A DNA stretch of 64,000 nucleotides, taken from positions 86,978 through 150,977 of the forward strand of contig JAEUHH010000120.1 of assembly GCA_016795505.1 (NCBI GenBank), given 5' to 3'. The DNA is from Verrucomicrobiales bacterium (GTDB taxonomy: Bacteria > Verrucomicrobiota > Verrucomicrobiia > Verrucomicrobiales > DEV007). Position numbers and translations under genes: made by a program. A model generated the notes under the pieces. It saw only the letters and a list, made by a program, of their open reading frames with translations. It did not search any database and was not told where the DNA came from. Shown in pieces: positions 1 to 64,000 of the stretch. The first letter of the stretch is position 1; each line of letters begins with the position of its first letter.

Positions 1-615
1 CTCGATCTCCTTGCGGAACACTTCCTTGGGCGCGCGCACGTGACCGAGGATGAAGTCGGAGCTGACGCCTTCGATCCGCTCGAAATCGACGATGACCAGG
101 GTGCCGCCGGGCTTCAGAGCGCGGAGGAGGGACTGGTTGGTTTTCGCCGGAAACTCGAAGTGGTGATAGGTGTCGCAGAGAAAGATGACATCGACGGAGG
201 CCTCGGGCAGCTTCGAATCATCGGCGGTGCAGACGATGCCCTCGACGTGCTTCCATCCGCGGGCGGCACAACTGAGGACGACATGATCGACAAAGGTCCT
301 GGCAATGTCGACGGCATACACTTTGCCGTTGGGGCCGACGGCCGGTGCCAACAGGCGGGTGAACAGGCCCGTGCCGGCGCCGACATCGGCCACCGTCATA
401 CCGGGCTGGAGACCGAGCCGGGCGACGATGGTCTCACGATTGTCGTAAACTTCCCGTCCCTCCTTTTCGAAGCGCTCGACGAAACTGGTCGGGTCGGGGT
501 TCTGGTAGTTGTCGTTGATGCCGGGATTCACGCTCTTTTCCTGGGCGATCAGACCGGCCAGGCCGATGAGGAGCGCGGCGGCAGCGAGGGCGATGACGAG
601 GGGGGCCTTTTTCAT
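1..615 (-). CDS. Exported class I SAM-dependent methyltransferase (partial, C-terminus outside window)
   Basis: The frame is open from an ATG at 615 to the window edge (205 codons), so the C-terminus is missing. The N-terminus is a signal peptide or membrane anchor (MKKAPLVIALAAAALLIGLAG). It is followed by a Rossmann methyltransferase fold with motif I VADVGAGTGLFT near residue 75 and an acidic VYAVDIA strand near residue 100. The family resembles COG4798-type predicted methyltransferases, which often carry export signals in Planctomycetes and Verrucomicrobia; the substrate is unknown. The next gene upstream on this strand ends 29 bases away, so the two are probably cotranscribed. The fold is clear; an extracytoplasmic methyltransferase role is inference. 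Confidence 0.8.
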   Translation of the reverse strand, partial: MKKAPLVIALAAAALLIGLAGLIAQEKSVNPGINDNYQNPDPTSFVERFEKEGREVYDNRETIVARLGLQPGMTVADVGAGTGLFTRLLAPAVGPNGKVYAVDIARTFVDHVVLSCAARGWKHVEGIVCTADDSKLPEASVDVIFLCDTYHHFEFPAKTNQSLLRALKPGGTLVIVDFERIEGVSSDFILGHVRAPKEVFRKEIE

Positions 616-644
616 GAATGGATGAAAGGATGGGGAAAAGTTCA

Positions 645-1223
645 TCAGGGACGGGCGACATCGACCCGGATCACGCCGCGCAGATCGCCGATCGCATAAC
701 CGGTGGCCTGATCTTCCGGATAACGACCGGCCAGAGCCTCGGTCAGGGGTGGCGGAAAGCCGGCAGGATCGCCGTGGCAATTGAGGCAGACTTCCTGGAT
801 GACGAGCGGTTTGTAGAAGCGGGCGGGACCTTCGGCGGGCCACTCGATCAGCTCCTCGGGCAGCGGTTGGGTGGCTGCGAGGCGCTCCAGCACGATGCGG
901 TCGAGCGGATCGGGGGCATTTTGCGGATTGCGCGGCCGCAGGGTCGTGCGGCGCACGGCGACCACGTCGGGCAGGCCCGATCGCGCGGCGTCGGTCAGGG
1001 GCAGGGCCACCTGCTGGCAGACGGCGATGGCTGCCACGGGTCCGCCGCTCTGGATCGCGGCTTTCAACTGGCTGCCGAGGCTTTCGACCACGGCTTTGGT
1101 CGCCGCCCGTCCTGCTTCCTGCACGCGGGTGGTCTCCTCGGGACCGGGCGCAGTGGGACGCCCGCAGCCGGACAGGGCGAGCATGATGGGCAGGGCACAA
1201 ACGATGAGGGAACGTGGAGTCAT
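645..1223 (-). CDS. Tll0287-like (DUF3365) lipoprotein with one c-type heme motif
   Basis: A 192-residue lipoprotein. The leader MTPRSLIVCALPIMLALSGC ends in a lipobox with Cys20. Near the C-terminus, EVCLNCHG gives one CxxCH heme-attachment motif, followed by a GDLRGVIRV segment typical of Tll0287-like/DUF3365 sensor-type domains. It is expected to sit on the periplasmic side of a membrane, bind one heme c, and act in redox sensing or electron transfer. No partner oxidoreductase is adjacent. It lies directly upstream of the exported methyltransferase on the same strand. Confidence 0.78.
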   Translation of the reverse strand: MTPRSLIVCALPIMLALSGCGRPTAPGPEETTRVQEAGRAATKAVVESLGSQLKAAIQSGGPVAAIAVCQQVALPLTDAARSGLPDVVAVRRTTLRPRNPQNAPDPLDRIVLERLAATQPLPEELIEWPAEGPARFYKPLVIQEVCLNCHGDPAGFPPPLTEALAGRYPEDQATGYAIGDLRGVIRVDVARP

Positions 1224-1244
1224 GGCGGCTATATCACCATCCGG

Positions 1245-2849
1245 CTATATTTGGTTCGGTGGCAACCGCTTTTTCGGGACTGATCCGGCCAACAGGTCTG
1301 CCAGCACCGATTCGGCCGCGACCGACGCGGGATCGGAGCCGGAAACGGTGAGAAAACGGTCGGCCTCGGTCACGGCGGGCGCTTCAAATTGATCCCGCAA
1401 CCGACGATAGACCTCGCGGCCGGCATCGCTGACGGAGGCGGACAGGTCGGCCTCGCGCCGGTGGAGCCGGCTGATGATGGTCGCCTCGTCGGTCTCGACG
1501 GCGAGCAGGGCGACTCGCGCGCCGGCCTCGTGCGCGGCGTCGATGGCCCGCTCCCGGCTGTCGCGCTCGCGGAAATTGGCATCCAGGACGATCACCCGGC
1601 CGGGTGCGGTGGCGGCGACGGCGCGGCGAATCATTTCGTCATACACGCGGTGGGAAAAGGCCACCGTGTAGCACGACGCCGGCAGGGTCTTGGTCGCATT
1701 GGTGCCGGCCAGTTCCTTGCGGATGGGATCCGAAGCCAGCACGGGCCAAGCCCCGCCAGCGGCGACGGTCAAAGCGGCGGCGATGCTCGATTTTCCCGAT
1801 CCAGGCAAGCCGCAAAACATCAGCCACCAGGGTCCGTCGTCCTCCACCGCGGTCGCCGCGGCGAGGCGCAGGTACTGGCGCGCGGCTTCGGCCGCAGTGG
1901 CGCGGGCGTCATTGTCCAACTCGGCTTCGCTGGCGGCAATGGCGGATACTTTGGCCCGGACCATCGCCCGGTAGCGCAGCAGAGGAGGCAACACCTCGCG
2001 GATCCCGGCATCGCCACTCTCCTGGACGACCTCATCGAGATAAGCTGCAGCCAGTTCCGGTTGTCCCCGGTGGCGCAGGTCCATGACGAGGAAGGCGTGC
2101 TCCGTGGCGACATCGCCGCAGCGGAAGGCGGGTGCGAACTCGATGCAATCGTAGATGGCGGGCGGGTCGATGAGGCAGATGTTCCGCGCGTGGAGGTCGC
2201 CGTGGCCATCGACCACGTGGCCGGAGGCAGCGCGGCTCAGCAACCGGGGCAGACAGCGGGCGAAGTCGTCGCGGGTGCGGGCCTCCAGGGCAGCAAACAG
2301 CGGAGCGGAAAAAAGGCTGCCCACCGCGGCTCTGGCTTCGTCGAAATTGGCGAGGGCAAAGGCGGCCAGTTTTTGCGGCGATCCCCAGTCCAAGACCTCC
2401 GGTCCCCGTTCCGCCCCGCGGTGAAACGCGACCATTTGACGCGCGATCCGCCGGATGTCGGCAGCGTCGACACGATCCTCCGCCAGCAGGACATCGAGCA
2501 TCCGCTCTGCGGGCATCCGGCGCATTTTCACGGCATGGTCGACAATCTCGCCGATGGAATCCGGATCAAACGTCAGGCCGCCGTCAGCGCGCCGCCTCAG
2601 GGGCACAACAGAGAGGTAAATGTCGGGACAGAGCCGGCGATTCAGGCGGCATTCCTCCTCGCAGTAAGCCCGCCGGCTTTCCAGGGTGGAGAAGTCGGCA
2701 AACGGCAGCCGGATGGACTTCTTCAGCTTGTAAGCCACTCCGCCGACCAGGCACACCACCGACAGGTGAGTCTGCACGATCTCGACCGCATCCGGCCGCT
2801 CGGGATAGGCGGCCGGATCGCGCAACGACTCGATGCGGTGCGGCTCCAT
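1245..2849 (-). CDS. Bifunctional aminoglycoside phosphotransferase-like / P-loop ATP-binding protein
   Basis: About 534 residues in two parts. The N-terminal half is an APH-like kinase (COG2187 type) with the catalytic loop VDGHGDLHARNICL and an IYDCIEF segment. The C-terminal half is an adenylate/gluconate-kinase-like P-loop domain (COG0645 type) with Walker A GLPGSGKSS. This fusion is a known family with no firm substrate. I chose the ATG at 2849 because homologous sequence starts with an RDPAAYPERP-type segment soon after it. A TTG at 2927 overlaps the upstream stop and would add 26 residues with no family character. Cytoplasmic, no signal peptide. Confidence 0.82.
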   Translation of the reverse strand: MEPHRIESLRDPAAYPERPDAVEIVQTHLSVVCLVGGVAYKLKKSIRLPFADFSTLESRRAYCEEECRLNRRLCPDIYLSVVPLRRRADGGLTFDPDSIGEIVDHAVKMRRMPAERMLDVLLAEDRVDAADIRRIARQMVAFHRGAERGPEVLDWGSPQKLAAFALANFDEARAAVGSLFSAPLFAALEARTRDDFARCLPRLLSRAASGHVVDGHGDLHARNICLIDPPAIYDCIEFAPAFRCGDVATEHAFLVMDLRHRGQPELAAAYLDEVVQESGDAGIREVLPPLLRYRAMVRAKVSAIAASEAELDNDARATAAEAARQYLRLAAATAVEDDGPWWLMFCGLPGSGKSSIAAALTVAAGGAWPVLASDPIRKELAGTNATKTLPASCYTVAFSHRVYDEMIRRAVAATAPGRVIVLDANFRERDSRERAIDAAHEAGARVALLAVETDEATIISRLHRREADLSASVSDAGREVYRRLRDQFEAPAVTEADRFLTVSGSDPASVAAESVLADLLAGSVPKKRLPPNQI

Positions 2850-2923
2850 GATCTCGTCATCAGAGTAGTCCCGATTGCCGCCCCGGAAAAGCGGAAGCGC
2901 GGCCGGACGGCACTTCGGGGACC

Positions 2924-3790
2924 TCAATTTTCCGCCGTGGCCGCAGCGGGAGCCGCCGGAGCTGCTGGCGCTGGAGCCTTGCCATCCGTGATGGCGACGA
3001 GGGCATCGACCTTGGTTAGCATGGCCCGCACTTCAGCCTCGGAAAACGTCTTCGACTCCGGCACGTCGAGCAGGGCGCGCAATTCATCCAGGCCGGTGGC
3101 AAGTTGCTGGATGTGCGGCAACTCGAAAATCTGCGGCTCCAGCGTCGACAGCGAGCCCAGGAAATACTCCGCGATGTCCACCCGGGCGAGCACCCGGGTT
3201 TTCTCGGGGTCATAAGCCTCCAGCGACGAGACGCAGGCGATCTGGAAGGCCCGGAGCCAGCCGCCGAGGCTGATGAGATGCGCGGCATCGACATCGCGCA
3301 GCAGCACCATCTCGGCTTCGACATCCTTCTGGGTCTTGGCCAGCTCGCCCTTCAGCGCGCCCCATTCGCCCAGGGCGCTGTGTTCGAGCAGGCTTTTGGT
3401 GTGGCGGGAGAGCCGGGTGCCGGCGCCGAGGACCTGGGCGTGTTTCCACAGTGCCCGGCCGACCTGTTCCAGATCGAGGAGCTTTTCGGACTCGACCACG
3501 AGAAAGCCGTCGGCGATGAGCCCACCGAGCGCCAGAGCCAGCTTGGTGCGGTCCTTCGGCGTGCCGCCGGGCACTTCGCGCTTCAGTTTTTCATAGGGCA
3601 GCGGGCGCAGGCGGTCGAGGTCTTCGAAAATCTTCCGGATCGATGGTGCGGTGAAGCTGTTGACGCCGAACTCCTCGCGGATGTGCTCGTCCTCGAGCAG
3701 GTCCTCCGGAATTTCCTGCGCCGGCAGCCATCCGGCCGTCAGGAGCAGGAGGGCAGCCGCGAGGGGCCGGGGATGGACGCGCGCTTTCAT
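2924..3790 (-). CDS. Exported protein of unknown function
   Basis: A 288-residue protein with a signal peptide (MKARVHPRPLAAALLLLTAGWLPA, then QEIPED). The mature part is predominantly helical by composition, with many Leu/Glu/Lys-rich stretches, and ends in an Ala/Pro tail (APAPAAPAAPAAATAEN). No catalytic motif or cysteine pattern is apparent. It sits just upstream of the kinase gene on the same strand, with stop and next start close together, so cotranscription is likely. I do not recognise the family. Confidence 0.7.
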   Translation of the reverse strand: MKARVHPRPLAAALLLLTAGWLPAQEIPEDLLEDEHIREEFGVNSFTAPSIRKIFEDLDRLRPLPYEKLKREVPGGTPKDRTKLALALGGLIADGFLVVESEKLLDLEQVGRALWKHAQVLGAGTRLSRHTKSLLEHSALGEWGALKGELAKTQKDVEAEMVLLRDVDAAHLISLGGWLRAFQIACVSSLEAYDPEKTRVLARVDIAEYFLGSLSTLEPQIFELPHIQQLATGLDELRALLDVPESKTFSEAEVRAMLTKVDALVAITDGKAPAPAAPAAPAAATAEN

Positions 3791-4002
3791 CGGATGGAGC
3801 GGCGCATTCCTGACTCCGTCAGTTCCTCGAATGGCCGCCTGATGGACGGTCGAAAGTAGCCGACCCGGATGCGATTGCGAGGAAAATTCCTACGCCACGG
3901 TCTGGCGTGCCTGCGGCGGGACCGGCGGAATTTCCGGTCGAAAACAGCCGCGGGGCCGCTTTATTCCGGGCCGCTTCGGTTCCGGCCGGCGGTTGACGAT
4001 CC

Positions 4003-4983
4003 ATGGGCAAGATCCTTTTCATTCGCGGTGGCGCGGTGGGCGATTTCATCCTCACCCTCCCGGCCATCGGTCTGGTGCGCGAGCAATTGCCGACCGCCGG
4101 CATCGAGCTGCTCGGCTATCCGCCCACCAACCGCCTCGCTCTGGCTTCCGGACTCGTCGATGCCGCCAAATCGATGGAATACGGCCCCCTCGCGGCGTTT
4201 TTCGTGCCAAATGGGACGCTCCCGGAAGATCTCGCGACCTACTTCGCCGGCTTCAGCGTGGTGGTGAGCTACCTTTACGATCCCGATGGCTATTTCGCGG
4301 AAAACCTCCGCCGCGCCGGTGTCAAAACGCTGCTCCTCGGGCCGCACCGGGTCGATGAGGGCCTCGCTGACCAACCCGCCTCCGCCCAACTGGCCCGTCC
4401 CCTGGAAAGTCTCGCCCTCTACCTCGACCGCCCCTGGATCACGCTCGATCTCCCTGAAGCCTCCGTCGCCGAAGCCGGGCAGGCCTTGCCCGATCTCTTC
4501 GCCGGAAACCATCGTTGGGTCGCCCTGCATCCCGGCAGCGGCAGCCCGCGGAAGAATTGGTCCTTCGAAGGCTGGGTCGACGTCGCCGCCTCGCTGGGTG
4601 AACGCGACCCGTCGATCCGCTTCCTCGTCACCCATGGGGAAGCCGAGGAGCCGGTCATTGAGGCCTTTCTCGCCCTGCTGCGCGACCGCGGGGTGCCGCA
4701 CGTGCGATCGGGTCATCTCTCCCTGCCGGCTTTGGGTGCGCTGCTGCGTCGCTGCGATCTGTATCTCGGCCACGACACGGGCGTCTCGCACCTCGCCGCC
4801 GCCTGTGCGGTGCCGTCGGTGCTCCTGTTCGGCCGGACCGATCCGGCGATCTGGGCGCCGCGGCATCCGGCGGTGTCCGTGATCGCCGCGCCCGATGGCG
4901 ATCTGTCGCAAATCCGCCCCCGAGTGGTCAGCGATTTGGCGTGGTCGAAGCTCAGCGGCCGCGCGACTTCTTCACCGCCTTAG
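4003..4983 (+). CDS. Glycosyltransferase family 9 (heptosyltransferase-like)
   Basis: 326 residues. The N-terminus MGKILFIRGGAVGDFILTLPAI is the classic GT9 start, with a G-D-x-I-L-T-x-P motif. The C-terminal domain has HPGSGSPRKNW and GHDTGVSHLAAA followed by LFGRTDP, the ADP-heptose-binding signature region. Members transfer heptose or related sugars to the LPS inner core on the inner face of the inner membrane. It is divergent from the exported unknown protein across about 210 bases that should hold both promoters. No other LPS genes are adjacent, so the acceptor is unknown. Confidence 0.85.
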   Translation: MGKILFIRGGAVGDFILTLPAIGLVREQLPTAGIELLGYPPTNRLALASGLVDAAKSMEYGPLAAFFVPNGTLPEDLATYFAGFSVVVSYLYDPDGYFAENLRRAGVKTLLLGPHRVDEGLADQPASAQLARPLESLALYLDRPWITLDLPEASVAEAGQALPDLFAGNHRWVALHPGSGSPRKNWSFEGWVDVAASLGERDPSIRFLVTHGEAEEPVIEAFLALLRDRGVPHVRSGHLSLPALGALLRRCDLYLGHDTGVSHLAAACAVPSVLLFGRTDPAIWAPRHPAVSVIAAPDGDLSQIRPRVVSDLAWSKLSGRATSSPP

Positions 4984-5040
4984 AAGAGAAGAGAGAAAGG
5001 GAACCAATCTTTGTTCTTCTTATTAAGGCCGTGAACAACT

Positions 5041-5089
5041 CCGATCAGACCCTGTTACTTCAACAAAGCAAGAGGGTTGCATCGGAAAT
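5041..5089. repeat. Degenerate copy of the paired AACAGGGT/ACCCTGTT dispersed repeat
   Basis: Between the GT9 gene and rnc, the sequence contains CCGATCAGACCCTGTTACTT followed by AGAGGGTTGCATCGGAAATC. These are recognisable but eroded versions of the two half-units seen at 11110, 18484, 33020, 37696, 46903 and 54686. It lies in a 179-base intergenic gap between convergent genes. Confidence 0.5.
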
Positions 5090-5162
5090 CGGCTGGTGAA
5101 GAACGCGTTCACGGATGGATCGGAATTCGGCGAAATGGTGAATAGCCGGATTTCCTTCACGA

Positions 5163-5894
5163 TTATTCCGGGTTGTTCGCCCGTTGTTCACCACCTGCCG
5201 ACACCAGCGCAGAGGCCTCCCAGCGGCGGTGGGCGAGGGCATTGAGCGCGGCGTCGATCTCGGCTTCCTTCTTGCTGCCGCCGTGGCCGTAGCCCAGCTC
5301 ACGGCCTTCCCAATCGACGCAGGCGGTGAAGGTCTTTTGATGGTCGGGACCGTCCTGAGCCACGATGCGATACGACGGGCTGATCGGCGAAATGGCCTGG
5401 AGGATCTCCTGGAGCTGGCCTTTGGGATTCACCTCCTCCGGCTCGCCGGCGATGGCTTGCAGGGCGTGGTCGCAGATGTTCAGGACGACCTCGCGAGTCC
5501 GGTCGAACCCGGCGTCGAGGTAGACGGCACCGATGAGCGCCTCGAAGGCATCGGCCAGATTTGACGCGCGGTCGCGTCCGCCGGAGGTCGCCTCGCCCTT
5601 GCCGAGCAGGAGGTAGTCGCCGAGCTGGATCTGATTGGCGAAGCGGCAGAGGGCATCGCGTGAGACCAGGCGACTGCGGAGCTTGGTTAGCCGACCCTCG
5701 CCGAAGCCGGGGAACATGGTGAAGAGCCGCTCGGTCAGGATGAGCTGGAGCACGGCGTCGCCGAGATATTCGAGCCGCTGGTTGTCGAAATGGGGCCGGT
5801 TCGACTCGTAGGCGAGGCTGGGGTGCGTGAGAGCCTCTGCCAGCAGCAGCGAGTTGGCGAACTTGTAGGCGATGCGTTGCTCTATGGACTCCAT
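5163..5894 (-). CDS. rnc: Ribonuclease III
   Basis: 243 residues from the ATG at 5894. The RNase III domain carries the signature QRLEYLGDAVLQL (residues about 41-53) and the second acidic helix DAFEALIGAVYLDAG. The C-terminal half is a double-stranded RNA-binding domain ending AEIDAALNAL. It processes rRNA and other double-stranded RNAs in the cytoplasm. The same frame extends upstream to about 6155, but that would read through the tRNA-His gene, so the internal ATG is the real start. It lies about 50 bases downstream of tRNA-His on the same strand. Confidence 0.93.
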   Translation of the reverse strand: MESIEQRIAYKFANSLLLAEALTHPSLAYESNRPHFDNQRLEYLGDAVLQLILTERLFTMFPGFGEGRLTKLRSRLVSRDALCRFANQIQLGDYLLLGKGEATSGGRDRASNLADAFEALIGAVYLDAGFDRTREVVLNICDHALQAIAGEPEEVNPKGQLQEILQAISPISPSYRIVAQDGPDHQKTFTACVDWEGRELGYGHGGSKKEAEIDAALNALAHRRWEASALVSAGGEQRANNPE

Positions 5895-5944
5895 CGGTCG
5901 GAACGGGCGATGAGGCCGCGTCGGAAAAGGAAAAGGGCGGGTGG

Positions 5945-6017
5945 GGTGGCTGACGGGGATCGAACCCGCGACAACCGGAATCACAATCCGGGGCTCTACC
6001 ACTGAGCTACAGCCACC
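5945..6017 (-). tRNA. tRNA-His (anticodon GTG)
   Basis: On the minus strand the acceptor arms GTGGCTG and CAGCCAC pair. The D-arm is GTAGCTCAGTGGTAGAGC, the anticodon stem-loop is CCGGA-TTGTGAT-TCCGG with GTG anticodon, and the T-arm is GCGGGTTCGATCCCCG. An extra G precedes the acceptor stem opposite a C discriminator, giving the G-1:C73 pair that marks tRNA-His. CCA is not encoded. Confidence 0.95.
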
Positions 6018-6185
6018 ATATCGGCGACCCGCGATGCCGAAGGGAGGAAGCGGGTGCTTTCCCCGGCAGGACGGCCAAGCTAGGTCAGCGGCGGCAGGTT
6101 TTCCAGCGGAAAAATGCGCGGTAGGCGAGGGCTGCGGCGATTTTTTGGGAGCCAAACGGGCGGGTCCTCGCTACGCTGATCGGCG

Positions 6186-7142
6186 ATGATCGATTTCAGC
6201 TATCTCGTGCGGGGGCTGGATGGGCTGGCGAATGCCCATCGGGGGGGAGCCATGGCGGGTCACCCGGGCGCGGCGCTGATTGCGGGCTATTGCTTTGCAG
6301 AAAACCACCCCGGAGCCGATTCGGCGATTCACCGGGCGATCGAGAGGGATCTGGAGCGCATTCTGGCCGGGGAGGAGGCTTTCTGGATTGATCGGAAGTC
6401 CGGACTGACCACGCGCGAGCTGTTCGAGCCGCTCAAGGCCGAGCCGGCGGGCGATGATTCGGGCCCCGAGGCCATCGTGGAGGCTCTGGCAGGCAATCTC
6501 GGCCGGGTCCGGCAGAGCGGGCACAATGTGATCTTTGCCACCGCGGCGGTCCGGGCCTTTGCCGATCATCCCGACCTCGCGACGCCGGAACGCGTCCGCG
6601 GCGTGGTGCGGTTGGTCGAGGGATTTGATCAGGCGGGACCGGGACGGGGCTATTTCGGCAAAGCGGTGGGCTGGAAAACGGGTGGTGAAGTTGTTCTCCC
6701 GCCGTCCGGGGCGACTACCGGCGGCACGCCGACGCTCGACGCGGCCGTGGAGGGCGTGGTCGACCGGGTCATCGCGACGGCCGGACAGCATCGGCAGGGT
6801 TTTGGCGGGCTGTTTCACCTGATCGATCACGCCGCCGGTCTGGTCGATCTGGATCAGCATGGCCACGTGGAGGCGGCGCGGGCGGGCATCGCGGCGCTCT
6901 CCCAACACGGCCGCCTGTTGGATGCACTGCCGGCGCTCGATGAGGAACTCGGCGTGCTGGAAAAGGCCGACCGCGATCCCCTGCAGCCCGAGTACTGGGC
7001 CCGACGGGAGTCGGTGCAGTGGTCCGGCTGGCTGACGCACCGGATCAAGGTGCTGCACGGCTGGGACACCATCCTCCCGGTGGTCGAGTCGGCCGAAAAG
7101 CGTCAGCTTGCCACGGCCGCGTTTCGCTACCTGCTGGCTTGA
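6186..7142 (+). CDS. Conserved-looking cytoplasmic protein of unknown function
   Basis: 318 residues starting MIDFSYLVRGLDGLANAHRG. No signal peptide or membrane segment is visible. The sequence is helical in character with scattered histidines (AHRGGAMAGHPGA, LFHLIDHAAG, DLDQHGHVEAA), but I see no definite metal or nucleotide motif. It is followed by a strong hairpin at 7183-7221. The product is a confident protein by codon structure and GC3, but I do not recognise the family. Confidence 0.65.
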   Translation: MIDFSYLVRGLDGLANAHRGGAMAGHPGAALIAGYCFAENHPGADSAIHRAIERDLERILAGEEAFWIDRKSGLTTRELFEPLKAEPAGDDSGPEAIVEALAGNLGRVRQSGHNVIFATAAVRAFADHPDLATPERVRGVVRLVEGFDQAGPGRGYFGKAVGWKTGGEVVLPPSGATTGGTPTLDAAVEGVVDRVIATAGQHRQGFGGLFHLIDHAAGLVDLDQHGHVEAARAGIAALSQHGRLLDALPALDEELGVLEKADRDPLQPEYWARRESVQWSGWLTHRIKVLHGWDTILPVVESAEKRQLATAAFRYLLA

Positions 7143-7182
7143 GCCCGAATCGCGGGTCGGTCGGCGGCGATGCCCAAAAATG

Positions 7183-7221
7183 AACCGCGCCCGGACGACG
7201 AACGGTCGAACGGGCGCGGTT
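7183..7221 (-). terminator. Hairpin between convergent genes, probable terminator for the minus-strand gene
   Basis: AACCGCGCCCG (7183-7193) pairs with CGGGCGCGGTT (7211-7221), an 11-bp stem with a 17-base loop. Read on the minus strand, the stem is followed by TCATTTTTGGG, a U-rich run suited to intrinsic termination. On the plus strand no T-run follows, so for the gene ending at 7142 it could only act as a weak or Rho-assisted barrier. Confidence 0.5.
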
Positions 7222-7377
7222 GCAGCGGGAAATCCTGAGGGGGGAAATCTCAGGACTATGGGAGGGAGTCAAACAAATCGAATCAAATCAACCAACACCC
7301 TCAAAAACGGTGGGGCGGAAAATGCCTTAGAAAAAAATCGAAAAATTTTTCAGACGGCTCTCCGCGCCGGGTTTTTC

Positions 7378-7734
7378 TCACCGGCAACGGGTGAAACCAA
7401 AGCCCGAGATGGCCCGCGTGGTGGGGTAGTTGCGATACACGTTGTAGCTGCGGACATCCGGATAGGTGTAGTAGCGGGTGACGCGGTTGCCGTAGCCGTA
7501 GTTGTAGACCTGCACGGGCGTGCGGGAGCCGCAGTTGCCGTGGTAGTTGGGGATCCACCCATAGACGGCGCGGCTGTTCACGTAGCGGACGGGCCGGTAG
7601 TAGGCGTGGACGGGCTGGCGGCAATGACCGCAGGAGGAGTGGACGCGGCTGGCGGTGGTGCCGGCCTGGACATCGGCGGTGCCGAAGGTGAGGGCCGCAG
7701 CGGCGGCCAGGGTGAGTGCGAGCAGGTGTTTCAT
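7378..7734 (-). CDS. Small secreted Tyr- and Arg-rich protein, unknown function
   Basis: 118 residues. A clear signal peptide (MKHLLALTLAAAAALTFGTADVQA) precedes a mature part of about 94 residues rich in Tyr, Arg and Asn. It has an SSCGHCRQP motif near the start, a third Cys in GNCGSRT, and a final Cys two residues from the end. Four cysteines in an exported protein suggest disulfides; the CGHC resembles a thioredoxin-like pair but the protein is too short and otherwise unlike that fold. It is transcribed alone, flanked by AT-rich sequence on both sides. Function unknown. Confidence 0.6.
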   Translation of the reverse strand: MKHLLALTLAAAAALTFGTADVQAGTTASRVHSSCGHCRQPVHAYYRPVRYVNSRAVYGWIPNYHGNCGSRTPVQVYNYGYGNRVTRYYTYPDVRSYNVYRNYPTTRAISGFGFTRCR

Positions 7735-7849
7735 GTCGGTGGTCTCTCAGTGTGGGGTGGTCGACGGACGCCGATCTGTTCCCGGCAGGGAAAAAGACCG
7801 CGTCGTCGCGGAATTGAGTCTCAAATCGGGCCTGATTTCAAGAAAAATG

Positions 7850-7870
7850 ATAAAAATCAGAGATTTTTAT
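7850..7870. other. AT-rich perfect hairpin in intergenic gap
   Basis: ATAAAAATC-AGA-GATTTTTAT is a perfect 9-bp stem with a 3-base loop, about 27 bases past the stop of the minus-strand gene ending at 7897. On that strand it is followed by CATTTTTCTTG. It may be a weak terminator or an operator for the small secreted protein upstream at 7734; the sequence cannot decide. Confidence 0.35.
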
Positions 7871-7896
7871 GCCACCGGCCTGTCGGCGGAGGGCCA

Positions 7897-8262
7897 TCAA
7901 GCCGGATCGCGTCGGGCTTCGGCCACGGCATCGAAGCCGTAACGCTCCAGATATTCCCGGAGCAACTCGGCCAGATCCGGTGGCGGGAGGGTGTCCACCA
8001 GCGTAAGCGTGCAGCATTCGATGTAGCCGAGCATCGTCGTCACCGGGCGTGCCGCGACGGCGTTCTCCGCGAGCCACCGGTCGAAAGCGAGCAGGGCGAC
8101 GAGCCAGTTGGCCAGGGAATAGGGGGAATCATCGATCGTGGCAAACCAGGCGGACAGGTCGATGTCGCTGAGCAGGGTCGTCAGGCGGTCGCGCTCTTCG
8201 GCGGACAGTCCGGCGGCGTCACAGGCTCCCGGGATTGGTTGGGGATCGGAGTCAGCAGGCAT
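7897..8262 (-). CDS. Small cytoplasmic protein of unknown function
   Basis: 121 residues from the ATG at 8262, which overlaps the end of the upstream methyltransferase by 11 bases, suggesting translational coupling. The sequence is acidic and helical (LSAEERDRLTTLLSDIDLSAWFATIDDSP, then LANWLVALLAFDRWLAENAVAARPVTTMLGYIECCTLTLVDTLPPPDLAELLREYLERYG is one long helical stretch). There is no signal peptide. I recognise no domain. Its position as third gene in a membrane glycosyltransferase-methyltransferase cluster is the only functional clue. Confidence 0.55.
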   Translation of the reverse strand: MPADSDPQPIPGACDAAGLSAEERDRLTTLLSDIDLSAWFATIDDSPYSLANWLVALLAFDRWLAENAVAARPVTTMLGYIECCTLTLVDTLPPPDLAELLREYLERYGFDAVAEARRDPA

Positions 8263-8911
8263 GGTGGCCGGGCGGGTTGGGTGAGGTAGCTTTTTGAAAC
8301 GAGAATTCGAGGAATTCCTTTCCGCCGCTGGCAACGTGGCAGGCCTCATGGATCGGTTCCAAGCCAACTCTTGCCGCGGTATCGAGCAAGGCGGACCGCT
8401 CGACGAAGTTCATGACGGTGGCCAGGCTCTGGAGGCTGGTGTACGGGGATGGCGACACTTTCTGGTGACCCGCGCCGGGCAGTTGCACCACGGTGACGAG
8501 CACTCCGGAAGGGTGAACCAGGTCGGCCAGATTCGCCAGAGCGCGCTCCAGAGGGACATACTCCAGAATCAGGCCTGCAAATGCCAGGTCGACGGGTTTC
8601 AGGGCAGGCATCTTGGTCCCGAGGTCCGCGCAGACCGTCTCCAGTCCACCAAGGGCCGCTTTCCACCGGTCACTCACCACGGCGAGGTAAGCCGCATTGA
8701 TGTCGAGTGCGACGAGCCTTTCGATCGGACGGCTGGCGGTCTGCTCGATGCCGTTTCCACCGGCACAGCCGACCAGGGCTACCGACCGGGGTTGGAACCG
8801 GTCGATGGACTGGCCAAACAGGCTGGACAACAGTTGAGCCTGACCCACCGCCGGCTGGCTCATGTGGGATTCGTAGTCCTGCAGGGGCAGCTCAAGCCAG
8901 GGATTGTCCAT
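8252..8911 (-). CDS. Class I SAM-dependent methyltransferase
   Basis: 219 residues. The Rossmann motif I is SVALVGCAGGNGIE near residue 43, followed by LVALDINAAYL (motif II with acidic Asp). A later LKPVDLAFAGLILEYVPLERAL segment is typical of small-molecule methyltransferases. No signal peptide. The gene starts 48 bases after the stop of the polytopic membrane protein on the same strand and overlaps the next gene, so it is the middle member of a three-gene unit. The substrate cannot be read from sequence. Confidence 0.75.
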   Translation of the reverse strand: MDNPWLELPLQDYESHMSQPAVGQAQLLSSLFGQSIDRFQPRSVALVGCAGGNGIEQTASRPIERLVALDINAAYLAVVSDRWKAALGGLETVCADLGTKMPALKPVDLAFAGLILEYVPLERALANLADLVHPSGVLVTVVQLPGAGHQKVSPSPYTSLQSLATVMNFVERSALLDTAARVGLEPIHEACHVASGGKEFLEFSFQKATSPNPPGHHAC

Positions 8912-8959
8912 TGGGAGCTGGGATTGCGGGCGGGTCCGGATGGGTGCCAGGCGATTGGA

Positions 8960-10804
8960 TTACCGGCCCGCCCGGGTGCGGTCGGAGGCTTCGTAAAGGT
9001 CCTTGTGACAGATCGACTGGCCGTCGCGGGTGGTGACCCAGTGGCTGCGGCCGCGGCGGAACTCCACGGCGGCGACGCCATCCGCATTCACCGGCCAGGC
9101 GCGGCTCTGGGCGACCCGGCCGGAGCGTCCCGGCCAATGCTGGCTTTGCCACCCGTAGAGCGCGAAGAATCCCGCCAGCAAGGTCACCCCGACCATCTGA
9201 CGCGGCCAGGCCGGCGCCCGCAGCCACGGCTGGGCCATTCGGCCGAGTCCGGCGGCGATGCCGGCCAGCACGGCGGGCAGGGCGTAGGTCAGATACCAGT
9301 AGTAAAAATACAGCGAGGTGAACTGCTGGTGTGCCAGCGCCAGGAGCGGTGCCAGCAGGGCGAGTCCCAACACCAGCGTGGCGGGCATCGCCGCCCGGCG
9401 CCGGCCGACATGGAGCCAGAGCAGCCCCCACACGATCAGGGCGGGCAGCAGGGCCCATTGTTTGAAAGCCAGGATGGGTTCCTCAAGCGCAAAACGGTTC
9501 AGCAACACGTCACCGAGCGAGGCGGTGTCCGCCCGGAGCGCCTCGATATCTGCGGAGATGGGAAAGCTGGTGCCGGTACTGTAATGCGACCAGGCATAGA
9601 AAAACCAATAGGGCTCCAGAGCGATCAACTCGAACACTTCGCGGAAATGATAGCTGACCTGTGGCAGGTGGGGCGCGATGATCACGGCGAACAGCAGGCC
9701 CACGGTGGCATTCACCGCCAGCAGCCGCGCCACGGACCCGGTCGCGGCGGGATCGCCCGAACGAATGCGCCGCCAGAGCAGACAGGCCAGCAGTCCCCCG
9801 TGCAGCGCCACCGCAAAATGGAGGGAACCGGGATAGGACAACAGGCAAAGAAACACGGCGATAGCCAGACCCCACCAATCCCGCCAGCGGTCGGTGCGCA
9901 GCGCCAGCCAGGCGAACCCTAGGGCCACGGGGACGCAACACAACACGAAGGCATAGCCGCGGGCCTGCAGGCTGTAGTCGATGTGCATCGGATGCATCGC
10001 GGCCAGTCCCGCCGCGATCGCCGCCGCCAGCCGCAGGCCCCAGAGCTGGAGCAGCCACCACAGCGCGGCGATGGAGGCGAGTCCGGCGAGCAGCACCGGC
10101 ATCCGCAGGGCCACGATGTTGAAGCGCTCGCGTTCAGCGCCGGTGATGGCGCGCCAGGTGCCGAGGCTGAGCTGTGTCGCCACGCTGAGGAGCACGGGAT
10201 TGTTGCCGAGCCGGTTCTCCCACAGCGCTTCCTGCCAGCCAGCGCCACGCCAGACACGGGTGCCATCACGCTGGATCTCGACATGACCGTGGAAATTGCG
10301 CCGCAGATTGTCCTGCTCGTCGAAATAGATGGCGCGATCGAGATGGGGCACCCGGTAGGCGGCGGCGATCACGAGCAGCAGAGCGAGGACGATCCAGTCG
10401 ATGCGGCCGGCGCGCCACAGGCTGCCTCCGGCCCCGCGGACGAAGGGATGTGCCGGACGCCGCACCACCGGCAACCACCAGCGCGTCGAGAGAGCCGCCA
10501 GAGCAAGCAACAGGCCCGCGGCGAGGGATCCCTGCCAGAGGCCGATCTGACGGTAGGCCGGCGTGCCGAGATTCAGCTCACCGAGTTGCTTGAAATCGAA
10601 GAAAACGGCGCGCGGCACCTCGCGCGGAGACAGATCGAGTCCGCGGGCGACGCGTTTCAGCGCCTCGCCCTCCCAGGGTGCGGGGGCCAGCGTGGCGAAC
10701 AGGAGACAGCCGGCTGCGGCCGCCGCGAGGATCGCAGTCCAGAGGCGCAGGGGGGTCGCGGTGAGCCAGTGTCGGCCCCGCGAAAGGATCTGGGAGAGTG
10801 ACAT
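8960..10804 (-). CDS. Polytopic membrane glycosyltransferase (GT39/ArnT/PMT-like)
   Basis: 614 residues with about 11-13 hydrophobic segments. The first large extracytoplasmic loop carries YFDEQDNLRRNF; the paired acidic residues there match the catalytic D-E of the PMT/ArnT superfamily, which transfers sugars from polyprenyl-phosphate donors on the outer face of the inner membrane. Later segments (AAMHPMHIDYSLQARGYAF) match the conserved region of dolichyl-phosphate-mannose-type transferases. The hydrophilic C-terminal tail of about 70 residues is periplasmic by topology guess. It heads a three-gene minus-strand cluster. The acceptor is unknown. Confidence 0.78.
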   Translation of the reverse strand: MSLSQILSRGRHWLTATPLRLWTAILAAAAAGCLLFATLAPAPWEGEALKRVARGLDLSPREVPRAVFFDFKQLGELNLGTPAYRQIGLWQGSLAAGLLLALAALSTRWWLPVVRRPAHPFVRGAGGSLWRAGRIDWIVLALLLVIAAAYRVPHLDRAIYFDEQDNLRRNFHGHVEIQRDGTRVWRGAGWQEALWENRLGNNPVLLSVATQLSLGTWRAITGAERERFNIVALRMPVLLAGLASIAALWWLLQLWGLRLAAAIAAGLAAMHPMHIDYSLQARGYAFVLCCVPVALGFAWLALRTDRWRDWWGLAIAVFLCLLSYPGSLHFAVALHGGLLACLLWRRIRSGDPAATGSVARLLAVNATVGLLFAVIIAPHLPQVSYHFREVFELIALEPYWFFYAWSHYSTGTSFPISADIEALRADTASLGDVLLNRFALEEPILAFKQWALLPALIVWGLLWLHVGRRRAAMPATLVLGLALLAPLLALAHQQFTSLYFYYWYLTYALPAVLAGIAAGLGRMAQPWLRAPAWPRQMVGVTLLAGFFALYGWQSQHWPGRSGRVAQSRAWPVNADGVAAVEFRRGRSHWVTTRDGQSICHKDLYEASDRTRAGR

Positions 10805-10961
10805 GCCGGGGGTTTTCTACAGGGACGAGACAGGGTCCGGCGGGGGGGAAGCCGGAGGTCAGTGTCGCCGGAATTCAAACCGGACACAAGGCCGGGTCCG
10901 CGATGCCGATGAGACCGGGATGGCACGGATTGACCAGCGATGGTCGAGGAGAAAGGGGAAT

Positions 10962-11066
10962 CCCACCGGGACCGCAGGCGTCCCGCCTGCCCCGGAGCCA
11001 TTGTTGGTCGTTAGCCTTTGCCGTTCAACAAAAGGGGGCGGGCGGGACGCCCGCGGTCCCGGTGGG
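10962..11066. repeat. Inverted pair of GGGACCGC...GTCCC palindromic intergenic elements
   Basis: The left arm CCCACCGGGACCGCAGGCG (continuing TCCCGCCTGCCCC, 10962-10993) is repeated inverted at 11034-11066 as GGGCGGGCGGGACGCCCGCG followed by GTCCCGGTGGG. Each arm is itself palindromic (GGCGGGACGCC core), so the pair can form either two small hairpins or one long cruciform. A single arm recurs at 33141-33171. This is the layout of REP/BIME-type intergenic repeats. Confidence 0.75.
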
Positions 11067-11109
11067 TTCTGCCTTGAAGGTCGCCGTTCGTTCCAGGGTA
11101 TTCCGATGA

Positions 11110-11152
11110 GACCCTGTCTGATCGGAGATCCTACCCTGTTTGATCGGAAACC
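11110..11152. repeat. Paired AACAGGGT-type dispersed repeat, direct orientation
   Basis: ACCCTGTCTGATCGGAGATC followed by CTACCCTGTTTGATCGGAAA: two ~20-bp half-units head to tail, ending 9 bases before the pntB stop. The 356-base gap 10805-11160 holds this element and the inverted pair at 10962-11066; I see no gene in it. Confidence 0.75.
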
Positions 11153-11160
11153 CGGCCAGG

Positions 11161-12528
11161 TCAGTGGCCGCTTTTGAACTGGGCGGCGAGCTGGGTGATG
11201 GTGTCCTTGGCGTCGCCGTAGATCATGCGGCAGTTCTCGCGGAAAAAGAGGGCGTTTTCCAATCCGGAGAAGCCGGCGCCCTTGCCACGCTTCAAGGCGA
11301 AGACGGTGCGGGCCTCGTGGACGTTGATGATGGGCATGCCGTAGATCGGGCTGCTGGGGTCGTCGGCCGCGGCGGGATTGACGACATCGTTCGCGCCGAT
11401 GACGATGGCGACATCGACCTGGGAAATGGTGGGATTCACCGCGTCCATCTCGCAGAGCTGCTCGTACGGCACGTCGGCCTCGGCGAGGAGGACGTTCATG
11501 TGACCGGGCATGCGGCCGGCGACGGGGTGGATGGCGTAGCGGACTTCGGCGCCGTTTTTCTCCAGCAGGCTGCCGAGTTCCTTCACCGCGTGCTGGGCCT
11601 GGGCGACGGCCATGCCGTAGCCGGGGACGAAAATGACGTTCTGCGCGGCTTCGAGCACGTAGTAGGCGTCCTCGACGGAGATGCCTTTCATCTCGCCCTC
11701 GACCGCCTTGCCGGCGGCGCCTCCGGCAGCCCCGAATCCGCCGAAGAGGACGTTGCCGAAGGTGCGGTTCATCGCCTTGCACATGATGATGGTGAGGATG
11801 ATGCCGGAGGTGCCGACGAGGCAGCCGGCGACGATGAGCACTTTGTTGAGAATGACGAAGCCGGCGGCGGCACCGGCGAGGCCGGAGAAGCTGTTGAGGA
11901 AGGCGATGACGACGGGCATGTCGCCGCCGCCGATGGGCAGCACACCCAGCACGCCGAGCAGCAGGGAAAGCACGATGATGGCGTAGAGCACCCAGGCGAC
12001 GGGCTGGATGCAGTAGTAGACGCCGAGGATGAGCAGGGCGGCAAAAATGAGGCCGTTGATGGCTTTCTGCCCCGCGAACAGGGTGGGTCGGCCGCTCATT
12101 TTCCCGGCCAGCTTGAGGTAGGCGATGAAGCTGCCGGTGAAGGTGACGCCGCCGATGAGAATGGCCGCGTAGATGGAGATGAGGGTGACGACATCGGTGC
12201 GGTGGCCGAACTCATGCTCGGCCCAGCCGACCAGGACGGAGGCGAGACCGCCGAAGCCATTGAAAAGGGCCACCAACTCGGGCATGCCGGTCATCTGCAC
12301 CCGCTGGGCCCAGACGCCACCGATCACGGCGCCGATGGCGAGGCCGGCGGCGATCCATTTGAAATCAATGATCTCCTTGTAGAAGAGGGTGGCCACGACG
12401 GCGATGAGCATGCCGACGGCCGACAGGAGGTTCCCCCGGCGGGCGGTATCGGCGCGGCCCAGCATCTTGATGCCGAAGATGAAGAGGATCGAGGCGACGA
12501 TGTAGGCGAGGTCGATCAGTTTTTCCAT
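11161..12528 (-). CDS. pntB: NAD(P) transhydrogenase subunit beta
   Basis: 455 residues. The N-terminal half has about eight membrane segments starting MEKLIDLAYIVASILFIFGIKMLGRADTARRG. The C-terminal half is the NADP(H)-binding domain III with VPGYGMAVAQAQHAVKEL, HPVAGRMPGHMNVLLAEADVPYE and GANDVVNPAA. Together with PntAA and PntAB it couples proton re-entry to hydride transfer from NADH to NADP+, supplying NADPH. It is the last gene of a three-gene minus-strand operon. Confidence 0.95.
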   Translation of the reverse strand: MEKLIDLAYIVASILFIFGIKMLGRADTARRGNLLSAVGMLIAVVATLFYKEIIDFKWIAAGLAIGAVIGGVWAQRVQMTGMPELVALFNGFGGLASVLVGWAEHEFGHRTDVVTLISIYAAILIGGVTFTGSFIAYLKLAGKMSGRPTLFAGQKAINGLIFAALLILGVYYCIQPVAWVLYAIIVLSLLLGVLGVLPIGGGDMPVVIAFLNSFSGLAGAAAGFVILNKVLIVAGCLVGTSGIILTIIMCKAMNRTFGNVLFGGFGAAGGAAGKAVEGEMKGISVEDAYYVLEAAQNVIFVPGYGMAVAQAQHAVKELGSLLEKNGAEVRYAIHPVAGRMPGHMNVLLAEADVPYEQLCEMDAVNPTISQVDVAIVIGANDVVNPAAADDPSSPIYGMPIINVHEARTVFALKRGKGAGFSGLENALFFRENCRMIYGDAKDTITQLAAQFKSGH

Positions 12529-12608
12529 AGGAGACAGGGGTGGTCGGTGAGTGGTGACCGGTGATCAGGGATCCGTGGCGGGGAGTCGGTGGCGCGAGGG
12601 GTGGTCGG

Positions 12609-12893
12609 TCACTTGTCCTTTTTCTTGAACATGCCGAGCATGCGATCGGTGACGAGATAACCGCCGACGACATTGATGGTGGCGAGGATGATGGCTCCGA
12701 AGCCGAGCCACTGGCCGAAGCTGTTGTCGCCGATGCCGCAGGCGATGAGGGCGCCGACCACGGTGATGCCCGAGATGGCATTCGAGCCCGACATGAGCGG
12801 GGTGTGGAGCTGGCTGGGCACCTTTTGGATCAATTCAAACCCGAGGAACCCGGCGAGGACGAAGACGAAGAGGAGCAGGACGAGCGTTTCCAT
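12609..12893 (-). CDS. pntAB: NAD(P) transhydrogenase subunit alpha, membrane part
   Basis: 94 residues with three hydrophobic segments (METLVLLLFVFVLAGFLGFELI; SNAISGITVVGALIA; FGAIILATINVVGGYLV) and a basic tail FKKKDK. It corresponds to the small domain IIa protein in bacteria with split alpha subunits. It sits between pntAA and pntB, about 80 bases from each, and forms part of the proton channel with PntB. Confidence 0.93.
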   Translation of the reverse strand: METLVLLLFVFVLAGFLGFELIQKVPSQLHTPLMSGSNAISGITVVGALIACGIGDNSFGQWLGFGAIILATINVVGGYLVTDRMLGMFKKKDK

Positions 12894-12973
12894 GTGGTGA
12901 TGGCGGAAAGGGTGTGACGCGGTATCCGGAGTGTGGCGGAGCGGAGGTGAAATGGGGAGGCAATCAGGGGCTC

Positions 12974-14104
12974 TCAGGCGGTCTTGAACCGCTCGTGGAC
13001 GACGGCGCCGCCGTGGGTGATGACGCAGCCTTTCTGGATGTCGTCGGCGAGGTTGATGCGGACGGCTTTGGCCTCCTTGTCCCAGAAGTGTTCGATCATG
13101 TTGGCGAAATTCGCGGCCAACACCTGGGTGGCGTGGGTGGCGACGTGGCCCTCGTAGTTGGCGAGGCCGATCAGCCGGACGCCGTTGGGGGTGACGACTT
13201 CCTCGCCGGGGACGATGCCCTCGACGTTGCCACCGCCCTCGGCCGCGAGGTCGACGATGAGACTGCCGGGGCGCATGCCGGCGACGACATCGGATTTGAT
13301 CAAAATGGGCGGCTTGCGGCCGAAGACCTTGGCGGTGGTGATGACGACATCGCTCTGGGCGCAGACTTTGCCCTGTTCGAGGCGCTGCTTTTCGAGCTGT
13401 TCAGGGGTGAGCTCTTTGGCGTAGCCCTGCTCGGTGCCACCGGTCTGGCCGAGGTCGATGCGGAGGGCTTTGGCGCCGAGGGACTCGGCCTGTTCGAGCG
13501 CTTCGGGGCGCACGTCGAAGGCGGTGACGCGGGCGCCGAGGCGCTTGGCGGTGGCAATGGCCTGGAGGCCGGCGACGCCGATGCCGACGATGAAGAACTT
13601 GGCCGGAGAAATCGTGCCGGCGGGGGTCATCATCATGGGCAGGATGGTCTTCATCCGGCTGGCGGCGAGGATGACGGCGACGTAGCCGGCGAGGTTCGCC
13701 TGGGAGCTGATGGCATCCATCTTCTGCGCCAGGGTGGTGCGCGGGATCATCTCCAGGCTGATGGCGGTGACGCCCTGATCGGCGAAGGCCTTGATGAGCC
13801 CGGATTCGTTGAAGGGATCGAGGAAACTGACATGGAGGGCACCCGATTTCTGCCGCGCGATCTCGGCGGGTTCGGGTTTGCGGACGCGCAGCACGGCGTC
13901 GGCCGCGGCGAGGGTCCCGGCGCGATCGGTGGTGATGCTGGCTCCCACGGCGGTGTAGTCGGCGTCGTGGTGGTCGGCGCGCTCGCCGGCACCGGATTCG
14001 ATGACGACCTCGGCACCGAGGCCGATCAATTTTTTCGCGGAGACGGGATCGAGGGCCGCGCGGGTCTCGATGGGGTCGGTCTCTTTGGGGACGAAGATCT
14101 TCAT
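12974..14104 (-). CDS. pntAA: NAD(P) transhydrogenase subunit alpha, NAD(H)-binding part
   Basis: 376 residues related to alanine dehydrogenase. The N-terminus MKIFVPKETDPIETRAALDP is typical. The Rossmann fold contains the FFIVGIGVAGLQAIATAKRLGARVTAFDVRPEALEQ-type NAD site (seen as KFFIVGIGVAGLQAIATA). A SLIVDLAAEGGGNVEG segment follows. It oxidises NADH at the cytoplasmic domain I of the complex. It is the first gene of the operon; the alpha chain is split into two genes, as in Rhodospirillum-type enzymes rather than E. coli. Confidence 0.95.
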   Translation of the reverse strand: MKIFVPKETDPIETRAALDPVSAKKLIGLGAEVVIESGAGERADHHDADYTAVGASITTDRAGTLAAADAVLRVRKPEPAEIARQKSGALHVSFLDPFNESGLIKAFADQGVTAISLEMIPRTTLAQKMDAISSQANLAGYVAVILAASRMKTILPMMMTPAGTISPAKFFIVGIGVAGLQAIATAKRLGARVTAFDVRPEALEQAESLGAKALRIDLGQTGGTEQGYAKELTPEQLEKQRLEQGKVCAQSDVVITTAKVFGRKPPILIKSDVVAGMRPGSLIVDLAAEGGGNVEGIVPGEEVVTPNGVRLIGLANYEGHVATHATQVLAANFANMIEHFWDKEAKAVRINLADDIQKGCVITHGGAVVHERFKTA

Positions 14105-14206
14105 GGGCGGAACCGGAGGGTCTGGCGGGATGTCGGGCGTGTGAAAAGGCGGGGGGCTACCTTATCCCCGGCGGCCTGTCCGTCCACCGGAATCGCTGTG
14201 ACGAAA

Positions 14207-14240
14207 CAGCCGGCTCCGCCGTGGGGACGGAAGCCGGCTG
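14207..14240 (-). terminator. Probable intrinsic terminator after the DUF1080 gene
   Basis: CAGCCGGCT-CCG pairs with CGGAAGCCGGCTG with one bulged base, about 35 bases past the stop of the minus-strand gene at 14275. On the minus strand the stem is followed by TTTCGTC, a short U-run, so efficiency is uncertain. Confidence 0.45.
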
Positions 14241-14274
14241 GTCGGCAAAAATGACAAAGTGGGTGGGCAGAGAC

Positions 14275-14973
14275 TCAGTCGAGCACCTTCACCTCGATGC
14301 TCTGGTAGTGGACTTCGCTCTCGGGGTCGTGAGCCTGGAGGCCGAAGGTGCCCTCGCCGATCTTCCGGCCGGCGAAGCCGCTCTCCACACCGCCCTCGGG
14401 CTCGGTCCACTGCACGGTGGTCTCGCCGTTGACCTTGATGGTGACGGTCTTGCCCTTCACCGTGATGTGGTAGTCGAACCACTCGCCGTCGGTGCTCGGC
14501 GCCTTGTCGCGCTTCAGGTGCTCGCCGCCGGCGGGCTCTTTCTGGCCGGGCTCGAGGACGAGAATGTTGACGATGCCGTAGAGGCTGCCGGTCTTCTTCG
14601 GGTCTTTGTGGGTGGAATTGACCTGGGCTTCAAAGCCGATCTTCGGCCAGTCGGTGTCCTGATACTGGGTGTGGAAATAGACGCCGCTGTTGGAGCCCTT
14701 GGTGGTGCGGACCTTGAGCTTGAGTTCGAAATTCTTGAATTTCCCGCCGTTCACATCGCCGGTGTAGAACAGGTGGCTTTTGCCGCCTTTCACGATGAGG
14801 GCGCCGTCTTTCACGGAGAAAGAGTCGGGGTTCTCCTTCGACGGAGTCCATCCGGTGAGGTCTTTGCCGTTGAACAGGGGCACAAAGCCCTCTTCAGCAG
14901 CGGCGGGAGTCTGGGTGAGGCCGCCCAGCAGCAGGGTGGCGGCGGTGGCAAGGGTCAGGGCAGAGGTTTTCAT
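14275..14973 (-). CDS. Exported DUF1080 (3-keto-disaccharide hydrolase-like) protein
   Basis: 232 residues. The signal peptide is MKTSALTLATAATLLLGGLTQTPAAA. The mature part begins with the diagnostic FVPLFNGKDLTGWTP and continues with SNSGVYFHTQYQ, KIGFEAQVNSTH, GEWFDYHITVKGKTVTIKVNGE and a closing IGLQ-type beta strand (GTFGLQAHDPESEVHYQSIEVKVL). This is a concanavalin/LamG-like jelly roll found in large numbers in Planctomycetes and Verrucomicrobia, where some members act on 3-keto sugars. It is monocistronic here. Role in carbohydrate turnover is inferred. Confidence 0.88.
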   Translation of the reverse strand: MKTSALTLATAATLLLGGLTQTPAAAEEGFVPLFNGKDLTGWTPSKENPDSFSVKDGALIVKGGKSHLFYTGDVNGGKFKNFELKLKVRTTKGSNSGVYFHTQYQDTDWPKIGFEAQVNSTHKDPKKTGSLYGIVNILVLEPGQKEPAGGEHLKRDKAPSTDGEWFDYHITVKGKTVTIKVNGETTVQWTEPEGGVESGFAGRKIGEGTFGLQAHDPESEVHYQSIEVKVLD

Positions 14974-15081
14974 GGGCGGGAGTAGTACGCCGGAAGTGGC
15001 CGGGCGGCAAGGATCAAGACGCCGCCGGCGCGGGCGAAACCGGGCTTGCCGATCGGGTCAAGCACGCCCATCCTTGCGGCC

Positions 15082-15807
15082 ATGCGTGCGCTCTCCCGTC
15101 TTCTCACCCTGCTGGTCGCCGGCTTTCTCGTTTCCTGTGCCGCTCCGGGCGGCGGCGGTGGCATCGGTCGCGATGCCTGGGGCCATCGACCGGGGCCGAA
15201 GGGCTTCCGCACCGTGGTGATCGACGCGGGACACGGCGGGAGCGACTCCGGAGCGCGGAGTCATGCGACCGGGGCGATGGAGAAAGACCTCGCGCTCGAC
15301 ATGGCGCGCCGGGTGAAGGGCGAGCTGCCCGGCTGGCGGGTCGTGCTGCTCCGGGACGGCGACTATTTCATCGACCTCGACGAGCGGGTGGGCATGGCCA
15401 ACCGCCACGGCGATGCGGTGCTGGTCAGCCTGCACTTCAACCACGGTCCGTCGCATCTCTCCGGTCCGGAGACGTTCTACTGGCGCGTGGACAGCCACGG
15501 GCTGGCGACGCGCATCCAGCGCAACCTGGCTTCGGCCATACCCGATGAGCACGGCAACCGCGGCCTGGTGCGCCGTCGGCTGCGGCTGACCCGGAATCCC
15601 GAGATTCCCTGTGTGCTGGTCGAGTGCGGCTACCTGTCGAACTCAGCCGAAGCCCGGCGGATCGAAAACGGGGCCTATCGGGCGTCGCTGGCGCGGGCGA
15701 TCGCGGCGGCGATCAAGGAGCAGTCGGCCCACGGCGATGCCGGGACCGGTCCGCTGCCCCCGCCCATCAATGCCCCGATGAGCCGGCCGACGGACGCGCC
15801 GGAGTGA
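15082..15807 (+). CDS. N-acetylmuramoyl-L-alanine amidase (Amidase_3), lipoprotein
   Basis: 241 residues from the ATG at 15082, with a lipoprotein leader MRALSRLLTLLVAGFLVSC. The Amidase_3 fold shows all zinc and catalytic positions: VIDAGHGG (His), GAMEKDLAL (Glu), SLHFNHG (His) and the catalytic Glu in VLVECGYLSN. It cleaves the amide between MurNAc and the stem peptide, acting in the periplasm, probably at division or turnover. An upstream in-frame ATG at 15046 would place 12 residues before the leader and is less likely. The tail is Pro-rich and unlike an SPOR or LysM domain. Confidence 0.9.
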   Translation: MRALSRLLTLLVAGFLVSCAAPGGGGGIGRDAWGHRPGPKGFRTVVIDAGHGGSDSGARSHATGAMEKDLALDMARRVKGELPGWRVVLLRDGDYFIDLDERVGMANRHGDAVLVSLHFNHGPSHLSGPETFYWRVDSHGLATRIQRNLASAIPDEHGNRGLVRRRLRLTRNPEIPCVLVECGYLSNSAEARRIENGAYRASLARAIAAAIKEQSAHGDAGTGPLPPPINAPMSRPTDAPE

Positions 15808-15891
15808 GCGGGCGTAACGCCAGGCGCGGGGCGCGGTCGCGTGCCGGGCGGACATTGCCACGCCGGTCGGCCCCGTGATAGCCTCGCGGGC

Positions 15892-17097
15892 ATGACGACG
15901 ACCGTTTCGAGACGCCAATTTCTCCGGGGAAGTTCCAGCCTGGCCGCGGCAGGCCTGTTTTCCGGGCTGGGTCCGGTTCGCGCGGCGGATGCCAGTCGCA
16001 AGGCGGCCATCATCGGCCACACCGGAGCCGGTGACTACGGTCACGGGATCGAGCGGATCTTTGCAGGCCTCCCGGATGTCTCCGTCGTCGCGGTCGCCGA
16101 TCCCCACGAGGGCGGACGGGCCAAGGCGAAGGCCGCCTCCGGTGCGGCGCGCGACTATGCCGACTACCGCGACATGCTGGACCGGGAAAAGCCGGACCTG
16201 GTGGCGATCGGTCCGCGCTGGGCGGGCGAGCATCACGCGATGGCGATGGCGGCGCTCCAGGCGGGTGCCCATCTGTATTTGGAAAAACCCTTTACCGTCA
16301 CGCTGGCGGAGGCCGATGAGATCCTGAAACTCGCGGCGCAGAGCGGTCGCCGCATCGCCGTGGCCCACGTGACCCGCTGCGCCCCGAATGTCCTGCGGCT
16401 GGAGGCGGCGCTGCGCGACGGGCTCATCGGGGACCTGCTGGAGATCCATACGGTGGGAAAGATGGGCTCCCGCTCGGGCGGTCAGGACATGATGGTGCTC
16501 GGCCTGCATGTCTTCGACCTGGCGCGCCTGTTCGCCGGCGAGGTGGAGTGGTGCCAGGCCCGCATCCGACTCCAGGGTGCCATGCCGACAGTGGCCCAGG
16601 CGAAAGAGTCACCGTCCGACCGGGTCGGGCCGGTGGTGGGCGACGACATTTTTGCCCATTTCGCGATGCGCTCGGGGGTGAATGTCACTTTCCGCAGCCG
16701 GCCCGGTCTCGAAAAAGCGGCCGGACCCTTCGGCATGGAGATCATCGGTTCCCGCGGAGTGGTCAGGTTGAACTCCGGGGCCGTGCCCAGTCTGTCCCTC
16801 CTCGCCGCACCCAGCCGGGCTGCCGCCACGCGGACAGAAAGCTGGGTTGACTGGAATGGCGGTGTCGATCCCGCGACCGAAGCCACCATCGACGGGCTGA
16901 CCGCCTACGACGCCGCCCACCGGCGGGTGGTGCGCGACTGGCTGCTGGCCATCGACGAGGGACGCGAGCCGCTGGCCTCGGGCGAGCGGGCGATGAAGGC
17001 GATCGAGATGGCCCACGGGGCGTTCCGGGCGGGATTGGCTGGCGGTCGGGTGGAATTTCCGCTGGTTGATCGTGGCCATCCGCTCATCGCCGGGTGA
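15892..17097 (+). CDS. Gfo/Idh/MocA family oxidoreductase with Tat signal
   Basis: 401 residues from the ATG at 15892. The Tat leader is MTTTVSRRQFLRGSSSLAAAG (SRRQFL twin-arginine). A Rossmann NAD(P)-binding domain follows (AAIIGHTGAGDYGHGIE), then the family marker HLYLEKPFTVTLAEAD with the EKP lysine, and a C-terminal alpha/beta domain. Exported paralogs are common in the PVC group, where they are thought to carry tightly bound nicotinamide cofactor in the periplasm. The next gene (PLD) starts 12 bases after the stop, suggesting one transcript. Confidence 0.85.
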   Translation: MTTTVSRRQFLRGSSSLAAAGLFSGLGPVRAADASRKAAIIGHTGAGDYGHGIERIFAGLPDVSVVAVADPHEGGRAKAKAASGAARDYADYRDMLDREKPDLVAIGPRWAGEHHAMAMAALQAGAHLYLEKPFTVTLAEADEILKLAAQSGRRIAVAHVTRCAPNVLRLEAALRDGLIGDLLEIHTVGKMGSRSGGQDMMVLGLHVFDLARLFAGEVEWCQARIRLQGAMPTVAQAKESPSDRVGPVVGDDIFAHFAMRSGVNVTFRSRPGLEKAAGPFGMEIIGSRGVVRLNSGAVPSLSLLAAPSRAAATRTESWVDWNGGVDPATEATIDGLTAYDAAHRRVVRDWLLAIDEGREPLASGERAMKAIEMAHGAFRAGLAGGRVEFPLVDRGHPLIAG

Positions 17098-17109
17098 GAA
17101 TGCCGCGTC

Positions 17110-17655
17110 ATGCACACCCCCGACGACTCGCTGAGCCCGCTGATCCTGAATGAAGCCCACTACACGCGGCTGATCCGGGAGGAAATACCCGCGGCGACGC
17201 GATTCCTCTGGATCGCCACCGCCGATCTGAAGGACCTGCATGTCGAAGCCACCAAGGGCCGGTTCCAGCCCTTTCTCGGCGTGCTCGCCGGCCTCGTCCG
17301 CGATGGCGTGGAGGTGCGGCTGGTTCACGCGAAGGAGCCCGGTCCGCGCTTCCGGCGCGATTTCGACCGCTATCCTGAGTTGATCGCCTCCGAGCAGTTC
17401 GAGCGGGTGCTCTGCCCGCGCATGCATGCGAAGATTGTGATCATCGACGGCGTGGTGGCTTACGTCGGCTCGGCGAATCTCACCGGTGCCGGCATCGGGG
17501 CCAAATCGTCGCGGCGGCGGAATTTCGAGGCTGGCATGCTGATCCGGGATCGCCAGACGCTGGATGAGCTGATGGATTTCTTCGACCGCCTCTGGATGGG
17601 AGAGCACTGCCCGAAGTGCGGCCGGAGGGATGTGTGTCCGGATCCGATCGTGTGA
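17110..17655 (+). CDS. Single-HKD phospholipase D-fold protein with C-terminal Cys cluster
   Basis: 181 residues. One HKD motif is present: RMHAKIVIIDGVVAYVGSANLTGAG (His-x-Lys-x4-Asp), so an active enzyme would need to dimerise, as Nuc-type nucleases do. The C-terminus CPKCGRRDVCPDPIV has three cysteines resembling a half zinc ribbon. No signal peptide is visible. PLD-fold proteins of this size include nucleases and phosphodiesterases; the neighbour Fic gene gives no firm hint. Confidence 0.82.
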   Translation: MHTPDDSLSPLILNEAHYTRLIREEIPAATRFLWIATADLKDLHVEATKGRFQPFLGVLAGLVRDGVEVRLVHAKEPGPRFRRDFDRYPELIASEQFERVLCPRMHAKIVIIDGVVAYVGSANLTGAGIGAKSSRRRNFEAGMLIRDRQTLDELMDFFDRLWMGEHCPKCGRRDVCPDPIV

Positions 17656-17706
17656 GAGGGGGGTCGCCATCGACGGGCCGACAAAAGACGGTCGCCTCAC
17701 TCCCGA

Positions 17707-18525
17707 ATGGGCGATACCTTGCCCTTGTTCCGTTTCATGATACCTGACGCCATCCGGGAGCTTCTCGATCCGACGCTCGCACGCCTCTCCGCACTGGCGG
17801 CGCGGCTGCGCTCGGTGCGGCCGTTGGCCCCGGAGTTCGAAGCCAGCCTGGTGCACCGGTTGCGCATCGAGCTGACCCATGGCAGCACGGCGATCGAGGG
17901 AAACACGCTCACGCTGCGCGAGACCCAACTGCTCATCGACGAGGGACTCGCTCCGGGTGGGGCGAAGGCCCTTCGTGAGATCCATGAGACCTTGAACCAT
18001 CACCGCGCCGTCCTCGCCCTGCAGGATTGGGTGAACGAGGGGCGTCCTGTATCGGAGGATGGCCTGCGTGAGTTGCACCGGCTGGTGCTCCAAAATATCG
18101 ACGACGAGCGATCCGGCCGATACCGGTCGGCGCGGGTGATGGTGGCCGCGGCTCCCCGGCAGCCGATTCATCCGGACCACATCGCCACCGCGATGGCGGA
18201 ACTGGTCGACTGGGTAAACGGCCCCGCCGGGCACCCGGTGCTGATCGCGGCGGCAGCGCATTACCGATTTGTCAAAATCCATCCCTTTTTCGACGGCAAT
18301 GGACGGACGGGCAGGCTCCTGCTCAACTGGGTGCTGCTCCGGTCCGGCTATCCGCTGACGGTCATACAGGCCTCCGACCGGTCGCGCTACCTCCATGCCC
18401 TCGATGAGGCCGACCGGGATCAGCCGCTGGATTACTACCGCTTCCTGTCGGAGTGCGTGGAGCGATCCCTGGCTCTCTACCTTTCCGATGATACAGGGTC
18501 TGATCGGAGACCTAACCCTGTTTGA
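17707..18525 (+). CDS. Fic-domain protein (class II, self-inhibited AMPylator-type)
   Basis: 272 residues. The catalytic loop is HPFFDGNGRTGR (about residues 192-203), the full active HxFx(D/E)GNGRxxR. N-terminal STAIEG (about residues 60-65) is the S/TxxxE(G/N) inhibitory helix, placing it in class II, where inhibition lies in the same chain. It probably transfers AMP to a target protein. An alternative ATG at 17737 would remove ten residues. The last ~12 codons lie inside a dispersed repeat (18484-18529) that supplies the stop, so the natural C-terminus may have been replaced. Confidence 0.9.
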   Translation: MGDTLPLFRFMIPDAIRELLDPTLARLSALAARLRSVRPLAPEFEASLVHRLRIELTHGSTAIEGNTLTLRETQLLIDEGLAPGGAKALREIHETLNHHRAVLALQDWVNEGRPVSEDGLRELHRLVLQNIDDERSGRYRSARVMVAAAPRQPIHPDHIATAMAELVDWVNGPAGHPVLIAAAAHYRFVKIHPFFDGNGRTGRLLLNWVLLRSGYPLTVIQASDRSRYLHALDEADRDQPLDYYRFLSECVERSLALYLSDDTGSDRRPNPV

Positions 18526-18529
18526 TCAG
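18484..18529. repeat. Paired AACAGGGT-type dispersed repeat, inverted, overlapping two gene ends
   Basis: TCCGATGATACAGGGTCTGA and ACCCTGTTTGATCAG form inverted half-units. The copy covers the last codons and stop of the plus-strand Fic gene and the last codons (LIKQG) and stop of the minus-strand glycosyltransferase gene, so the two genes overlap tail to tail by 14 bases within it. Confidence 0.8.
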
Positions 18530-19624
18530 TTTCTCGAAGCACGCCAGGGTCGCGTCGACATTGCGGGCGACGGAGTAGGCGGCGGCGGCGGCGCGGTTGG
18601 CGGGCCGGACGGCGGCGAGGCGGGCGGGGTCGAGCCAGCTCTCGCAGGCCTCGACCAGGGCCGGGCCATCGGGCTCGGGGACCACACTGCCGGCGATCTC
18701 GGGGATGCGCTCGCCAAAGCCGTTGGCCGCCGTGGTGATGACCGGCAACCCGTGGGAGGCGGCTTCGAGGCAGGCGTTGGAAAAGGGATCGTAGATCGTC
18801 GGGAGGATGAAGGCGTCGGACAATTCGTAGAGCTGGGTCAGCTCATTCGGGGCCATGGGTCCGAGGAATTCGGTCACGCCGGCGACACGGGTGCGGGGAC
18901 GGCGTTTGTCCTTGCCGGCGACGTGGAGTTTCACCTTCCGGCCGCGGCTGGCGAGGGTCTCCACCGCTGCGATGGCGTGGCGCAGGCCTTTGCGTTCCCA
19001 GCCGGAGCCGACGAATAGAAAAGCGGTGGTGTCGTCGTCGAGTCCGTAGGCGCGGCGCCCGAGCAGCCGGTACTGGCGGCGCCGGGCGTCATCGATGACG
19101 GGGGCGTCGTAGCCGTTGGGGATCACGGTGACGCGGTCGGGATCGGTGCCGTAGTAGTCGTGCATCTCCGCTTTGACGAAGGCGGCATTGGCGATGAGAT
19201 GGGTCGCGGATTTTGGTCCGTAGAGGGCGAGCTCCAGCCGGCGCAGTTCGACGTGTTTGAAATTGAGGGCCCGGAGGGCGCGGCGCCAGCGGGGCTCGTG
19301 GCGGGCGCGGCGGTCGAGCCAGGCGGCATGCACGCCGTCGCCGGCCCGGTAGCAATCGCATTTCCACACCCGCTCGAGGCTGAACAGGAAGTCGCAACGG
19401 CCCTCCGGCCGGGCATCGCGCAGGGCGAGGGCGAAGGCGGCCGGGGAGCGGCCGGCGCTCAGGATGACCTGCTCGCGGTCGAGCCAGTCGTCGTCGGGCC
19501 ATTCGCGATCGGTGAACAGGACGCATTCGTGACCGCGCGCCTCCAGACCCGCGGCGAAGCGGATGAGGTAGCGTTCGGCGCCTCCGGTGGCGGAGTAGCC
19601 GCGTCTGACGAGACCGATTTTCAC
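18512..19624 (-). CDS. Glycosyltransferase family 4 (WaaG-like)
   Basis: 370 residues with a GTG start at 19624. The N-terminus MKIGLVRRGYSATGGAERYL has the glycine-rich acceptor/UDP-sugar loop. The C-terminal domain contains FLFVGSGWERKGLRHAI and the E-x7-E type motif NACLEAASHGLPVITTAANGFGE. The overall length and start match UDP-glucose:(heptosyl)LPS glucosyltransferase (WaaG) relatives, which extend the LPS outer core at the cytoplasmic face. The last residues come from the dispersed repeat. Confidence 0.85.
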   Translation of the reverse strand: MKIGLVRRGYSATGGAERYLIRFAAGLEARGHECVLFTDREWPDDDWLDREQVILSAGRSPAAFALALRDARPEGRCDFLFSLERVWKCDCYRAGDGVHAAWLDRRARHEPRWRRALRALNFKHVELRRLELALYGPKSATHLIANAAFVKAEMHDYYGTDPDRVTVIPNGYDAPVIDDARRRQYRLLGRRAYGLDDDTTAFLFVGSGWERKGLRHAIAAVETLASRGRKVKLHVAGKDKRRPRTRVAGVTEFLGPMAPNELTQLYELSDAFILPTIYDPFSNACLEAASHGLPVITTAANGFGERIPEIAGSVVPEPDGPALVEACESWLDPARLAAVRPANRAAAAAYSVARNVDATLACFEKLIKQG

Positions 19625-19791
19625 GGGATGCGGTGGGGCGGTGGTGGGGACAATGCCTCAGTCGCGGCGCCGCGCCAGCCGGAAAACGACAGGGCTCACG
19701 GTCGACCGGAACCGTGGTCCGAGGCGGCATCGGACACCCGGGGCACTCGGGCGGATTGGGTTGGCGAGGATGGTGGGGATGGTGTCTAGGC

Positions 19792-20362
19792 GATCGGTCC
19801 CCATCGGACCTGATTCGCGGCCATTCGTTTCATTCCTTTCATTCGTGTTTCGGGTGGCGCGAATGGCGCGAATGGCGCGAATGGCGCGAATGGCGCGAAT
19901 GGCGCGAATGACGCGAATGACGCGAATGACGCGAATGACGCGAATGAAGGTAAAGGCGGACCCGAAAACTTCGGGCGATGGCATCTCCGCGATCGGTCCC
20001 CACCAGACCCGATTCGCGGCCATTCGTTTCATTCCTTTCATTCGTGTTTCGGGTGGCGCGAATGACGCGAATGAGACGAATGACGCGAATGAAGGTAAAG
20101 GCGGACCAGAGAACGCCGGGCGATGGCATCTCCGCGATCGACCCCCACCGGACCTGATTCGCGGCCATTCGTTTCATTCCTTTCATTCGTGTTTCGGGTG
20201 GCACGAATGACGCGAATGAGACGAATGACGCGAATGATGGTGAAGGCGGACCGGAGACCGCCGGGCGATGGCATCTCCGCGATCGGTCCCCACCGGACCT
20301 GATTCGCGGCCGTTCTTTTCATTCGTGTTCCCGAAAGGTGAAGGCGGGCCTGTTCAAGCGTT
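19792..20362. repeat. Tandem array of ~145-bp units with internal 9-bp GAATGRCGC microrepeats
   Basis: Four units begin with GATCGGTCCCCA or a close variant: 19792-19990, 19991-20135, 20136-20280 and a truncated one at 20281-20362. Each has GATTCGCGGCCATTCGTTTC, then ATTCCTTTCATTCGTGTTTC, then a run of 9-bp GAATGGCGC or GAATGACGC repeats, then an AAGGCGGAC...GGGCGATGGCATCTCCGC tail. The first unit has nine full 9-mers (19861-19941), the second and third about four. Units two and three are both exactly 145 bp. Open frames across it are simple REW/HSR peptides and are not genes. The rest of the gap, 19625-19791 and 20363-20538, holds no gene I can support. Confidence 0.85.
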
Positions 20363-20538
20363 GGAAGGTAGGGATTACCAATTGTGCGAGATTCAGATTC
20401 GGTCCGGGCTCTGGCCACGCAAAGACGCGGGCAGAGCAATAGCGGATTCAGGCATGGGTTCGAAAGCTATCTGTCTTGTCAGCAACTCTTTAAGCGCGCG
20501 ATTGCATTACTCGTTATGTTTGGTAAAATTGAAACGAC

Positions 20539-21267
20539 GTGACTACTAATGACGCAGCTGAAAAGGAGGCTGTTCGAAATAGATTACATTTCGGAGCAGT
20601 TGGGTTGATTACATACTTATTTTTGATTGTTGGATCGTTTGCCCTCGTCGCGCACCAAACCGCTGGACCAGGGTATGGATTCCTCGCCAATGCGGCAATT
20701 GGAGCCGTCTTTTTGGCGACGGTGTCGCCGTGTTTTGGTCCCGCGCTGGCGATCTGGCTTGGTGTTATTTGGATCATATCGATAAAAGGGCGATTGTGGC
20801 GAAGTCGAACCTGGATGGCGATGGCTCCTCCGCTATTTTTTCTGGTTTACCGGGTCGGCATTCTCGTTGCAGATCCCCCTTCACCTCAGAAGTATTTCCA
20901 TGAAACGTTTGCGGTGTCTCTTCCTGCAGATGCGAGGGCCGTCGAAGTTGCGCATCCAACGCTTGCGGATCCGGGATTTGTAGACTTCGCGTTCACGTGT
21001 TCGGAGGAAAGCGTGGACGACCTGATTGTGAAAATGGATTTGGACCCGGTTACCCATGAATCAAGGGCACCGTTTTTGTATTTTCGAGTGGGCAGTCAGT
21101 GGAATTGGCATGAGTGGACCACTCCCTATCAGTTCGCGAAAACCCTGCGCACGGGCACGGGGCACATCCTGGTCGCCGATGCCGACAAGGCAAGGGTTAT
21201 GGTGGCTCGATACCCACTTTTCGGAAAGTCTGAAGCGAAGTTTTCCCAAGGAACGAATCAGGAGTGA
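20539..21267 (+). CDS. Membrane-anchored protein of unknown function
   Basis: 242 residues with a GTG start. Three hydrophobic segments lie in the first ~110 residues (GLITYLFLIVGSFALVA; FLANAAIGAVFLATVS...LAIWLGVIWIIS; MAPPLFFLVYRVGILV). A soluble domain of about 125 residues follows, probably outside the cytoplasm, with no known motif. A sigma-70-like pair TTGCAT (20502-20507) and TAAAAT (20524-20529) lies just upstream, so the transcript would be almost leaderless. GC content is visibly lower than in neighbouring core genes, suggesting an accessory origin. Confidence 0.55.
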   Translation: MTTNDAAEKEAVRNRLHFGAVGLITYLFLIVGSFALVAHQTAGPGYGFLANAAIGAVFLATVSPCFGPALAIWLGVIWIISIKGRLWRSRTWMAMAPPLFFLVYRVGILVADPPSPQKYFHETFAVSLPADARAVEVAHPTLADPGFVDFAFTCSEESVDDLIVKMDLDPVTHESRAPFLYFRVGSQWNWHEWTTPYQFAKTLRTGTGHILVADADKARVMVARYPLFGKSEAKFSQGTNQE

Positions 21268-21414
21268 CTCGCGGTCCTTCGGTGCATGCAACCGAGGGTA
21301 TCAGCATCTCCCGGTGGAATCGCTCCGCGTTCCGGCAGGCGGGCTCGGATGTGGCCGCCGTTTCGTCTTTTTCGGAGTGACGGCCCGTTTGGACCCAATC
21401 GCATCACGGGTCGA

Positions 21415-21455
21415 GGTTCGCGGCCATTTGTTTCATTCTCTTCATTCGTGTTCCC
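21415..21455. repeat. Isolated partial copy of the 145-bp unit core
   Basis: GGTTCGCGGCCATTTGTTTC then ATTCTCTTCATTCGTGTTCC matches the left part of the 19792-20362 units (GATTCGCGGCCATTCGTTTC, ATTCCTTTCATTCGTG) without the 9-bp microrepeats, as does the truncated fourth unit. It shows that the CATTCGTGTT core is dispersed, not only tandem. Confidence 0.6.
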
Positions 21456-21466
21456 TCTCATCAAAA

Positions 21467-21552
21467 CCGAGCCGGAGGCTCGGCGGAAATAAGCCGGTGG
21501 CGTCAGCCACCGGAAAGTCCCCCAAAACCCACGAGCGCCCCGGATGGGGCGC
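21467..21552. repeat. Three-hairpin palindromic element
   Basis: Three consecutive perfect hairpins: CCGAGCC-GGA-GGCTCGG (21467-21483), CCGGTGGC-GTCA-GCCACCGG (21494-21513) and GCGCCCC-GGAT-GGGGCGC (21535-21552). Such clusters are typical of REP-like intergenic elements. No T-run follows, so a terminator role is unlikely. The gap 21268-22195 holds this element, the partial repeat at 21415 and the inverted repeat at 21703; I see no gene in it. Confidence 0.7.
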
Positions 21553-21702
21553 CCACCCGAGGCCGCCGGTCCCGCGCGCCGTAGCATGAGCTTCCCGTGC
21601 TGCTGATCCCCCTCACACCCGCTGCCGTGCCTCATGATCCGAATCCGGAGGCGCTACGGAAGCGCCCGTTGGGAATAGGATGACCGAATAGAGCAACCGA
21701 AG

Positions 21703-21791
21703 TTCACCACGGAGGCACGGAGGCCACGGAGATTTGCGAATCGGTAGCCACAAAACCGAGCCCTCCGTGATCTCCGTGCCTCCGTGGTGAA
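21703..21791. repeat. Long inverted repeat (CACCACGGAGGCACGGAGG type)
   Basis: The left arm TTCACCACGGAGGCACGGAG continues GCCACGGAG (21703-21731). It pairs with CTCCGTGATCTCCGTGCCTC then CGTGGTGAA (21763-21791), about 27 of 29 positions with a 31-base loop. A degraded arm (CCGCATCCTCCGCGCCTCTG then TGGTGAAG) recurs near 32965-32992. Confidence 0.7.
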
Positions 21792-22195
21792 TCCGTCCAG
21801 TCCCCTGCCCGGCTCGGTTTTCAAGGTGCCCCATCGGATCGGAGTCGATACCGGGTCGGATCGGAGAGGAAAGAGGGTGGGAACGGGAATGCAGGACCAT
21901 GACGCGCCCGGTTCGCGCGATGAGGTCTCCGGGTGCGGTCCACCCGAAAGAGAGGAGCGAGCGTGGTGGATGAGTCGATGTCCCAAACCATTTGGCTCGT
22001 TTGAAGCCTTGGGAAATCGAGACCCCGAATCGGACAAAGTTCCGACCCGATCCGGGCGCAAGAGGCATTGCCAGTGAGGAAGGGGCCGTTTTCGGCGATA
22101 TCGGTATCACCGGCACCGGAAGAAGAATGGGGCGATAGCGAAATCGGATGATAGACTGTCCGCAGATAAACTCACGCCTTTGAGGCACACGCCAG

Positions 22196-22555
22196 ATGTC
22201 GATCGATCTCATAAAAGCACTCGCACCTTCAATCCTCGTATTGGCCCTGGTGGTTCCTGCTCTTACTGGGTTTCTCGGAAGGAAGGTGGGAGTTTCGATT
22301 GCTCTCGGGTGGACTCTCTTCGTGCTGTCTTTCGCCTTCCAAGATCTATTTTCACTCATGATTGCAAACCATTTCCACGGACGAGCTGGTGTGAAGGCAG
22401 TGGCCGTTGATCAACCCGGAACCGTTGCAGCGGTTTTCGTGGGATGGTTGCAATCGCTTATTTGCCATTTCATCGGACGGGGCATACGAAGAATTCTTTC
22501 GCTGGCGAGCGTGGCACATAACCTTCATAAATCCCGAACTGGCAGAATACTCTGA
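22196..22555 (+). CDS. Small membrane protein, possibly frameshifted
   Basis: 119 residues from the ATG at 22196. Two to three hydrophobic segments are visible (APSILVLALVVPALTGFLG; VSIALGWTLFVLSFAFQDLFSLMI; TVAAVFVGWLQSLICHFI). After about 22490 the reading frame becomes Arg/His-rich. The frame running 22407-22637 instead reads like real protein there (AYEEFFRWRAWHITFINPEL, then LEDYLSWQELLALHV). A one-base frameshift near 22490 joining the two is possible and would give a protein of about 147 residues. Family unknown; low GC like its neighbours. Confidence 0.4.
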   Translation: MSIDLIKALAPSILVLALVVPALTGFLGRKVGVSIALGWTLFVLSFAFQDLFSLMIANHFHGRAGVKAVAVDQPGTVAAVFVGWLQSLICHFIGRGIRRILSLASVAHNLHKSRTGRIL

Positions 22556-22617
22556 CAACATCCGGACGGACGGAGGCAGGCAGCGGCTCGAAGACTATCT
22601 GTCGTGGCAGGAACTTC

Positions 22618-22872
22618 TTGCGCTCCACGTTGCCTGATCCAAAACTTTCGCAGGTGCGGCGTTCAGGAGGCACTAAGCACTCAATTTTCTCGCTTCATCA
22701 ATGGTTCGCCGTGGCTGTAATTTCGTTTTTCCCGGCACTAGTGGGTTTGATGCTTCTCTGGCGTTTCGTGTTCCTCAATCCGGAGTCAGAATATTTCAGG
22801 CGCGGGCTCCGAAACTTACAAGGGCGCAACCAACCGGCGAACGTAAGTGGAATCTCGCTGCAAGGTAATTGA
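22618..22872 (+). CDS. Possible small single-span membrane protein
   Basis: 84 residues with only a TTG start, overlapping the 22407-22637 frame by 20 bases. One strong hydrophobic segment is present (WFAVAVISFFPALVGLMLLWRFVFL) followed by a basic tail. Its size, weak start and lack of homology make it uncertain. Confidence 0.3.
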   Translation: MRSTLPDPKLSQVRRSGGTKHSIFSLHQWFAVAVISFFPALVGLMLLWRFVFLNPESEYFRRGLRNLQGRNQPANVSGISLQGN

Positions 22873-22953
22873 CTTCTCAAATTCGAATCTCTATCCTCCA
22901 GTCGATGCCGCGCCCACGGACTGGGCTAGAATGGCTCTACGTTCGACCTGGAA

Positions 22954-23631
22954 ATGAATGCCCGCCAGACCCGCTTCCTTTTTTGTCTTAACTTGTTAGT
23001 GGTGTTCTCCGGCTGTAAACAGGACACCAAAGTAGTTGATCCGTCCTCGGAGCTTACGGCTCTGGCGATTTTGGCGCATAGTCACAATTCCCCGTCTGAA
23101 CCATTCTTGTTTGTGTCGACTGTTGAAACGGGTTTGTCGCCAAATGACAGCATCCAAGAGTCACGCGAATGGCTGTTGCAAGGATTGAATGCGGAAATGG
23201 GATTGGAGGAGGCTACCGTCGATGCCTTCCTCCAGGCGAACGCGAACGTCGGTGATCTGGATTTCGACCTGCCGACCAAGCTGAACGTACAGAAGATTTC
23301 GCAACAGTCGTTCGAGGAATACTTTTCAGAGAATGATGATCTTCAGGCGGGTTGGAACGCGCTGTTCAATGACCACAACAGACCAATTTGCGTTTACTGG
23401 GTGTCCAGGATTGGAATCAACAAGCGGGGTGATCAGGCATTGATCTGGGTTAGGCAGGCCATCGGTCCACTTGCCACGCGCGGCAATTTTTACATGCTCA
23501 CTCTTCTGGATCGACACTGGGTGGTTACTGAGCTGCCGATACCGCTCCTCGTGGGACAATCCGGAGGCGCGACCATACGGAAGGGGGCACCACAGGTTGC
23601 CGCTTCGAATCGATTGACCCGTTTTGATTGA
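22954..23631 (+). CDS. Lipoprotein of unknown function
   Basis: 225 residues. The leader MNARQTRFLFCLNLLVVFSGC has a good lipobox with the acylated Cys at 21. The mature protein is acidic in its first half (MGLEEATVDAFLQANANVGDLDFDLP) and more hydrophobic toward LATRGNFYMLTLLDRHWVVTELPI. I recognise no domain. It closes a run of four low-GC genes (20539-23631) that all look exported or membrane-bound. The 306-base gap after it, 23632-23937, shows no further gene. Confidence 0.6.
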   Translation: MNARQTRFLFCLNLLVVFSGCKQDTKVVDPSSELTALAILAHSHNSPSEPFLFVSTVETGLSPNDSIQESREWLLQGLNAEMGLEEATVDAFLQANANVGDLDFDLPTKLNVQKISQQSFEEYFSENDDLQAGWNALFNDHNRPICVYWVSRIGINKRGDQALIWVRQAIGPLATRGNFYMLTLLDRHWVVTELPIPLLVGQSGGATIRKGAPQVAASNRLTRFD

Positions 23632-23937
23632 GGTCTTTTCCCTGTTTGCGATAGCGGTTCCCCCTCCGGTTCAGCGTTCCTTTGCCGTTCCCAGTTGCGA
23701 CGTTCGGCAATCGCAAAGCACCCCCAGCCGGTGCCTTCTTTGGCCAGCGTCGTTTCAACGATAAGCATCAGCCCCACCCTGCCAACTCGCTCCGCACCCT
23801 GACGGCCACGCCGCGGTCAGTCCGCCTTTCCCGCATTTTCGGAGCCTCGGCGCGGGGAAATCGAACCGGTCCATCTCCCAGAGCCGGGCGGAGCCGGCGG
23901 GCTGTGCTACATTCGGCGCATTTTTTCCGGCCCTCTC

Positions 23938-24987
23938 GTGAAACCCCGACTTCTCGCCCTCCAGATCAAGCGCATCGGCGATCTGATCCTGACCGCTCCG
24001 GCGCTGGCCCGGCTGCGGCAGGCGCGGCCGGAGGCGGCCATCACGCTGGTGACGATGGGGCCGGCGGGGCAGCTCGCCCCGGCGCTGCCGTCGGTGGATG
24101 AGCATTTCAACTACCGGCGGGGCCGGCCGAATCTCGCGCTCTGGTCCGACCTGGCCACCGGTGGCTACGAGGCGGTGCTCGATTTCAATGGCCTCGACCG
24201 GTCGGTGCTGATGACCTGGCTGACCCAGGCCGAGATCCGGGCCACCTACGAAAAACGGCGGCAGGGCTATTGGCGGGAGCGGATCTACACGCATGCCAGT
24301 CGGGCGCGGCTGCGCGATCTGCATACGGTGGAGCACATGCTGGCGCTGCTGGACACGCTCGACCTGCCGGCGCCCCCGCGGCACGAACCGGCACCGCCCT
24401 CGCTGGTCATCCCCGCGGCGGTGGCGGAGCGGATGGATCGCCGCCTCGGGGAGCTCGGGCTGGACCGACCCTTTGCCGTGGTGCATCCGGGCACGGCGCG
24501 GCCGGAGAAATACTGGGTGGCCGGGCGATGGGCGGCGGTGATCGATGCGGTCTCGGCCGGGTCGGGCGGTCTGCCCTGTGTGATCACCGGTGGCAGCGAT
24601 GCGGCGGAAAGCCGGCACCTGGCGGAGATCCTGGCCGCCTGCCGGGGGCCGCGACCGGTGGTGTTGGCGGGGTCGCTGTCGCTGCTGGAGACAGCGGCGG
24701 TCATCGCCCGCTGCTCACTGGCCTTGGGCGTCGACACGGCGGCGATGCATCTGGCGGCGGCGTTCCAACGGCCGCAGGTGGCGCTCTTTGGCCCGACGAA
24801 TCCCTACCAGTGGCGTCCCTGGAGTCCGGTGGCGCGCGTGGTCCTCGCCGGGCAGACGCGGCCGATGACCGAGGCGGACTGGCTGCCCCAGATGCCCGAG
24901 GTCGCGATGGAGGCGATCACGGTGGAGCAGGTGATGGAGGCGGTGGGGGATCGCTTGAGTGGATCAGGTTTGCGCGTGGTTGGATGA
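23938..24987 (+). CDS. Glycosyltransferase family 9 (heptosyltransferase-like)
   Basis: 349 residues with a GTG start at 23938. MKPRLLALQIKRIGDLILTAPAL is the GT9 N-terminus. The C-terminal half has VVHPGTARPEKYW, CSLALGVDTAAMHLAAAF and ALFGPTNP, the nucleotide-sugar-binding signature. It probably adds heptose to the LPS inner core. It differs clearly from the first GT9 at 4003, so the genome has at least two divergent heptosyltransferase-type enzymes. High GC returns here after the low-GC stretch. Confidence 0.86.
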   Translation: MKPRLLALQIKRIGDLILTAPALARLRQARPEAAITLVTMGPAGQLAPALPSVDEHFNYRRGRPNLALWSDLATGGYEAVLDFNGLDRSVLMTWLTQAEIRATYEKRRQGYWRERIYTHASRARLRDLHTVEHMLALLDTLDLPAPPRHEPAPPSLVIPAAVAERMDRRLGELGLDRPFAVVHPGTARPEKYWVAGRWAAVIDAVSAGSGGLPCVITGGSDAAESRHLAEILAACRGPRPVVLAGSLSLLETAAVIARCSLALGVDTAAMHLAAAFQRPQVALFGPTNPYQWRPWSPVARVVLAGQTRPMTEADWLPQMPEVAMEAITVEQVMEAVGDRLSGSGLRVVG

Positions 24988-25123
24988 CTTCGCCCAATGG
25001 TGCAATCCTTAGCATAACAGGTAAGATTGGTGTCCACGGGTGCCGGGCAAGCCACAGGTGAGTGGATTAGGAAGGTCTTGCTTTTTCGGATGCACGAGAG
25101 TTTTGTGAACGCTGATTCATTCG

Positions 25124-27949
25124 ATGCCTTCCATCAATCAAACTCCTGAACAGGTTGCGCGCGACCGGATCGACGACCAGTTGAGGGCCGCCGGGTGGGT
25201 GGTTCTGGACAAGGGGGCGATCGACTTTTCCGTGGGTCAGGGTCAGGCGATCCGGGAATACACCACGGATTTTGGTCCTGCCGATTACGTGCTGTTTGTG
25301 GATCGGCAGCCAGTCGGAGTGATCGAAGCGAAAAAGGAAACGCTTGGTCAGAACATTACCACCGTGGAGGACCAGACTGGCGAATACGCCGCCGCCAAGT
25401 TGAAATGGGTCCAGAACAGCGGCCAGCCTCTCCCGTTTCTCTACGAGGCCACGGGCGTCATCACCCGCTTCACCGACCAGCGCGACCCCAAGCCCCGTTC
25501 CCGCGAGGTCTTTTCCTTCCACCGTCCCGAGACTCTCCGCCAATCCCTCGCCATGGGTCGCTCCCTCCGCGATCGGCTTCAGGACCTCCCGGCCCTCGAC
25601 CCCACTGGCTTGCGCGACTGCCAGATCCACGCGATCACGAATCTCGAGGCCTCTTTCCGAAAGGCCAAACCTCGTGCCCTCGTGCAGATGGCCACGGGAT
25701 CGGGGAAAACCTTCACTGCGATCACTTCGATCTACCGGCTCCTCAAGCACGCCCGGGTGAAGCGTGTCCTCTTCCTCGTCGATACGCGGAACCTCGGCGA
25801 GCAGGCCGAGCAGGAGTTCATCGCCTACACTCCCACCGACGACAACCGCTCCTTCACCTCCATCTACGCCACCCAGCGGCTCAGCACTTCCCACGTTCCC
25901 GCCGACGCCCAAGTCTGCATTTCCACCATCCAGCGGATGTATTCCATCCTACAAGGCCGCGAAATGACCGAGGGCGAGGACGAGCACAGCGCCGCCGAGT
26001 CCAGCACCCCGCGCCCCAAGAAGCTCCCTGAACCCGTCCGCTACAACGAAAAAGTCCCGCCCGAGTTCTTCGACCTCATCATCGTCGATGAATGCCACCG
26101 CTCCATCTACAACCTCTGGCGGCAGGTGCTCGAATACTTCGACGCCTTCCTCGTCGGCCTCACCGCCACCCCGGACGGCCGCACCTACGGCTTCTTCAAG
26201 CAGAACCTCGTCTCCGAATATACCCACGAGGAGGCCGTCGCCGACGGCGTGAACGTCCAGGGCGAAATCTATCTCATCGAGACCGAGGTCACCCAGGGCG
26301 GCGGCAAGGTCCTCAAGGGCCTCGTCGAGAAACGCGAAAAGCTCACCCGCGCCAAACGCTGGGAGCAGCAGGACGAGGACGAGGACTACTCCGCCAGAAG
26401 ACTCGACACTGAGATCGTCAACCCCTCCCAGATCCGCACCATCATCCGCACCTTCAAGGAAGAGCTCCCCGAGATCTTCCCCGACCGAAACGCCGCCGAC
26501 GGTGAGTTCCAGGTCCCCAAGACCCTCATCTTCGCCAAGACCGACTCCCACGCCGACGACATCATCCAGATCGTCCGCGAGGAGTTCGACGAGGGGAACG
26601 CCTTCTGCAAGAAAGTCACCTTCAAGAGCGACGAGGACCGCACCGACCAGGACGGCAACGTCATCCCGGGCGAGGACCCCAAGACTATCCTCTCCGCCTT
26701 CCGCAACGACTACTACCCGCGCATCGCCGTCACTGTGGACATGATCGCCACCGGCACCGATGTGAAGGCGCTCGAATGCCTGCTCTTCATGCGCGACGTG
26801 AAGTCGAAGAGCTACTTCGAGCAAATGAAAGGCCGCGGCACCCGCACGCTCGACGAGGACTCGCTGAAGAAAGTCTCCTCCGCCGCCAAGACCGCGAAGA
26901 CCCGCTACGTGCTGGTCGATGCCATCGGCGTCACCAAGTCGCTCAAGACCGCCAGCCGCCCGCCCATCACCAAGCCCACCGTCACCTTTCGGGACCTCGC
27001 CATGGAGGTCGTTATGGGTTCCTCCGATGCCGACACCGTCTCGTCCCTCGCCGGACGCCTCGCCCGCATCGACCGCCACTTCACTCCCGCCCAGAAGAAG
27101 GAATTTGAGGAAAAGACCGGCGGCGTCTCGCTCGCCCAGCTCACCAAGAACCTCTTCGCCGCCATCGATGGCGAAAAGATCGAGCAACGCGCCCTCCAGC
27201 TGGCCGGACAGCCCGAAGGCACTGACCCCGGCGACGCCAAGCGCGAGCAGGCCCAGAGGGAACTCGTCGCCGAGGCGAAAGCCCCGCTCACCGGCGCGCT
27301 CGTCACCCACATCGTAGAGACCTGCAAAAAGAACCTGCAAACCATCGACCACCACACCATCGATGTCCTGCTCGGCGCGGGCTGGGACACCAGCGTCACC
27401 GACGAGCCGAGGAACCAGAGGGACTTCGAGACCTACCTCCGCGACCACAAGGACGAACTGGTCGCCCTCACCATCTTCTACGACCAACCGCAGCGCCGCC
27501 AGGAGGTCACCTTCGCCCAAATCAAGGAGGTCCTCGATCATCTCAAGGTCCACGCCCCGCACCTCGCCCCGCTCAATGTCTGGCAAGCCTACGCCCGCCT
27601 CGACCAGGTTCCCGGCACCGCCACGCCGCTCAGCGAACTCACCGCCCTCGTCGCCCTGATCCGCCGCGCCTGCGGCATCGACGGGAAACTAACCCCCTTC
27701 TCCGACACCGTCCGCCGCAACTACCGCGACTGGATCCTTCGCAAGAACGCCGGCCAGCCTCTCCAGCCCGGCCAGATCGCGTGGCTCGAACTGATCCGCG
27801 ACCACATCATGACCTCCCACCACCTCGAGCGCGACGACCTCGACTACGCCCCCTTCGACGCCCAGGGCGGCCTCGGCAAGATGCACCAGCTATTCGGCGA
27901 CCAGATGGACACCCTCATCGATGAACTCAACCGGGAGTTGGTGGCATGA
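25124..27949 (+). CDS. hsdR: Type I restriction enzyme R subunit
   Basis: 941 residues. The N-terminal nuclease domain has the PD-(D/E)xK pattern with Asp54 and EAK (68-70). The SF2 translocase shows Walker A ATGSGKT (190-196), DECH in the Walker B strand (322-325), SAT-type LTATP, and motif VI QMKGRGTR. The acidic C-terminal region includes helical segments that contact the methyltransferase core. It translocates DNA and cuts at a distance when the HsdS target is unmethylated. It is the first gene of the operon and overlaps hsdS by four bases (ATGA). Confidence 0.96.
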   Translation: MPSINQTPEQVARDRIDDQLRAAGWVVLDKGAIDFSVGQGQAIREYTTDFGPADYVLFVDRQPVGVIEAKKETLGQNITTVEDQTGEYAAAKLKWVQNSGQPLPFLYEATGVITRFTDQRDPKPRSREVFSFHRPETLRQSLAMGRSLRDRLQDLPALDPTGLRDCQIHAITNLEASFRKAKPRALVQMATGSGKTFTAITSIYRLLKHARVKRVLFLVDTRNLGEQAEQEFIAYTPTDDNRSFTSIYATQRLSTSHVPADAQVCISTIQRMYSILQGREMTEGEDEHSAAESSTPRPKKLPEPVRYNEKVPPEFFDLIIVDECHRSIYNLWRQVLEYFDAFLVGLTATPDGRTYGFFKQNLVSEYTHEEAVADGVNVQGEIYLIETEVTQGGGKVLKGLVEKREKLTRAKRWEQQDEDEDYSARRLDTEIVNPSQIRTIIRTFKEELPEIFPDRNAADGEFQVPKTLIFAKTDSHADDIIQIVREEFDEGNAFCKKVTFKSDEDRTDQDGNVIPGEDPKTILSAFRNDYYPRIAVTVDMIATGTDVKALECLLFMRDVKSKSYFEQMKGRGTRTLDEDSLKKVSSAAKTAKTRYVLVDAIGVTKSLKTASRPPITKPTVTFRDLAMEVVMGSSDADTVSSLAGRLARIDRHFTPAQKKEFEEKTGGVSLAQLTKNLFAAIDGEKIEQRALQLAGQPEGTDPGDAKREQAQRELVAEAKAPLTGALVTHIVETCKKNLQTIDHHTIDVLLGAGWDTSVTDEPRNQRDFETYLRDHKDELVALTIFYDQPQRRQEVTFAQIKEVLDHLKVHAPHLAPLNVWQAYARLDQVPGTATPLSELTALVALIRRACGIDGKLTPFSDTVRRNYRDWILRKNAGQPLQPGQIAWLELIRDHIMTSHHLERDDLDYAPFDAQGGLGKMHQLFGDQMDTLIDELNRELVA

Positions 27950-29481
27950 GTGAACTGCCAAGAAGCTGGACGAAAATCGCACTGGCCGACGTGGGGACAT
28001 GGCGGGGAGGCGGAACTCCAAGCAAAGCCAAGGCGGAGTTTTGGACGAATGGGAACATCCCTTGGGTTTCGCCCAAGGACATGAAGGTTTCTAAACTCGA
28101 TACGGCTCAAGATCTAATCACAGAGGCCGCAGTCGATGAATCAGCAACGAACCTGATTGCCGAGGGTTCAGTGCTAATCGTCACTCGTTCCGGCATTCTC
28201 AGCCACTCGCTTCCCGTTGCGGTGAACACCGTCCCGGTCGCATTGAACCAAGACATTAAAGCCGTTACTCCGCACGGAATCACCGACGCTTCCTATTTGC
28301 GGCTCACCTTCGAGTGCTACGAGCGGGAGATTCTAAATGGGTGCCGCAAGGGTGGGACTACCGTCCACAGCATTGAGTTTCCGTCCCTCCTAGCTTTCCT
28401 TATCCCCCTCCCACCCCTCGCCGAGCAGAAGCGGATTGTGGCGAAGATCGAGGAACTCTTCTCCGAACTCGACGCCGGGGAGGAGAGTCTGCGGCGGGCG
28501 CGGCGGCAACTCGGCGTCTATCGCCAGTCGCTGCTCAAACAAGCCTTCGAGGGCAAGCTCACCGCCTCCTGGCGCGCCCAACACCCTGAACTGCTCGAAT
28601 CCCCCGACCAACTCCTCGCCCGCATCCAAGCCGAACGCCAAGGCCGCTACCAGCAACAGCTCAAGGAGTGGGAGGAAGCGTGCAACCAGATTGAAAAAAT
28701 CGGCAATAGCGTCAAGAAGCCCACGAAGCCAAAGCTGATAACTCCACCGCAAAAACAGCCGGATTCAACATGCATCCCCAACGAATGGACATGGGTGGAT
28801 TTAGGTCTCTTAAAGCAGTTCTCCCTATATGGTCCCCGGTTCTCTAGCGACGACTATTCAGAGGATGGCGTCTGCGTCCTACGGACATCCGATATCGGCG
28901 AGAGCGGCAAAGTGAACCTCCACACGGCCCCGCGCCTTCGGCTTAACGCCGTCGAACTTCATCAATACGGCTGTCAAAAAGGAGACATCCTGATCACCCG
29001 AACCGGGAGCCTCGGAACATTGGCGGTTTTTAACGACGATGTGGATTCCATTCCGGGAGCCTACCTTATCCAGTATCGTCTGGTCGCGGCTCACTACGCA
29101 CCGTTCCTTTACCACTTCTTAAGAGGCCCAGTTGGACAGTCAGCGCTGACAGGGGGAGGCGCAGGAGTTGGCCGCCCAAATCTCAACGCACCGACGATTG
29201 AGGCTATCCCAATTCCCCTCTGCTCCCTCCCCGAGCAACAGGAGATCGTGCGGATGCTCGACGAGCAATTCGAGGTGATCGAGCAGAACGAGCGGGAGAT
29301 CGACGCCGCCTTGAAGCGCAGCGAGGCCCTGCGCCAGTCCATCCTGAAACGCGCCTTCACCGGCCAACTCGTCCCCCAAGACCCTGCCGACGAACCCGCC
29401 GCCGAATTACTCGCCAGCGTCCGCGCCGCTCGGGAGGAGATTAAGCCCGTTCCCAAGAAGAAGCGGGCCTCCCATACGTAA
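27946..29481 (+). CDS. hsdS: Type I restriction-modification specificity subunit
   Basis: 511 residues with two target-recognition domains. TRD1 spans about residues 5-150 (WTKIALADVGTWRGGGTPSK, WVSPKDMK). A central conserved helix follows (LPPLAEQKRIVAKIEELFSE). TRD2 spans about 270-430 (LRTSDIGESGKVNL, GDILITRTGSLG), and a second conserved helix closes it (LPEQQEIVRMLDEQFEVIEQ). The two TRDs read the halves of a bipartite target. Base composition of the TRDs is lower in GC than the flanking helices, as expected for shuffled recognition domains. Confidence 0.95.
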   Translation: MSELPRSWTKIALADVGTWRGGGTPSKAKAEFWTNGNIPWVSPKDMKVSKLDTAQDLITEAAVDESATNLIAEGSVLIVTRSGILSHSLPVAVNTVPVALNQDIKAVTPHGITDASYLRLTFECYEREILNGCRKGGTTVHSIEFPSLLAFLIPLPPLAEQKRIVAKIEELFSELDAGEESLRRARRQLGVYRQSLLKQAFEGKLTASWRAQHPELLESPDQLLARIQAERQGRYQQQLKEWEEACNQIEKIGNSVKKPTKPKLITPPQKQPDSTCIPNEWTWVDLGLLKQFSLYGPRFSSDDYSEDGVCVLRTSDIGESGKVNLHTAPRLRLNAVELHQYGCQKGDILITRTGSLGTLAVFNDDVDSIPGAYLIQYRLVAAHYAPFLYHFLRGPVGQSALTGGGAGVGRPNLNAPTIEAIPIPLCSLPEQQEIVRMLDEQFEVIEQNEREIDAALKRSEALRQSILKRAFTGQLVPQDPADEPAAELLASVRAAREEIKPVPKKKRASHT

Positions 29482-29526
29482 TGAACCACCTGCACCTATT
29501 TCCTTCAAGCCAATCAGCTTTGCCCA

Positions 29527-30273
29527 ATGAAAACGGCCAATGAAATCAGCCTAAGACTCGATCAGTTCAAGTCTAGATACTGGACGAAAGAACAGTTTAA
29601 TGAGTGGTACAATCTGGACTTAGACGACAAACCTACTTTGAAGCTCTGGGTCCAAGCTGGGCTATTTGCTGGGACGGAAGGTGCTGAGTCAACCCTTGGC
29701 CCTGACCCTTTTGACCATTGGCATTTTGAAGTATTCCTTCAACGTCGTGAGCTTGTCCCCATAGCTGCTGCTGCTGCTTCGCTCGCGATGGATGTTCCGA
29801 CATTCCGAGAAGTGTGTGAGAAGTTTGCATCATCTCCCGGTGCTGCGATTGTCGGCTCCCCGGGCGAATCAAATTCAATCGTAAGGAAGGGTTTCCTGCG
29901 AGATTTCCACAAGGGCTTCGACAGTTTACGAAGGCGTGCTTTCGCTAGCCATTCAAATTACATTGCCCTTCTTCACGAAGCAATCAAGATGCAGCTAGAT
30001 CTTGTTGTCAATCGGACCATCGACTTGACGGATGTTGCCTTGGGAGAGTCACCCCCAAGGGCTGGATACTACATCGATTGCCTTACGGGTGAGCCATTTG
30101 GACTAGGTAATGACGTTTTTCTGGAAACGCAGAAACCAATTCAACTGTTGCCAGACTCTTGTTCACTCCGAACCTATGCCTGTTTCGAGAACATCCTGAG
30201 AGACCATGTTCTAGGGGCGGCACCAGACTTGGACTCTGAAACCAAACAGAAGCTGATCGACTCAGCCCAATGA
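29527..30273 (+). CDS. Unknown protein inserted in the hsd operon (orfA)
   Basis: 248 residues, start 45 bases after the hsdS stop, stop overlapping the next gene by ATGA. No signal peptide or membrane segment. The N-terminus MKTANEISLRLDQFKSRYWT resembles a short helical adaptor; mid-protein there is a Trp/His cluster (DPFDHWHFEVFLQRRELVPI). I recognise no nuclease, nucleotidyltransferase or helix-turn-helix motif. GC is clearly below that of hsdR and hsdM. Its place between hsdS and hsdM and coupling to orfB suggest an accessory role with restriction or an independent defence or toxin-antitoxin pair; this is inference. Confidence 0.6.
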   Translation: MKTANEISLRLDQFKSRYWTKEQFNEWYNLDLDDKPTLKLWVQAGLFAGTEGAESTLGPDPFDHWHFEVFLQRRELVPIAAAAASLAMDVPTFREVCEKFASSPGAAIVGSPGESNSIVRKGFLRDFHKGFDSLRRRAFASHSNYIALLHEAIKMQLDLVVNRTIDLTDVALGESPPRAGYYIDCLTGEPFGLGNDVFLETQKPIQLLPDSCSLRTYACFENILRDHVLGAAPDLDSETKQKLIDSAQ

Positions 30274-31067
30274 ACGTTCCTCTTCTTGGCTGCGAGGGGA
30301 TGATTACATTCCTCACATGCGTCCGGGCTCGGACCGCTAGGGGTGCGACTGTGAAATACAGGTTTCCCTCCGGTGCCGAATGGAAAGACATCGGCTTCAC
30401 GTGTGTTGAAGATAATCCTCGTGAATTCCTCGAACGCCTCATTCATGAGGCCTGCATCGCTGGAGAGATCCTCGATGACGTAGCGGTAAGGGCTTGCGAA
30501 CTTGCACCTGGACTAGCGATTTTTATGGAAGTCCAATCCACCGGAGACCTTCTGGATCGCTGTTCTGTCCAAGCAGTTGCAGCACCCCCGGGTATCACCA
30601 TAACCGACTTTTTACTCAATGATGAGATTCGAGGCGCATACTGTCGACTTGACTACTCTATCATGGAAAGAGGGAACCTATTTGACCATCCCTTCCCTCA
30701 CGTTCACATCGTGCACGAAGGCCCGCCGAGATTTCCCTTCTACATCAATCCTAAGGTCTTTCCAGCCCTCTCGTTCATCGAGTTTCTGCTCGCAAACTAT
30801 TCTTACGATAATTGGACAGCGTGGCTCTTGCAGGAACTTGGCAGGCACTATCCTGCCGAAACTCCCGACGAAGAACTGACGGCTGACGAGCTACTGGAGC
30901 GCTACAAGAGCCGGACTGCTTGGGAGGCGGTTGAAGAACGCATTCGAGATGCTTTCCTAAAAAAGCTTAGAAATGCAACAAAACTGACCTTGGAGGAGGT
31001 GTCGGTGGACTTTCCCAAGATGCGCTTAGACGACCTCGGTCTGAGTTATTGGGGCAGCGCCTCCTAA
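30270..31067 (+). CDS. Unknown protein inserted in the hsd operon (orfB)
   Basis: 265 residues, translationally coupled to orfA by an ATGA overlap and followed 38 bases later by hsdM. A distinctive central motif is HPFPHVHIVHEGPPRFPFYI: histidines on alternate positions followed by a Pro-Arg-Phe-Pro turn. A Trp-rich helix follows (FLLANYSYDNWTAWLLQELG). The C-terminal 80 residues are charged and helical. The His motif could be a metal or phosphate site, but I cannot assign a family. Low GC like orfA; the two appear to have moved as a pair. Confidence 0.6.
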   Translation: MNVPLLGCEGMITFLTCVRARTARGATVKYRFPSGAEWKDIGFTCVEDNPREFLERLIHEACIAGEILDDVAVRACELAPGLAIFMEVQSTGDLLDRCSVQAVAAPPGITITDFLLNDEIRGAYCRLDYSIMERGNLFDHPFPHVHIVHEGPPRFPFYINPKVFPALSFIEFLLANYSYDNWTAWLLQELGRHYPAETPDEELTADELLERYKSRTAWEAVEERIRDAFLKKLRNATKLTLEEVSVDFPKMRLDDLGLSYWGSAS

Positions 31068-31105
31068 GTGAAGGCGACCACGAACTGAACTAGCACGAAA
31101 ATCCA

Positions 31106-32584
31106 ATGACCACCGACACCATCGTCTCCAAAGTCTGGAGCTTCTGCACCACCCTCCGCGACGACGGCGTGGGCTACGGCGACTATCTGGAGCAACTCAC
31201 CTACCTGATCTTCCTCAAGATGGCGGACGAATACGCCCGCCCGCCCTACAATCGGGATGTCGGTGTGCCCAAGAAATACAACTGGGCCGCGCTCAAGAAG
31301 CTCAAGGGGGCGGAGTTGGAAGGCCACTACATCGAAACCCTGCGCGAGTTGGGGACTGAGAAGGGCATGCTCGGCCAGATCTTCACCAAGGCGCAGAACA
31401 AGATCCAGGACCCCGCCAAGCTCGCCCGGATCATCGAGATGGTGGACAGCACCCAATGGGTGACTCTCGACGCCGACGTGAAGGGCGACATCTACGAGGG
31501 CATCCTCGAACGCAACGCCGAGGATACGAAGTCCGGCGCGGGCCAATATTTCACCCCGCGCGCCCTGATCGCCACCATGGTCGAATGCGTCGCTCCCGAG
31601 CCGGGCAGGACCATCGCCGACCCCGCGTGCGGCACGGGAGGATTCTTCCTCTCCGCCTACGACTACTTGGTGAAGCACCATCAGCTCGACAAGGGCCAGA
31701 AGACCTTCCTCAAGACCAAGACCTTCCACGGCAACGAGATCGTCCCAGGCACGCGCCGCCTGTGCCTGATGAACCTGTTCCTCCACAACATCGGCGAGAT
31801 CGACGGCGAGAGCCTCGTTTCCCCCACCGACGCGCTGGTCATGCAACCGTCGAAGACCGTTGACTACGTGCTGGCCAATCCTCCCTTCGGCAAGAAGAGC
31901 TCGATGACCTTCACCAACGAGGAAGGCGAGCAGGAAAAGGACGAACTCACCTACAACCGCCAGGACTTCTGGGCGACCACCTCCAACAAGCAGCTCAACT
32001 TCCTCCAGCATATCCGCTCCCTGCTCAAGACGACCGGCCGGGCCGCGGTGGTGCTGCCGGACAACGTCCTGTTCGAAGGCGGGGCCGGCGAAACCGTGCG
32101 CCGCAAGCTCATGGAGACCTGCGACCTCCACACCATCCTCCGCCTGCCCACCGGCATCTTCTACGCCCAGGGCGTGAAGGCGAACGTCCTCTTTTTCGAC
32201 AACCGCGCCGCCAGCAAGGACGTCGCTACCAAGGAGGTCTGGTATTACGATTACCGCACCAACATTCACCACACCCTCAAGCGCAACCCGCTGCGGCTGG
32301 AGAACCTGCGGGAGTTCATTGACTGCTACCACCCTGCCAACCGCCACAAGCGCAAGGAGACCTGGCACCCCGAGAAGAACCCCAACGGCCGCTGGAGGCG
32401 CTACACCTACGAGGAACTGGCGGCGCGGGACAAGGCCAGTCTCGATCTTTTCTGGCTTAAGGACGACTCACTCACCGATCTCGACAACCTGCCCGAGCCG
32501 GCCGATCTCGCCGATGAGATCATTGAGAACATCGAGGCCGGTCTCGTGAATTTCCGGAACGTGGCGGCGGCGTTGGGGAGGTGA
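31106..32584 (+). CDS. hsdM: Type I restriction-modification DNA methyltransferase subunit
   Basis: 492 residues. The N-terminal helical domain (HsdM_N type) covers about 1-125. The SAM-binding motif I is ADPACGTGGF (171-180), and motif IV is NPPF (258-261), diagnostic of N6-adenine methyltransferases. A C-terminal TTHHTLKRNPL-type segment and charged tail contact HsdS. The M2S1 complex protects host DNA; with HsdR it restricts foreign DNA. It is the last gene of the operon, unusual in being separated from hsdS by two unrelated genes. Confidence 0.95.
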   Translation: MTTDTIVSKVWSFCTTLRDDGVGYGDYLEQLTYLIFLKMADEYARPPYNRDVGVPKKYNWAALKKLKGAELEGHYIETLRELGTEKGMLGQIFTKAQNKIQDPAKLARIIEMVDSTQWVTLDADVKGDIYEGILERNAEDTKSGAGQYFTPRALIATMVECVAPEPGRTIADPACGTGGFFLSAYDYLVKHHQLDKGQKTFLKTKTFHGNEIVPGTRRLCLMNLFLHNIGEIDGESLVSPTDALVMQPSKTVDYVLANPPFGKKSSMTFTNEEGEQEKDELTYNRQDFWATTSNKQLNFLQHIRSLLKTTGRAAVVLPDNVLFEGGAGETVRRKLMETCDLHTILRLPTGIFYAQGVKANVLFFDNRAASKDVATKEVWYYDYRTNIHHTLKRNPLRLENLREFIDCYHPANRHKRKETWHPEKNPNGRWRRYTYEELAARDKASLDLFWLKDDSLTDLDNLPEPADLADEIIENIEAGLVNFRNVAAALGR

Positions 32585-33019
32585 TGAGTTAAATTCAAAT
32601 TTTCACTCCCTTTGCTTGATTGCAACTCTGACAGAGGAGTTGGAGGTTTTGCACAGTTGTACCTCCTCCTCGTGCGACTGGTTTAATGTGGTCATATTGA
32701 AGGTTGGCAATCCGATTCCGCTATCGGTCGCGCTGGTCAGCGAGCGGTGAAGCCAGTCCGCTGATACGTGGGAAATTTTACCTTTCGGGCGAAGAATGGG
32801 TCAAGCTTGGAGACGGCTCATTTCCCTTTCTCGCGCGCGTGGCACCGGTAGCGGCTCGGTCAGGTGGGCGGTCGGCGGTTTCGGGATGGGACTGGCGCCT
32901 TGCAGGAGTCAGACTCGACTTGTCGCGAAGGGGCCAGCCACCGGGTTCTTCGAATCCAGCCTCCGCATCCTCCGCGCCTCTGTGGTGAAGGCCTGATTTC
33001 GATCCGACCCGGTCGCGTC

Positions 33020-33066
33020 TCCGATCAGACAGGGTGTTGTCTCCGATCGAACAGGGTCTGATCGGA
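33020..33066. repeat. Paired AACAGGGT-type dispersed repeat, direct orientation
   Basis: CTCCGATCAGACAGGGTGTT then GTCTCCGATCGAACAGGGTC and TGATCGGA: both half-units point the same way, unlike the inverted copies at 18484, 37696 and 46903. Confidence 0.75.
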
Positions 33067-33140
33067 TGGGCTCGCTCTGGCGGGTCACGGGGGGGCGCCA
33101 GGTGAGGGGTTTGGTGCGGGGGGCCTTTGTCGGTCGTTCG

Positions 33141-33171
33141 GGGCAGGCGGGACGCCTGCGGTCCCGGTGGG
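33141..33171. repeat. Single arm of the GGGACGCC palindromic element
   Basis: GGGCAGGCGGGACGCCTGCG then GTCCCGGTGGG matches the right arm at 11034-11066 and, inverted, the left arm at 10962-10993. Here it is solitary. Confidence 0.7.
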
Positions 33172-33259
33172 TGGTTCGGTACGGGACCTCTTCGTCCCTT
33201 GCGATTTGGGTCTGAGGGGATGGGCTTTTGGGGGTTGAGGGTCGATTGAGGCGGTCGAA

Positions 33260-33511
33260 GAGGCGATTGTGTTCCTGCTAGAGGCGATTGCGTTCTTTCG
33301 AGAGGCGATTGCGTTCCTTCGAGAGGCGATTGCGTTCCTTCGAGAGGCGATTGTGTTCTTGCGAGAGGCGATTGCTTTCCTTCGAGTGTCGATTGCATTC
33401 CTCCGAGAGGCGATTGCGTTCCTCCGAGAGGCGATTGTATTCCTTTTAGAGGCGATTGCGTTCCTCCGAGAGGCAATTTCATTCCTCCGAGAGGCGATTG
33501 CATTCCTGCGC
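33260..33511. repeat. 21-bp minisatellite, about 12 copies
   Basis: The unit is GAGGCGATTGCGTTCCTTCGA with scattered substitutions and no length variation: 12 units over 252 bases. Because 21 is a multiple of three, every frame stays open. The plus-strand frame continues without a stop into the ArsR-like gene and would encode EAIAFLR heptads; the minus strand would encode SPL-x-GTQ repeats. No start signal supports translation. Confidence 0.88.
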
Positions 33512-33535
33512 GGGGGGATTTATGGTCGCGGAGTC

Positions 33536-33868
33536 ATGAATGAGGCACGCTCGACCGCTCCGACGCCCGGTGAACCGCCGGTCCTGCCGCTGGATCCGCT
33601 GGTGGAGGCGATCGGTGATCCGCTCCGGATGCGGATCCTGGCGGTGATGGCCACGGGGGAGCGGCTGATGGTGTTGGAGATCGCGCGGCGGCTGGGCCGA
33701 CCGGCGAATCTGATCGCGAAACACGTGGCGGTGCTGCGCCGCGCGGGGGTGGTGGAGACGCGGCAGCGGCTGCAATACGTGCCGCAGCGATTCGTGGCGG
33801 ACGCGGGGGCGCGGACGCTGGACTTCGGGGTCTGTGTGCTGCGGCTGGCTGGGCTGGAGCGCGAGTGA
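33536..33868 (+). CDS. ArsR-like winged helix-turn-helix regulator
   Basis: 110 residues from the ATG at 33536. The HTH region is PLVEAIGDPLRMRILAVMATGERLMVLEIARRLGRPANLIAKHVAVLRRAGVV; the first helix GDPLRMRIL and recognition helix ANLIAKHVAVLRRAG match ArsR-type folds. No cysteine pair for metal sensing is visible. The 21-bp minisatellite ends 24 bases upstream, inside what should be its promoter. It is convergent with lpdA, 15 bases apart. Target genes are unknown. Confidence 0.75.
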   Translation: MNEARSTAPTPGEPPVLPLDPLVEAIGDPLRMRILAVMATGERLMVLEIARRLGRPANLIAKHVAVLRRAGVVETRQRLQYVPQRFVADAGARTLDFGVCVLRLAGLERE

Positions 33869-33883
33869 GGCGCGACCGCCGGC

Positions 33884-35278
33884 TCAGATATGAATGGCGT
33901 GCCCGAAGGCGTCGCTGGTGGCCTCGTGGATGGCCTCGGAGAGGGTCGGGTGGGCGTGGATGGTGTTTTCCAGCTCTTCGTGGGTGGCTTCGAGGGTGAT
34001 GGCGAGGCCCATCTCGGCGATGAGTTCGGTGGCTTCGGCGCCGATGATGTGGGCGCCGAGGAGCTCGCCGTATTGTTCGCCGTAGATGAGTTTCACGAAG
34101 CCTTCGGGCTCGGCGGCGGCGAGGGCGCGGCCGCTGGCTTGGAAGGGGAATTTGCCGACTTTGTAGGCGATGCCTTTTTCTTTGCAGGCGCGCTCGGTGA
34201 GGCCAATGCTGGCGACCTCGGGGTGGCAGTAGGTGCAGCCGGGGAAGATCTCGACTTTCTTGCTCTTGTGCTGGGGGTCGAACATGGACTCGACGGCGTG
34301 GATGGCCTCGAAGCTGGCGACGTGGGCGAGCCAGGGGGGCCCGATGAGGTCGCCGGCGGCGGAGACGCCGGGCAGGTTGGTCTGGTAGCGGTCGTTGGTC
34401 TTGACGAAGCCGCGCTCGGTCAGCTCGAGTTTCTCAGTGCCGCCGGGCAGGATGGCGCCGACGCCGACGGCGACGAGGCAGGCATCGCCTTTCAGGGTCA
34501 CGGGGGCGCCGCCTTTGACGGGCTCGACGGTGAGCTCGACTCCGGCTTCGGTGACCTGGGCAGCGGTGGTCTTGGTGGCGAGGTGGAACTGGATGCCCTG
34601 TTTTTTGAACGATTTTTCCAAGGCCTGGCTGATCTCGGTGTCCTCGACGGGCAGCAGGTGGTCCATCATCTCCACGATGGTCACGCGGGTGCCGTAGGCA
34701 TTGTAGAAGTAGGCAAACTCGACTCCGATGGCGCCGGCGCCGATGATGAGCAGCTCCCGGGGCTGCTCGGGCATGAGCATGGCCTCGCGGGCGCCGAGGA
34801 CGCGTTTGCCGTCGAACTTGAGAAAGGGCAGGTCGCGGGCGCGGCAACCGGTGGCGAGGAGGACGTGCTTCGCCTCGTGGGTCGCGACGGTGCCGTCGGC
34901 GGCGGTGACGGTGACTTTGCCGGTGCCGGCGAGGGCGCCGGTGCCGCGGAGGTAGTCGACTTTGTTCTTTTTGAAGAGGAACTCGATGCCGCCGGCGAGC
35001 TTGTCGGCCACTTTGCGGGAGCGGCCGATGACCTTTGACCAGTCGTAGCTGAGATTGTCAAAGGAGAGGCCGAAGTCGCCGGCCTTTTCTTTGAGGGTGG
35101 CGTAAAGCTCGGCGTTTTTCAGCAGGGCTTTGGTGGGGATGCAGCCCCAGTTGAGGCAGGTGCCGCCGGCGCGGTCGTTCTCGATGCAGGCGACTTTTTT
35201 GCCGAGTTGGGCCGCACGGATGGCGCCGACGTAGCCGGCCGGGCCGCCGCCGATGACGATGAGGTCGTATTGGGACAT
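33884..35278 (-). CDS. lpdA: Dihydrolipoyl dehydrogenase (E3)
   Basis: 464 residues from the ATG at 35278. FAD motif VIGGGPAGYVGAIRAAQLG; redox disulfide GGTCLNWGCIPTKAL; NAD motif ELLIIGAGAIGVEFAYFYN; catalytic HAHPTLSEAIHE near the C-terminus. It reoxidises dihydrolipoyl groups of the acetyltransferase with NAD+. It is the last gene of the pyruvate dehydrogenase operon. The same enzyme may also serve other 2-oxoacid complexes or the glycine system; only PDH genes are adjacent. Confidence 0.95.
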   Translation of the reverse strand: MSQYDLIVIGGGPAGYVGAIRAAQLGKKVACIENDRAGGTCLNWGCIPTKALLKNAELYATLKEKAGDFGLSFDNLSYDWSKVIGRSRKVADKLAGGIEFLFKKNKVDYLRGTGALAGTGKVTVTAADGTVATHEAKHVLLATGCRARDLPFLKFDGKRVLGAREAMLMPEQPRELLIIGAGAIGVEFAYFYNAYGTRVTIVEMMDHLLPVEDTEISQALEKSFKKQGIQFHLATKTTAAQVTEAGVELTVEPVKGGAPVTLKGDACLVAVGVGAILPGGTEKLELTERGFVKTNDRYQTNLPGVSAAGDLIGPPWLAHVASFEAIHAVESMFDPQHKSKKVEIFPGCTYCHPEVASIGLTERACKEKGIAYKVGKFPFQASGRALAAAEPEGFVKLIYGEQYGELLGAHIIGAEATELIAEMGLAITLEATHEELENTIHAHPTLSEAIHEATSDAFGHAIHI

Positions 35279-35345
35279 GGCTTGGGAAGGGGAGTGAAAA
35301 GTAGGGAGTGAAGAGTAAAAAGTGTCTGTTGGCAGCCGGGTAACT

Positions 35346-36590
35346 TCAGAGCAGCAGTAGCACGGGCTGCTCCAGATATTTCCGCAGAGCGGCGAGGTAT
35401 TCGGCACCGACGGCACCGTCGACGACGCGGTGGTCGCCGCTGAGGCCGATGTTCATGCGGAGGCCGGGCACGATCTCGTCGCGCTCGTTGACGACGGGCT
35501 TTTTCACGATGGCGCCGACGGCGAGGATCATCGACTGGGGGGGATTGATGATGGCGTCGAAGAAGTCGATGCCGTAGGCGCCGAGGTTCGAGACGGTGAT
35601 GGTGCCGCCCTGCATCTCATCGGGGGTGAGGCGCTTGTTGCGGGCCTTGTCGGCGAGGCTCTTCATGGCGAGGCTCAGGCCGGTGAGGTCGAGGTGTTGG
35701 GCGCCGCGGATGACGGGGGTCACGAGGCCCTGCTCGACGGCGACGGCGACGGACAGGTGGATGTCGCCGTACTGGATGATGGCGTCGCCATCGAAGGAGG
35801 CATTCACTGCGGGCACGGCCTGGGCGGCTTTCACGGCGGCGCGGAGGACGAAATCATTGACCGTGAGCTTGGTGCCGCCGGTGGCCTCGGCTTCGGCATT
35901 GAGCTGCTGGCGGGCGGTCATCAGGGGGGCGGCATCGACCTCGATGTGGAGGTAGAAATGGGGAATGGTCGTCTTGCTCTCGAGCAGGCGCTGGGCGATG
36001 ACGCGGCGCATGCCGGTGAGGGGAATGCGGCGGTCTTCGAGCGCGACGGGAGCGGGTTTCGCTTTCGGTGCGGTGCCGGCGCCTCCGGTCGGAGCGGCGA
36101 GGACATCCTTTTTAATAATGCGTCCACCAGGACCGGAGCCGGAGACGGCGGTGAGATCGACGCCGGTTTCCCGGGCGATCTTTTTGGCCAGGGGGGAGGC
36201 CTTGACGCGTTCGGTGGAGGCCGGCGTGGCAGCTTCCGGAGTGACGCTTGCGGCTGAGACCGAAGCGGGCTGTTCGGCGGGTGCGGGTGAGGCGGCGGCG
36301 GGGGCAACGGCTTTCGCGGCCGGAAGGTCACCGTCGGCGGGCGGGGCTTCGCCGTCCTCGAGGAGGATCGCCAGGGTGGCCCCGAGGGGGACGGCTTCAC
36401 CTTCTTTCACGAGGATGCGGTGCAGGATCCCCTCGTCGAAGGACTGCATCTCCATGGTGGCCTTGTCGGTCTCGACCTCGGCGATGGATTCATCCATGGC
36501 GACGGGGTCGCCTTCTTTCTTGAGCCACTTGACCAGGGTGCCCTCGGTCATGGTGTCGCTCAACTTGGGCATTTCGATGTATTTGGGCAT
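35346..36590 (-). CDS. pdhC: Pyruvate dehydrogenase complex dihydrolipoamide acetyltransferase (E2)
   Basis: 414 residues from the ATG at 36590. One lipoyl domain at residues 1-80 (MPKYIEMPKLSDTMTEGTLV, lipoyl Lys in ETDKATMEM). An Ala/Pro linker follows, then the peripheral subunit-binding domain (ASPLAKKIARETGVDLTAVSGSGPGGRIIKKDV) and the catalytic domain with IGLSGDHRVVDGAVGAEYL (His and Asp of the active site). The start MPKYIEMPKLSDTM and single lipoyl domain resemble mitochondrial/alphaproteobacterial-type E2. It sits between pdhB and lpdA. Confidence 0.94.
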   Translation of the reverse strand: MPKYIEMPKLSDTMTEGTLVKWLKKEGDPVAMDESIAEVETDKATMEMQSFDEGILHRILVKEGEAVPLGATLAILLEDGEAPPADGDLPAAKAVAPAAASPAPAEQPASVSAASVTPEAATPASTERVKASPLAKKIARETGVDLTAVSGSGPGGRIIKKDVLAAPTGGAGTAPKAKPAPVALEDRRIPLTGMRRVIAQRLLESKTTIPHFYLHIEVDAAPLMTARQQLNAEAEATGGTKLTVNDFVLRAAVKAAQAVPAVNASFDGDAIIQYGDIHLSVAVAVEQGLVTPVIRGAQHLDLTGLSLAMKSLADKARNKRLTPDEMQGGTITVSNLGAYGIDFFDAIINPPQSMILAVGAIVKKPVVNERDEIVPGLRMNIGLSGDHRVVDGAVGAEYLAALRKYLEQPVLLLL

Positions 36591-36645
36591 CAGGAGATAA
36601 AAGAATGGGCTGGGGGAATGGGGAAAGGGGGACGGCGGCCGGATT

Positions 36646-37638
36646 TCAGCAGATGGAAAGAGCTTTTGCCACGACTTGTTCAGGGTAAGGCAGTTGCTTC
36701 TTTTCCAAGGGCGGGCTGTAGATGGCCGGGGAATCGACGCTGCTGATGCGCAGCACCGGGGCGTCGAGGTCATCGAAGGCCTGCTCCATGATGGTGGCGG
36801 CGATCTGGGCACCGACTCCGCAGAAAGGCTTGTTTTCCTCGACGTAGATGGCGCGGTGGGTCTTCCGAACGGAGTTGAGAATGGTCTCCTCGTCCAGCGG
36901 CCGGATGCTGCGGAGGTCGATGACTTCGGCGTCGATCTGGTGCTGCTCTTTCAGGATCTCGGCGGCCTTGAGGCAGGTGATCACGGCGCGGCCATGGGCG
37001 ATGAGGGACAGGTCGCGACCCTCCCGTTTCACATCGGCCACGCCGAGGGGAATGACGAGTTCGCCACCGGGCAGCTCGTCGTTTGCCGGCACGGCCCATT
37101 TTTCTCCATAGAGGAGGGTGTTCTCCATGAAGTAGACCGGGTCGTTGTCGCGGATGGCCTGCTTGAGGAGGCCCTTGGCATCATAGGCGGTGGCCGGGGA
37201 CACGACCTTGAGGCCGGGCATGTTGGCGAAGATGTTCTCCGGAGTGTGCGAGTGGGTCGCGCCGACATTGGTGCCGCCATTGGCGGGTCCGCGGACGACG
37301 ATGGGGCAGTGGATGAGGCCGCCGGACATGTAGCGCACGGTGGCGGCGTTGTTCATCATCTGGTCGAAGGCGACGTAGGCGAAGGAGTAAAACATCAGCT
37401 CCATGACCGGACGGATACCCAGCATGCTGGCCCCGATGCCCATGCCGATGAAGCCGGCTTCGGAGATGGGGGCGTCGATGACGCGTTTGTCGCCCCATTT
37501 GTCCCAGAGGCCTTCGGTGACTTTGTAGGCGCCATTATATTGGGCGACTTCCTCGCCGATGATGCAGACGTTTTCGTCGCGGGCGAGTTCCTCGTCGAGG
37601 GCTTCGTTGAGTGCTTGGCGGTAGGTGATTTCGCGCAT
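36646..37638 (-). CDS. pdhB: Pyruvate dehydrogenase E1 component subunit beta
   Basis: 330 residues starting MREITYRQALNEALDEELAR. Typical segments include GEEVAQYNGAYKVTEGL, DAPISEAGFIGMGIGASMLG, MELMFYSFAYVAFDQMMNNAA and the C-terminal DLRSIRPLDEETILNSVRKT. With the alpha subunit it forms the TPP-dependent decarboxylase of an alpha2beta2 E1. It follows pdhA after a 118-base gap containing a dispersed repeat, and precedes pdhC by 55 bases. Confidence 0.95.
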   Translation of the reverse strand: MREITYRQALNEALDEELARDENVCIIGEEVAQYNGAYKVTEGLWDKWGDKRVIDAPISEAGFIGMGIGASMLGIRPVMELMFYSFAYVAFDQMMNNAATVRYMSGGLIHCPIVVRGPANGGTNVGATHSHTPENIFANMPGLKVVSPATAYDAKGLLKQAIRDNDPVYFMENTLLYGEKWAVPANDELPGGELVIPLGVADVKREGRDLSLIAHGRAVITCLKAAEILKEQHQIDAEVIDLRSIRPLDEETILNSVRKTHRAIYVEENKPFCGVGAQIAATIMEQAFDDLDAPVLRISSVDSPAIYSPPLEKKQLPYPEQVVAKALSIC

Positions 37639-37695
37639 GGTTGGAAGGGAGTGCGAAAGGGGAAAAAGGGAAAGGTGGGAGGGTGTTTGGGATTT

Positions 37696-37740
37696 CGATC
37701 AGACAGGGTTGGATCGGCGATCGTACCCTGTTGGATCGGA
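37696..37740. repeat. Paired AACAGGGT-type dispersed repeat, inverted, between pdhA and pdhB
   Basis: CGATCAGACAGGGTTGGATC and CGATCGTACCCTGTTGGATC facing each other. This is the only copy that lies inside an apparent operon, so it may affect processing or relative expression of the two E1 subunits. Confidence 0.75.
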
Positions 37741-37756
37741 AACCGGGGTCGGTCGG

Positions 37757-38848
37757 TCAGTGAAAGAAGTGCCGTCCGGTGCGTCCGGCTTCGGTTTGGT
37801 TGTCCACTTCCCAATAGATGTCGTCGAGCATTTCGGACTCGTCGGGGTAGGGGCTCTGCTGGGCAAATTGGGCGGCGGCTTCGGCTTCGTCGCCGGCTTC
37901 TTTCATCAGGTTCTTGAAGTCTTCCTCGGAGACGATGCCTTCGGCGATGAGTTGGTCCTTCCAACAGGTGAGGGGATCGTGCTCGTTCATGTAGCGCTGG
38001 ATCTCCTCCTTGGTGCGGTACTTCTCGGCGTTGGCGTCGGCGACGGAGTGGCCCTTGTAACGGTAGGTGTCGATTTCCAACACGGTGGGACGGCTTTCGT
38101 GGTGGGCGCGGTCGATGGCCTTCTGGGTCCGGGCGCGGACTTCGTAGAGGTCTTCACCGTTGATCTGGTCCCACTCCATGCCGTAGGCTTCGGCGCGGGC
38201 GGCGAGGCCTTTGTGCGAGTGGGCGCTGGAGCGCTCCTGGGAGGTGCCCATGGAGTAGCCGTTGTTTTCGATGACGTAGATGACGGGCAGGTCCCAGAGC
38301 TCGGCGAGATTGAGGGCCTCGTGGTAGGCGCCCTGGTTCACGGCGCCGTCGCCGAGATAGCAGAGGCAGCAACCGGTGAGGCCTTTGTATTTGAGGGCAA
38401 AGGCGAGGCCGGCTCCGAGGGGGGTCTGGCCGGCGACGATGCCGTGGCCGCCCCAGTAGTTTTTGTCGGGGGCGAAATAGTGCATGGAGCCACCCTTGCC
38501 TTTGGAACAGCCGGTTTTCTTCCCGAACAGCTCGGCCATGCACTCATTCATGGACATGCCGACGGCGAGGGCATGGCCGTGGTCGCGATAGGCGGTGATG
38601 ACGTGGTCGTGCTCGCCGAGCAGGGAGATGGTGCCGACGGCGACGGATTCCTGCCCAATATAAAGATGGAGGAAGCCGCCCATTTTTCCCTGCTGATAGT
38701 ATTTCAGGGAGACCGTCTCGAAGCGGCGGATGCGGACCATCTGGCGGAGAAGATCGACTTTCTCCGAGGGGGTCAGTTTGGCGTTGATGGGATCCTTCGA
38801 ATAGTCGACGGCGGCTTCGGGACTCTTTGAGACTTTCTTTTTGGCCAT
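37757..38848 (-). CDS. pdhA: Pyruvate dehydrogenase E1 component subunit alpha
   Basis: 363 residues from the ATG at 38848. The TPP-binding motif is YLGDGAVNQGAYHEALNLAEL ending VIENNGYSMGTS (GDG...NN). GKMGGFLHLYIGQE and GHGIVAGQTPLGAG are conserved landmarks, and phosphorylation-loop-like YRYKGHSVADAN is present. It catalyses decarboxylation of pyruvate to hydroxyethyl-TPP. It is the first gene of pdhA-pdhB-pdhC-lpdA, divergent from mnmG. Confidence 0.95.
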   Translation of the reverse strand: MAKKKVSKSPEAAVDYSKDPINAKLTPSEKVDLLRQMVRIRRFETVSLKYYQQGKMGGFLHLYIGQESVAVGTISLLGEHDHVITAYRDHGHALAVGMSMNECMAELFGKKTGCSKGKGGSMHYFAPDKNYWGGHGIVAGQTPLGAGLAFALKYKGLTGCCLCYLGDGAVNQGAYHEALNLAELWDLPVIYVIENNGYSMGTSQERSSAHSHKGLAARAEAYGMEWDQINGEDLYEVRARTQKAIDRAHHESRPTVLEIDTYRYKGHSVADANAEKYRTKEEIQRYMNEHDPLTCWKDQLIAEGIVSEEDFKNLMKEAGDEAEAAAQFAQQSPYPDESEMLDDIYWEVDNQTEAGRTGRHFFH

Positions 38849-39124
38849 GGCTGGATGGTGGGAAGGGCGAGGTTTGCCGGGCGGGAACGGTAGCGTAACT
38901 TGGGCCAAATGAAACCGGGAAAGGAGCGGCAATGATGGGAAACGTCAGTGGGTTCCCTACGTGACCCGGAGAGGTGATCCGGGCTTGCGAGTTGCAAGGG
39001 GAAGATGGACCTTTTCGCCCTTCGCTGAAGCGGTCCCGAAATGTCGGGAATGGTCCGGAGAAGGATGGCTTCAGTCACGGGTGGAGGGAAGTCGCCCTTT
39101 ACCGGTTGGTTGGCTGGTCGGCAC

Positions 39125-39138
39125 GTTCCACGTGGAAC
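39125..39138. promoter_or_regulatory. parS: parS-like site upstream of mnmG
   Basis: GTTCCACGTGGAAC, a perfect 14-bp palindrome matching the general chromosomal parS pattern (GTTnCACGTGnAAC) bound by ParB. It lies 17 bases before the mnmG start codon, in a 5' region otherwise without obvious structure. Confidence 0.8.
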
Positions 39139-39154
39139 ATTTCGAGAATCTTCG

Positions 39155-41047
39155 ATGTTTGTTTATCCGAAACATTATGATGTCCTCGTGATCGGGGCGG
39201 GTCATGCCGGCTGCGAGGCGGCTCTCGCGGCGGCGCGATTGGGTTGTTCGGTGGCGGTCCTCTCGCAGAATCTCGACACCATCGCGCAGATGTCCTGCAA
39301 CCCGGCCATTGGGGGATTGGCAAAAGGGCACATGGTCCGGGAGATCGACGCCCTCGGCGGTGCGATGGGTCTGAATACGGATGCGACGGGCATTCAGTTT
39401 CGGATGCTGAATGCCGGGAAAGGACCATCGGTCCGGGCACCCCGGGCGCAGTGTGACAAGAAGGCCTATCAATTCCGCATGAAGGCCCTGCTGGAGTCGC
39501 AGGAGGGTCTCGATCTGCATCAGGGAAATGTGGCGCGACTCCTGATCGAGGGCGACGCGGTCGCGGGGGCGGAGACGGGTCTCGGAATGTGTTTCCAGGC
39601 GAAAGCGGTGGTCGTGACCACGGGGACCTTCATGCGCGGCCTGATGCATGTCGGTCTGCAAAATCAGCAGGGTGGTCGCATGGGTGATACGATTTCCACC
39701 CTGAGCGACCACCTGCGGGAATTGGGATTCACGGTCGATCGATTCAAGACCGGTACACCCTGCCGTTTGAATGGCCGATCGATCGACTTTTCCCGCTGCG
39801 AGCTTCAGGGCGGCGATGAGCCGGCACCGCCATTTTCTTTCCTGCGTGATACGCTGAAGGCGGACCGGGACGACATCCACACCCTGAACCCCTGGGGCGA
39901 CCCGATGTTCCACGTGGAACAAATGCCCTGCTGGATCACCTACACGAACTCGCGCACCCACGACATCATCCGGGGCAATCTGGACAAATCGCCGATGTAT
40001 TGCGGAAGGATCGAGGGGATCGGCCCCCGCTATTGCCCCTCCATCGAGGACAAAGTGGTGCGATTTGCCGACAAGGAGCGCCACCAGATTTTCCTGGAGC
40101 CGGAGGGCCGGCACACCCGCGAGTTTTACGTGAACGGAGTGTCGACCAGCCTGCCCTACGAAGTGCAGTACGATTTCATCCGGTCGATCCCCGGTCTCGG
40201 GCAGGCGGAGATCATCCGGCCCGGCTACGCGGTGGAATATGACTACTGCGATCCAACCCAACTTTTTCCGACCTTGGAAACGAAGCGGGTGCCGGGTCTG
40301 TATTTCGCCGGCCAGATCAATGGCACCTCGGGATACGAAGAGGCTGCCGGACAGGGGCTCGTCGCCGGGGCGAATGCGGCGCTGAAAGTGCTGGGTGCGC
40401 CGGAATTCATCCTCGGGAGAGAGGAGGCCTACATCGGGGTGATGATCGATGATCTCGTGACCAAGGGAACGACGGAGCCGTATCGCATGTTCACCTCGCG
40501 GGCGGAATACCGGCTGCTCCTCCGGCAGGATAATGCCGACCTCCGTCTCACGGAGAAGGGTGCGGCGGCCGGTCTGGTGTCTGGTGACCGCCTAGCTGCG
40601 GTCCGGGACAAAGCCGGCCGTCTGGAGGAGGCGCTCCGTTTTGTGAACCGCACCCTCCGGGAGGGCATCACCCTCGCGAAGTGGCTCCGTCGTCCGGAAG
40701 CGGGATGGCGGCAGTTGGAGGAGTCCTTCACGGAGACTTTTGTGGAAAGCATCTGGGATCTGGTCGAAATCGAGGTGAAGCACGAGGGCTATCTGCGTTG
40801 CCAACACGACATGGTGGAGCGAACCGCCCGGCTCGAGCACAAAGCCATTCCCGACTGGATCGATTATCCCTCGGTCCGGGGTCTGAAACGGGAAGCCCAA
40901 ATGAAGCTCGACCGAATCCGTCCCCAAACCCTCGGTCAAGCGGGTCGGATCAGTGGCATCACGCCGGCGGATATGGCGCTGCTCGCCGTGTGGATCGAAC
41001 GTGGCACCACCGGGAAGCCGGTGCGGGTGGAAGAGCCGGAGTCTTGA
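39155..41047 (+). CDS. mnmG: tRNA uridine-5-carboxymethylaminomethyl modification enzyme MnmG
   Basis: 630 residues from the ATG at 39155. FAD-binding [19 protein letters not shown]; the MnmG signature [51 protein letters not shown]-terminal helical domain ending near [12 protein letters not shown]. With MnmE it installs carboxymethylaminomethyl groups at the wobble uridine of several tRNAs. I chose this start because it gives the family-length N-terminus; further upstream the frame runs through the parS-like site. A second parS-like palindrome lies inside the gene and encodes MFHVEQ. mnmE, rsmG and parAB are not adjacent. Confidence 0.95.
39906..39921. promoter_or_regulatory. parS: parS-like site inside mnmG
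   Basis: TGTTCCACGTGGAACA, a perfect 16-bp palindrome identical to the parS consensus core, within the codons for MFHVEQ of MnmG. It is about 780 bases from the first site and shares the same central GTTCCACGTGGAAC. Confidence 0.85.
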
Positions 41048-41070
41048 TTTGGGGGGGAGTCTTGGAAGGA

Positions 41071-41105
41071 GCGGGGAAAGCCTGTTTCCCGAGGCCCCGC
41101 CTTTT
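41071..41105 (+). terminator. Possible terminator after mnmG
   Basis: GCGGGG (41071-41076) can pair with CCCCGC (41095-41100), or GGGAAA with TTTCCC inside it, followed by CTTTTCCCC. The hairpin lies about 25 bases past the mnmG stop, between convergent genes. Confidence 0.4.
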
Positions 41106-41195
41106 CCCCCGACAATCCAATTGGCGAAAAACCAACGGAGTTCCTGACGGCGAGCGGGCCGGTTTCAGGATCTGCTGAACCAGTGGCGTCCGGAA

Positions 41196-41771
41196 TCAAT
41201 CGGGAGCCTTCCCGTCAACGGACCAATGTCGCGTGAGGATGGCCAGCGCCTCCGCCAACGAGTCAACGGTGTGGGTGGCGGGGAATCCGATGGGGTTGTC
41301 TCCCCGCACCCGGATGGTGTGTTCAATTCCGGCCGAAACCGCCATCTCGATGTCCCGGTCGGCATCGCCGATCAGCCAGGATCGCTTCACGTCGATGTTC
41401 CACTCGCGGGCGGCGGTCAGAATCATCTCCGGGTCCGGTTTTGGCCGATGGGGGCAGTCGGGAGTGCCGGTGTAGGCGTAAATCCCGTCGAAGCCCGAAC
41501 CGATCCCGTTCCGGAGGGTGGACTGGAGATTCGCATGGATCTCGTCGAGGTCGGCTTGGGTCATCAGGTTCTTTCCGACGCCCTTCTGGCTCGTCACGAT
41601 GATGGCGAGCCATCCCTGGCGGTGAACGTCGCGAAGGAGATCGAACAGGCCGGGGGAAATCTGGAAGGCCTCCCAAGACAGGACGTATCCGGGACCGGGT
41701 GAGACGTTGACCACCCCGTCGCGGTCGAAGAAGACGGCGGGTCGGGGCTGGGCTTGGGGATCGCGAGTCAT
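41196..41771 (-). CDS. HAD-IIIA phosphatase (GmhB/HisB-N-like)
   Basis: 191 residues from the ATG at 41771. Motif I FFDRDGVVN with the nucleophile and acid aspartates; motif II IVTSQKGVG; motif III/IV around PHRPKPDPEMI and WLIGDADRDIEMA. The family dephosphorylates D-glycero-D-manno-heptose 1,7-bisphosphate or histidinol phosphate. The Cys/His zinc loop typical of GmhB is incomplete here (PDCPHRP only), so the substrate is open. It starts 11 bases after the ribD stop, so the pair is cotranscribed. Confidence 0.8.
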   Translation of the reverse strand: MTRDPQAQPRPAVFFDRDGVVNVSPGPGYVLSWEAFQISPGLFDLLRDVHRQGWLAIIVTSQKGVGKNLMTQADLDEIHANLQSTLRNGIGSGFDGIYAYTGTPDCPHRPKPDPEMILTAAREWNIDVKRSWLIGDADRDIEMAVSAGIEHTIRVRGDNPIGFPATHTVDSLAEALAILTRHWSVDGKAPD

Positions 41772-41782
41772 GACGGTGCCGA

Positions 41783-42832
41783 TCAGAGGCGGAGTTTGGG
41801 GCGGCCGGTGAGGCGCAGGTCGGGTCCGATGGCCAGCCACTCCACATCGACCAAGTCCGCGACCAGATTGTCGACCGGGAACAGGTGGTGCGTGCTGCCC
41901 CCGAGAAGGGGGGCGATGTAGAGAACCACTTCATCGACCCATCCCCCCGAGATGGCATGCTGAAACAGACGCCCTCCGGATTCGATCAGGACCGATTGCA
42001 CACCCCGTGCGCCGAGGTCGGCCAAAGCATCGTCGAGAGTGCGATCATGGAAAACCAGGGTCCGATCCTGGTGGTCGTCGGACAGCAGGTGGCATTCTGC
42101 CGGAAGATCGCGGGAGGAAAGAACGACCCGCCACGGTTGTGGACGGTCATGGGCAAAGTCTCCGCGCAGGGTGAGCCGGGGATTGTCCCGGCGGACTGTT
42201 TCTCCGCCGACCAGTATGGCATCGACGGATCGGCGCAGGCGTTGCACATCCTCGCGGGATGCCTCGCTCGAGATCCAGGGTCCATCGCCTTCGCGGAGCA
42301 CGGTCCGCCCGTCGAGGGTGATCGCAGATTTGGCGATGACGAACGGCCGGCCGGTGGTCATGTGCTTGGCAAAAAAACGGATCAGCTGGCTGGCTTCGGC
42401 TTCGCGGCAACCGGAGTCGACCTCGATTCCCTTCAGCCGGAGTTGATCCAATCCCGCGCCGGCATGGGCGGGATTGGGATCGACCGCACCGACGACCACG
42501 CGGGCGATCCCCACTGCGGTAATGGCATCGGTGCACGCTCCGGTCCGACCGATCGTCGAGCAGGGCTCGAGGGTCACATAAAGCGTCGCTCCGACGATCG
42601 CGTCCGGGAGGTGACATTGCCGGGCATCGGCGAGGGCGGCGATCTCGGCGTGGGCCTCGCCGGCTCTGCGGTGCCAACCTTTCCCGAGCAGCTCGCCGTC
42701 TTTGACCAGTACGGCTCCCACCGGTGGGTTCGGGCTGGTCAAGCCAACTCCCCGGGCAGCCTCGGTCAGGGCAAGGTCCATCCACGCGACGTCTTCGTCG
42801 GAAAAAGGCGGATGGGGGCGATCGGCATTCAT
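41783..42832 (-). CDS. ribD: Bifunctional riboflavin biosynthesis deaminase/reductase RibD
   Basis: 349 residues from the ATG at 42832. The deaminase domain has GEAHAEIAAL and TLEPCSTIGRTGACTDA (zinc His/Cys and catalytic Glu). The reductase domain begins FVIAKSAITLDGRTV and contains DAILVGGETVRRDNPRL, IESGGRLFQHAI. It converts 2,5-diamino-6-ribosylamino-pyrimidinone phosphate to 5-amino-6-ribitylaminouracil phosphate. No FMN riboswitch is evident. Other rib genes are not adjacent. Confidence 0.94.
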   Translation of the reverse strand: MNADRPHPPFSDEDVAWMDLALTEAARGVGLTSPNPPVGAVLVKDGELLGKGWHRRAGEAHAEIAALADARQCHLPDAIVGATLYVTLEPCSTIGRTGACTDAITAVGIARVVVGAVDPNPAHAGAGLDQLRLKGIEVDSGCREAEASQLIRFFAKHMTTGRPFVIAKSAITLDGRTVLREGDGPWISSEASREDVQRLRRSVDAILVGGETVRRDNPRLTLRGDFAHDRPQPWRVVLSSRDLPAECHLLSDDHQDRTLVFHDRTLDDALADLGARGVQSVLIESGGRLFQHAISGGWVDEVVLYIAPLLGGSTHHLFPVDNLVADLVDVEWLAIGPDLRLTGRPKLRL

Positions 42833-42977
42833 GAGGCAGAGCCAGACAAGTCGGGCAACCATACCAAAGCGATCGCTGCCAGTCGCCAAAAAGGTTTGGC
42901 CAGCGAACCTCCGTCGTTCAAAAAAGCAGCCGGCTCAATCTGTCACGCGTGACTTCCCACTTCCCGAACGGTTGAGA

Positions 42978-44021
42978 ATGGTGTTGAATCGACCCGTGTC
43001 GAAGTCCCTCAAATCCCGCGGCTTTTTCTACGGTGAAATGGCGAAGTTCGCCCGCGCTGGTTTTGGGATCGACAAAGCCGCCGAGTCGATCCTTCACCAG
43101 ACCGGCTCCGATGCGGTTGCGCGGGGTATCTGCCGGGCCATCCTTTCGGGTTTGAGTGCCGGGAAGTCGGTGGCCGATTCCCTGCGGACTTCGGCTTTCC
43201 CGATTTCAGATCTGGAAGTGGCCATGATCGAAGCCGCCGAAAAGGGTGGGCAACTCGATGTGGGATTCCGCCATTTGGCTGATTACTTTCGCCAGGAAGA
43301 CCAGGCCCGCCGACGCGTGCGGCGCGCCCTCGTCTATCCGGTCTTTCTGCTCCATTTCGCGCTGGCGGTTGGCATTGGCATCACCGCGCTCCTGCGACAG
43401 GTCAACCCGAATGCCTCGGGCAGCGAGGGGCGCGAGACCCTGGTTCAGGGCTTCGTGTGGGTGGCCGTCGGTTACGGATTGTTCCTGACGGCGGCCTTCC
43501 TGTGGAGATGGGCCAGCCGATTGGCCGAAAGCCGGGCCGGAATCGATGTCTGGCTGCAACGGCTGCCGCTCATCGGTCCAGTCCGTCGCCATCGGGGGTT
43601 GAGCCGCTTTTCCGAAGTGCTCCACATCAGTCTGTTGTCGGCCCAGCGCATGGACGAATCCTGGCGGCAGGCAGGGGAGGCCTCCCAGAGTGGCCGGCTC
43701 AGGGCATTCACGGCGGCGACCAGCCGCAGGCTCGCAGCAGGCGAGTCGATCGGATCGGTGGTGGCCGCATCGAAGGGCGCCCTGCCGGGTGACTTTCAGC
43801 GGGGACTCACGACAGCAGAACAGGCTGGCTCCCTGGACGAAGAGACCGCCCATTGGGCTGACTATTTTCGGGAAGCTTCGGCCGAAAGCCTCGAGCGACT
43901 CGCGGAGTGGCTGCCGAAGCTCGTCTATTGGGTGGTCCTGCTCTTCGCCGCCGCCATGGTCATCCGGGTGGCGCTCAGCTACCGAGACTTGCTCGAAGGA
44001 GTGTTGAATTTCTCCTATTGA
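42978..44021 (+). CDS. GspF/PilC-family inner-membrane protein, orphan
   Basis: 347 residues from the ATG at 42978. Two GspF-type helical repeats: residues ~20-125 (FYGEMAKFARAGFGIDKAAE, ISDLEVAMIEAAEKGGQLD) and ~210-320 (FSEVLHISLLSAQRMDESWR, FQRGLTTAEQAGSLDEET). Three hydrophobic segments fall at the expected positions (PVFLLHFALAVGIGITALL; FVWVAVGYGLFLTAAFLW; VYWVVLLFAAAMVIRVAL). It would form the platform of a type II secretion or type IV pilus machine, but no ATPase, secretin or pilin gene is near. Confidence 0.82.
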   Translation: MVLNRPVSKSLKSRGFFYGEMAKFARAGFGIDKAAESILHQTGSDAVARGICRAILSGLSAGKSVADSLRTSAFPISDLEVAMIEAAEKGGQLDVGFRHLADYFRQEDQARRRVRRALVYPVFLLHFALAVGIGITALLRQVNPNASGSEGRETLVQGFVWVAVGYGLFLTAAFLWRWASRLAESRAGIDVWLQRLPLIGPVRRHRGLSRFSEVLHISLLSAQRMDESWRQAGEASQSGRLRAFTAATSRRLAAGESIGSVVAASKGALPGDFQRGLTTAEQAGSLDEETAHWADYFREASAESLERLAEWLPKLVYWVVLLFAAAMVIRVALSYRDLLEGVLNFSY

Positions 44022-44041
44022 AAAAACGTTCATTTTTTCAC

Positions 44042-44070
44042 TGGACACCCGAACACTATCTCAATAGAAT
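44042..44070 (+). promoter_or_regulatory. Sigma-70-type promoter candidate for recA
   Basis: TGGACA (44042-44047), 17-base spacer, TAGAAT (44065-44070): each box has one mismatch to consensus. Predicted transcription start is near 44077. It stands alone as the best promoter match between gspF and recA. Confidence 0.5.
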
Positions 44071-44231
44071 GTCCGGAAATCAGTTTTCAAAATATGGTTG
44101 AACTGCTATCTCCGACTGAATCCGAAAACTTCACCATCGATCCCGTCACTGCCGACGAAGTCGTGACCGAAGTCACCAACCCAGAATCCGGAAATCCCGC
44201 CGGCATCCTCCCCAAACCCCGCTCTCGATCC

Positions 44232-45308
44232 ATGGCCACTCCCGCGAAACCCAAAGACGAATCCAAACCCCGTTCCACTGGTTCCTCCGATCCGGAACGG
44301 AACCGCCTGGCCGAAGCTCGTGCCAAAAATCTCGACCTCGCCATTTCCCAGATCCAAAAGGATTACGGTGAGGCGGCGATCATGCGCCTCGGCGATGCCC
44401 ATCGGATGGATGTCGAGGCGATCCCGACCGGAAATCTGTTGATCGACCGCGCGCTCGGTGTCGGCGGCTTTCCCCGCGGCCGAATTGTCGAGATCTTCGG
44501 CCCGGAATCGTCCGGAAAAACCACTCTGACCCTCACCGTCGTTGCCCAGGCGCAAAGAGCCGGCGGTCTCGCTGCCTTCGTCGATGTCGAACACGCCCTC
44601 GATCCCCAGTACGCCAAGCGGCTCGGGGTCAATCTGGAGGAATTGCTCGTCTCCCAGCCGAGCTCCGGCGAGGAGGCCCTCCGCATCGTCGAGACACTGG
44701 TCCGGTCAAATGCCCTCGACGTCATCGTGCTCGATTCCGTGGCGGCTCTGGTCACCAAGCAGGAATTGGATGGGGAAATCGGCGATTCCACCGTCGGCGC
44801 CCAGGCCCGGCTGATGAGTGCCGCGATGCGGAAGCTTACCGCCATGATCTCGAAGGCGCGAACCGTCTGTATTTTCACCAACCAGATCCGCGAGAAGATC
44901 GGTGTGATGTTCGGCAATCCCGAAACGACTCCCGGCGGTCGGGCGCTCAAGTTCTACAGCTCCGTCCGGGTCGACATTCGCCGCATCGGCAGCATCAAGG
45001 GCACCAGCGGTGATGTGACCGGCAACCGGACCAAAATCAAGGTGGTGAAAAACAAGGTCGCCCCTCCCTATACGGAAGCGGAGTTCGACATCATGTACAA
45101 TGAAGGCATCTCCAGTGTCGGATCGCTGATCGACCTCGCGATCGACTTTGAGATCCTCCAGAAGCGTGGTTCGTGGTTCAGCTATAAGGGGACCCAGGTC
45201 GCTCAGGGACGCGACGCCGCGAAGGAAGCGCTCAAGGCGGACGAGAATCTCTACGCCGAAATTGAAGAGGCTGTTCGCGCGAAGCTGAGCGAAGAAAACT
45301 CCAAGTAG
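44232..45308 (+). CDS. recA: Recombinase RecA
   Basis: 358 residues from the ATG at 44232. Walker [10 protein letters not shown], the [17 protein letters not shown] lead-in ([20 protein letters not shown]), [34 protein letters not shown] (Walker B), loop L2 [27 protein letters not shown]. It forms ATP-dependent nucleoprotein filaments for homologous recombination and SOS induction. The frame is also open from an ATG at 44094, 46 codons upstream, just after the candidate promoter; that start would add an acidic extension foreign to RecA. I prefer 44232 but the upstream start is possible. Confidence 0.93.
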
Positions 45309-45545
45309 TCGGAGTCGAATTCAGCGTGTCCATCTCGGGGGTTCACTTGGAAGGCCCATGGTCTTCCAGGTGGATGACTCAGGTGTGGCGCAATGGCGGA
45401 GGGGCCTGATCCGGCTTGACCGAAACACCCGGCCTTTGGGAAAGTCTTCCTTCGTGATCAGTTGGTCAGGGAGCGAACCGATTCAATTCGACTCGATTTG
45501 ATACGACTTGCCCGGCTGGACCCAACCAAACCTGCAACCCCATCC

Positions 45546-46859
45546 ATGAAAAGCCGGCGAACCTTCCTGAAAGCCCTGCCCGTCGCCGCCGCAACGGCTG
45601 CTTTGACCCAACCCCTCAAAAACCACGCGAGGGCCGCCGCCGGGGAGCGTCTCCGCATTGCCATGATCGGAACCGGCGGCATGGGTATGAACCATGTGCG
45701 CACCCTCTGCCAGCGCCAGGATGTGGAATTCGCCTGGGTAATCGATGCGGACATTTCCCGGGCCCAGGCCGCCGCCAAAATCATTCAGGAGAGCCTCGGC
45801 CAGGCCCCGAAAGTCGGTCAGGACCTGCGGGCCGCGGTTGACGACTCATCGGTCCGGGCCTGCTTCATGGCGACGCCTGACCACTGGCACGCACCCGGTA
45901 CGATCCTCGCCGCGGATGCGGGCAAGCCGGTCTATGTGGAAAAGCCCTGCTCGCACAATCTCCGGGAAGGCCGCCTGATGATCGAGGCCGCGACTCGAAA
46001 CGGGGTTCCCATTCAAGTGGGCACGCAGAGCCGCAGCACGCCCCATGTCCGCGAGGTGGTTGAAAAGATTCGCGGGGGCATCATCGGAGAGGTGCTTGTC
46101 GCCAAAGCTTGGAACAGTCAGAAGCGGGCGGACCACGGAAAACAACCCCCTTCAGATCCTCCGGCGGAACTCGACTACGAGGCGTGGCTGGGACCGGTGC
46201 CCGCCGTGCCATTCAAAAGGACCTACCACCCGGCTCATTGGCGCTGGTTCTACCACTTTGGTGCCGGGGATATCGGTAACGATGGCGTTCACGACATCGA
46301 CATCGCCCGCTGGGGTTTGGGGGTCGAAACCCATCCCGACCGGATCCAGGCCATGGGGGAGAAGCTCTTTTTCGCAGACGATCAGGAGTGGCCGGACACC
46401 CTCTATTGCACCTTCGGCTACACTCTTCCCGACGGCAAAAAGCGGCAGCTGATTTACGAGCAACGGATCTGGAGTCCCTACATGCAGGAAGGGGAGGAAA
46501 ACGGCTGCGCCTGGTACGGCACCGAAGGGATGATCGTCGGGAGCAAGCGAAGTGGCTGGCGAATCTTTGGCCCCAAGAATCAGGCCGTCTCGGAAATCTC
46601 GGCAAACGGAGTCGATCTGGCCGCCCATCACGACAATTTCATCCGATCGGTGCGGGGGGAAGCGAACGCGCCACTCCATGCCGGCATCGATACGAATCAC
46701 TACTCGTCCGCGCTCTGCCATCTCGCCAACATCGCCGTCCGGACTGGGCGAACCCTGTCCTTTCTGCCTCCAGATGAGCGCTTCAAAGATGATCCCGAAG
46801 CCGACAAACTGCTGTCGAGAGCCTATCGGGATCACTGGGCCGCGCCAAAGGGGGTGTAG
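45546..46859 (+). CDS. Gfo/Idh/MocA family oxidoreductase with Tat signal
   Basis: 437 residues from the ATG at 45546. Tat leader MKSRRTFLKALPVAAATAAL. NAD-binding RIAMIGTGGMGMNHV, then VYVEKPCSHNLREGRLMIEAA with the EKP lysine, and a C-terminal domain with HWRWFYHFGAGDIGNDGVHDIDIARWGL, a layout typical of the large exported dehydrogenase subgroup in Planctomycetes and Verrucomicrobia. A second, unrelated-looking paralog lies at 15892. Likely periplasmic sugar oxidation; the substrate is unknown. The gap 45309-45545 shows no gene. Confidence 0.88.
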   Translation: MKSRRTFLKALPVAAATAALTQPLKNHARAAAGERLRIAMIGTGGMGMNHVRTLCQRQDVEFAWVIDADISRAQAAAKIIQESLGQAPKVGQDLRAAVDDSSVRACFMATPDHWHAPGTILAADAGKPVYVEKPCSHNLREGRLMIEAATRNGVPIQVGTQSRSTPHVREVVEKIRGGIIGEVLVAKAWNSQKRADHGKQPPSDPPAELDYEAWLGPVPAVPFKRTYHPAHWRWFYHFGAGDIGNDGVHDIDIARWGLGVETHPDRIQAMGEKLFFADDQEWPDTLYCTFGYTLPDGKKRQLIYEQRIWSPYMQEGEENGCAWYGTEGMIVGSKRSGWRIFGPKNQAVSEISANGVDLAAHHDNFIRSVRGEANAPLHAGIDTNHYSSALCHLANIAVRTGRTLSFLPPDERFKDDPEADKLLSRAYRDHWAAPKGV

Positions 46860-46902
46860 AAAGAGTCGCGGCGTCGATGCGATGCCCCGCCGGGACAGCC
46901 TT

Positions 46903-46949
46903 CCGATCAGACAGGGTCTGATCGGCGATCGAACCCTGTTCCATCGGAA
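46903..46949. repeat. Paired AACAGGGT-type dispersed repeat, inverted
   Basis: CCGATCAGACAGGGTCTGAT then CGGCGATCGAACCCTGTTCC and ATCGGAA: inverted half-units, 44 bases past the stop of the oxidoreductase gene, between convergent genes. Confidence 0.78.
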
Positions 46950-47091
46950 TTCCCAAAGCCGACCCTCACCGAAAAGCGACGCCTTCCGGAAAATCCCGGG
47001 GAACCGGGACGCTGCGATCGCACGGGCGTAACGCCATCCGATAAGGAGTGAGCCCATCCTCAGGCGGCCCAAACCCTCTGACGTCGGCGGA

Positions 47092-48057
47092 TCAACCCTG
47101 CACCGGTGTCAGCACGACTTTCTGGACATCCATCACCGCCTTGGCGGCTTTCGAGAGCGGCTTGATGGCCACGCGGTGCTCGCCCGCGTGGGGAATCTCG
47201 ACGATCCCGAGTTGGCGGCTCTTCCAATTCTGAAAGCCGCCGGTTTCCTCGACTTGAAACTTGAATGTGTTGTCATTGACCAGCAGGGCGACATCGCTTC
47301 CGCCATTGCCATCACCGCATCCCTGGACCACTTCGATCCGGTACTTTCCCGGACGGGAGACATCGAATGACCACTCGGCCCAGTCGTTGTGATCGGTCCA
47401 AAAACCGAGGCAGTTCTTTTCCGGCTTCGGCTCAAAACGCATCGCCTTGGAAAAGGTCGTCGCGGTGTTGGCATGCAGTTCGATGGTGCCATCAATGCCT
47501 TGGGAAGGCTCCTCGCCCTCGGGAGCGGGCAGGAGATCGATTCCCTTCACAAAAAAGGCCGGCCCTTTCGACTTGTCGCCGGTGAGCAGCACCACCGGAT
47601 ACTCGCCCGGCTTTTCGATGTAGGCATAGCCGAGGATGAGCCCATGTTCCTGATGCGGTTCGTGGCCGCCGGTGCGGGGAGCGTAGCTTTTCACCACCTG
47701 TTCGCCGACTTTGACTTGGACACCCAGTTTGCCGGTCGTCGAGGTGTAGCGCAGCCGGACAAAGTACCGCCCCCAACGTTCCATCCGAATCTTCCAATTC
47801 CAGTGGGCGAAATGGCTGCCTTCCTGGTAGTTGCCATCCTTCGCATCGACGGTCAGGACTCCCCGGTTGCGATCGACTTCCATGGAGTAGGCCTTGGCTT
47901 CCGGCGGCGACTCGATATTGGCAAAGGGATCGGGCGGAAGATTCGATGGAGCGCCGCTTTCAGGTGCTGCTTTTTCCTCCTGAGCATGGACGGGAAAAAC
48001 AAAGGCGCTGAATCCGATCAGGCCAAAAAGAGCAACTACCGAGGCGGGGATTTTCAT
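47092..48057 (-). CDS. Exported beta-rich protein of unknown function
   Basis: 321 residues from the ATG at 48057. Signal peptide MKIPASVVALFGLIGFSAFVFPVHA. The mature part has two similar halves by pattern: HFAHWNWKIRMERWGRYFVRLRY...IEKPGEYPVVLLTG and NDWAEWSFDVSRPGKYRIEVVQGCGDGNGGSDVALLV...EIPHAGEHRVAIKP. The second matches carbohydrate-binding-like beta-sandwich domains often fused to sulfatases in the PVC group. Probably a periplasmic glycan-binding protein. An ATG at 48066 is an alternative start. Confidence 0.65.
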   Translation of the reverse strand: MKIPASVVALFGLIGFSAFVFPVHAQEEKAAPESGAPSNLPPDPFANIESPPEAKAYSMEVDRNRGVLTVDAKDGNYQEGSHFAHWNWKIRMERWGRYFVRLRYTSTTGKLGVQVKVGEQVVKSYAPRTGGHEPHQEHGLILGYAYIEKPGEYPVVLLTGDKSKGPAFFVKGIDLLPAPEGEEPSQGIDGTIELHANTATTFSKAMRFEPKPEKNCLGFWTDHNDWAEWSFDVSRPGKYRIEVVQGCGDGNGGSDVALLVNDNTFKFQVEETGGFQNWKSRQLGIVEIPHAGEHRVAIKPLSKAAKAVMDVQKVVLTPVQG

Positions 48058-48132
48058 GGTGGCCATAGTACGGGGAAGCCGCCAGACTGGCAATGCGGAA
48101 AAGCGAGCCGCCGGGGCGGATGCGCGGCGACG

Positions 48133-49317
48133 CTACGCACCCTTTCGTTGCGCCAACACTTGAAACGCTTCTCCAGCTCCACCCGGCTCCAGCAAAAAGG
48201 CGGCGGCGCGGTCCACTGAGGCCAGTGAGGTCGCGGAATCGCCCGCCAGCGACCGCAAAAAGTCCGCCTGCGACCAGGTGGCTTGGGGTCGAAAGCCGCC
48301 AGCCTCGCCCCAGGCGGTCAGGTCATCGAAGTTCACATCCGCCGTGAGATCCTGACGACCAAACAGCCGATAGATCCCGGGGCCTGTAAGCCGTTGGTGC
48401 CGAAAATAGGCCCGAAGCGAACCCTCGGGACGACGATGGTAAAGCGTGGCGATGGGAGCGCCATAATCGATCGTGAGCAGCGAGCCCTTGCGGAGGTGCG
48501 GTGCCCAGTTGGCCCACCAACGCCGGTAGGAATCGTGCAACTCGATCCGCTGACCGTCAGGCCAGCCAAGCGAGTCGTGAAGGGCCGAAAACGCTGCGCG
48601 GTCCCAGTTGGATCGCGAGTCGATCAGCGGAACGAGTCGCTCGTGGAGACCCTCGTGGCGATCAAAGGTGAGGCAGACTTCCTCCCAGTCCCGCCTTTCC
48701 CCGTCGTAACGCAGGGCCACCACCGGAAAGGCATCGACCAGTTCATTGGAAAAGACGACCGCCTCGCCTCTGGCGCTCTGGAGCGCGTCTTCCAGCTGAT
48801 CATGCCAGCGCACCCGGCCCGCGTGCCGGCCCAGCGTCTCTCTCTGTCGATCACGCAGCCGACCCGACACCTCGACCAAGTGAAAGTGAAAGGACCGCCG
48901 GGAAAAGGGCCACCACGACCGTCCGCTGCGACCCTCCAGCGTCCCGATGACCTCGCGCATCAGTGATCCCTCCCCCCCACCGACTTCGATGACATGCCAG
49001 GGTGGTTCCAAGCCGGTCGCCTCGATCTCCCGCCGGATCCAGACACCAATCGCCTGCCCCATGAGATGAGAAAGCGTCGGAGACGTGGCAAAGTCACCCC
49101 GGGACCCACCGACCGTCCGGATGTGGGCGGTATAGTAACCAAATGTGGGATGGTAGAGCGCCTCCTGCATGAAACGCTCAAACGAGATGATGCCGCCGTT
49201 CTCGGCGAAAAGGCCTTCGAGCCAGGGCAGCAAGGTGGTGGATGAATGATCCGGCAAGTGTCCAGTCTTCCCCGCCTGTGGCAGCCGGGCAAGCGCCGGG
49301 ATGTCTCTTGACGCCAC
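48133..49317 (-). CDS. MidA/NDUFAF7-family SAM-dependent methyltransferase (DUF185)
   Basis: 394 residues with a GTG start at 49317. The N-terminus has the family feature ISFERFMQEALYHPTFGYYT, followed by SAM motif I WHVIEVGGGEGSLMREV and VVFSNELVDAFPVVALRYD, the conserved NELLDA-type motif. GSLLTIDYGAP and the YRLFGRQDLTADVNFDDL segment are also characteristic. In mitochondria NDUFAF7 methylates a complex I arginine; the bacterial role is unclear. It is divergent from the cytochrome gene with about 44 bases between starts. Confidence 0.85.
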   Translation of the reverse strand: MASRDIPALARLPQAGKTGHLPDHSSTTLLPWLEGLFAENGGIISFERFMQEALYHPTFGYYTAHIRTVGGSRGDFATSPTLSHLMGQAIGVWIRREIEATGLEPPWHVIEVGGGEGSLMREVIGTLEGRSGRSWWPFSRRSFHFHLVEVSGRLRDRQRETLGRHAGRVRWHDQLEDALQSARGEAVVFSNELVDAFPVVALRYDGERRDWEEVCLTFDRHEGLHERLVPLIDSRSNWDRAAFSALHDSLGWPDGQRIELHDSYRRWWANWAPHLRKGSLLTIDYGAPIATLYHRRPEGSLRAYFRHQRLTGPGIYRLFGRQDLTADVNFDDLTAWGEAGGFRPQATWSQADFLRSLAGDSATSLASVDRAAAFLLEPGGAGEAFQVLAQRKGA

Positions 49318-49361
49318 CGCCCCGGTCAGGTTCTCTCTCCGTCATCCCGTTCCCCGACTCC

Positions 49362-51797
49362 ATGCCCCGCTCCCGAGCCCTTCCGCCCCCGCTCAGTCGC
49401 TTGATCGTCTGGAGCGGCATCGGAGCCATGGCATGGATGACCGCCGGTTGCGGGGATCGCTCTGCACCTTCCGATCGCGCCGATGCCGGTGATCCCACGC
49501 CCTACGAGCCGTCCGTGCCGGTGTATCATTCGTTTCCGGACGCGACCTTTGTAGGGGCGGAGAGCTGCCGCACCTGCCATCCGGGGGAATTCAACGACTG
49601 GCTCCAAAGCGACCACCACAAGGCCATGCTGCCGGCCACGGACGAATCGGTGAAGGGCGACTTCAACGATGTCACCTTTACCCATTTCGGCCGGACCTGG
49701 CGCTTCTTCCGGAAAGGCTCGGAATTCTGGGTCAATGCCGAAGACGCCGACGGAACGCGGAAAGATTTCAAGGTCGACTACACCTTCGGCATCCACCCTC
49801 TGCAGCAATATTTGATTCCCTATCCCGGCGGCCGCTATCAGGCGCTCCAGGTCTGCTGGGACACCCGCCCGGCCGAGGAGGGTGGTCAGCGTTGGTATCA
49901 TCTCTACCCGGATGAGGAAATCCCGCCGGACGACATCCTCCACTGGACCCGGCCGCACTTTAACTGGAACTACATGTGCGCAGACTGTCACTCGACCGAT
50001 CTCAAGAAGAACCACGATCCGGTCACGAACACCTACGCCACCACGTGGGCGGAGATCAATGTCAGTTGCGAGGCCTGCCACGGACCCGCATCCGAACACG
50101 TGAAATGGGCCCAGGCGCACCAGGCCGCCGGCGGGACCGCCGCATCCGGCGCCGACCTCTCCGGATTGAAGAAATATCTTGGCAACAAAGGCCTCGTGGT
50201 GACCCTTAAAGAGCCCGAGGAGGCGGGATGGGCGATCAATCCGGCCACCGGCCAGCCTCAGCGCACCGCGCCGCTCAATTCCACCGTGCAGGTCGACACC
50301 TGTGCGCGCTGCCACTCCCACCGGCAGTTGCTGGAGCCGCACCATGTCGCCGGCCAGTCCTATCTCGACACCCACCTGCCCTCGATCCTGTCCGATCAAC
50401 TCTATCACCACGATGGACAGGTCGATGAGGAAGTCTACGTCTATGGTTCCTTCGTTCAGAGCAAAATGTACCACGCCGGCGTCCGTTGCACCGACTGCCA
50501 TCACCCGCACACCATGAAGCCACTCGCCGCTGGCAACGCGCTCTGCGTCCGCTGCCACGTGCCGGAGAAATACGACTCACCCGCCCACCATTTCCACCTA
50601 CCCCAGAGCACCGGAGCCCAGTGCGTCGAGTGCCACATGCCGACGAAGAACTACATGGTGGTCGACGCCCGCCGGGACCACAGCCTTCGCATCCCCCGGC
50701 CTGACCTGACGAAAAAACTGGGCTCGCCCAATGCCTGCAACCAGTGCCATGCGGACAAGGACACCGACTGGGCGATCGCGGCTTATGAAAAATGGTGGGG
50801 AAAGGGGCCGCGCAACGCCCATTTTGGGGAAATTCTCGCCGCCGCGCGGGCAGCGCAACCGGGCTCGCTCGAAAAGCTGGTCGACCTGGCCAACGACCTG
50901 GACCGGCCCGGCATCGTCCGCGCCACAGCCCTCTCCGAGATCGGCCGGCAGAACTTCCATCAGGACACCCTTCGCCAGGCGGCCGCCCGCCTCGCCGATC
51001 CGGAGCCGCTGGTGCGCCAGGAGGCCGTTGCGCTGATGGAACGCCAGCCCGAGCCGGCCGAGCGCCTCCGCATCGTGGCGCCGCTGCTGACCGATCCCGC
51101 CCGCGCCGTGCGCATCGAGGCCGCCCGGGTGCTGGCCATGGCCACCAGCCGCATGACACCGGAGCAGCGCGGTGCCTTTGACCGGGCGGCGGTCGAATTC
51201 AAAGAAGCCCAGCGCGCCATCTCCGACCGGGCTGCGGGCCATCTCCGGCTGGGCCAGTTCTATCTCGACCAGGGCCTGACCGTCGAGGCGGAAGCCGCCT
51301 ACCGGAAAGCCACGGAAATCGAGTCCGATCACGTGCCTTCGTGGGTCAATCTCGCCGAATTGCTTTTTCGCCAAAACCGCCAGACCGACGCCGAGGCCGC
51401 CTTTCGCGGAGCTGTCACCCACGCCTCCGCCCCGGAGAACCGCGGCCTGGCCCACGATGCGCTCGCTCGCTATCTCATCCGGCAAAAGCGATACGATGAG
51501 GGCCTGATCGAATTGCAGCAGGCCGCGCGACTCCTGCCGCAGGATGCGCGGGTGCATTACTTCCTCGGCGTGGCCTATCACTCGCTGGGCCGATTCGAAG
51601 ACGCGCTCGGCCCGTTGAAAAAGGCGACCGAACTGGCCCCACGCGAGCCGGAATACCTCGCTGGACTCGCCACCATCTGCCGCGATGCCGGTCGGCTTGA
51701 CGAGGCTCTCGCCGCCGCGGAGAAACTGCTCCAGCTCAATCCGTCCGACCCACAGGCCGGTCAGTTGGTGCAGCAGATCCGCGCCATGAGCCAGTGA
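49362..51797 (+). CDS. Octaheme cytochrome c / HEAT / TPR lipoprotein
   Basis: 811 residues from the ATG at 49362. A lipoprotein leader ends in MTAGCG. Eight CxxCH motifs occur at about residues 69, 206, 236, 314, 376, 395, 421 and 459 (CRTCH, CADCH, CEACH, CARCH, CTDCH, CVRCH, CVECH, CNQCH). Residues about 500-620 are helical HEAT-like repeats (DRPGIVRATALSEIG, DPEPLVRQEAVALM), and about 640-800 hold TPR repeats (LRLGQFYLDQGLTVEAEAAY, VHYFLGVAYHSLGRFEDAL). It is probably an extracytoplasmic electron carrier with a protein-interaction arm. No terminal oxidase or quinol enzyme is adjacent. Confidence 0.92.
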   Translation: MPRSRALPPPLSRLIVWSGIGAMAWMTAGCGDRSAPSDRADAGDPTPYEPSVPVYHSFPDATFVGAESCRTCHPGEFNDWLQSDHHKAMLPATDESVKGDFNDVTFTHFGRTWRFFRKGSEFWVNAEDADGTRKDFKVDYTFGIHPLQQYLIPYPGGRYQALQVCWDTRPAEEGGQRWYHLYPDEEIPPDDILHWTRPHFNWNYMCADCHSTDLKKNHDPVTNTYATTWAEINVSCEACHGPASEHVKWAQAHQAAGGTAASGADLSGLKKYLGNKGLVVTLKEPEEAGWAINPATGQPQRTAPLNSTVQVDTCARCHSHRQLLEPHHVAGQSYLDTHLPSILSDQLYHHDGQVDEEVYVYGSFVQSKMYHAGVRCTDCHHPHTMKPLAAGNALCVRCHVPEKYDSPAHHFHLPQSTGAQCVECHMPTKNYMVVDARRDHSLRIPRPDLTKKLGSPNACNQCHADKDTDWAIAAYEKWWGKGPRNAHFGEILAAARAAQPGSLEKLVDLANDLDRPGIVRATALSEIGRQNFHQDTLRQAAARLADPEPLVRQEAVALMERQPEPAERLRIVAPLLTDPARAVRIEAARVLAMATSRMTPEQRGAFDRAAVEFKEAQRAISDRAAGHLRLGQFYLDQGLTVEAEAAYRKATEIESDHVPSWVNLAELLFRQNRQTDAEAAFRGAVTHASAPENRGLAHDALARYLIRQKRYDEGLIELQQAARLLPQDARVHYFLGVAYHSLGRFEDALGPLKKATELAPREPEYLAGLATICRDAGRLDEALAAAEKLLQLNPSDPQAGQLVQQIRAMSQ

Positions 51798-51926
51798 AGA
51801 CGGCGATTGAATGAGTGACCGAGCCTGAATTTTTAGAATTACTGAATATTTCCAGAATAATTTAGTCGACGTTTGAAGGTTTCCGGGTGATTCTATTGGT
51901 TTTCGATTCCAATCGAAGCCCGACTC

Positions 51927-53483
51927 ATGAAACCCGCCCTTTTCCCCATTATACCGATCCTGCCCGTGGCCATGGCCCTGGCTGTTTCCGCAAACGGTCT
52001 CGCCCAGGAGCCCAAAAAAGAGGCTCCCGAAAAGCCCAAGCCGGCTCAGCCGGAAAAAGTGGAAAAGGCTCCTGCCGCCGATTCTGCGAAAAAGTCCGAA
52101 GCGTCGAAGCCCGATGCCAAGCCGGCTGAGTCAAAACCCGCAGAGGGCGGCACGGTCCACAAGATTACAAAGGGCGAGTTCGAGGTGAAACTTTCCCTCG
52201 ATGGCACCTTTGAAGCGGTGAAGCAGACACCGATCGCCCTCGACCCCCGTGAATGGGGCGATCTCACCGTCATCTCCGTCGTCGATCACGGCACCGTCGT
52301 CAAAAAGGGCGACCTGCTGGTGAAACTCGATACCCGCGATCTGGAAGAACAGATCGCCGATCTGGAACGGGCCCGTCCTCTCGAAGAACTGAACCTCAAG
52401 CTGGCCCATCAGGAGTTCGCCACCCTGGAGCGCACCACGCCCCTGTCGCTGGAGGCCGCCCGCCGTGCCAAGATGGAGGGCGAGCAGGACATGGCCTATT
52501 ACGAGGACACCGAACGGGCCATGGACGAGCGCAATGCGAAGGAAAACGTGAAGCGGATCGAGCAAAACCTGGCTTACAACAAAGAGGAACTCGACCAACT
52601 GGAGAAAATGTACGCCGCTGACGAATTGACCGAGGAAACGGAGGAAATCATCCTCCAGCGAGCCCGGAACGACGTGGCTTACTACGAATGGATGCTGGAA
52701 CAGACCCGGGCCCGCTCCGAACGGATCCTGAACACTTCCATACCCCGGCAGCACCTTTCCCAGCGGAAAAACGTGGAGCAGTTGGAGATCGCCTGGCGAC
52801 AGGCCGAGCAAAGCCTGCCCGAAACGCTCCGCAAAAAGCGCCTCGAACTCGAAGCCCAGGAAATCGCCCTGAAAAAGAGCGCTGAAAAGCTGGCCGACCT
52901 GAAAGCCGACCTCGCCGACCTGACCGTGAAGGCGCCCCATGACGGCGTCGTTTACTACGGCGCCACCAGTCGCGGCAAATGGGTCACCGCCTCGCAGGTG
53001 GAGCGCAAGCTGGTGCCGGGCGGAAAACTGATGGCCGACGAGGTCATCCTCACCGTCGTCTCGCCCGAGGCGCTCCGCATCCGCGCATCAGTGGGCGAAA
53101 ACCGGCTGCGTCACCTGAAAAAAGGCGTCTCCGGCCAAGCCGCGCCGGGTTTCGATCCGGAATCGGAGTTCCCCACCGCGGTTGAGACCGTATCCCTCGT
53201 TCCCTTTGCCGACGGCACCTACGACGCCACCTTCACTGCTCCCAAAGGCGGCGAAGGCGGACCGGCTTACTATCCCGGAATGATCGTGAAGATCCGGCTC
53301 GACCTCTTCGAAGCCGCCGAAGCCCTGACCGCACCGAAGAAAGCCGTGCACCGGGACAAGGATGGCCACTACGTGCATCTCAAGGACGGATCCAAGCGCC
53401 GCATCAAGGTCGGCCAGTCGAACGACGACGCCTATCAGGTCCTCGAAGGCCTGAAGGAGGGCGATGAAATCAAGGTGCCTTGA
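51927..53483 (+). CDS. HlyD-like membrane-fusion protein with long coiled coil
   Basis: 518 residues. Signal peptide MKPALFPIIPILPVAMALAVSANGLA, then a Lys/Pro/Ala-rich linker (QEPKKEAPEKPKPAQPEKVE). A biotinyl-lipoyl-like half is GTVVKKGDLLVKLDTRDLE; a coiled-coil hairpin covers about residues 145-335; the second lipoyl half is DLTVKAPHDGVVYYG. Beta-barrel and membrane-proximal domains follow. This is the adaptor of type I secretion, RND or MacB-type systems, but no transporter is adjacent. It precedes the cyclase-fold gene with 26 bases between. Confidence 0.82.
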   Translation: MKPALFPIIPILPVAMALAVSANGLAQEPKKEAPEKPKPAQPEKVEKAPAADSAKKSEASKPDAKPAESKPAEGGTVHKITKGEFEVKLSLDGTFEAVKQTPIALDPREWGDLTVISVVDHGTVVKKGDLLVKLDTRDLEEQIADLERARPLEELNLKLAHQEFATLERTTPLSLEAARRAKMEGEQDMAYYEDTERAMDERNAKENVKRIEQNLAYNKEELDQLEKMYAADELTEETEEIILQRARNDVAYYEWMLEQTRARSERILNTSIPRQHLSQRKNVEQLEIAWRQAEQSLPETLRKKRLELEAQEIALKKSAEKLADLKADLADLTVKAPHDGVVYYGATSRGKWVTASQVERKLVPGGKLMADEVILTVVSPEALRIRASVGENRLRHLKKGVSGQAAPGFDPESEFPTAVETVSLVPFADGTYDATFTAPKGGEGGPAYYPGMIVKIRLDLFEAAEALTAPKKAVHRDKDGHYVHLKDGSKRRIKVGQSNDDAYQVLEGLKEGDEIKVP

Positions 53484-53509
53484 CACCCGCCCCGTCGAGG
53501 TCCCCGATC

Positions 53510-54682
53510 ATGGCCCACCGCTCTCCAGTCCGAATCCTTGCCGCGGCCCTTCTGGCTTTTGCCCCCGCCGGGCTGCCTCTGGGGGCAGAGACGACGGGAG
53601 TGCCGCCCACACCGGCGGCCATCGAAGCCGCCATCGACCGCGGTGTTGCCCATCTGGTGGAGACGCAGAATGAGAATGGCTCCTGGGGTTCCGCCCGCCA
53701 AACCAAGGGCCTGAACATCTACGCGCCGGTGCCGGGTGCCCACGATGCTTTCCGCGCCGCTGTCACCGCGCTGGCCGTGACGGCATTGATCGAGACCGGC
53801 CGGGCCGACAGCGATCCGAAAGCCGGCACCGCCCTGGATCGTGGCGAGGCCTTTCTGCTCGAGCGCCTTCCCTCCGTGCGTCGGGCCACCGGCGATGCGA
53901 TTTACAACGTCTGGACCCATGGCTATGGCATCCAGGCACTCGTGCGCCTGCATGAGCGGGCCGTCAAAGCCGGTGCCTCCGATCGGGCCGACCGCATCCG
54001 CGCCTTGATCGACCAGCAGATCGACATGCTGGCCCGCTACGAATCGGTCGATGGCGGCTGGGGCTACTACGACTTCCGCGCCGAGACCCGGCGACCCTCG
54101 TCGGACTCGATCAGCTTCACCACGGCCACCATGCTGGTCGCCTTTCACGAGGCCGAAAAACGGGTGCCCGGCGTGGATGTACCCGATCCCGTGGTGGACC
54201 GGGCGATCCGCTCGATCAATCGTCAGCGCAAGCCGGACCACAGCTACCTCTACGGCGAATATTTGAAGTCTCGCCCGCTCTACGGCATCAACCGGCCGGG
54301 CGGCAGCCTGGGCCGATCGCAGGCCTGCAATATCGCACTGCGCTACTGGGGCGATGAGACCATCACCGACGCCGTTCTGGAGGAGTGGCTCGTCCGCCTG
54401 CGCGATCGCAATGGCTGGCTGAGCATCGGTCGGAAGCGCCCCATCCCGCACGAGAGTTGGTTCCAGGTCGCCGGCTACTTCTATTACTACGGTCACTACT
54501 ACGCCGCCCTCTGCGTCGAGTCCCTGCCGGCCGAAAAGGCCGCCCCGCATCGCGAGATGCTCGCCGGGGTGCTGCTCGGTCTCCAGGAAAAGGACGGCTC
54601 GTGGTGGGACTACCCGTTTTACAGCTACCACCAACCCTACGGCACCGCCTTCGCCCTGATGAGCCTGGCGCGGTGCCGCTGA
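53510..54682 (+). CDS. Exported terpene-cyclase/prenyltransferase-fold protein
   Basis: 390 residues from the ATG at 53510. Signal peptide MAHRSPVRILAAALLAFAPAGLPLGA. The alpha/alpha-barrel repeats show QW-like motifs: VETQNENGSWGSARQ near the start and LQEKDGSWWDYPFYSYHQPYGTAFALMSL at the end, with HGYGIQALVRL and GGWGYYDFR between. No DxDD catalytic motif of squalene-hopene cyclase is visible. The fold is shared by squalene cyclases and planctomycete proteins of unknown role. It follows the HlyD-like gene closely and may be cotranscribed. Confidence 0.75.
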   Translation: MAHRSPVRILAAALLAFAPAGLPLGAETTGVPPTPAAIEAAIDRGVAHLVETQNENGSWGSARQTKGLNIYAPVPGAHDAFRAAVTALAVTALIETGRADSDPKAGTALDRGEAFLLERLPSVRRATGDAIYNVWTHGYGIQALVRLHERAVKAGASDRADRIRALIDQQIDMLARYESVDGGWGYYDFRAETRRPSSDSISFTTATMLVAFHEAEKRVPGVDVPDPVVDRAIRSINRQRKPDHSYLYGEYLKSRPLYGINRPGGSLGRSQACNIALRYWGDETITDAVLEEWLVRLRDRNGWLSIGRKRPIPHESWFQVAGYFYYYGHYYAALCVESLPAEKAAPHREMLAGVLLGLQEKDGSWWDYPFYSYHQPYGTAFALMSLARCR

Positions 54683-54685
54683 TTT

Positions 54686-54731
54686 CTGATCAAACAGGGT
54701 AGCATCTCCGATCCAACAGGGTTGCATCGGA
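54686..54731. repeat. Paired AACAGGGT-type dispersed repeat, direct orientation
   Basis: GATCAAACAGGGTAGCATCT then CCGATCCAACAGGGTTGCAT and CGG: direct half-units immediately after the cyclase-fold stop, between convergent genes. Confidence 0.78.
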
Positions 54732-54748
54732 ATCACGACCCGGTCCGG

Positions 54749-55663
54749 TCACCGGTTCGCGAGGGTGCGCGGGATCTCCTCCTGGGAAAACTCCAGGAAG
54801 GCCCGCAGCCGTCCGGTGACGTGGCGTCCGGTCGCGTAGCCGAGATACAGGCCGATGTCGGGAATTTCCCAGTCAGGCAGCAGGCGCACCAGCGAGCCGT
54901 CGGCCAGGTCCCGCTCGGCGATCCAGGCCGGGAGCAGGGTGAAGCCGGCGCCGGCTACAGCCGCCTCGCGCAGGGCGGTGACGGTGTCGAGAAGCAGGGC
55001 CGGACGCACCGCGATCTCCCGGGCCCGCTCACCCGTACCGATGACCAGCCGCCGCCGTAGATCGAAATGGGGTTGCAGCACCCCGAGCCAAGGGAAGTCC
55101 GCGAGTGCATCCGGATGCGTCGGCAGGCCAAGTCGCTCGATCAGGGACGGTGCTGCGGTGAGCACTCTGGGCAGGGAAGCGATCCGGCGCATGACGAGGC
55201 TCTTGTCCACCGGCTCGCCGACCAGAAAGCCGCAGTCGAAGCCCTCTTCGATGAACTTCATGGGCCGGTTGATCAGGTGCAGTTCGGCGGTGACCTGTGG
55301 GTGCAGGCTCTGAAAGCGCGCCAGCACCCGGGACACGATCCACTGGCCCACGTCGACCACCGAGACGATGCGCAGGTGACCCTGGAGGGTATTCCGCTCG
55401 GCCATCAACTTTTGCCCTGCGCGTTCGGCGGCCACCAGCAGCCGACGCGCCTCGGGCAGCAGCACCCGGCCGGCTTCGGTCAGGCTCATCGTGTGGGTGT
55501 CGCGACGGATGAGGGGCAGGTTGATGCCGCGTTCAAGGGCCTGGATCTGCCGGCTCACGGTGGGTTGGGAAAGGCCCAGTACGCGGGCCGCGGCGGAGAT
55601 GCTTCCGCTTTCCGCCACCTGCACGAAGGCCCGGATATGTCGGAGATCGTCGAGACCCGTCAT
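54749..55663 (-). CDS. LysR-type transcriptional regulator
   Basis: 304 residues. N-terminal winged HTH RAFVQVAESGSISAAARVLGLSQPTVSRQIQALE, then a periplasmic-binding-like effector domain beginning near GHLRIVSVVDVGQWIV. Cytoplasmic DNA-binding protein. It is divergent from an RND efflux operon with 80 bases between, containing a perfect palindrome at 55673-55687, so it most likely controls that operon and itself. The effector is unknown. Confidence 0.92.
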   Translation of the reverse strand: MTGLDDLRHIRAFVQVAESGSISAAARVLGLSQPTVSRQIQALERGINLPLIRRDTHTMSLTEAGRVLLPEARRLLVAAERAGQKLMAERNTLQGHLRIVSVVDVGQWIVSRVLARFQSLHPQVTAELHLINRPMKFIEEGFDCGFLVGEPVDKSLVMRRIASLPRVLTAAPSLIERLGLPTHPDALADFPWLGVLQPHFDLRRRLVIGTGERAREIAVRPALLLDTVTALREAAVAGAGFTLLPAWIAERDLADGSLVRLLPDWEIPDIGLYLGYATGRHVTGRLRAFLEFSQEEIPRTLANR

Positions 55664-55672
55664 GCACTATCT

Positions 55673-55687
55673 GTATATCGGATATAC
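55673..55687. promoter_or_regulatory. LysR-type operator candidate
   Basis: GTATATC-G-GATATAC is a perfect 15-bp palindrome and contains the T-N11-A LysR box (T at 55674, A at 55686). It lies 10 bases upstream of the regulator's own start and about 57 bases upstream of the RND adaptor start, so one site could serve both. Confidence 0.72.
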
Positions 55688-55743
55688 GCGAATGCGAACG
55701 GGGTTTTGGCTGTGGATTCGCCCTTCGTGCCGTAACAAGTCTG

Positions 55744-56958
55744 ATGCGCGCCGCTGACAGAGGCACTTTTCGACTCACCGGACCGGGTGTCGCCCTCGGG
55801 CTGGCGCTGGCTTTGCCCTGTCTGCCGGGGTGCGGCCGATCGGGAGGACCGGCTGCCGAGCGTCCTGCGACGCCCTCTCCCACCGTCTCGGTGACGACGC
55901 CGGTGGTGCGCCCCGTAGTCGATTGGGACGTGTTCACCGGCCGCCTCGCTTCGCCGGAGACGGTGGAGATCCGGGCCCGGGTATCGGGCTATCTTCAGGA
56001 GGTGCATTTCAAGGAAGGCGCCGAGGTGAAGGAAGGCGATCTGCTGTTCACCATCGATCCGCGCCCCTACCAGGCGGTCGTGGACCGGATGGTCGCGCGG
56101 GTCACCAGTGCGCGCAGCCGCTCGGAACTGACGGCGAAGGAACTGGAAAATGTGGCCAAATTGCAGGGAAACGGCGCCATTTCCGCCGAAGACTATGACC
56201 GTCGGGCCAAGGCCGCGTCCGATGCAGAGGGTCTGCTGCGGGCGGCCGAAGCGGAACTGCGCGAGGCCCAGCTCGACCTCGAATTCACCGAGATCCGCTC
56301 GCCCATCGCGGGCCGGGTCAGTGATGCGCGGGTCACCAAGGGAAACCTCGTCACGGGCGGCGATCAGGAGGCGAATGTCCTCACCACGGTCGTGTCGCTG
56401 GACCCGATTTATTGCCTCATTGAGGTGGACGAGCGCTCGGTGCTGAAATACCGGCAGCTCCATCGCGAGGGAAAGCGAGTGAGTGCCCAGTTCGGTCAGG
56501 TAGCCGCCGACATGGAACTCGCCCATGAGACGGGATATCCGCATCAGGGCCACATCGACTTCGTGGACAACCAGCTCGACCCGGCCACCGGCACGATCCG
56601 GGCCCGGGCCGTGTTCCCGAACGCCGACAAGCTCATGGCGCCCGGCTTTTTCGCCCGGGTCCGCGTGCCGGGCAGTGGCGAATACCAGGGGCACCTGATT
56701 CCCGACCGGGCGATCGCAGACGACCAGGGCACCAGCTTCGTCTGGGTGGTCGATGCGGAAAACACCGCCCATTACCGCAAGGTCGATACCGGGCCGCTGC
56801 TGGACGGTCTCCGCATCGTGCGCGCAGGCCTCTCGGCGGGGGACCGGGTCGTCGTCGACGGGGTGATGTCGGTGCGGAACGGCCAGAAGGTGAATCCGGA
56901 GCTCCTGCCCGAACCGGTGGTGGCTCCTGCGGCGGAGAAAGCGCCCGCCCAGTCCTGA
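55744..56958 (+). CDS. RND efflux periplasmic adaptor subunit (AcrA/MexE-like), lipoprotein
   Basis: 404 residues. The leader RLTGPGVALGLALALPCLPGC gives a lipoprotein Cys at about residue 30. Lipoyl half GYLQEVHFKEGAEVKEGDLL, helical hairpin QNGAISAEDYDRRAKAASDAEG-type segment (LQGNGAISAEDYDRR), second lipoyl half EIRSPIAGRVSDARV, then beta-barrel (TTVVSLDPIYCLIEVDE) and membrane-proximal domains. It links the RND pump to an outer-membrane channel. The permease starts 7 bases after its stop. Confidence 0.93.
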   Translation: MRAADRGTFRLTGPGVALGLALALPCLPGCGRSGGPAAERPATPSPTVSVTTPVVRPVVDWDVFTGRLASPETVEIRARVSGYLQEVHFKEGAEVKEGDLLFTIDPRPYQAVVDRMVARVTSARSRSELTAKELENVAKLQGNGAISAEDYDRRAKAASDAEGLLRAAEAELREAQLDLEFTEIRSPIAGRVSDARVTKGNLVTGGDQEANVLTTVVSLDPIYCLIEVDERSVLKYRQLHREGKRVSAQFGQVAADMELAHETGYPHQGHIDFVDNQLDPATGTIRARAVFPNADKLMAPGFFARVRVPGSGEYQGHLIPDRAIADDQGTSFVWVVDAENTAHYRKVDTGPLLDGLRIVRAGLSAGDRVVVDGVMSVRNGQKVNPELLPEPVVAPAAEKAPAQS

Positions 56959-56965
56959 TCCGGCC

Positions 56966-59900
56966 ATGAATCTCTCGCGCTTCTTCGTGGACCGGCCGAT
57001 CTTCGCCGGGGTGATCAGCATCGTGATCACCCTGCTCGGTGGGCTCGCCTATTTTGGCCTGCCCATTTCCCAATATCCCGAGGTCGTGCCGCCCACCGTC
57101 GTCGTGACCGCGTTCTATCCCGGCGCCGATGCCCGGACCCTCGCCGAGACGGTGGCCACGCCGCTGGAACAGGAGATCAATGGCGTCGAAGACATGCTCT
57201 ATCTGGCATCGTCGAGCACCAGCGACGGCCGCGTCCAGATCACGGTCACCTTCCGGCTCGGCACCGATCTCGACAAGGCCCAGGTGCTGGTGCAGAACAA
57301 GGTGAACGCCGCCATCGCCCGCCTGCCCGAGGAAGTGCGCCGTCAGGGCGTGACCGCGCAGAAACGCTCGCCCGACCTCACGCTCGCTGCCCAGTTTTAC
57401 AGCCCCGACGGCTCCCGCGAGGTCGGCTACCTCTCGAACTATGTCACCCTGCAGGTGCAGAACGAGATTGCCCGCATCCCCGGTGTCGCCGAAGCCTCGT
57501 CGCTCGGCGGTCTCGACTACTCGATGCGGATCTGGCTGAATCCGGAGAAAGTGGCCGCCCGCGACCTCACCGCCGGCGATGTCATCGATGCCATCCGGGA
57601 GCAGAATGTCCAGGTCGCCGCCGGCAGCCTCGGCCAGCCGCCTGCGCCCGCGGGAGCGCAGTTCCAGTACACTCTCACCGCACCGGGCCGGCTGAAAACG
57701 CCGGAGGAGTTCGGCGAGATCGTGCTGAAGACCGGTGTCGAGGGCGACGTGGTCAAACTCGCCGATGTCGCCCGCATCGAGATCGGCTCGCGCGACTACG
57801 CGAGCCGCACCTACATGGACGGCTACAACGCCGTCTCGCTGCGCGTCTTCCAGCTCCCCGGCAGCAACGCCCTCGAGACCGCCAACGAGGTCTACAAGAC
57901 CCTCGCACGGCTCAAGGAGCGCTTCCCACCCGGTGTCGACTACCGCATCAACTATGACACCACGAAGTTCGTCCGCGCCTCCATCCGCTCTGTGCTGAAC
58001 ACCCTCATCGAGGCCGTCATCCTCGTCGTTCTCGTCGTGGTCGTCTTCCTCCAGACCTGGCGCGCCTCCATCATCCCGCTCATCGCGGTGCCGGTGTCGC
58101 TCATCGGCACCCTCGCGGTCATGCAGGCCTTCGGCTTTTCCCTGAACAACCTCTCCCTCTTTGGCATCGTCCTCGCCATCGGCATCGTGGTGGACGACGC
58201 CATCGTGGTGGTGGAAAACGTCGAGCGCAACGTGGCCGAGGGTCTCGCGCCCCGCGAGGCGGCCATCAAGGCGATGAACGAGGTGAGCGGCGCGGTCATC
58301 GCCATGTCGCTCGTGCTGTGCGCCGTCTTCATCCCGACGGCTTTCATCAGCGGCATCACTGGCCAGTTCTACAAGCAGTTCGCTCTCACCATCACCGCCT
58401 CCACTGTCATTTCGGCCATCAATTCACTGACGCTCAGCCCCGCGCTCTGCGCCCTGCTGCTGCGGCCACACGGCGAACGGGGCGATGCCTTCAGCCGGTT
58501 GTTGGACCGGCTGTTCGGCTGGTTCTTCCGCGGCTTCAACCGTGTCTTCCAATTTTCGGCCCATGCCTACGCCAGCCTCGTGCGCCGGCTCCTGCGGGTC
58601 ACCGTGGTCGCTCTGCTCCTCTACGCCGGCCTCGTCGGCGGGGCGCTCCACCTCTTCCGCACCGTTCCCACGGGTTTCATCCCCTCGCAGGACATGGGCT
58701 ACTACCTCGTCGTGGTGCAATTGCCCGACGGCGCCGCCTTCGAGCGCACCGATGCCGTGGTGCGGCGGGTCGACGAGATCGCCCGCGGCCTGCCGGGCAT
58801 CGCCCACACCTTCGCCATCGCCGGATACTCCACCGTCCTCCAAGCCAACCAGTCAAATCTCGGGGCCGCCTTCTTCGTCCTTGATGACTTCGCCAAACGA
58901 CGCGACCCGGCCTTGCGCGGCGAGGCCTACCTCACCACCCTGCGACAGGCGTTTGCCGGAATCAAGGAAGCCCGCGTCCTTGTGCTGCCGCCAGCCCCGA
59001 TCCGCGGTCTCGGCAGCGCGGGCGGCTTCAAACTTCAGGTTCAGGATCTGAACAATGCCGGACTCCGCCCCCTCGAGGCGGCCACCAACCGCCTCCTCGA
59101 CGCACTCCAAAAGGAACCCGGCTTCACCTCCATCCTCTCCGGGTTCCGGCCGAATGTCCCCCAGTATCACATCGAGATCGACCGCGCCCAGGCGAAGACC
59201 ATGGGCATTTCGTTGTCCGAATTGAACGAAGCCCTCCAGGTCTATCTCGGCTCCGTCTATGTGAACGACTTCAATCTCTTCGGCCGCACCTACCAGGTCA
59301 CTGCCCAGGCCGAGCCCGGCATGCGTACCGAGCCCGAGGACCTCATGCGCATCAAGATCCGCAACCAGGAGGGCGACATGGTGCCTCTCGGTGCCCTCGT
59401 CGATGTCTCGAAACGCGCCGGGGCCGACCGCGTGCAGCGGTACAACCTATACTACTCGGCTGACATCAACGGCAATACCCTGCCCGGCGTCAGCTCCGGC
59501 GAGATGATCGCCGCCGTCGAGCGCCTCGCCCGCGAGCACCTGCCCAATGGCTTCGCCATGGAATGGACCGACCTCACCTACCAGCAGATCCTCGCCGGCA
59601 ACACCATCGCCTACATCTTCCCCCTCTGCGTGCTCTTCGTCTTCCTTGTCCTCGCCGCCCAGTACGAGAGTTGGAATCTCCCGCTCGCCATCATTCTCAT
59701 CGTGCCCATGTGCCTGCTCTCCGCCATCGGCGGCGTCTGGCTGCGGGGCTTGGACAACAATGTCTTCACCCAGATCGGCCTCGTCGTGCTCGTCGCCCTG
59801 GCGGCGAAGAACGCCATCCTCATCGTCGAGTTCGCCAAACAGATTCAGGATACCGGACGCGACCGCCACAGCGCCGCCATCGAGGCCTGCCGCCTCCGGC

Positions 59901-60118
59901 TGCGACCCATCCTCATGACCAGCTTCGCCTTTATCCTCGGCGTGCTGCCCCTCGTCCTCGCCCGCGGCGCCGGTGCCGAAATGCGCCAGGCCCTCGGCAC
60001 GGCCGTCTTCTATGGCATGATCGGCGTCACCTTTTTCGGTCTCCTGTTCACCCCGATCTTCTACGTGGTGATGCGCCGTCTCGCCGGAGACCGTTCCCAG
60101 CCGCCGCCCGGTGCCTGA
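56966..60118 (+). CDS. RND multidrug efflux permease (HAE1 family)
   Basis: 1050 residues. The N-terminus NLSRFFVDRPIFAGVISIVITLLGGLAYFGLPISQYPEVVPP is the HAE1 start. Twelve membrane segments are expected; TM4 carries GIVVDDAIVVVENVERN, the paired Asp proton relay. GAKDFPTGFIPSQDMGY-like RTVPTGFIPSQDMGYYL opens the second half. It exports hydrophobic compounds by proton antiport. No TolC-type outer-membrane gene follows; the next gene is convergent, so the pump must borrow one from elsewhere. Confidence 0.95.
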   Translation: MNLSRFFVDRPIFAGVISIVITLLGGLAYFGLPISQYPEVVPPTVVVTAFYPGADARTLAETVATPLEQEINGVEDMLYLASSSTSDGRVQITVTFRLGTDLDKAQVLVQNKVNAAIARLPEEVRRQGVTAQKRSPDLTLAAQFYSPDGSREVGYLSNYVTLQVQNEIARIPGVAEASSLGGLDYSMRIWLNPEKVAARDLTAGDVIDAIREQNVQVAAGSLGQPPAPAGAQFQYTLTAPGRLKTPEEFGEIVLKTGVEGDVVKLADVARIEIGSRDYASRTYMDGYNAVSLRVFQLPGSNALETANEVYKTLARLKERFPPGVDYRINYDTTKFVRASIRSVLNTLIEAVILVVLVVVVFLQTWRASIIPLIAVPVSLIGTLAVMQAFGFSLNNLSLFGIVLAIGIVVDDAIVVVENVERNVAEGLAPREAAIKAMNEVSGAVIAMSLVLCAVFIPTAFISGITGQFYKQFALTITASTVISAINSLTLSPALCALLLRPHGERGDAFSRLLDRLFGWFFRGFNRVFQFSAHAYASLVRRLLRVTVVALLLYAGLVGGALHLFRTVPTGFIPSQDMGYYLVVVQLPDGAAFERTDAVVRRVDEIARGLPGIAHTFAIAGYSTVLQANQSNLGAAFFVLDDFAKRRDPALRGEAYLTTLRQAFAGIKEARVLVLPPAPIRGLGSAGGFKLQVQDLNNAGLRPLEAATNRLLDALQKEPGFTSILSGFRPNVPQYHIEIDRAQAKTMGISLSELNEALQVYLGSVYVNDFNLFGRTYQVTAQAEPGMRTEPEDLMRIKIRNQEGDMVPLGALVDVSKRAGADRVQRYNLYYSADINGNTLPGVSSGEMIAAVERLAREHLPNGFAMEWTDLTYQQILAGNTIAYIFPLCVLFVFLVLAAQYESWNLPLAIILIVPMCLLSAIGGVWLRGLDNNVFTQIGLVVLVALAAKNAILIVEFAKQIQDTGRDRHSAAIEACRLRLRPILMTSFAFILGVLPLVLARGAGAEMRQALGTAVFYGMIGVTFFGLLFTPIFYVVMRRLAGDRSQPPPGA

Positions 60119-60130
60119 GCCCTGCTGCCG

Positions 60131-61696
60131 TCAGGGAAAAGCCGCCTTCTGGCCGACCGCATTTGCCCGCACAGTGCCATCCTGATGGATGAATGGCTCC
60201 GGTTGTTCCACCCGCCCCAGAGGCCGGATGCCCGGCCCGCGCTCGGTCCTGCCGAGATCCGCGTCCATTTCCGCCGCGAGCGCCTGGAGCCGGCTGACCA
60301 CGTCAGGATGCTCTGCCGCCACATCGCGCGTCTCCCCGGGATCGTCCTCTAGATGATAGAGCTGCAGCCCCGTGGGCCGGCCGTTCGGATTGCCCTTGGC
60401 CTTGCCTTTGCCTTTGTCTTTTCCCTTAGCCTGGGCCGGTGTCGGCGGCACTCCGAAATGCAGTTTCCACGGTCCCTCCCGCAGTGCCTGCAGCTCAAAG
60501 CCGCGGAAATACGGAAACACCGTGTGCCCCTTCGCATCAGCAGCACCCAGCAGCACCGGCGACAGATCCATCCCGTCGAGCCGCCGGTCCGTCGGCACCG
60601 TGCCGCCCCCGAGTGCGGCCAGCGTCGGCAGCAGGTCGTGATTTCCCCCGATTGCATCCGTGCTCGTCCCAGCCGGCACCCGCCCCGGCCACCAGGCGAT
60701 CGTTGGCACCCGGATGCCGCCCTCCCAGGTGCTGCCCTTGTGACCCCGCAGCGGCGCGTTCGATCCCCGCGGCGTGCCGCCGTTGTCCGAGGTGAAGATC
60801 ACCATCGTTCGTTTCTCCAGGCCCAGCTCACGCACCGTGTCCAGCACCCGGCCCACGCTGTCGTCCACCTCCTCGACCCAATCGGCGTAGAGCCCCTTGC
60901 CCGACCGGCCCACCCAGGCCGCCCCCGGATAGAGCGGGAAATGCACCGCGCTGTGCGGCAGATAGAGAAAAAACGGCTTCTCCCGGTGCTCCCGGATGTA
61001 TTTCACCGCGGCCGTGGTGAAGGTCTCCAGCACCCGTTGCTGACCGTCCTGCCTCAGCCGGTCGATCACCCGGTCGTTCTCCACCAGCGGCAGCGGCGGC
61101 TGGCTGTGGCCCTTCAGTCCCGTCTCCGCATCCTCCGGAGCCGCCTGCGCGGTGCGGGAAGTCGGAGGCGCCGCATCCGGCGAGGGCACCGGCGCACCCA
61201 GATCGCTTTTCGACCCATCCGCCGCCGTGCCCATGTCGTTCGAGTAGGGAATGCCCAGGTAGTAGTCAAAGCCCTGCGCCGTGGGAAGGAAAGCCGGCTG
61301 ATCCCCCAGATGCCACTTGCCGATGCATCCCGTCGCGTAGCCCGCGTCGCGCAATACCTCGGCCACCGTGACTTCCGCTGGATTCAGACCCACCGCCCCC
61401 GCCGGGAAAAGCACATGCGGGATCGGCAGCGCCCGTTTCGGGTGCGCGCCCGTCATCAGCGCCGCCCGCGACGGCGAGCACACCGGTGCCGCGTAGAAGC
61501 TCGTCAATTTTCGCCCCTCGCGCGCCATCCGGTCCAGATGCGGCGTCCGGTGGATCGTCGAGCCAAACGGCCCGATGTCCGCGTAGCCGAGATCATCGAT
61601 CGTGATGACGATGAAGTTGGGCCGCTCCGCCCCATGACCGGTCGGAGCGAAGAGCAGGGAGGCGGCGGCGAGCAGGGAGTGGATGGGAAATCTCAT
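60131..61696 (-). CDS. Exported formylglycine-dependent sulfatase
   Basis: 521 residues from the ATG at 61696. Signal peptide MRFPIHSLLAAASLLFAPTGHGA. Metal site NFIVITIDDLGYADIG; the modification motif is CSPSR with the formylglycine Cys at 73, followed by AALMTG. IGKWHLGDQ and VIFTSDNGG are further sulfatase landmarks. A Lys/Gly-rich low-complexity insert (AKGKDKGKGKAKGNPNG) lies near the C-terminus. It hydrolyses sulfate esters of glycans in the periplasm and needs a maturase not seen in this window. Confidence 0.93.
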   Translation of the reverse strand: MRFPIHSLLAAASLLFAPTGHGAERPNFIVITIDDLGYADIGPFGSTIHRTPHLDRMAREGRKLTSFYAAPVCSPSRAALMTGAHPKRALPIPHVLFPAGAVGLNPAEVTVAEVLRDAGYATGCIGKWHLGDQPAFLPTAQGFDYYLGIPYSNDMGTAADGSKSDLGAPVPSPDAAPPTSRTAQAAPEDAETGLKGHSQPPLPLVENDRVIDRLRQDGQQRVLETFTTAAVKYIREHREKPFFLYLPHSAVHFPLYPGAAWVGRSGKGLYADWVEEVDDSVGRVLDTVRELGLEKRTMVIFTSDNGGTPRGSNAPLRGHKGSTWEGGIRVPTIAWWPGRVPAGTSTDAIGGNHDLLPTLAALGGGTVPTDRRLDGMDLSPVLLGAADAKGHTVFPYFRGFELQALREGPWKLHFGVPPTPAQAKGKDKGKGKAKGNPNGRPTGLQLYHLEDDPGETRDVAAEHPDVVSRLQALAAEMDADLGRTERGPGIRPLGRVEQPEPFIHQDGTVRANAVGQKAAFP

Positions 61697-62067
61697 GACC
61701 GACATCGTGCGGCAAAAGCGCCGAAAAGGGAAGGGCCTGTTTCCGGGAGAGGGCTGGCTTGCGGGCATGGACGCCAATGAAGGAGACGGTGAGGCGATCC
61801 TCACACGAACCCGGGAGCGAAATGGCAGATGGTGAGGCGCATCGCAATGAACCGTCTTCGATCGGGCCAAAACAAGCGCGAAACCCACAAGAAAACCGAG
61901 CCAGATACACGACCGAAACGAGCTATTGGCGTCAGCGTTCCGTGTACCACGAGGATTCTGGGGTGCCCTGCACCGGGTGCCAAACCGGGGCTGCCAACTC
62001 CTGCACGATGAATACCCGACCGACCGAAACCGGATTAGCTGCGACCTGGGAACGCGCCAGGTAGGGT
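61697..62067. other. 371-base gap without a recognisable gene
   Basis: Between the sulfatase start and the stop of the exported protein at 62068. I see no protein-like frame, hairpin terminator or copy of the dispersed repeats. It should contain the sulfatase promoter. Confidence 0.5.
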
Positions 62068-62658
62068 CTACGACTTGCCCTCTTCGATCAGCGATCCCTC
62101 GTAAATGCCAACCGCGGAGTAAATCCTCAATTCTTTGGATTCGTTGTTCAACACAAAGAAGAACTCGCGATTCGCAGAAAGGTCCTTGACTCGAAACAAA
62201 CCCATCCAGATGAAATCAGTCTGAAGGGATTCAAAATCGCCATTGCTGGACGTACGGCGCAACCAACGGCTGTCCTTGTATTGGAACTCCAGAAGGTTGC
62301 CGGAACTATCATCGCGAACCTGCCAAAGCTTGCCATTGAGCATCTCGTCCATTTTGGCGGCTGTGTCAGTCTGGGAATTCGGAGCAGGATTCGGACTTTC
62401 GTTGGCAATGAGGTTCCGATAAATCGTCTCCGCTTCCTTGAGCTTGTCCGTGATCGTGACCACGGCATTCAGATCTCCCCTGGATTGGGCCGATCGTAGG
62501 CTTTCTTGCAGCAATCTACCGACGTCCATGACCTGCCGAATGCGCAGCTCCCTGATGCGGTCTTCTGTCGAGGCCTGAGGGAGTGCCGATGGGGAGGCCA
62601 GAAAGACGGTCAAAAGCGTCAGAAGGTGAATGGAAATGGACGAAATACGGATGTTCAT
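62068..62658 (-). CDS. Exported protein with helical N-terminus, unknown function (paralog A)
   Basis: 196 residues. Signal peptide MNIRISSISIHLLTLLTVFLASPSALPQA. A charged helical segment follows (STEDRIRELRIRQVMDVGRLLQESLRSAQSRGDLNAVVTITDKLKEAETIYRNLI is one stretch), then a beta-rich C-terminal domain beginning GKLWQVRDDSSGNLLEFQY. The order of a helix with xGDLxAVxxxxDK followed by a small beta domain matches the next gene. Overlaps its upstream neighbour by ATGA. Lower GC than surrounding core genes. Family not recognised. Confidence 0.6.
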   Translation of the reverse strand: MNIRISSISIHLLTLLTVFLASPSALPQASTEDRIRELRIRQVMDVGRLLQESLRSAQSRGDLNAVVTITDKLKEAETIYRNLIANESPNPAPNSQTDTAAKMDEMLNGKLWQVRDDSSGNLLEFQYKDSRWLRRTSSNGDFESLQTDFIWMGLFRVKDLSANREFFFVLNNESKELRIYSAVGIYEGSLIEEGKS

Positions 62659-63263
62659 GGTTGCTTCAGCGTGGCGGTCAGTTCCGTCGAGGTGGTAAAG
62701 ATGATTACCTTTTGCAAATCGGGAGAAAACAAAAATACGTTCCTTCCTCCCGTGTCCCGGGAGCCGCTGAACACGGAGCCAAAGTCATTTCGATCAGCCA
62801 TGACTCCGAAAATCACTTCGCCATCTTCGCTCATTGATCGTACGGAATTTCCATCGAAAAGAATCCTCTTGAGATTGATTGTGCCACTGAATCTCCATTG
62901 GGAACCCTTGGCCGTTCGCGCGAATTCGGAGGAGGCATTCTTTTTCAATGAGTCCATGGAAACCGAATCTTTGAGACGCTCCATTTCGTCTTCGGTTGCA
63001 TCCTGCTTATCTTTAGCCTGATTGGCGACTTCGAGTTGGCCACTTTTGACAGCCTTCTCGATCTGAACCTGTTGTTCGCCATGTAGACGCTCATAAAGGG
63101 CCAATAACTCTTTGGCGTGCCTTTTCCGCAATTCGGCCAAGGAAGACTCCCAGGAGGAACTCTGCGCATGAAGTTCCGGACTCTTGAAAGGAAGCATGCA
63201 GCCGAGAGCAACCGATAGAATTCGCGAAAGGCGGAGGAGTTTTGAGATCTGGGGCTTCTTCAT
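62655..63263 (-). CDS. Exported protein with helical N-terminus, unknown function (paralog B)
   Basis: 202 residues from the ATG at 63263. Leader MKKPQISKLLRLSRILSVAL continues to a cleavage near HAQSSS. A coiled-coil-like helix follows (LAELRKRHAKELLALYERLH, then VKSGQLEVANQAKDKQDA), and a beta-rich domain with WRFSGTINLKRILFDGNSVR and a FLFSPDLQKVIIF strand near the end. It has the same architecture as the downstream gene: helix with a G-x-L-x-x-V pattern, then a domain comparing sample to wild-type strands. The stop overlaps the next start (ATGA), so the two are made together. Confidence 0.6.
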   Translation of the reverse strand: MKKPQISKLLRLSRILSVALGCMLPFKSPELHAQSSSWESSLAELRKRHAKELLALYERLHGEQQVQIEKAVKSGQLEVANQAKDKQDATEDEMERLKDSVSMDSLKKNASSEFARTAKGSQWRFSGTINLKRILFDGNSVRSMSEDGEVIFGVMADRNDFGSVFSGSRDTGGRNVFLFSPDLQKVIIFTTSTELTATLKQP

Positions 63264-63709
63264 TGTATCGCAATGGGCACTTTGGACAGAAAAGGCGTTT
63301 GCCGTCATTTTGAAAATGTTCAGAATGGCCATTTCTTCAAAATGGGGTCTCACCGTCACAAACTTACTGAGCTGTTGAGGCAACGAAGGGTCACGCGGAG
63401 CGATTTCGGTCATTTTGCGACAAATTGGGTAATTCGGTCAACTCGTTTTCCCAAATCATTGGATTTTCAGGAGAGCGGGTTTGAGATCATGAAACGCGAA
63501 ATCCGATGTGCCAAAGTGACTGGTCTCGTTGGAATCGAGCAGGACTGCGCGGTCGGGGAACTGAAACTCTTCACGGGGCTGGGGAGCCAGATAGAGCCGC
63601 CGGGTCTGGAGCGAGACCCACGATGGAAGTGGAACCCGTTCCGCTCGCTCTTTCCCCTCGCGCGCATCCCCCAGCGGGGCTATCCCGTAACGCCTGTTTT
63701 TGTCCGTCC
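63264..63709. other. 446-base gap upstream of uvrA
   Basis: Divergent promoter region between the exported pair and uvrA. The part near 63264-63500 is AT-richer than average. I see no gene or clear LexA-type palindrome; a uvrA promoter is expected here but I cannot place it. Confidence 0.4.
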
Positions 63710-64000
63710 ATGCCCAGCCCCTCGAAAAAGAAGACCGCCCGTTTGTCCCGGCAGCCCGTGAGCTCCACTCCCGCCGTCATCGAAATCCGCGGCGCCCGGC
63801 AGAACAACCTCAAGGGCATCGACCTCGACATCCCGGTCGGACAATTGACGGTGGTCACCGGGCCGAGCGGATCGGGGAAGTCGAGCCTCGCCTTCCAGAC
63901 GCTCTACGCCGAGGGCCAGCGGCGCTATGTGGAGACCTTTTCGCCCTACACGCGGCAGTTCTTCGAGCGCATGGACAAACCCCAGGTCGATGCCATCCAC
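63710..64000 (+). CDS. uvrA: Excinuclease ABC subunit A (partial, N-terminus)
   Basis: 97 codons from the ATG at 63710 to the window edge. After a basic lead ([20 protein letters not shown]) the sequence [20 protein letters not shown] and the first Walker [39 protein letters not shown] are diagnostic of UvrA. It recognises bulky DNA lesions with UvrB in nucleotide excision repair. The rest lies outside the window. Confidence 0.94.

Follow-up and report, generated by a model that had tools for sequence, protein, structure and literature searches.

Predicted parS sites upstream of and within mnmG in a Verrucomicrobiales bacterium, and the conservation of the internal site in related genomes

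The palindromes at mnmG and their copies in the genome

The stretch of DNA analysed here (the window, 64,000 nucleotides) covers positions 86978-150977 of contig C3 in a draft genome of 6,547,602 bases in 120 contigs. At 39155..41047 on the plus strand it carries mnmG (gidA), which encodes a tRNA uridine-34 carboxymethylaminomethyl synthesis enzyme of 630 aa (NCBIfam TIGR00136, 787 bits, cut-off 525; relatives of known structure PDB 3cp2, 3ces and 2zxh). The nearest named relatives of the protein are from Verrucomicrobiota, mostly titled Verrucomicrobiales, with 66-73% identity. Two palindromes without strand polarity accompany the gene. Site 1 (CGTTCCACGTGGAACA as a 16-mer, 39124..39139) ends 15 bp before the mnmG start codon, its 14-letter word GTTCCACGTGGAAC occupying 39125-39138, and is flanked on the other side by a pyruvate-dehydrogenase-like gene on the minus strand (named by eye). 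Site 2 (TGTTCCACGTGGAACA, 39906..39921) lies in frame within mnmG, at codons 251-256, and is read MFHVEQ. The first-pass annotation had reported two parS-like palindromes at 39125-39138 and 39906-39921, one of them in coding sequence, and both were found at exactly those positions. Compared with the 16-bp parS palindrome TGTTYCACGTGRAACA, site 2 is exact and perfectly palindromic, while site 1 is off by one outer base. Site 1 is outside mnmG if translation starts at ATG 39155, to which the alignments with homologues point; the longest open reading frame (ATG 39041) would include it.

The window contained five matches to the palindrome at up to three mismatches: the two exact ones and three with 3 mismatches each (3.26 expected from shuffles). 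In the whole source genome GTTYCACGTGRAAC had two exact copies, namely sites 1 and 2, which are 782 bp apart, and the reversed control had one copy. By arithmetic about 0.02 occurrences of a given 14-mer are expected in such a genome, so two copies at this distance are not due to chance. The genome-wide count of the 16-mer that had been proposed as a check thus revealed few and clustered copies, as is typical of parS, and no even scatter: both exact ones are at mnmG. With up to two mismatches the 16-mer was found in three places, and with up to three in 22, compared with 11 for the reversed control. The third place at two mismatches, C54:53089, was dropped as a candidate site, since one or two such matches are expected by chance (again by arithmetic).

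Site 2 is part of a variable linker of MnmG (residues 232-256; 39848..39922, plus strand) that was delimited by alignment to 3cp2 and is a net 17 residues longer than in the E. coli enzyme. In this alignment the 17 residues absent from E. coli MnmG stand directly before site 2. Residues 228-258 were 14-18 residues shorter in all 70 genes examined from other lineages, and were not shortened in any of ten Verrucomicrobiota loci. An AlphaFold2 model of the protein (mean pLDDT 88) assigned no secondary structure to residues 234-258, with block pLDDT values of 67-71 in the linker and below 50 at 249-252. The linker is thus modelled as a low-confidence coil, as expected for a flexible loop, and it is probably because of this flexibility that it tolerates the word.

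Conservation of the sites in the order and the phylum

Of 141 genomes from the order, 129 contained GTTYCACGTGRAAC, with one to four copies in 127 and five and seven copies in the other two; the reversed control occurred in 12 of the 141, one copy each. MnmG was matched in 136 of these genomes, source genome included. For the main counts genomes were chosen by MnmG match from a kinship sample, which gave 98 further mnmG regions (1.52 Mb); 37 were left out (35 from genera g15 and g20). The ten loci nearest to the window are biased towards the site (the seed patterns included PMFHVEQM) and some duplicate sampled genomes; nine of the ten have the site and one, L035, has lost it. The internal site at codons 251-256 was found in 92 of the 98 regions at up to two mismatches, 81 of them having the exact 14-bp core, and the word occupies identical mnmG codons across five families. 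An upstream site between -10 and -350 was found, with up to two mismatches, in 84 regions (exact core in 65), all of which also have the internal site. In some regions mnmG contains additional sites, with 7 exact ones at nt 571 and, at nt 1582, 12 exact ones or 15 with up to two mismatches. Altogether the 98 regions contained 180 cores in the Y/R form. Of these, 166 are inside mnmG or immediately before it, 11 are elsewhere in the 4 kb that follow the start of the gene, and 3 are farther off. The plain form GTTCCACGTGGAAC occurred 178 times in the 1.52 Mb, and 200 permuted palindromes averaged 0.005 with a maximum of 1. The genome-wide counts and the permuted palindromes together rule out a chance origin of the sites.

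Genus g15, which is probably Akkermansia, comprised 23 genomes of 2.2-3.5 Mb, four of them among the 98 regions. The exact core stood at codons 251-256 in none of the 23. In 13 of the 23 the exact word was found only near nt 1582-1589 of mnmG, in 8 it lay away from mnmG (on another contig, or about 29 kb off in G030) and in 2 there was none. The 16 left-out genomes of g20, for which the place of parS was not listed, do not enter the counts for the order. In two loci of g15 (L207 and L208, from G038 and G072) parS is gone from mnmG and now adjoins an argS-like gene (named by eye), and seven sites were counted at L208 when two mismatches were allowed, two of the seven reading LFHVEQ in another frame. 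A member of the source genome's own family (L173, G019) has eight parS-like sites clustered between mnmG nt 751 and a point about 3.7 kb past the start of the gene, and no upstream site. In genus g20 (L135, L143, L131, L133 and others) the upstream site is regularly GTTCCACATGGAAC, and CACATG is found in the internal site of genera g5 and g3. In every pair of sites one member seems to stay nearer to the canonical form.

In a set of 115 genomes from the phylum (completeness 90% or more; 16 belong to the order), the pattern was present in 70 and the reversed control in 5; 45 genomes were without an exact pattern. MnmG was searched in 56 genomes outside the order, mostly picked for carrying the word, and in 46 of these the word was in the MnmG linker. 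Thirty loci were cut out, and 28 had the exact core in the linker; the other two, from G170 and G193, had one mismatch there and no exact copy anywhere in the genome. In six more genomes the word was placed by coordinates at nt 713-761 of mnmG, and in another 12 the coordinates put it no more than 267 nt ahead of the residue at which the MnmG match continues, inside an enlarged linker. G223 and G213 have parS on a contig other than that of mnmG. Six of the 56 are unplaced, three whose places were not listed (G182, G173, G210) and three with no MnmG match (G163, G175, G144). Nine of the 30 linkers read had two sites with at most one mismatch, and by coordinates G211 and G219 have three. In most the word is read xFHVEQ or xFHVEH, but it is translated as VPRGT in G165 and at the second site of G224, and as SSTWN in G161. 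The surrounding linker sequence varies between families, so it is the word that is the shared feature. In L210 (G170), from a genome of the class that measures 0.9 Mb and in which neither ParB nor DnaA was matched, the MnmG linker still has the near-parS sequence GTTTCACGTGAAGC.

Outside the class, total MnmG length relative to the window's MnmG had a median of +13 residues in 17 genomes with parS and of -1 in 39 without an exact parS in MnmG (Mann-Whitney p 7e-8, kinship ignored; split or absent matches were excluded, G223 with its parS elsewhere was counted as 'without', and the location of the extra residues is not resolvable from total lengths). This is a hint that parS-bearing genomes outside the class have a longer MnmG. 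Within the class the lengths with and without parS were not separated.

Beyond the phylum, bacteria of the Desulfuromonadales type resemble the source genome in having parS shortly before mnmG, 27-119 bp away in L039, L040, L041, L042, L043, L046 and L055 and at -307 in L045. Their MnmG, however, is without the long linker and has no site there. L041 and L043 have an exact parS at mnmG nt 1583, where family f2 of the order has its third internal site.

Partition genes and the position of the replication origin

The source genome has one ParB, encoded by a 302-aa frame on contig C42 (L016:982-1890). The protein matched solved chains of ParB, Spo0J and Noc, the best being a Noc chain; it passed the NCBIfam parB_part cut-off (198 bits) and remained under that of Noc (246 versus 315 bits). 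Passages of Jalal et al. 2020 (PMC7383237) give R173 and G201 as residues that ParB conserves, Q173 and R201 as their counterparts in Noc, and Q162, G170, K171, S172, N178 and R204 as further contacts shared by the two. Aligned by eye in this register (LKQEEIAQRVGKSRATVSN ... LLTTGHAKAI), the source ParB has Q162, G170, K171, S172, R173, N178 and G201, with K for R204. A search for a parB gene, the absence of which would have spoken against the first-pass annotation, returned one, and it has the recognition residues of the parS type. Two results speak against Noc and nucleoid occlusion at NBS sites: Q173 and R201 are absent, R and G being there, and the score with the Noc model is under the cut-off.

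The frames beside parB are glutaredoxin-like and M28 peptidase-like (both by eye), not parA. The best ParA candidate is an AAA_31 match at C38:22787 (186 bits, 314-aa frame), which is presumably the partner of ParB. DnaA is encoded on C88. A parAB operon beside parS is usual for ParABS systems, although it does not define them. In the source genome there is no such operon at the sites, parB being on C42, the parA candidate on C38 and mnmG on C3. The relatives offer the same picture and bear out the view that parAB has been displaced. Among 21 one-contig genomes a ParA candidate was present in 20; the exception, G170, is without a ParB, DnaA or ParA match. In each of the other 20 the best matches to parA and parB were more than 10 kb apart, mnmG was within 110 kb of dnaA in 4 (G176, G202, G208, G211) and it was within 100 kb of parB in 1 (G202); these figures use the best family match per genome, several genomes have weaker extra matches so that misassignment is possible, and 11 of the 20 lengths are rounded.

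Proximity of the segment to oriC had also been suggested. GC skew was measured in closed relatives, from ten 20-kb samples round mnmG in each of G103, G100, G056 and G010 and ten 10-kb samples in G217, a spacing that places mnmG only to within a few percent of the genome. The cut at mnmG was the best of ten for a turn from minus to plus skew in G103, G056, G010 and G217; in G103 the skew was already positive at the -2% point. In G100 the mnmG cut ranked third, with the best at +6% of the genome, and the strand-corrected third-position T-A skew turned at mnmG. Exact label permutations gave 7, 19, 1 and 1 of 252 for G103, G100, G056 and G010. In these five relatives dnaA, parA and parB were 13-48% of the genome away from mnmG, and in G217 all three were at 46-47%, which is the opposite side of the chromosome. 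The turn of the skew at or near mnmG in all five closed relatives thus favours an origin close by, but no cluster of DnaA boxes was found near mnmG in the window or in the relatives examined, and oriC itself was not located. None of the outcomes named beforehand as refuting the first-pass annotation was seen in these analyses. DnaA-box-like words with at most one mismatch are rarer in the window (positions 1-64000) than expected, with 1 against 5.9 from shuffles. The skew of the window itself changes from plus to minus near 42 kb; in this draft genome the change probably reflects gene direction. By extension from the relatives, the origin of the source genome would also be near mnmG. In Methylacidiphilum, according to the accessible parts of two genome papers, the distances between dnaA and the origin placed by GC skew are 250 nt and about 6.6 kb, so displacement of dnaA does not extend to the whole phylum.

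Interpretation and comparison with known partition systems

We consider it highly probable that the palindromes are chromosomal parS sites near the origin at which ParB is predicted to load, and that the one within mnmG has been kept as DNA in many families. By analogy, the single ParB would bind the two sites and load there as a CTP-dependent clamp, spread over the adjoining DNA and recruit ParA and SMC, which are encoded far away, and the newly copied origin region would be moved first. The steps of loading, spreading and recruitment are taken from other bacteria, as set out in parts of two reviews (PMC7333895, PMC7022226). The peptide FHVEQ would then be a by-product of a centromere sequence.

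The converse, that FHVEQ is a functional MnmG motif of the phylum and the palindrome a by-product of protein conservation, is scarcely credible, even though the amino acids are well conserved in the order (F 100%, H 94%, V 87%, E 96% and Q 99% of 99 sequences, window included). In sequences keeping the amino acid, codons 252-256 are TTC CAC GTG GAA CAA in 98, 96, 99, 99 and 91%, respectively. At the other mnmG positions where F, H, V, E or Q is kept in at least 80% (12 F, 6 H, 13 V, 20 E and 14 Q), the top codon accounts for no more than 84, 82, 65, 73 and 83%, so the synonymous positions of the word are frozen more than at any of these; elsewhere in mnmG GAA makes up 46% of E codons and CAA 30% of Q codons. 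Moreover, the six fetched regions without the internal site read FRIRQ (two), FRMEQ (two), FRMKQ and FAPQQ, and five of them have an exact parS elsewhere in or near mnmG, G067 having none. The peptide therefore drifts where the DNA word is lost while the enzyme gene stays, and codon use and losses together indicate that the DNA word and not the peptide is conserved. Relatives also carry the identical word in two other reading frames, and the upstream site, which is outside the gene, is conserved as well.

It is likewise very improbable that the sites are operators of another mnmG regulator, or Noc-type sites, unrelated to segregation. One site does lie just before the mnmG start codon, and the ParB sequence also gives matches to the Noc model and to Noc chains. 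However, operators would not be expected within the gene, twice in one linker or, as in some genomes, downstream of mnmG, and the R173 and G201 of ParB together with its score below the Noc cut-off do not fit Noc. A more serious, though still rather unlikely, alternative is that the main role of the predicted ParB sites is to load SMC condensin and to organise the DNA around the origin, and that ParA drives little segregation. The separation of the best parA and parB matches by more than 10 kb in every one of the 20 one-contig genomes agrees with this alternative, but a ParA candidate is nearly always present, and ParB retains the N-terminal LGRGLDALI motif, which we take to be the part that contacts ParA. 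Also in its favour, in Hi-C work on 12 gut strains including A. muciniphila, origin parS clusters drive folding, according to the excerpted text of the study (PMC10197239).

Beyond the order, the reading of the palindromes as parS sites can be extended, with somewhat better than even confidence, to much of the Verrucomicrobiota. In this reading the MnmG loop would have been retained and enlarged, and in some cases duplicated, to accommodate one to three parS words. The centromere would then be embedded in a protein, with the segregation machinery dictating part of the sequence of a housekeeping enzyme. mnmG and parS would mark the origin, and dnaA, parA and parB would have moved elsewhere, in one genome as far as the other side of the chromosome.

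Like the ParABS systems of Bacillus subtilis, Pseudomonas aeruginosa and Caulobacter, the sites described here are 16-bp palindromes with a CACGTG core, in few clustered copies that are probably close to the origin. A parS site in coding sequence is not new, since 9 of 10 predicted parS sites of P. aeruginosa are most likely in coding sequences (as stated in available passages of PMC4368675). Unlike in the classic systems, however, mnmG holds the word at the same codons in five families and in the same linker in other classes, relatives have tandem parS sites in one protein linker, and parA, parB and often dnaA are far from the sites. The accessible text of the Hi-C study of gut bacteria (PMC10197239) describes a search for parS as TGTTTCACGTGAAACA with two mismatches, and reports parS at the origin in strains that include A. 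muciniphila (one of the 12), the origin not necessarily being at dnaA; the departing strains are not named in that text, and mnmG, a coding location and phylum-wide conservation are not mentioned there. A search of the open-licence literature, which had the 2007 parS survey of Livny et al. outside its scope, returned no report of parS in mnmG of the phylum. Within the same scope there was no account of a single gene that keeps the site throughout a phylum, or of parA, parB and dnaA scattered round it.

The predicted sites would provide a sequence mark for the replication origin in a phylum that has few experimental tools and where dnaA can mislead. They also offer a clear case in which the residues of an unrelated housekeeping enzyme are shaped by a predicted DNA-binding site. 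The findings suggest that ParA, ParB and parS remain in use although their genes are no longer together, and for these genomes the picture of parAB beside parS at the origin would therefore fail.
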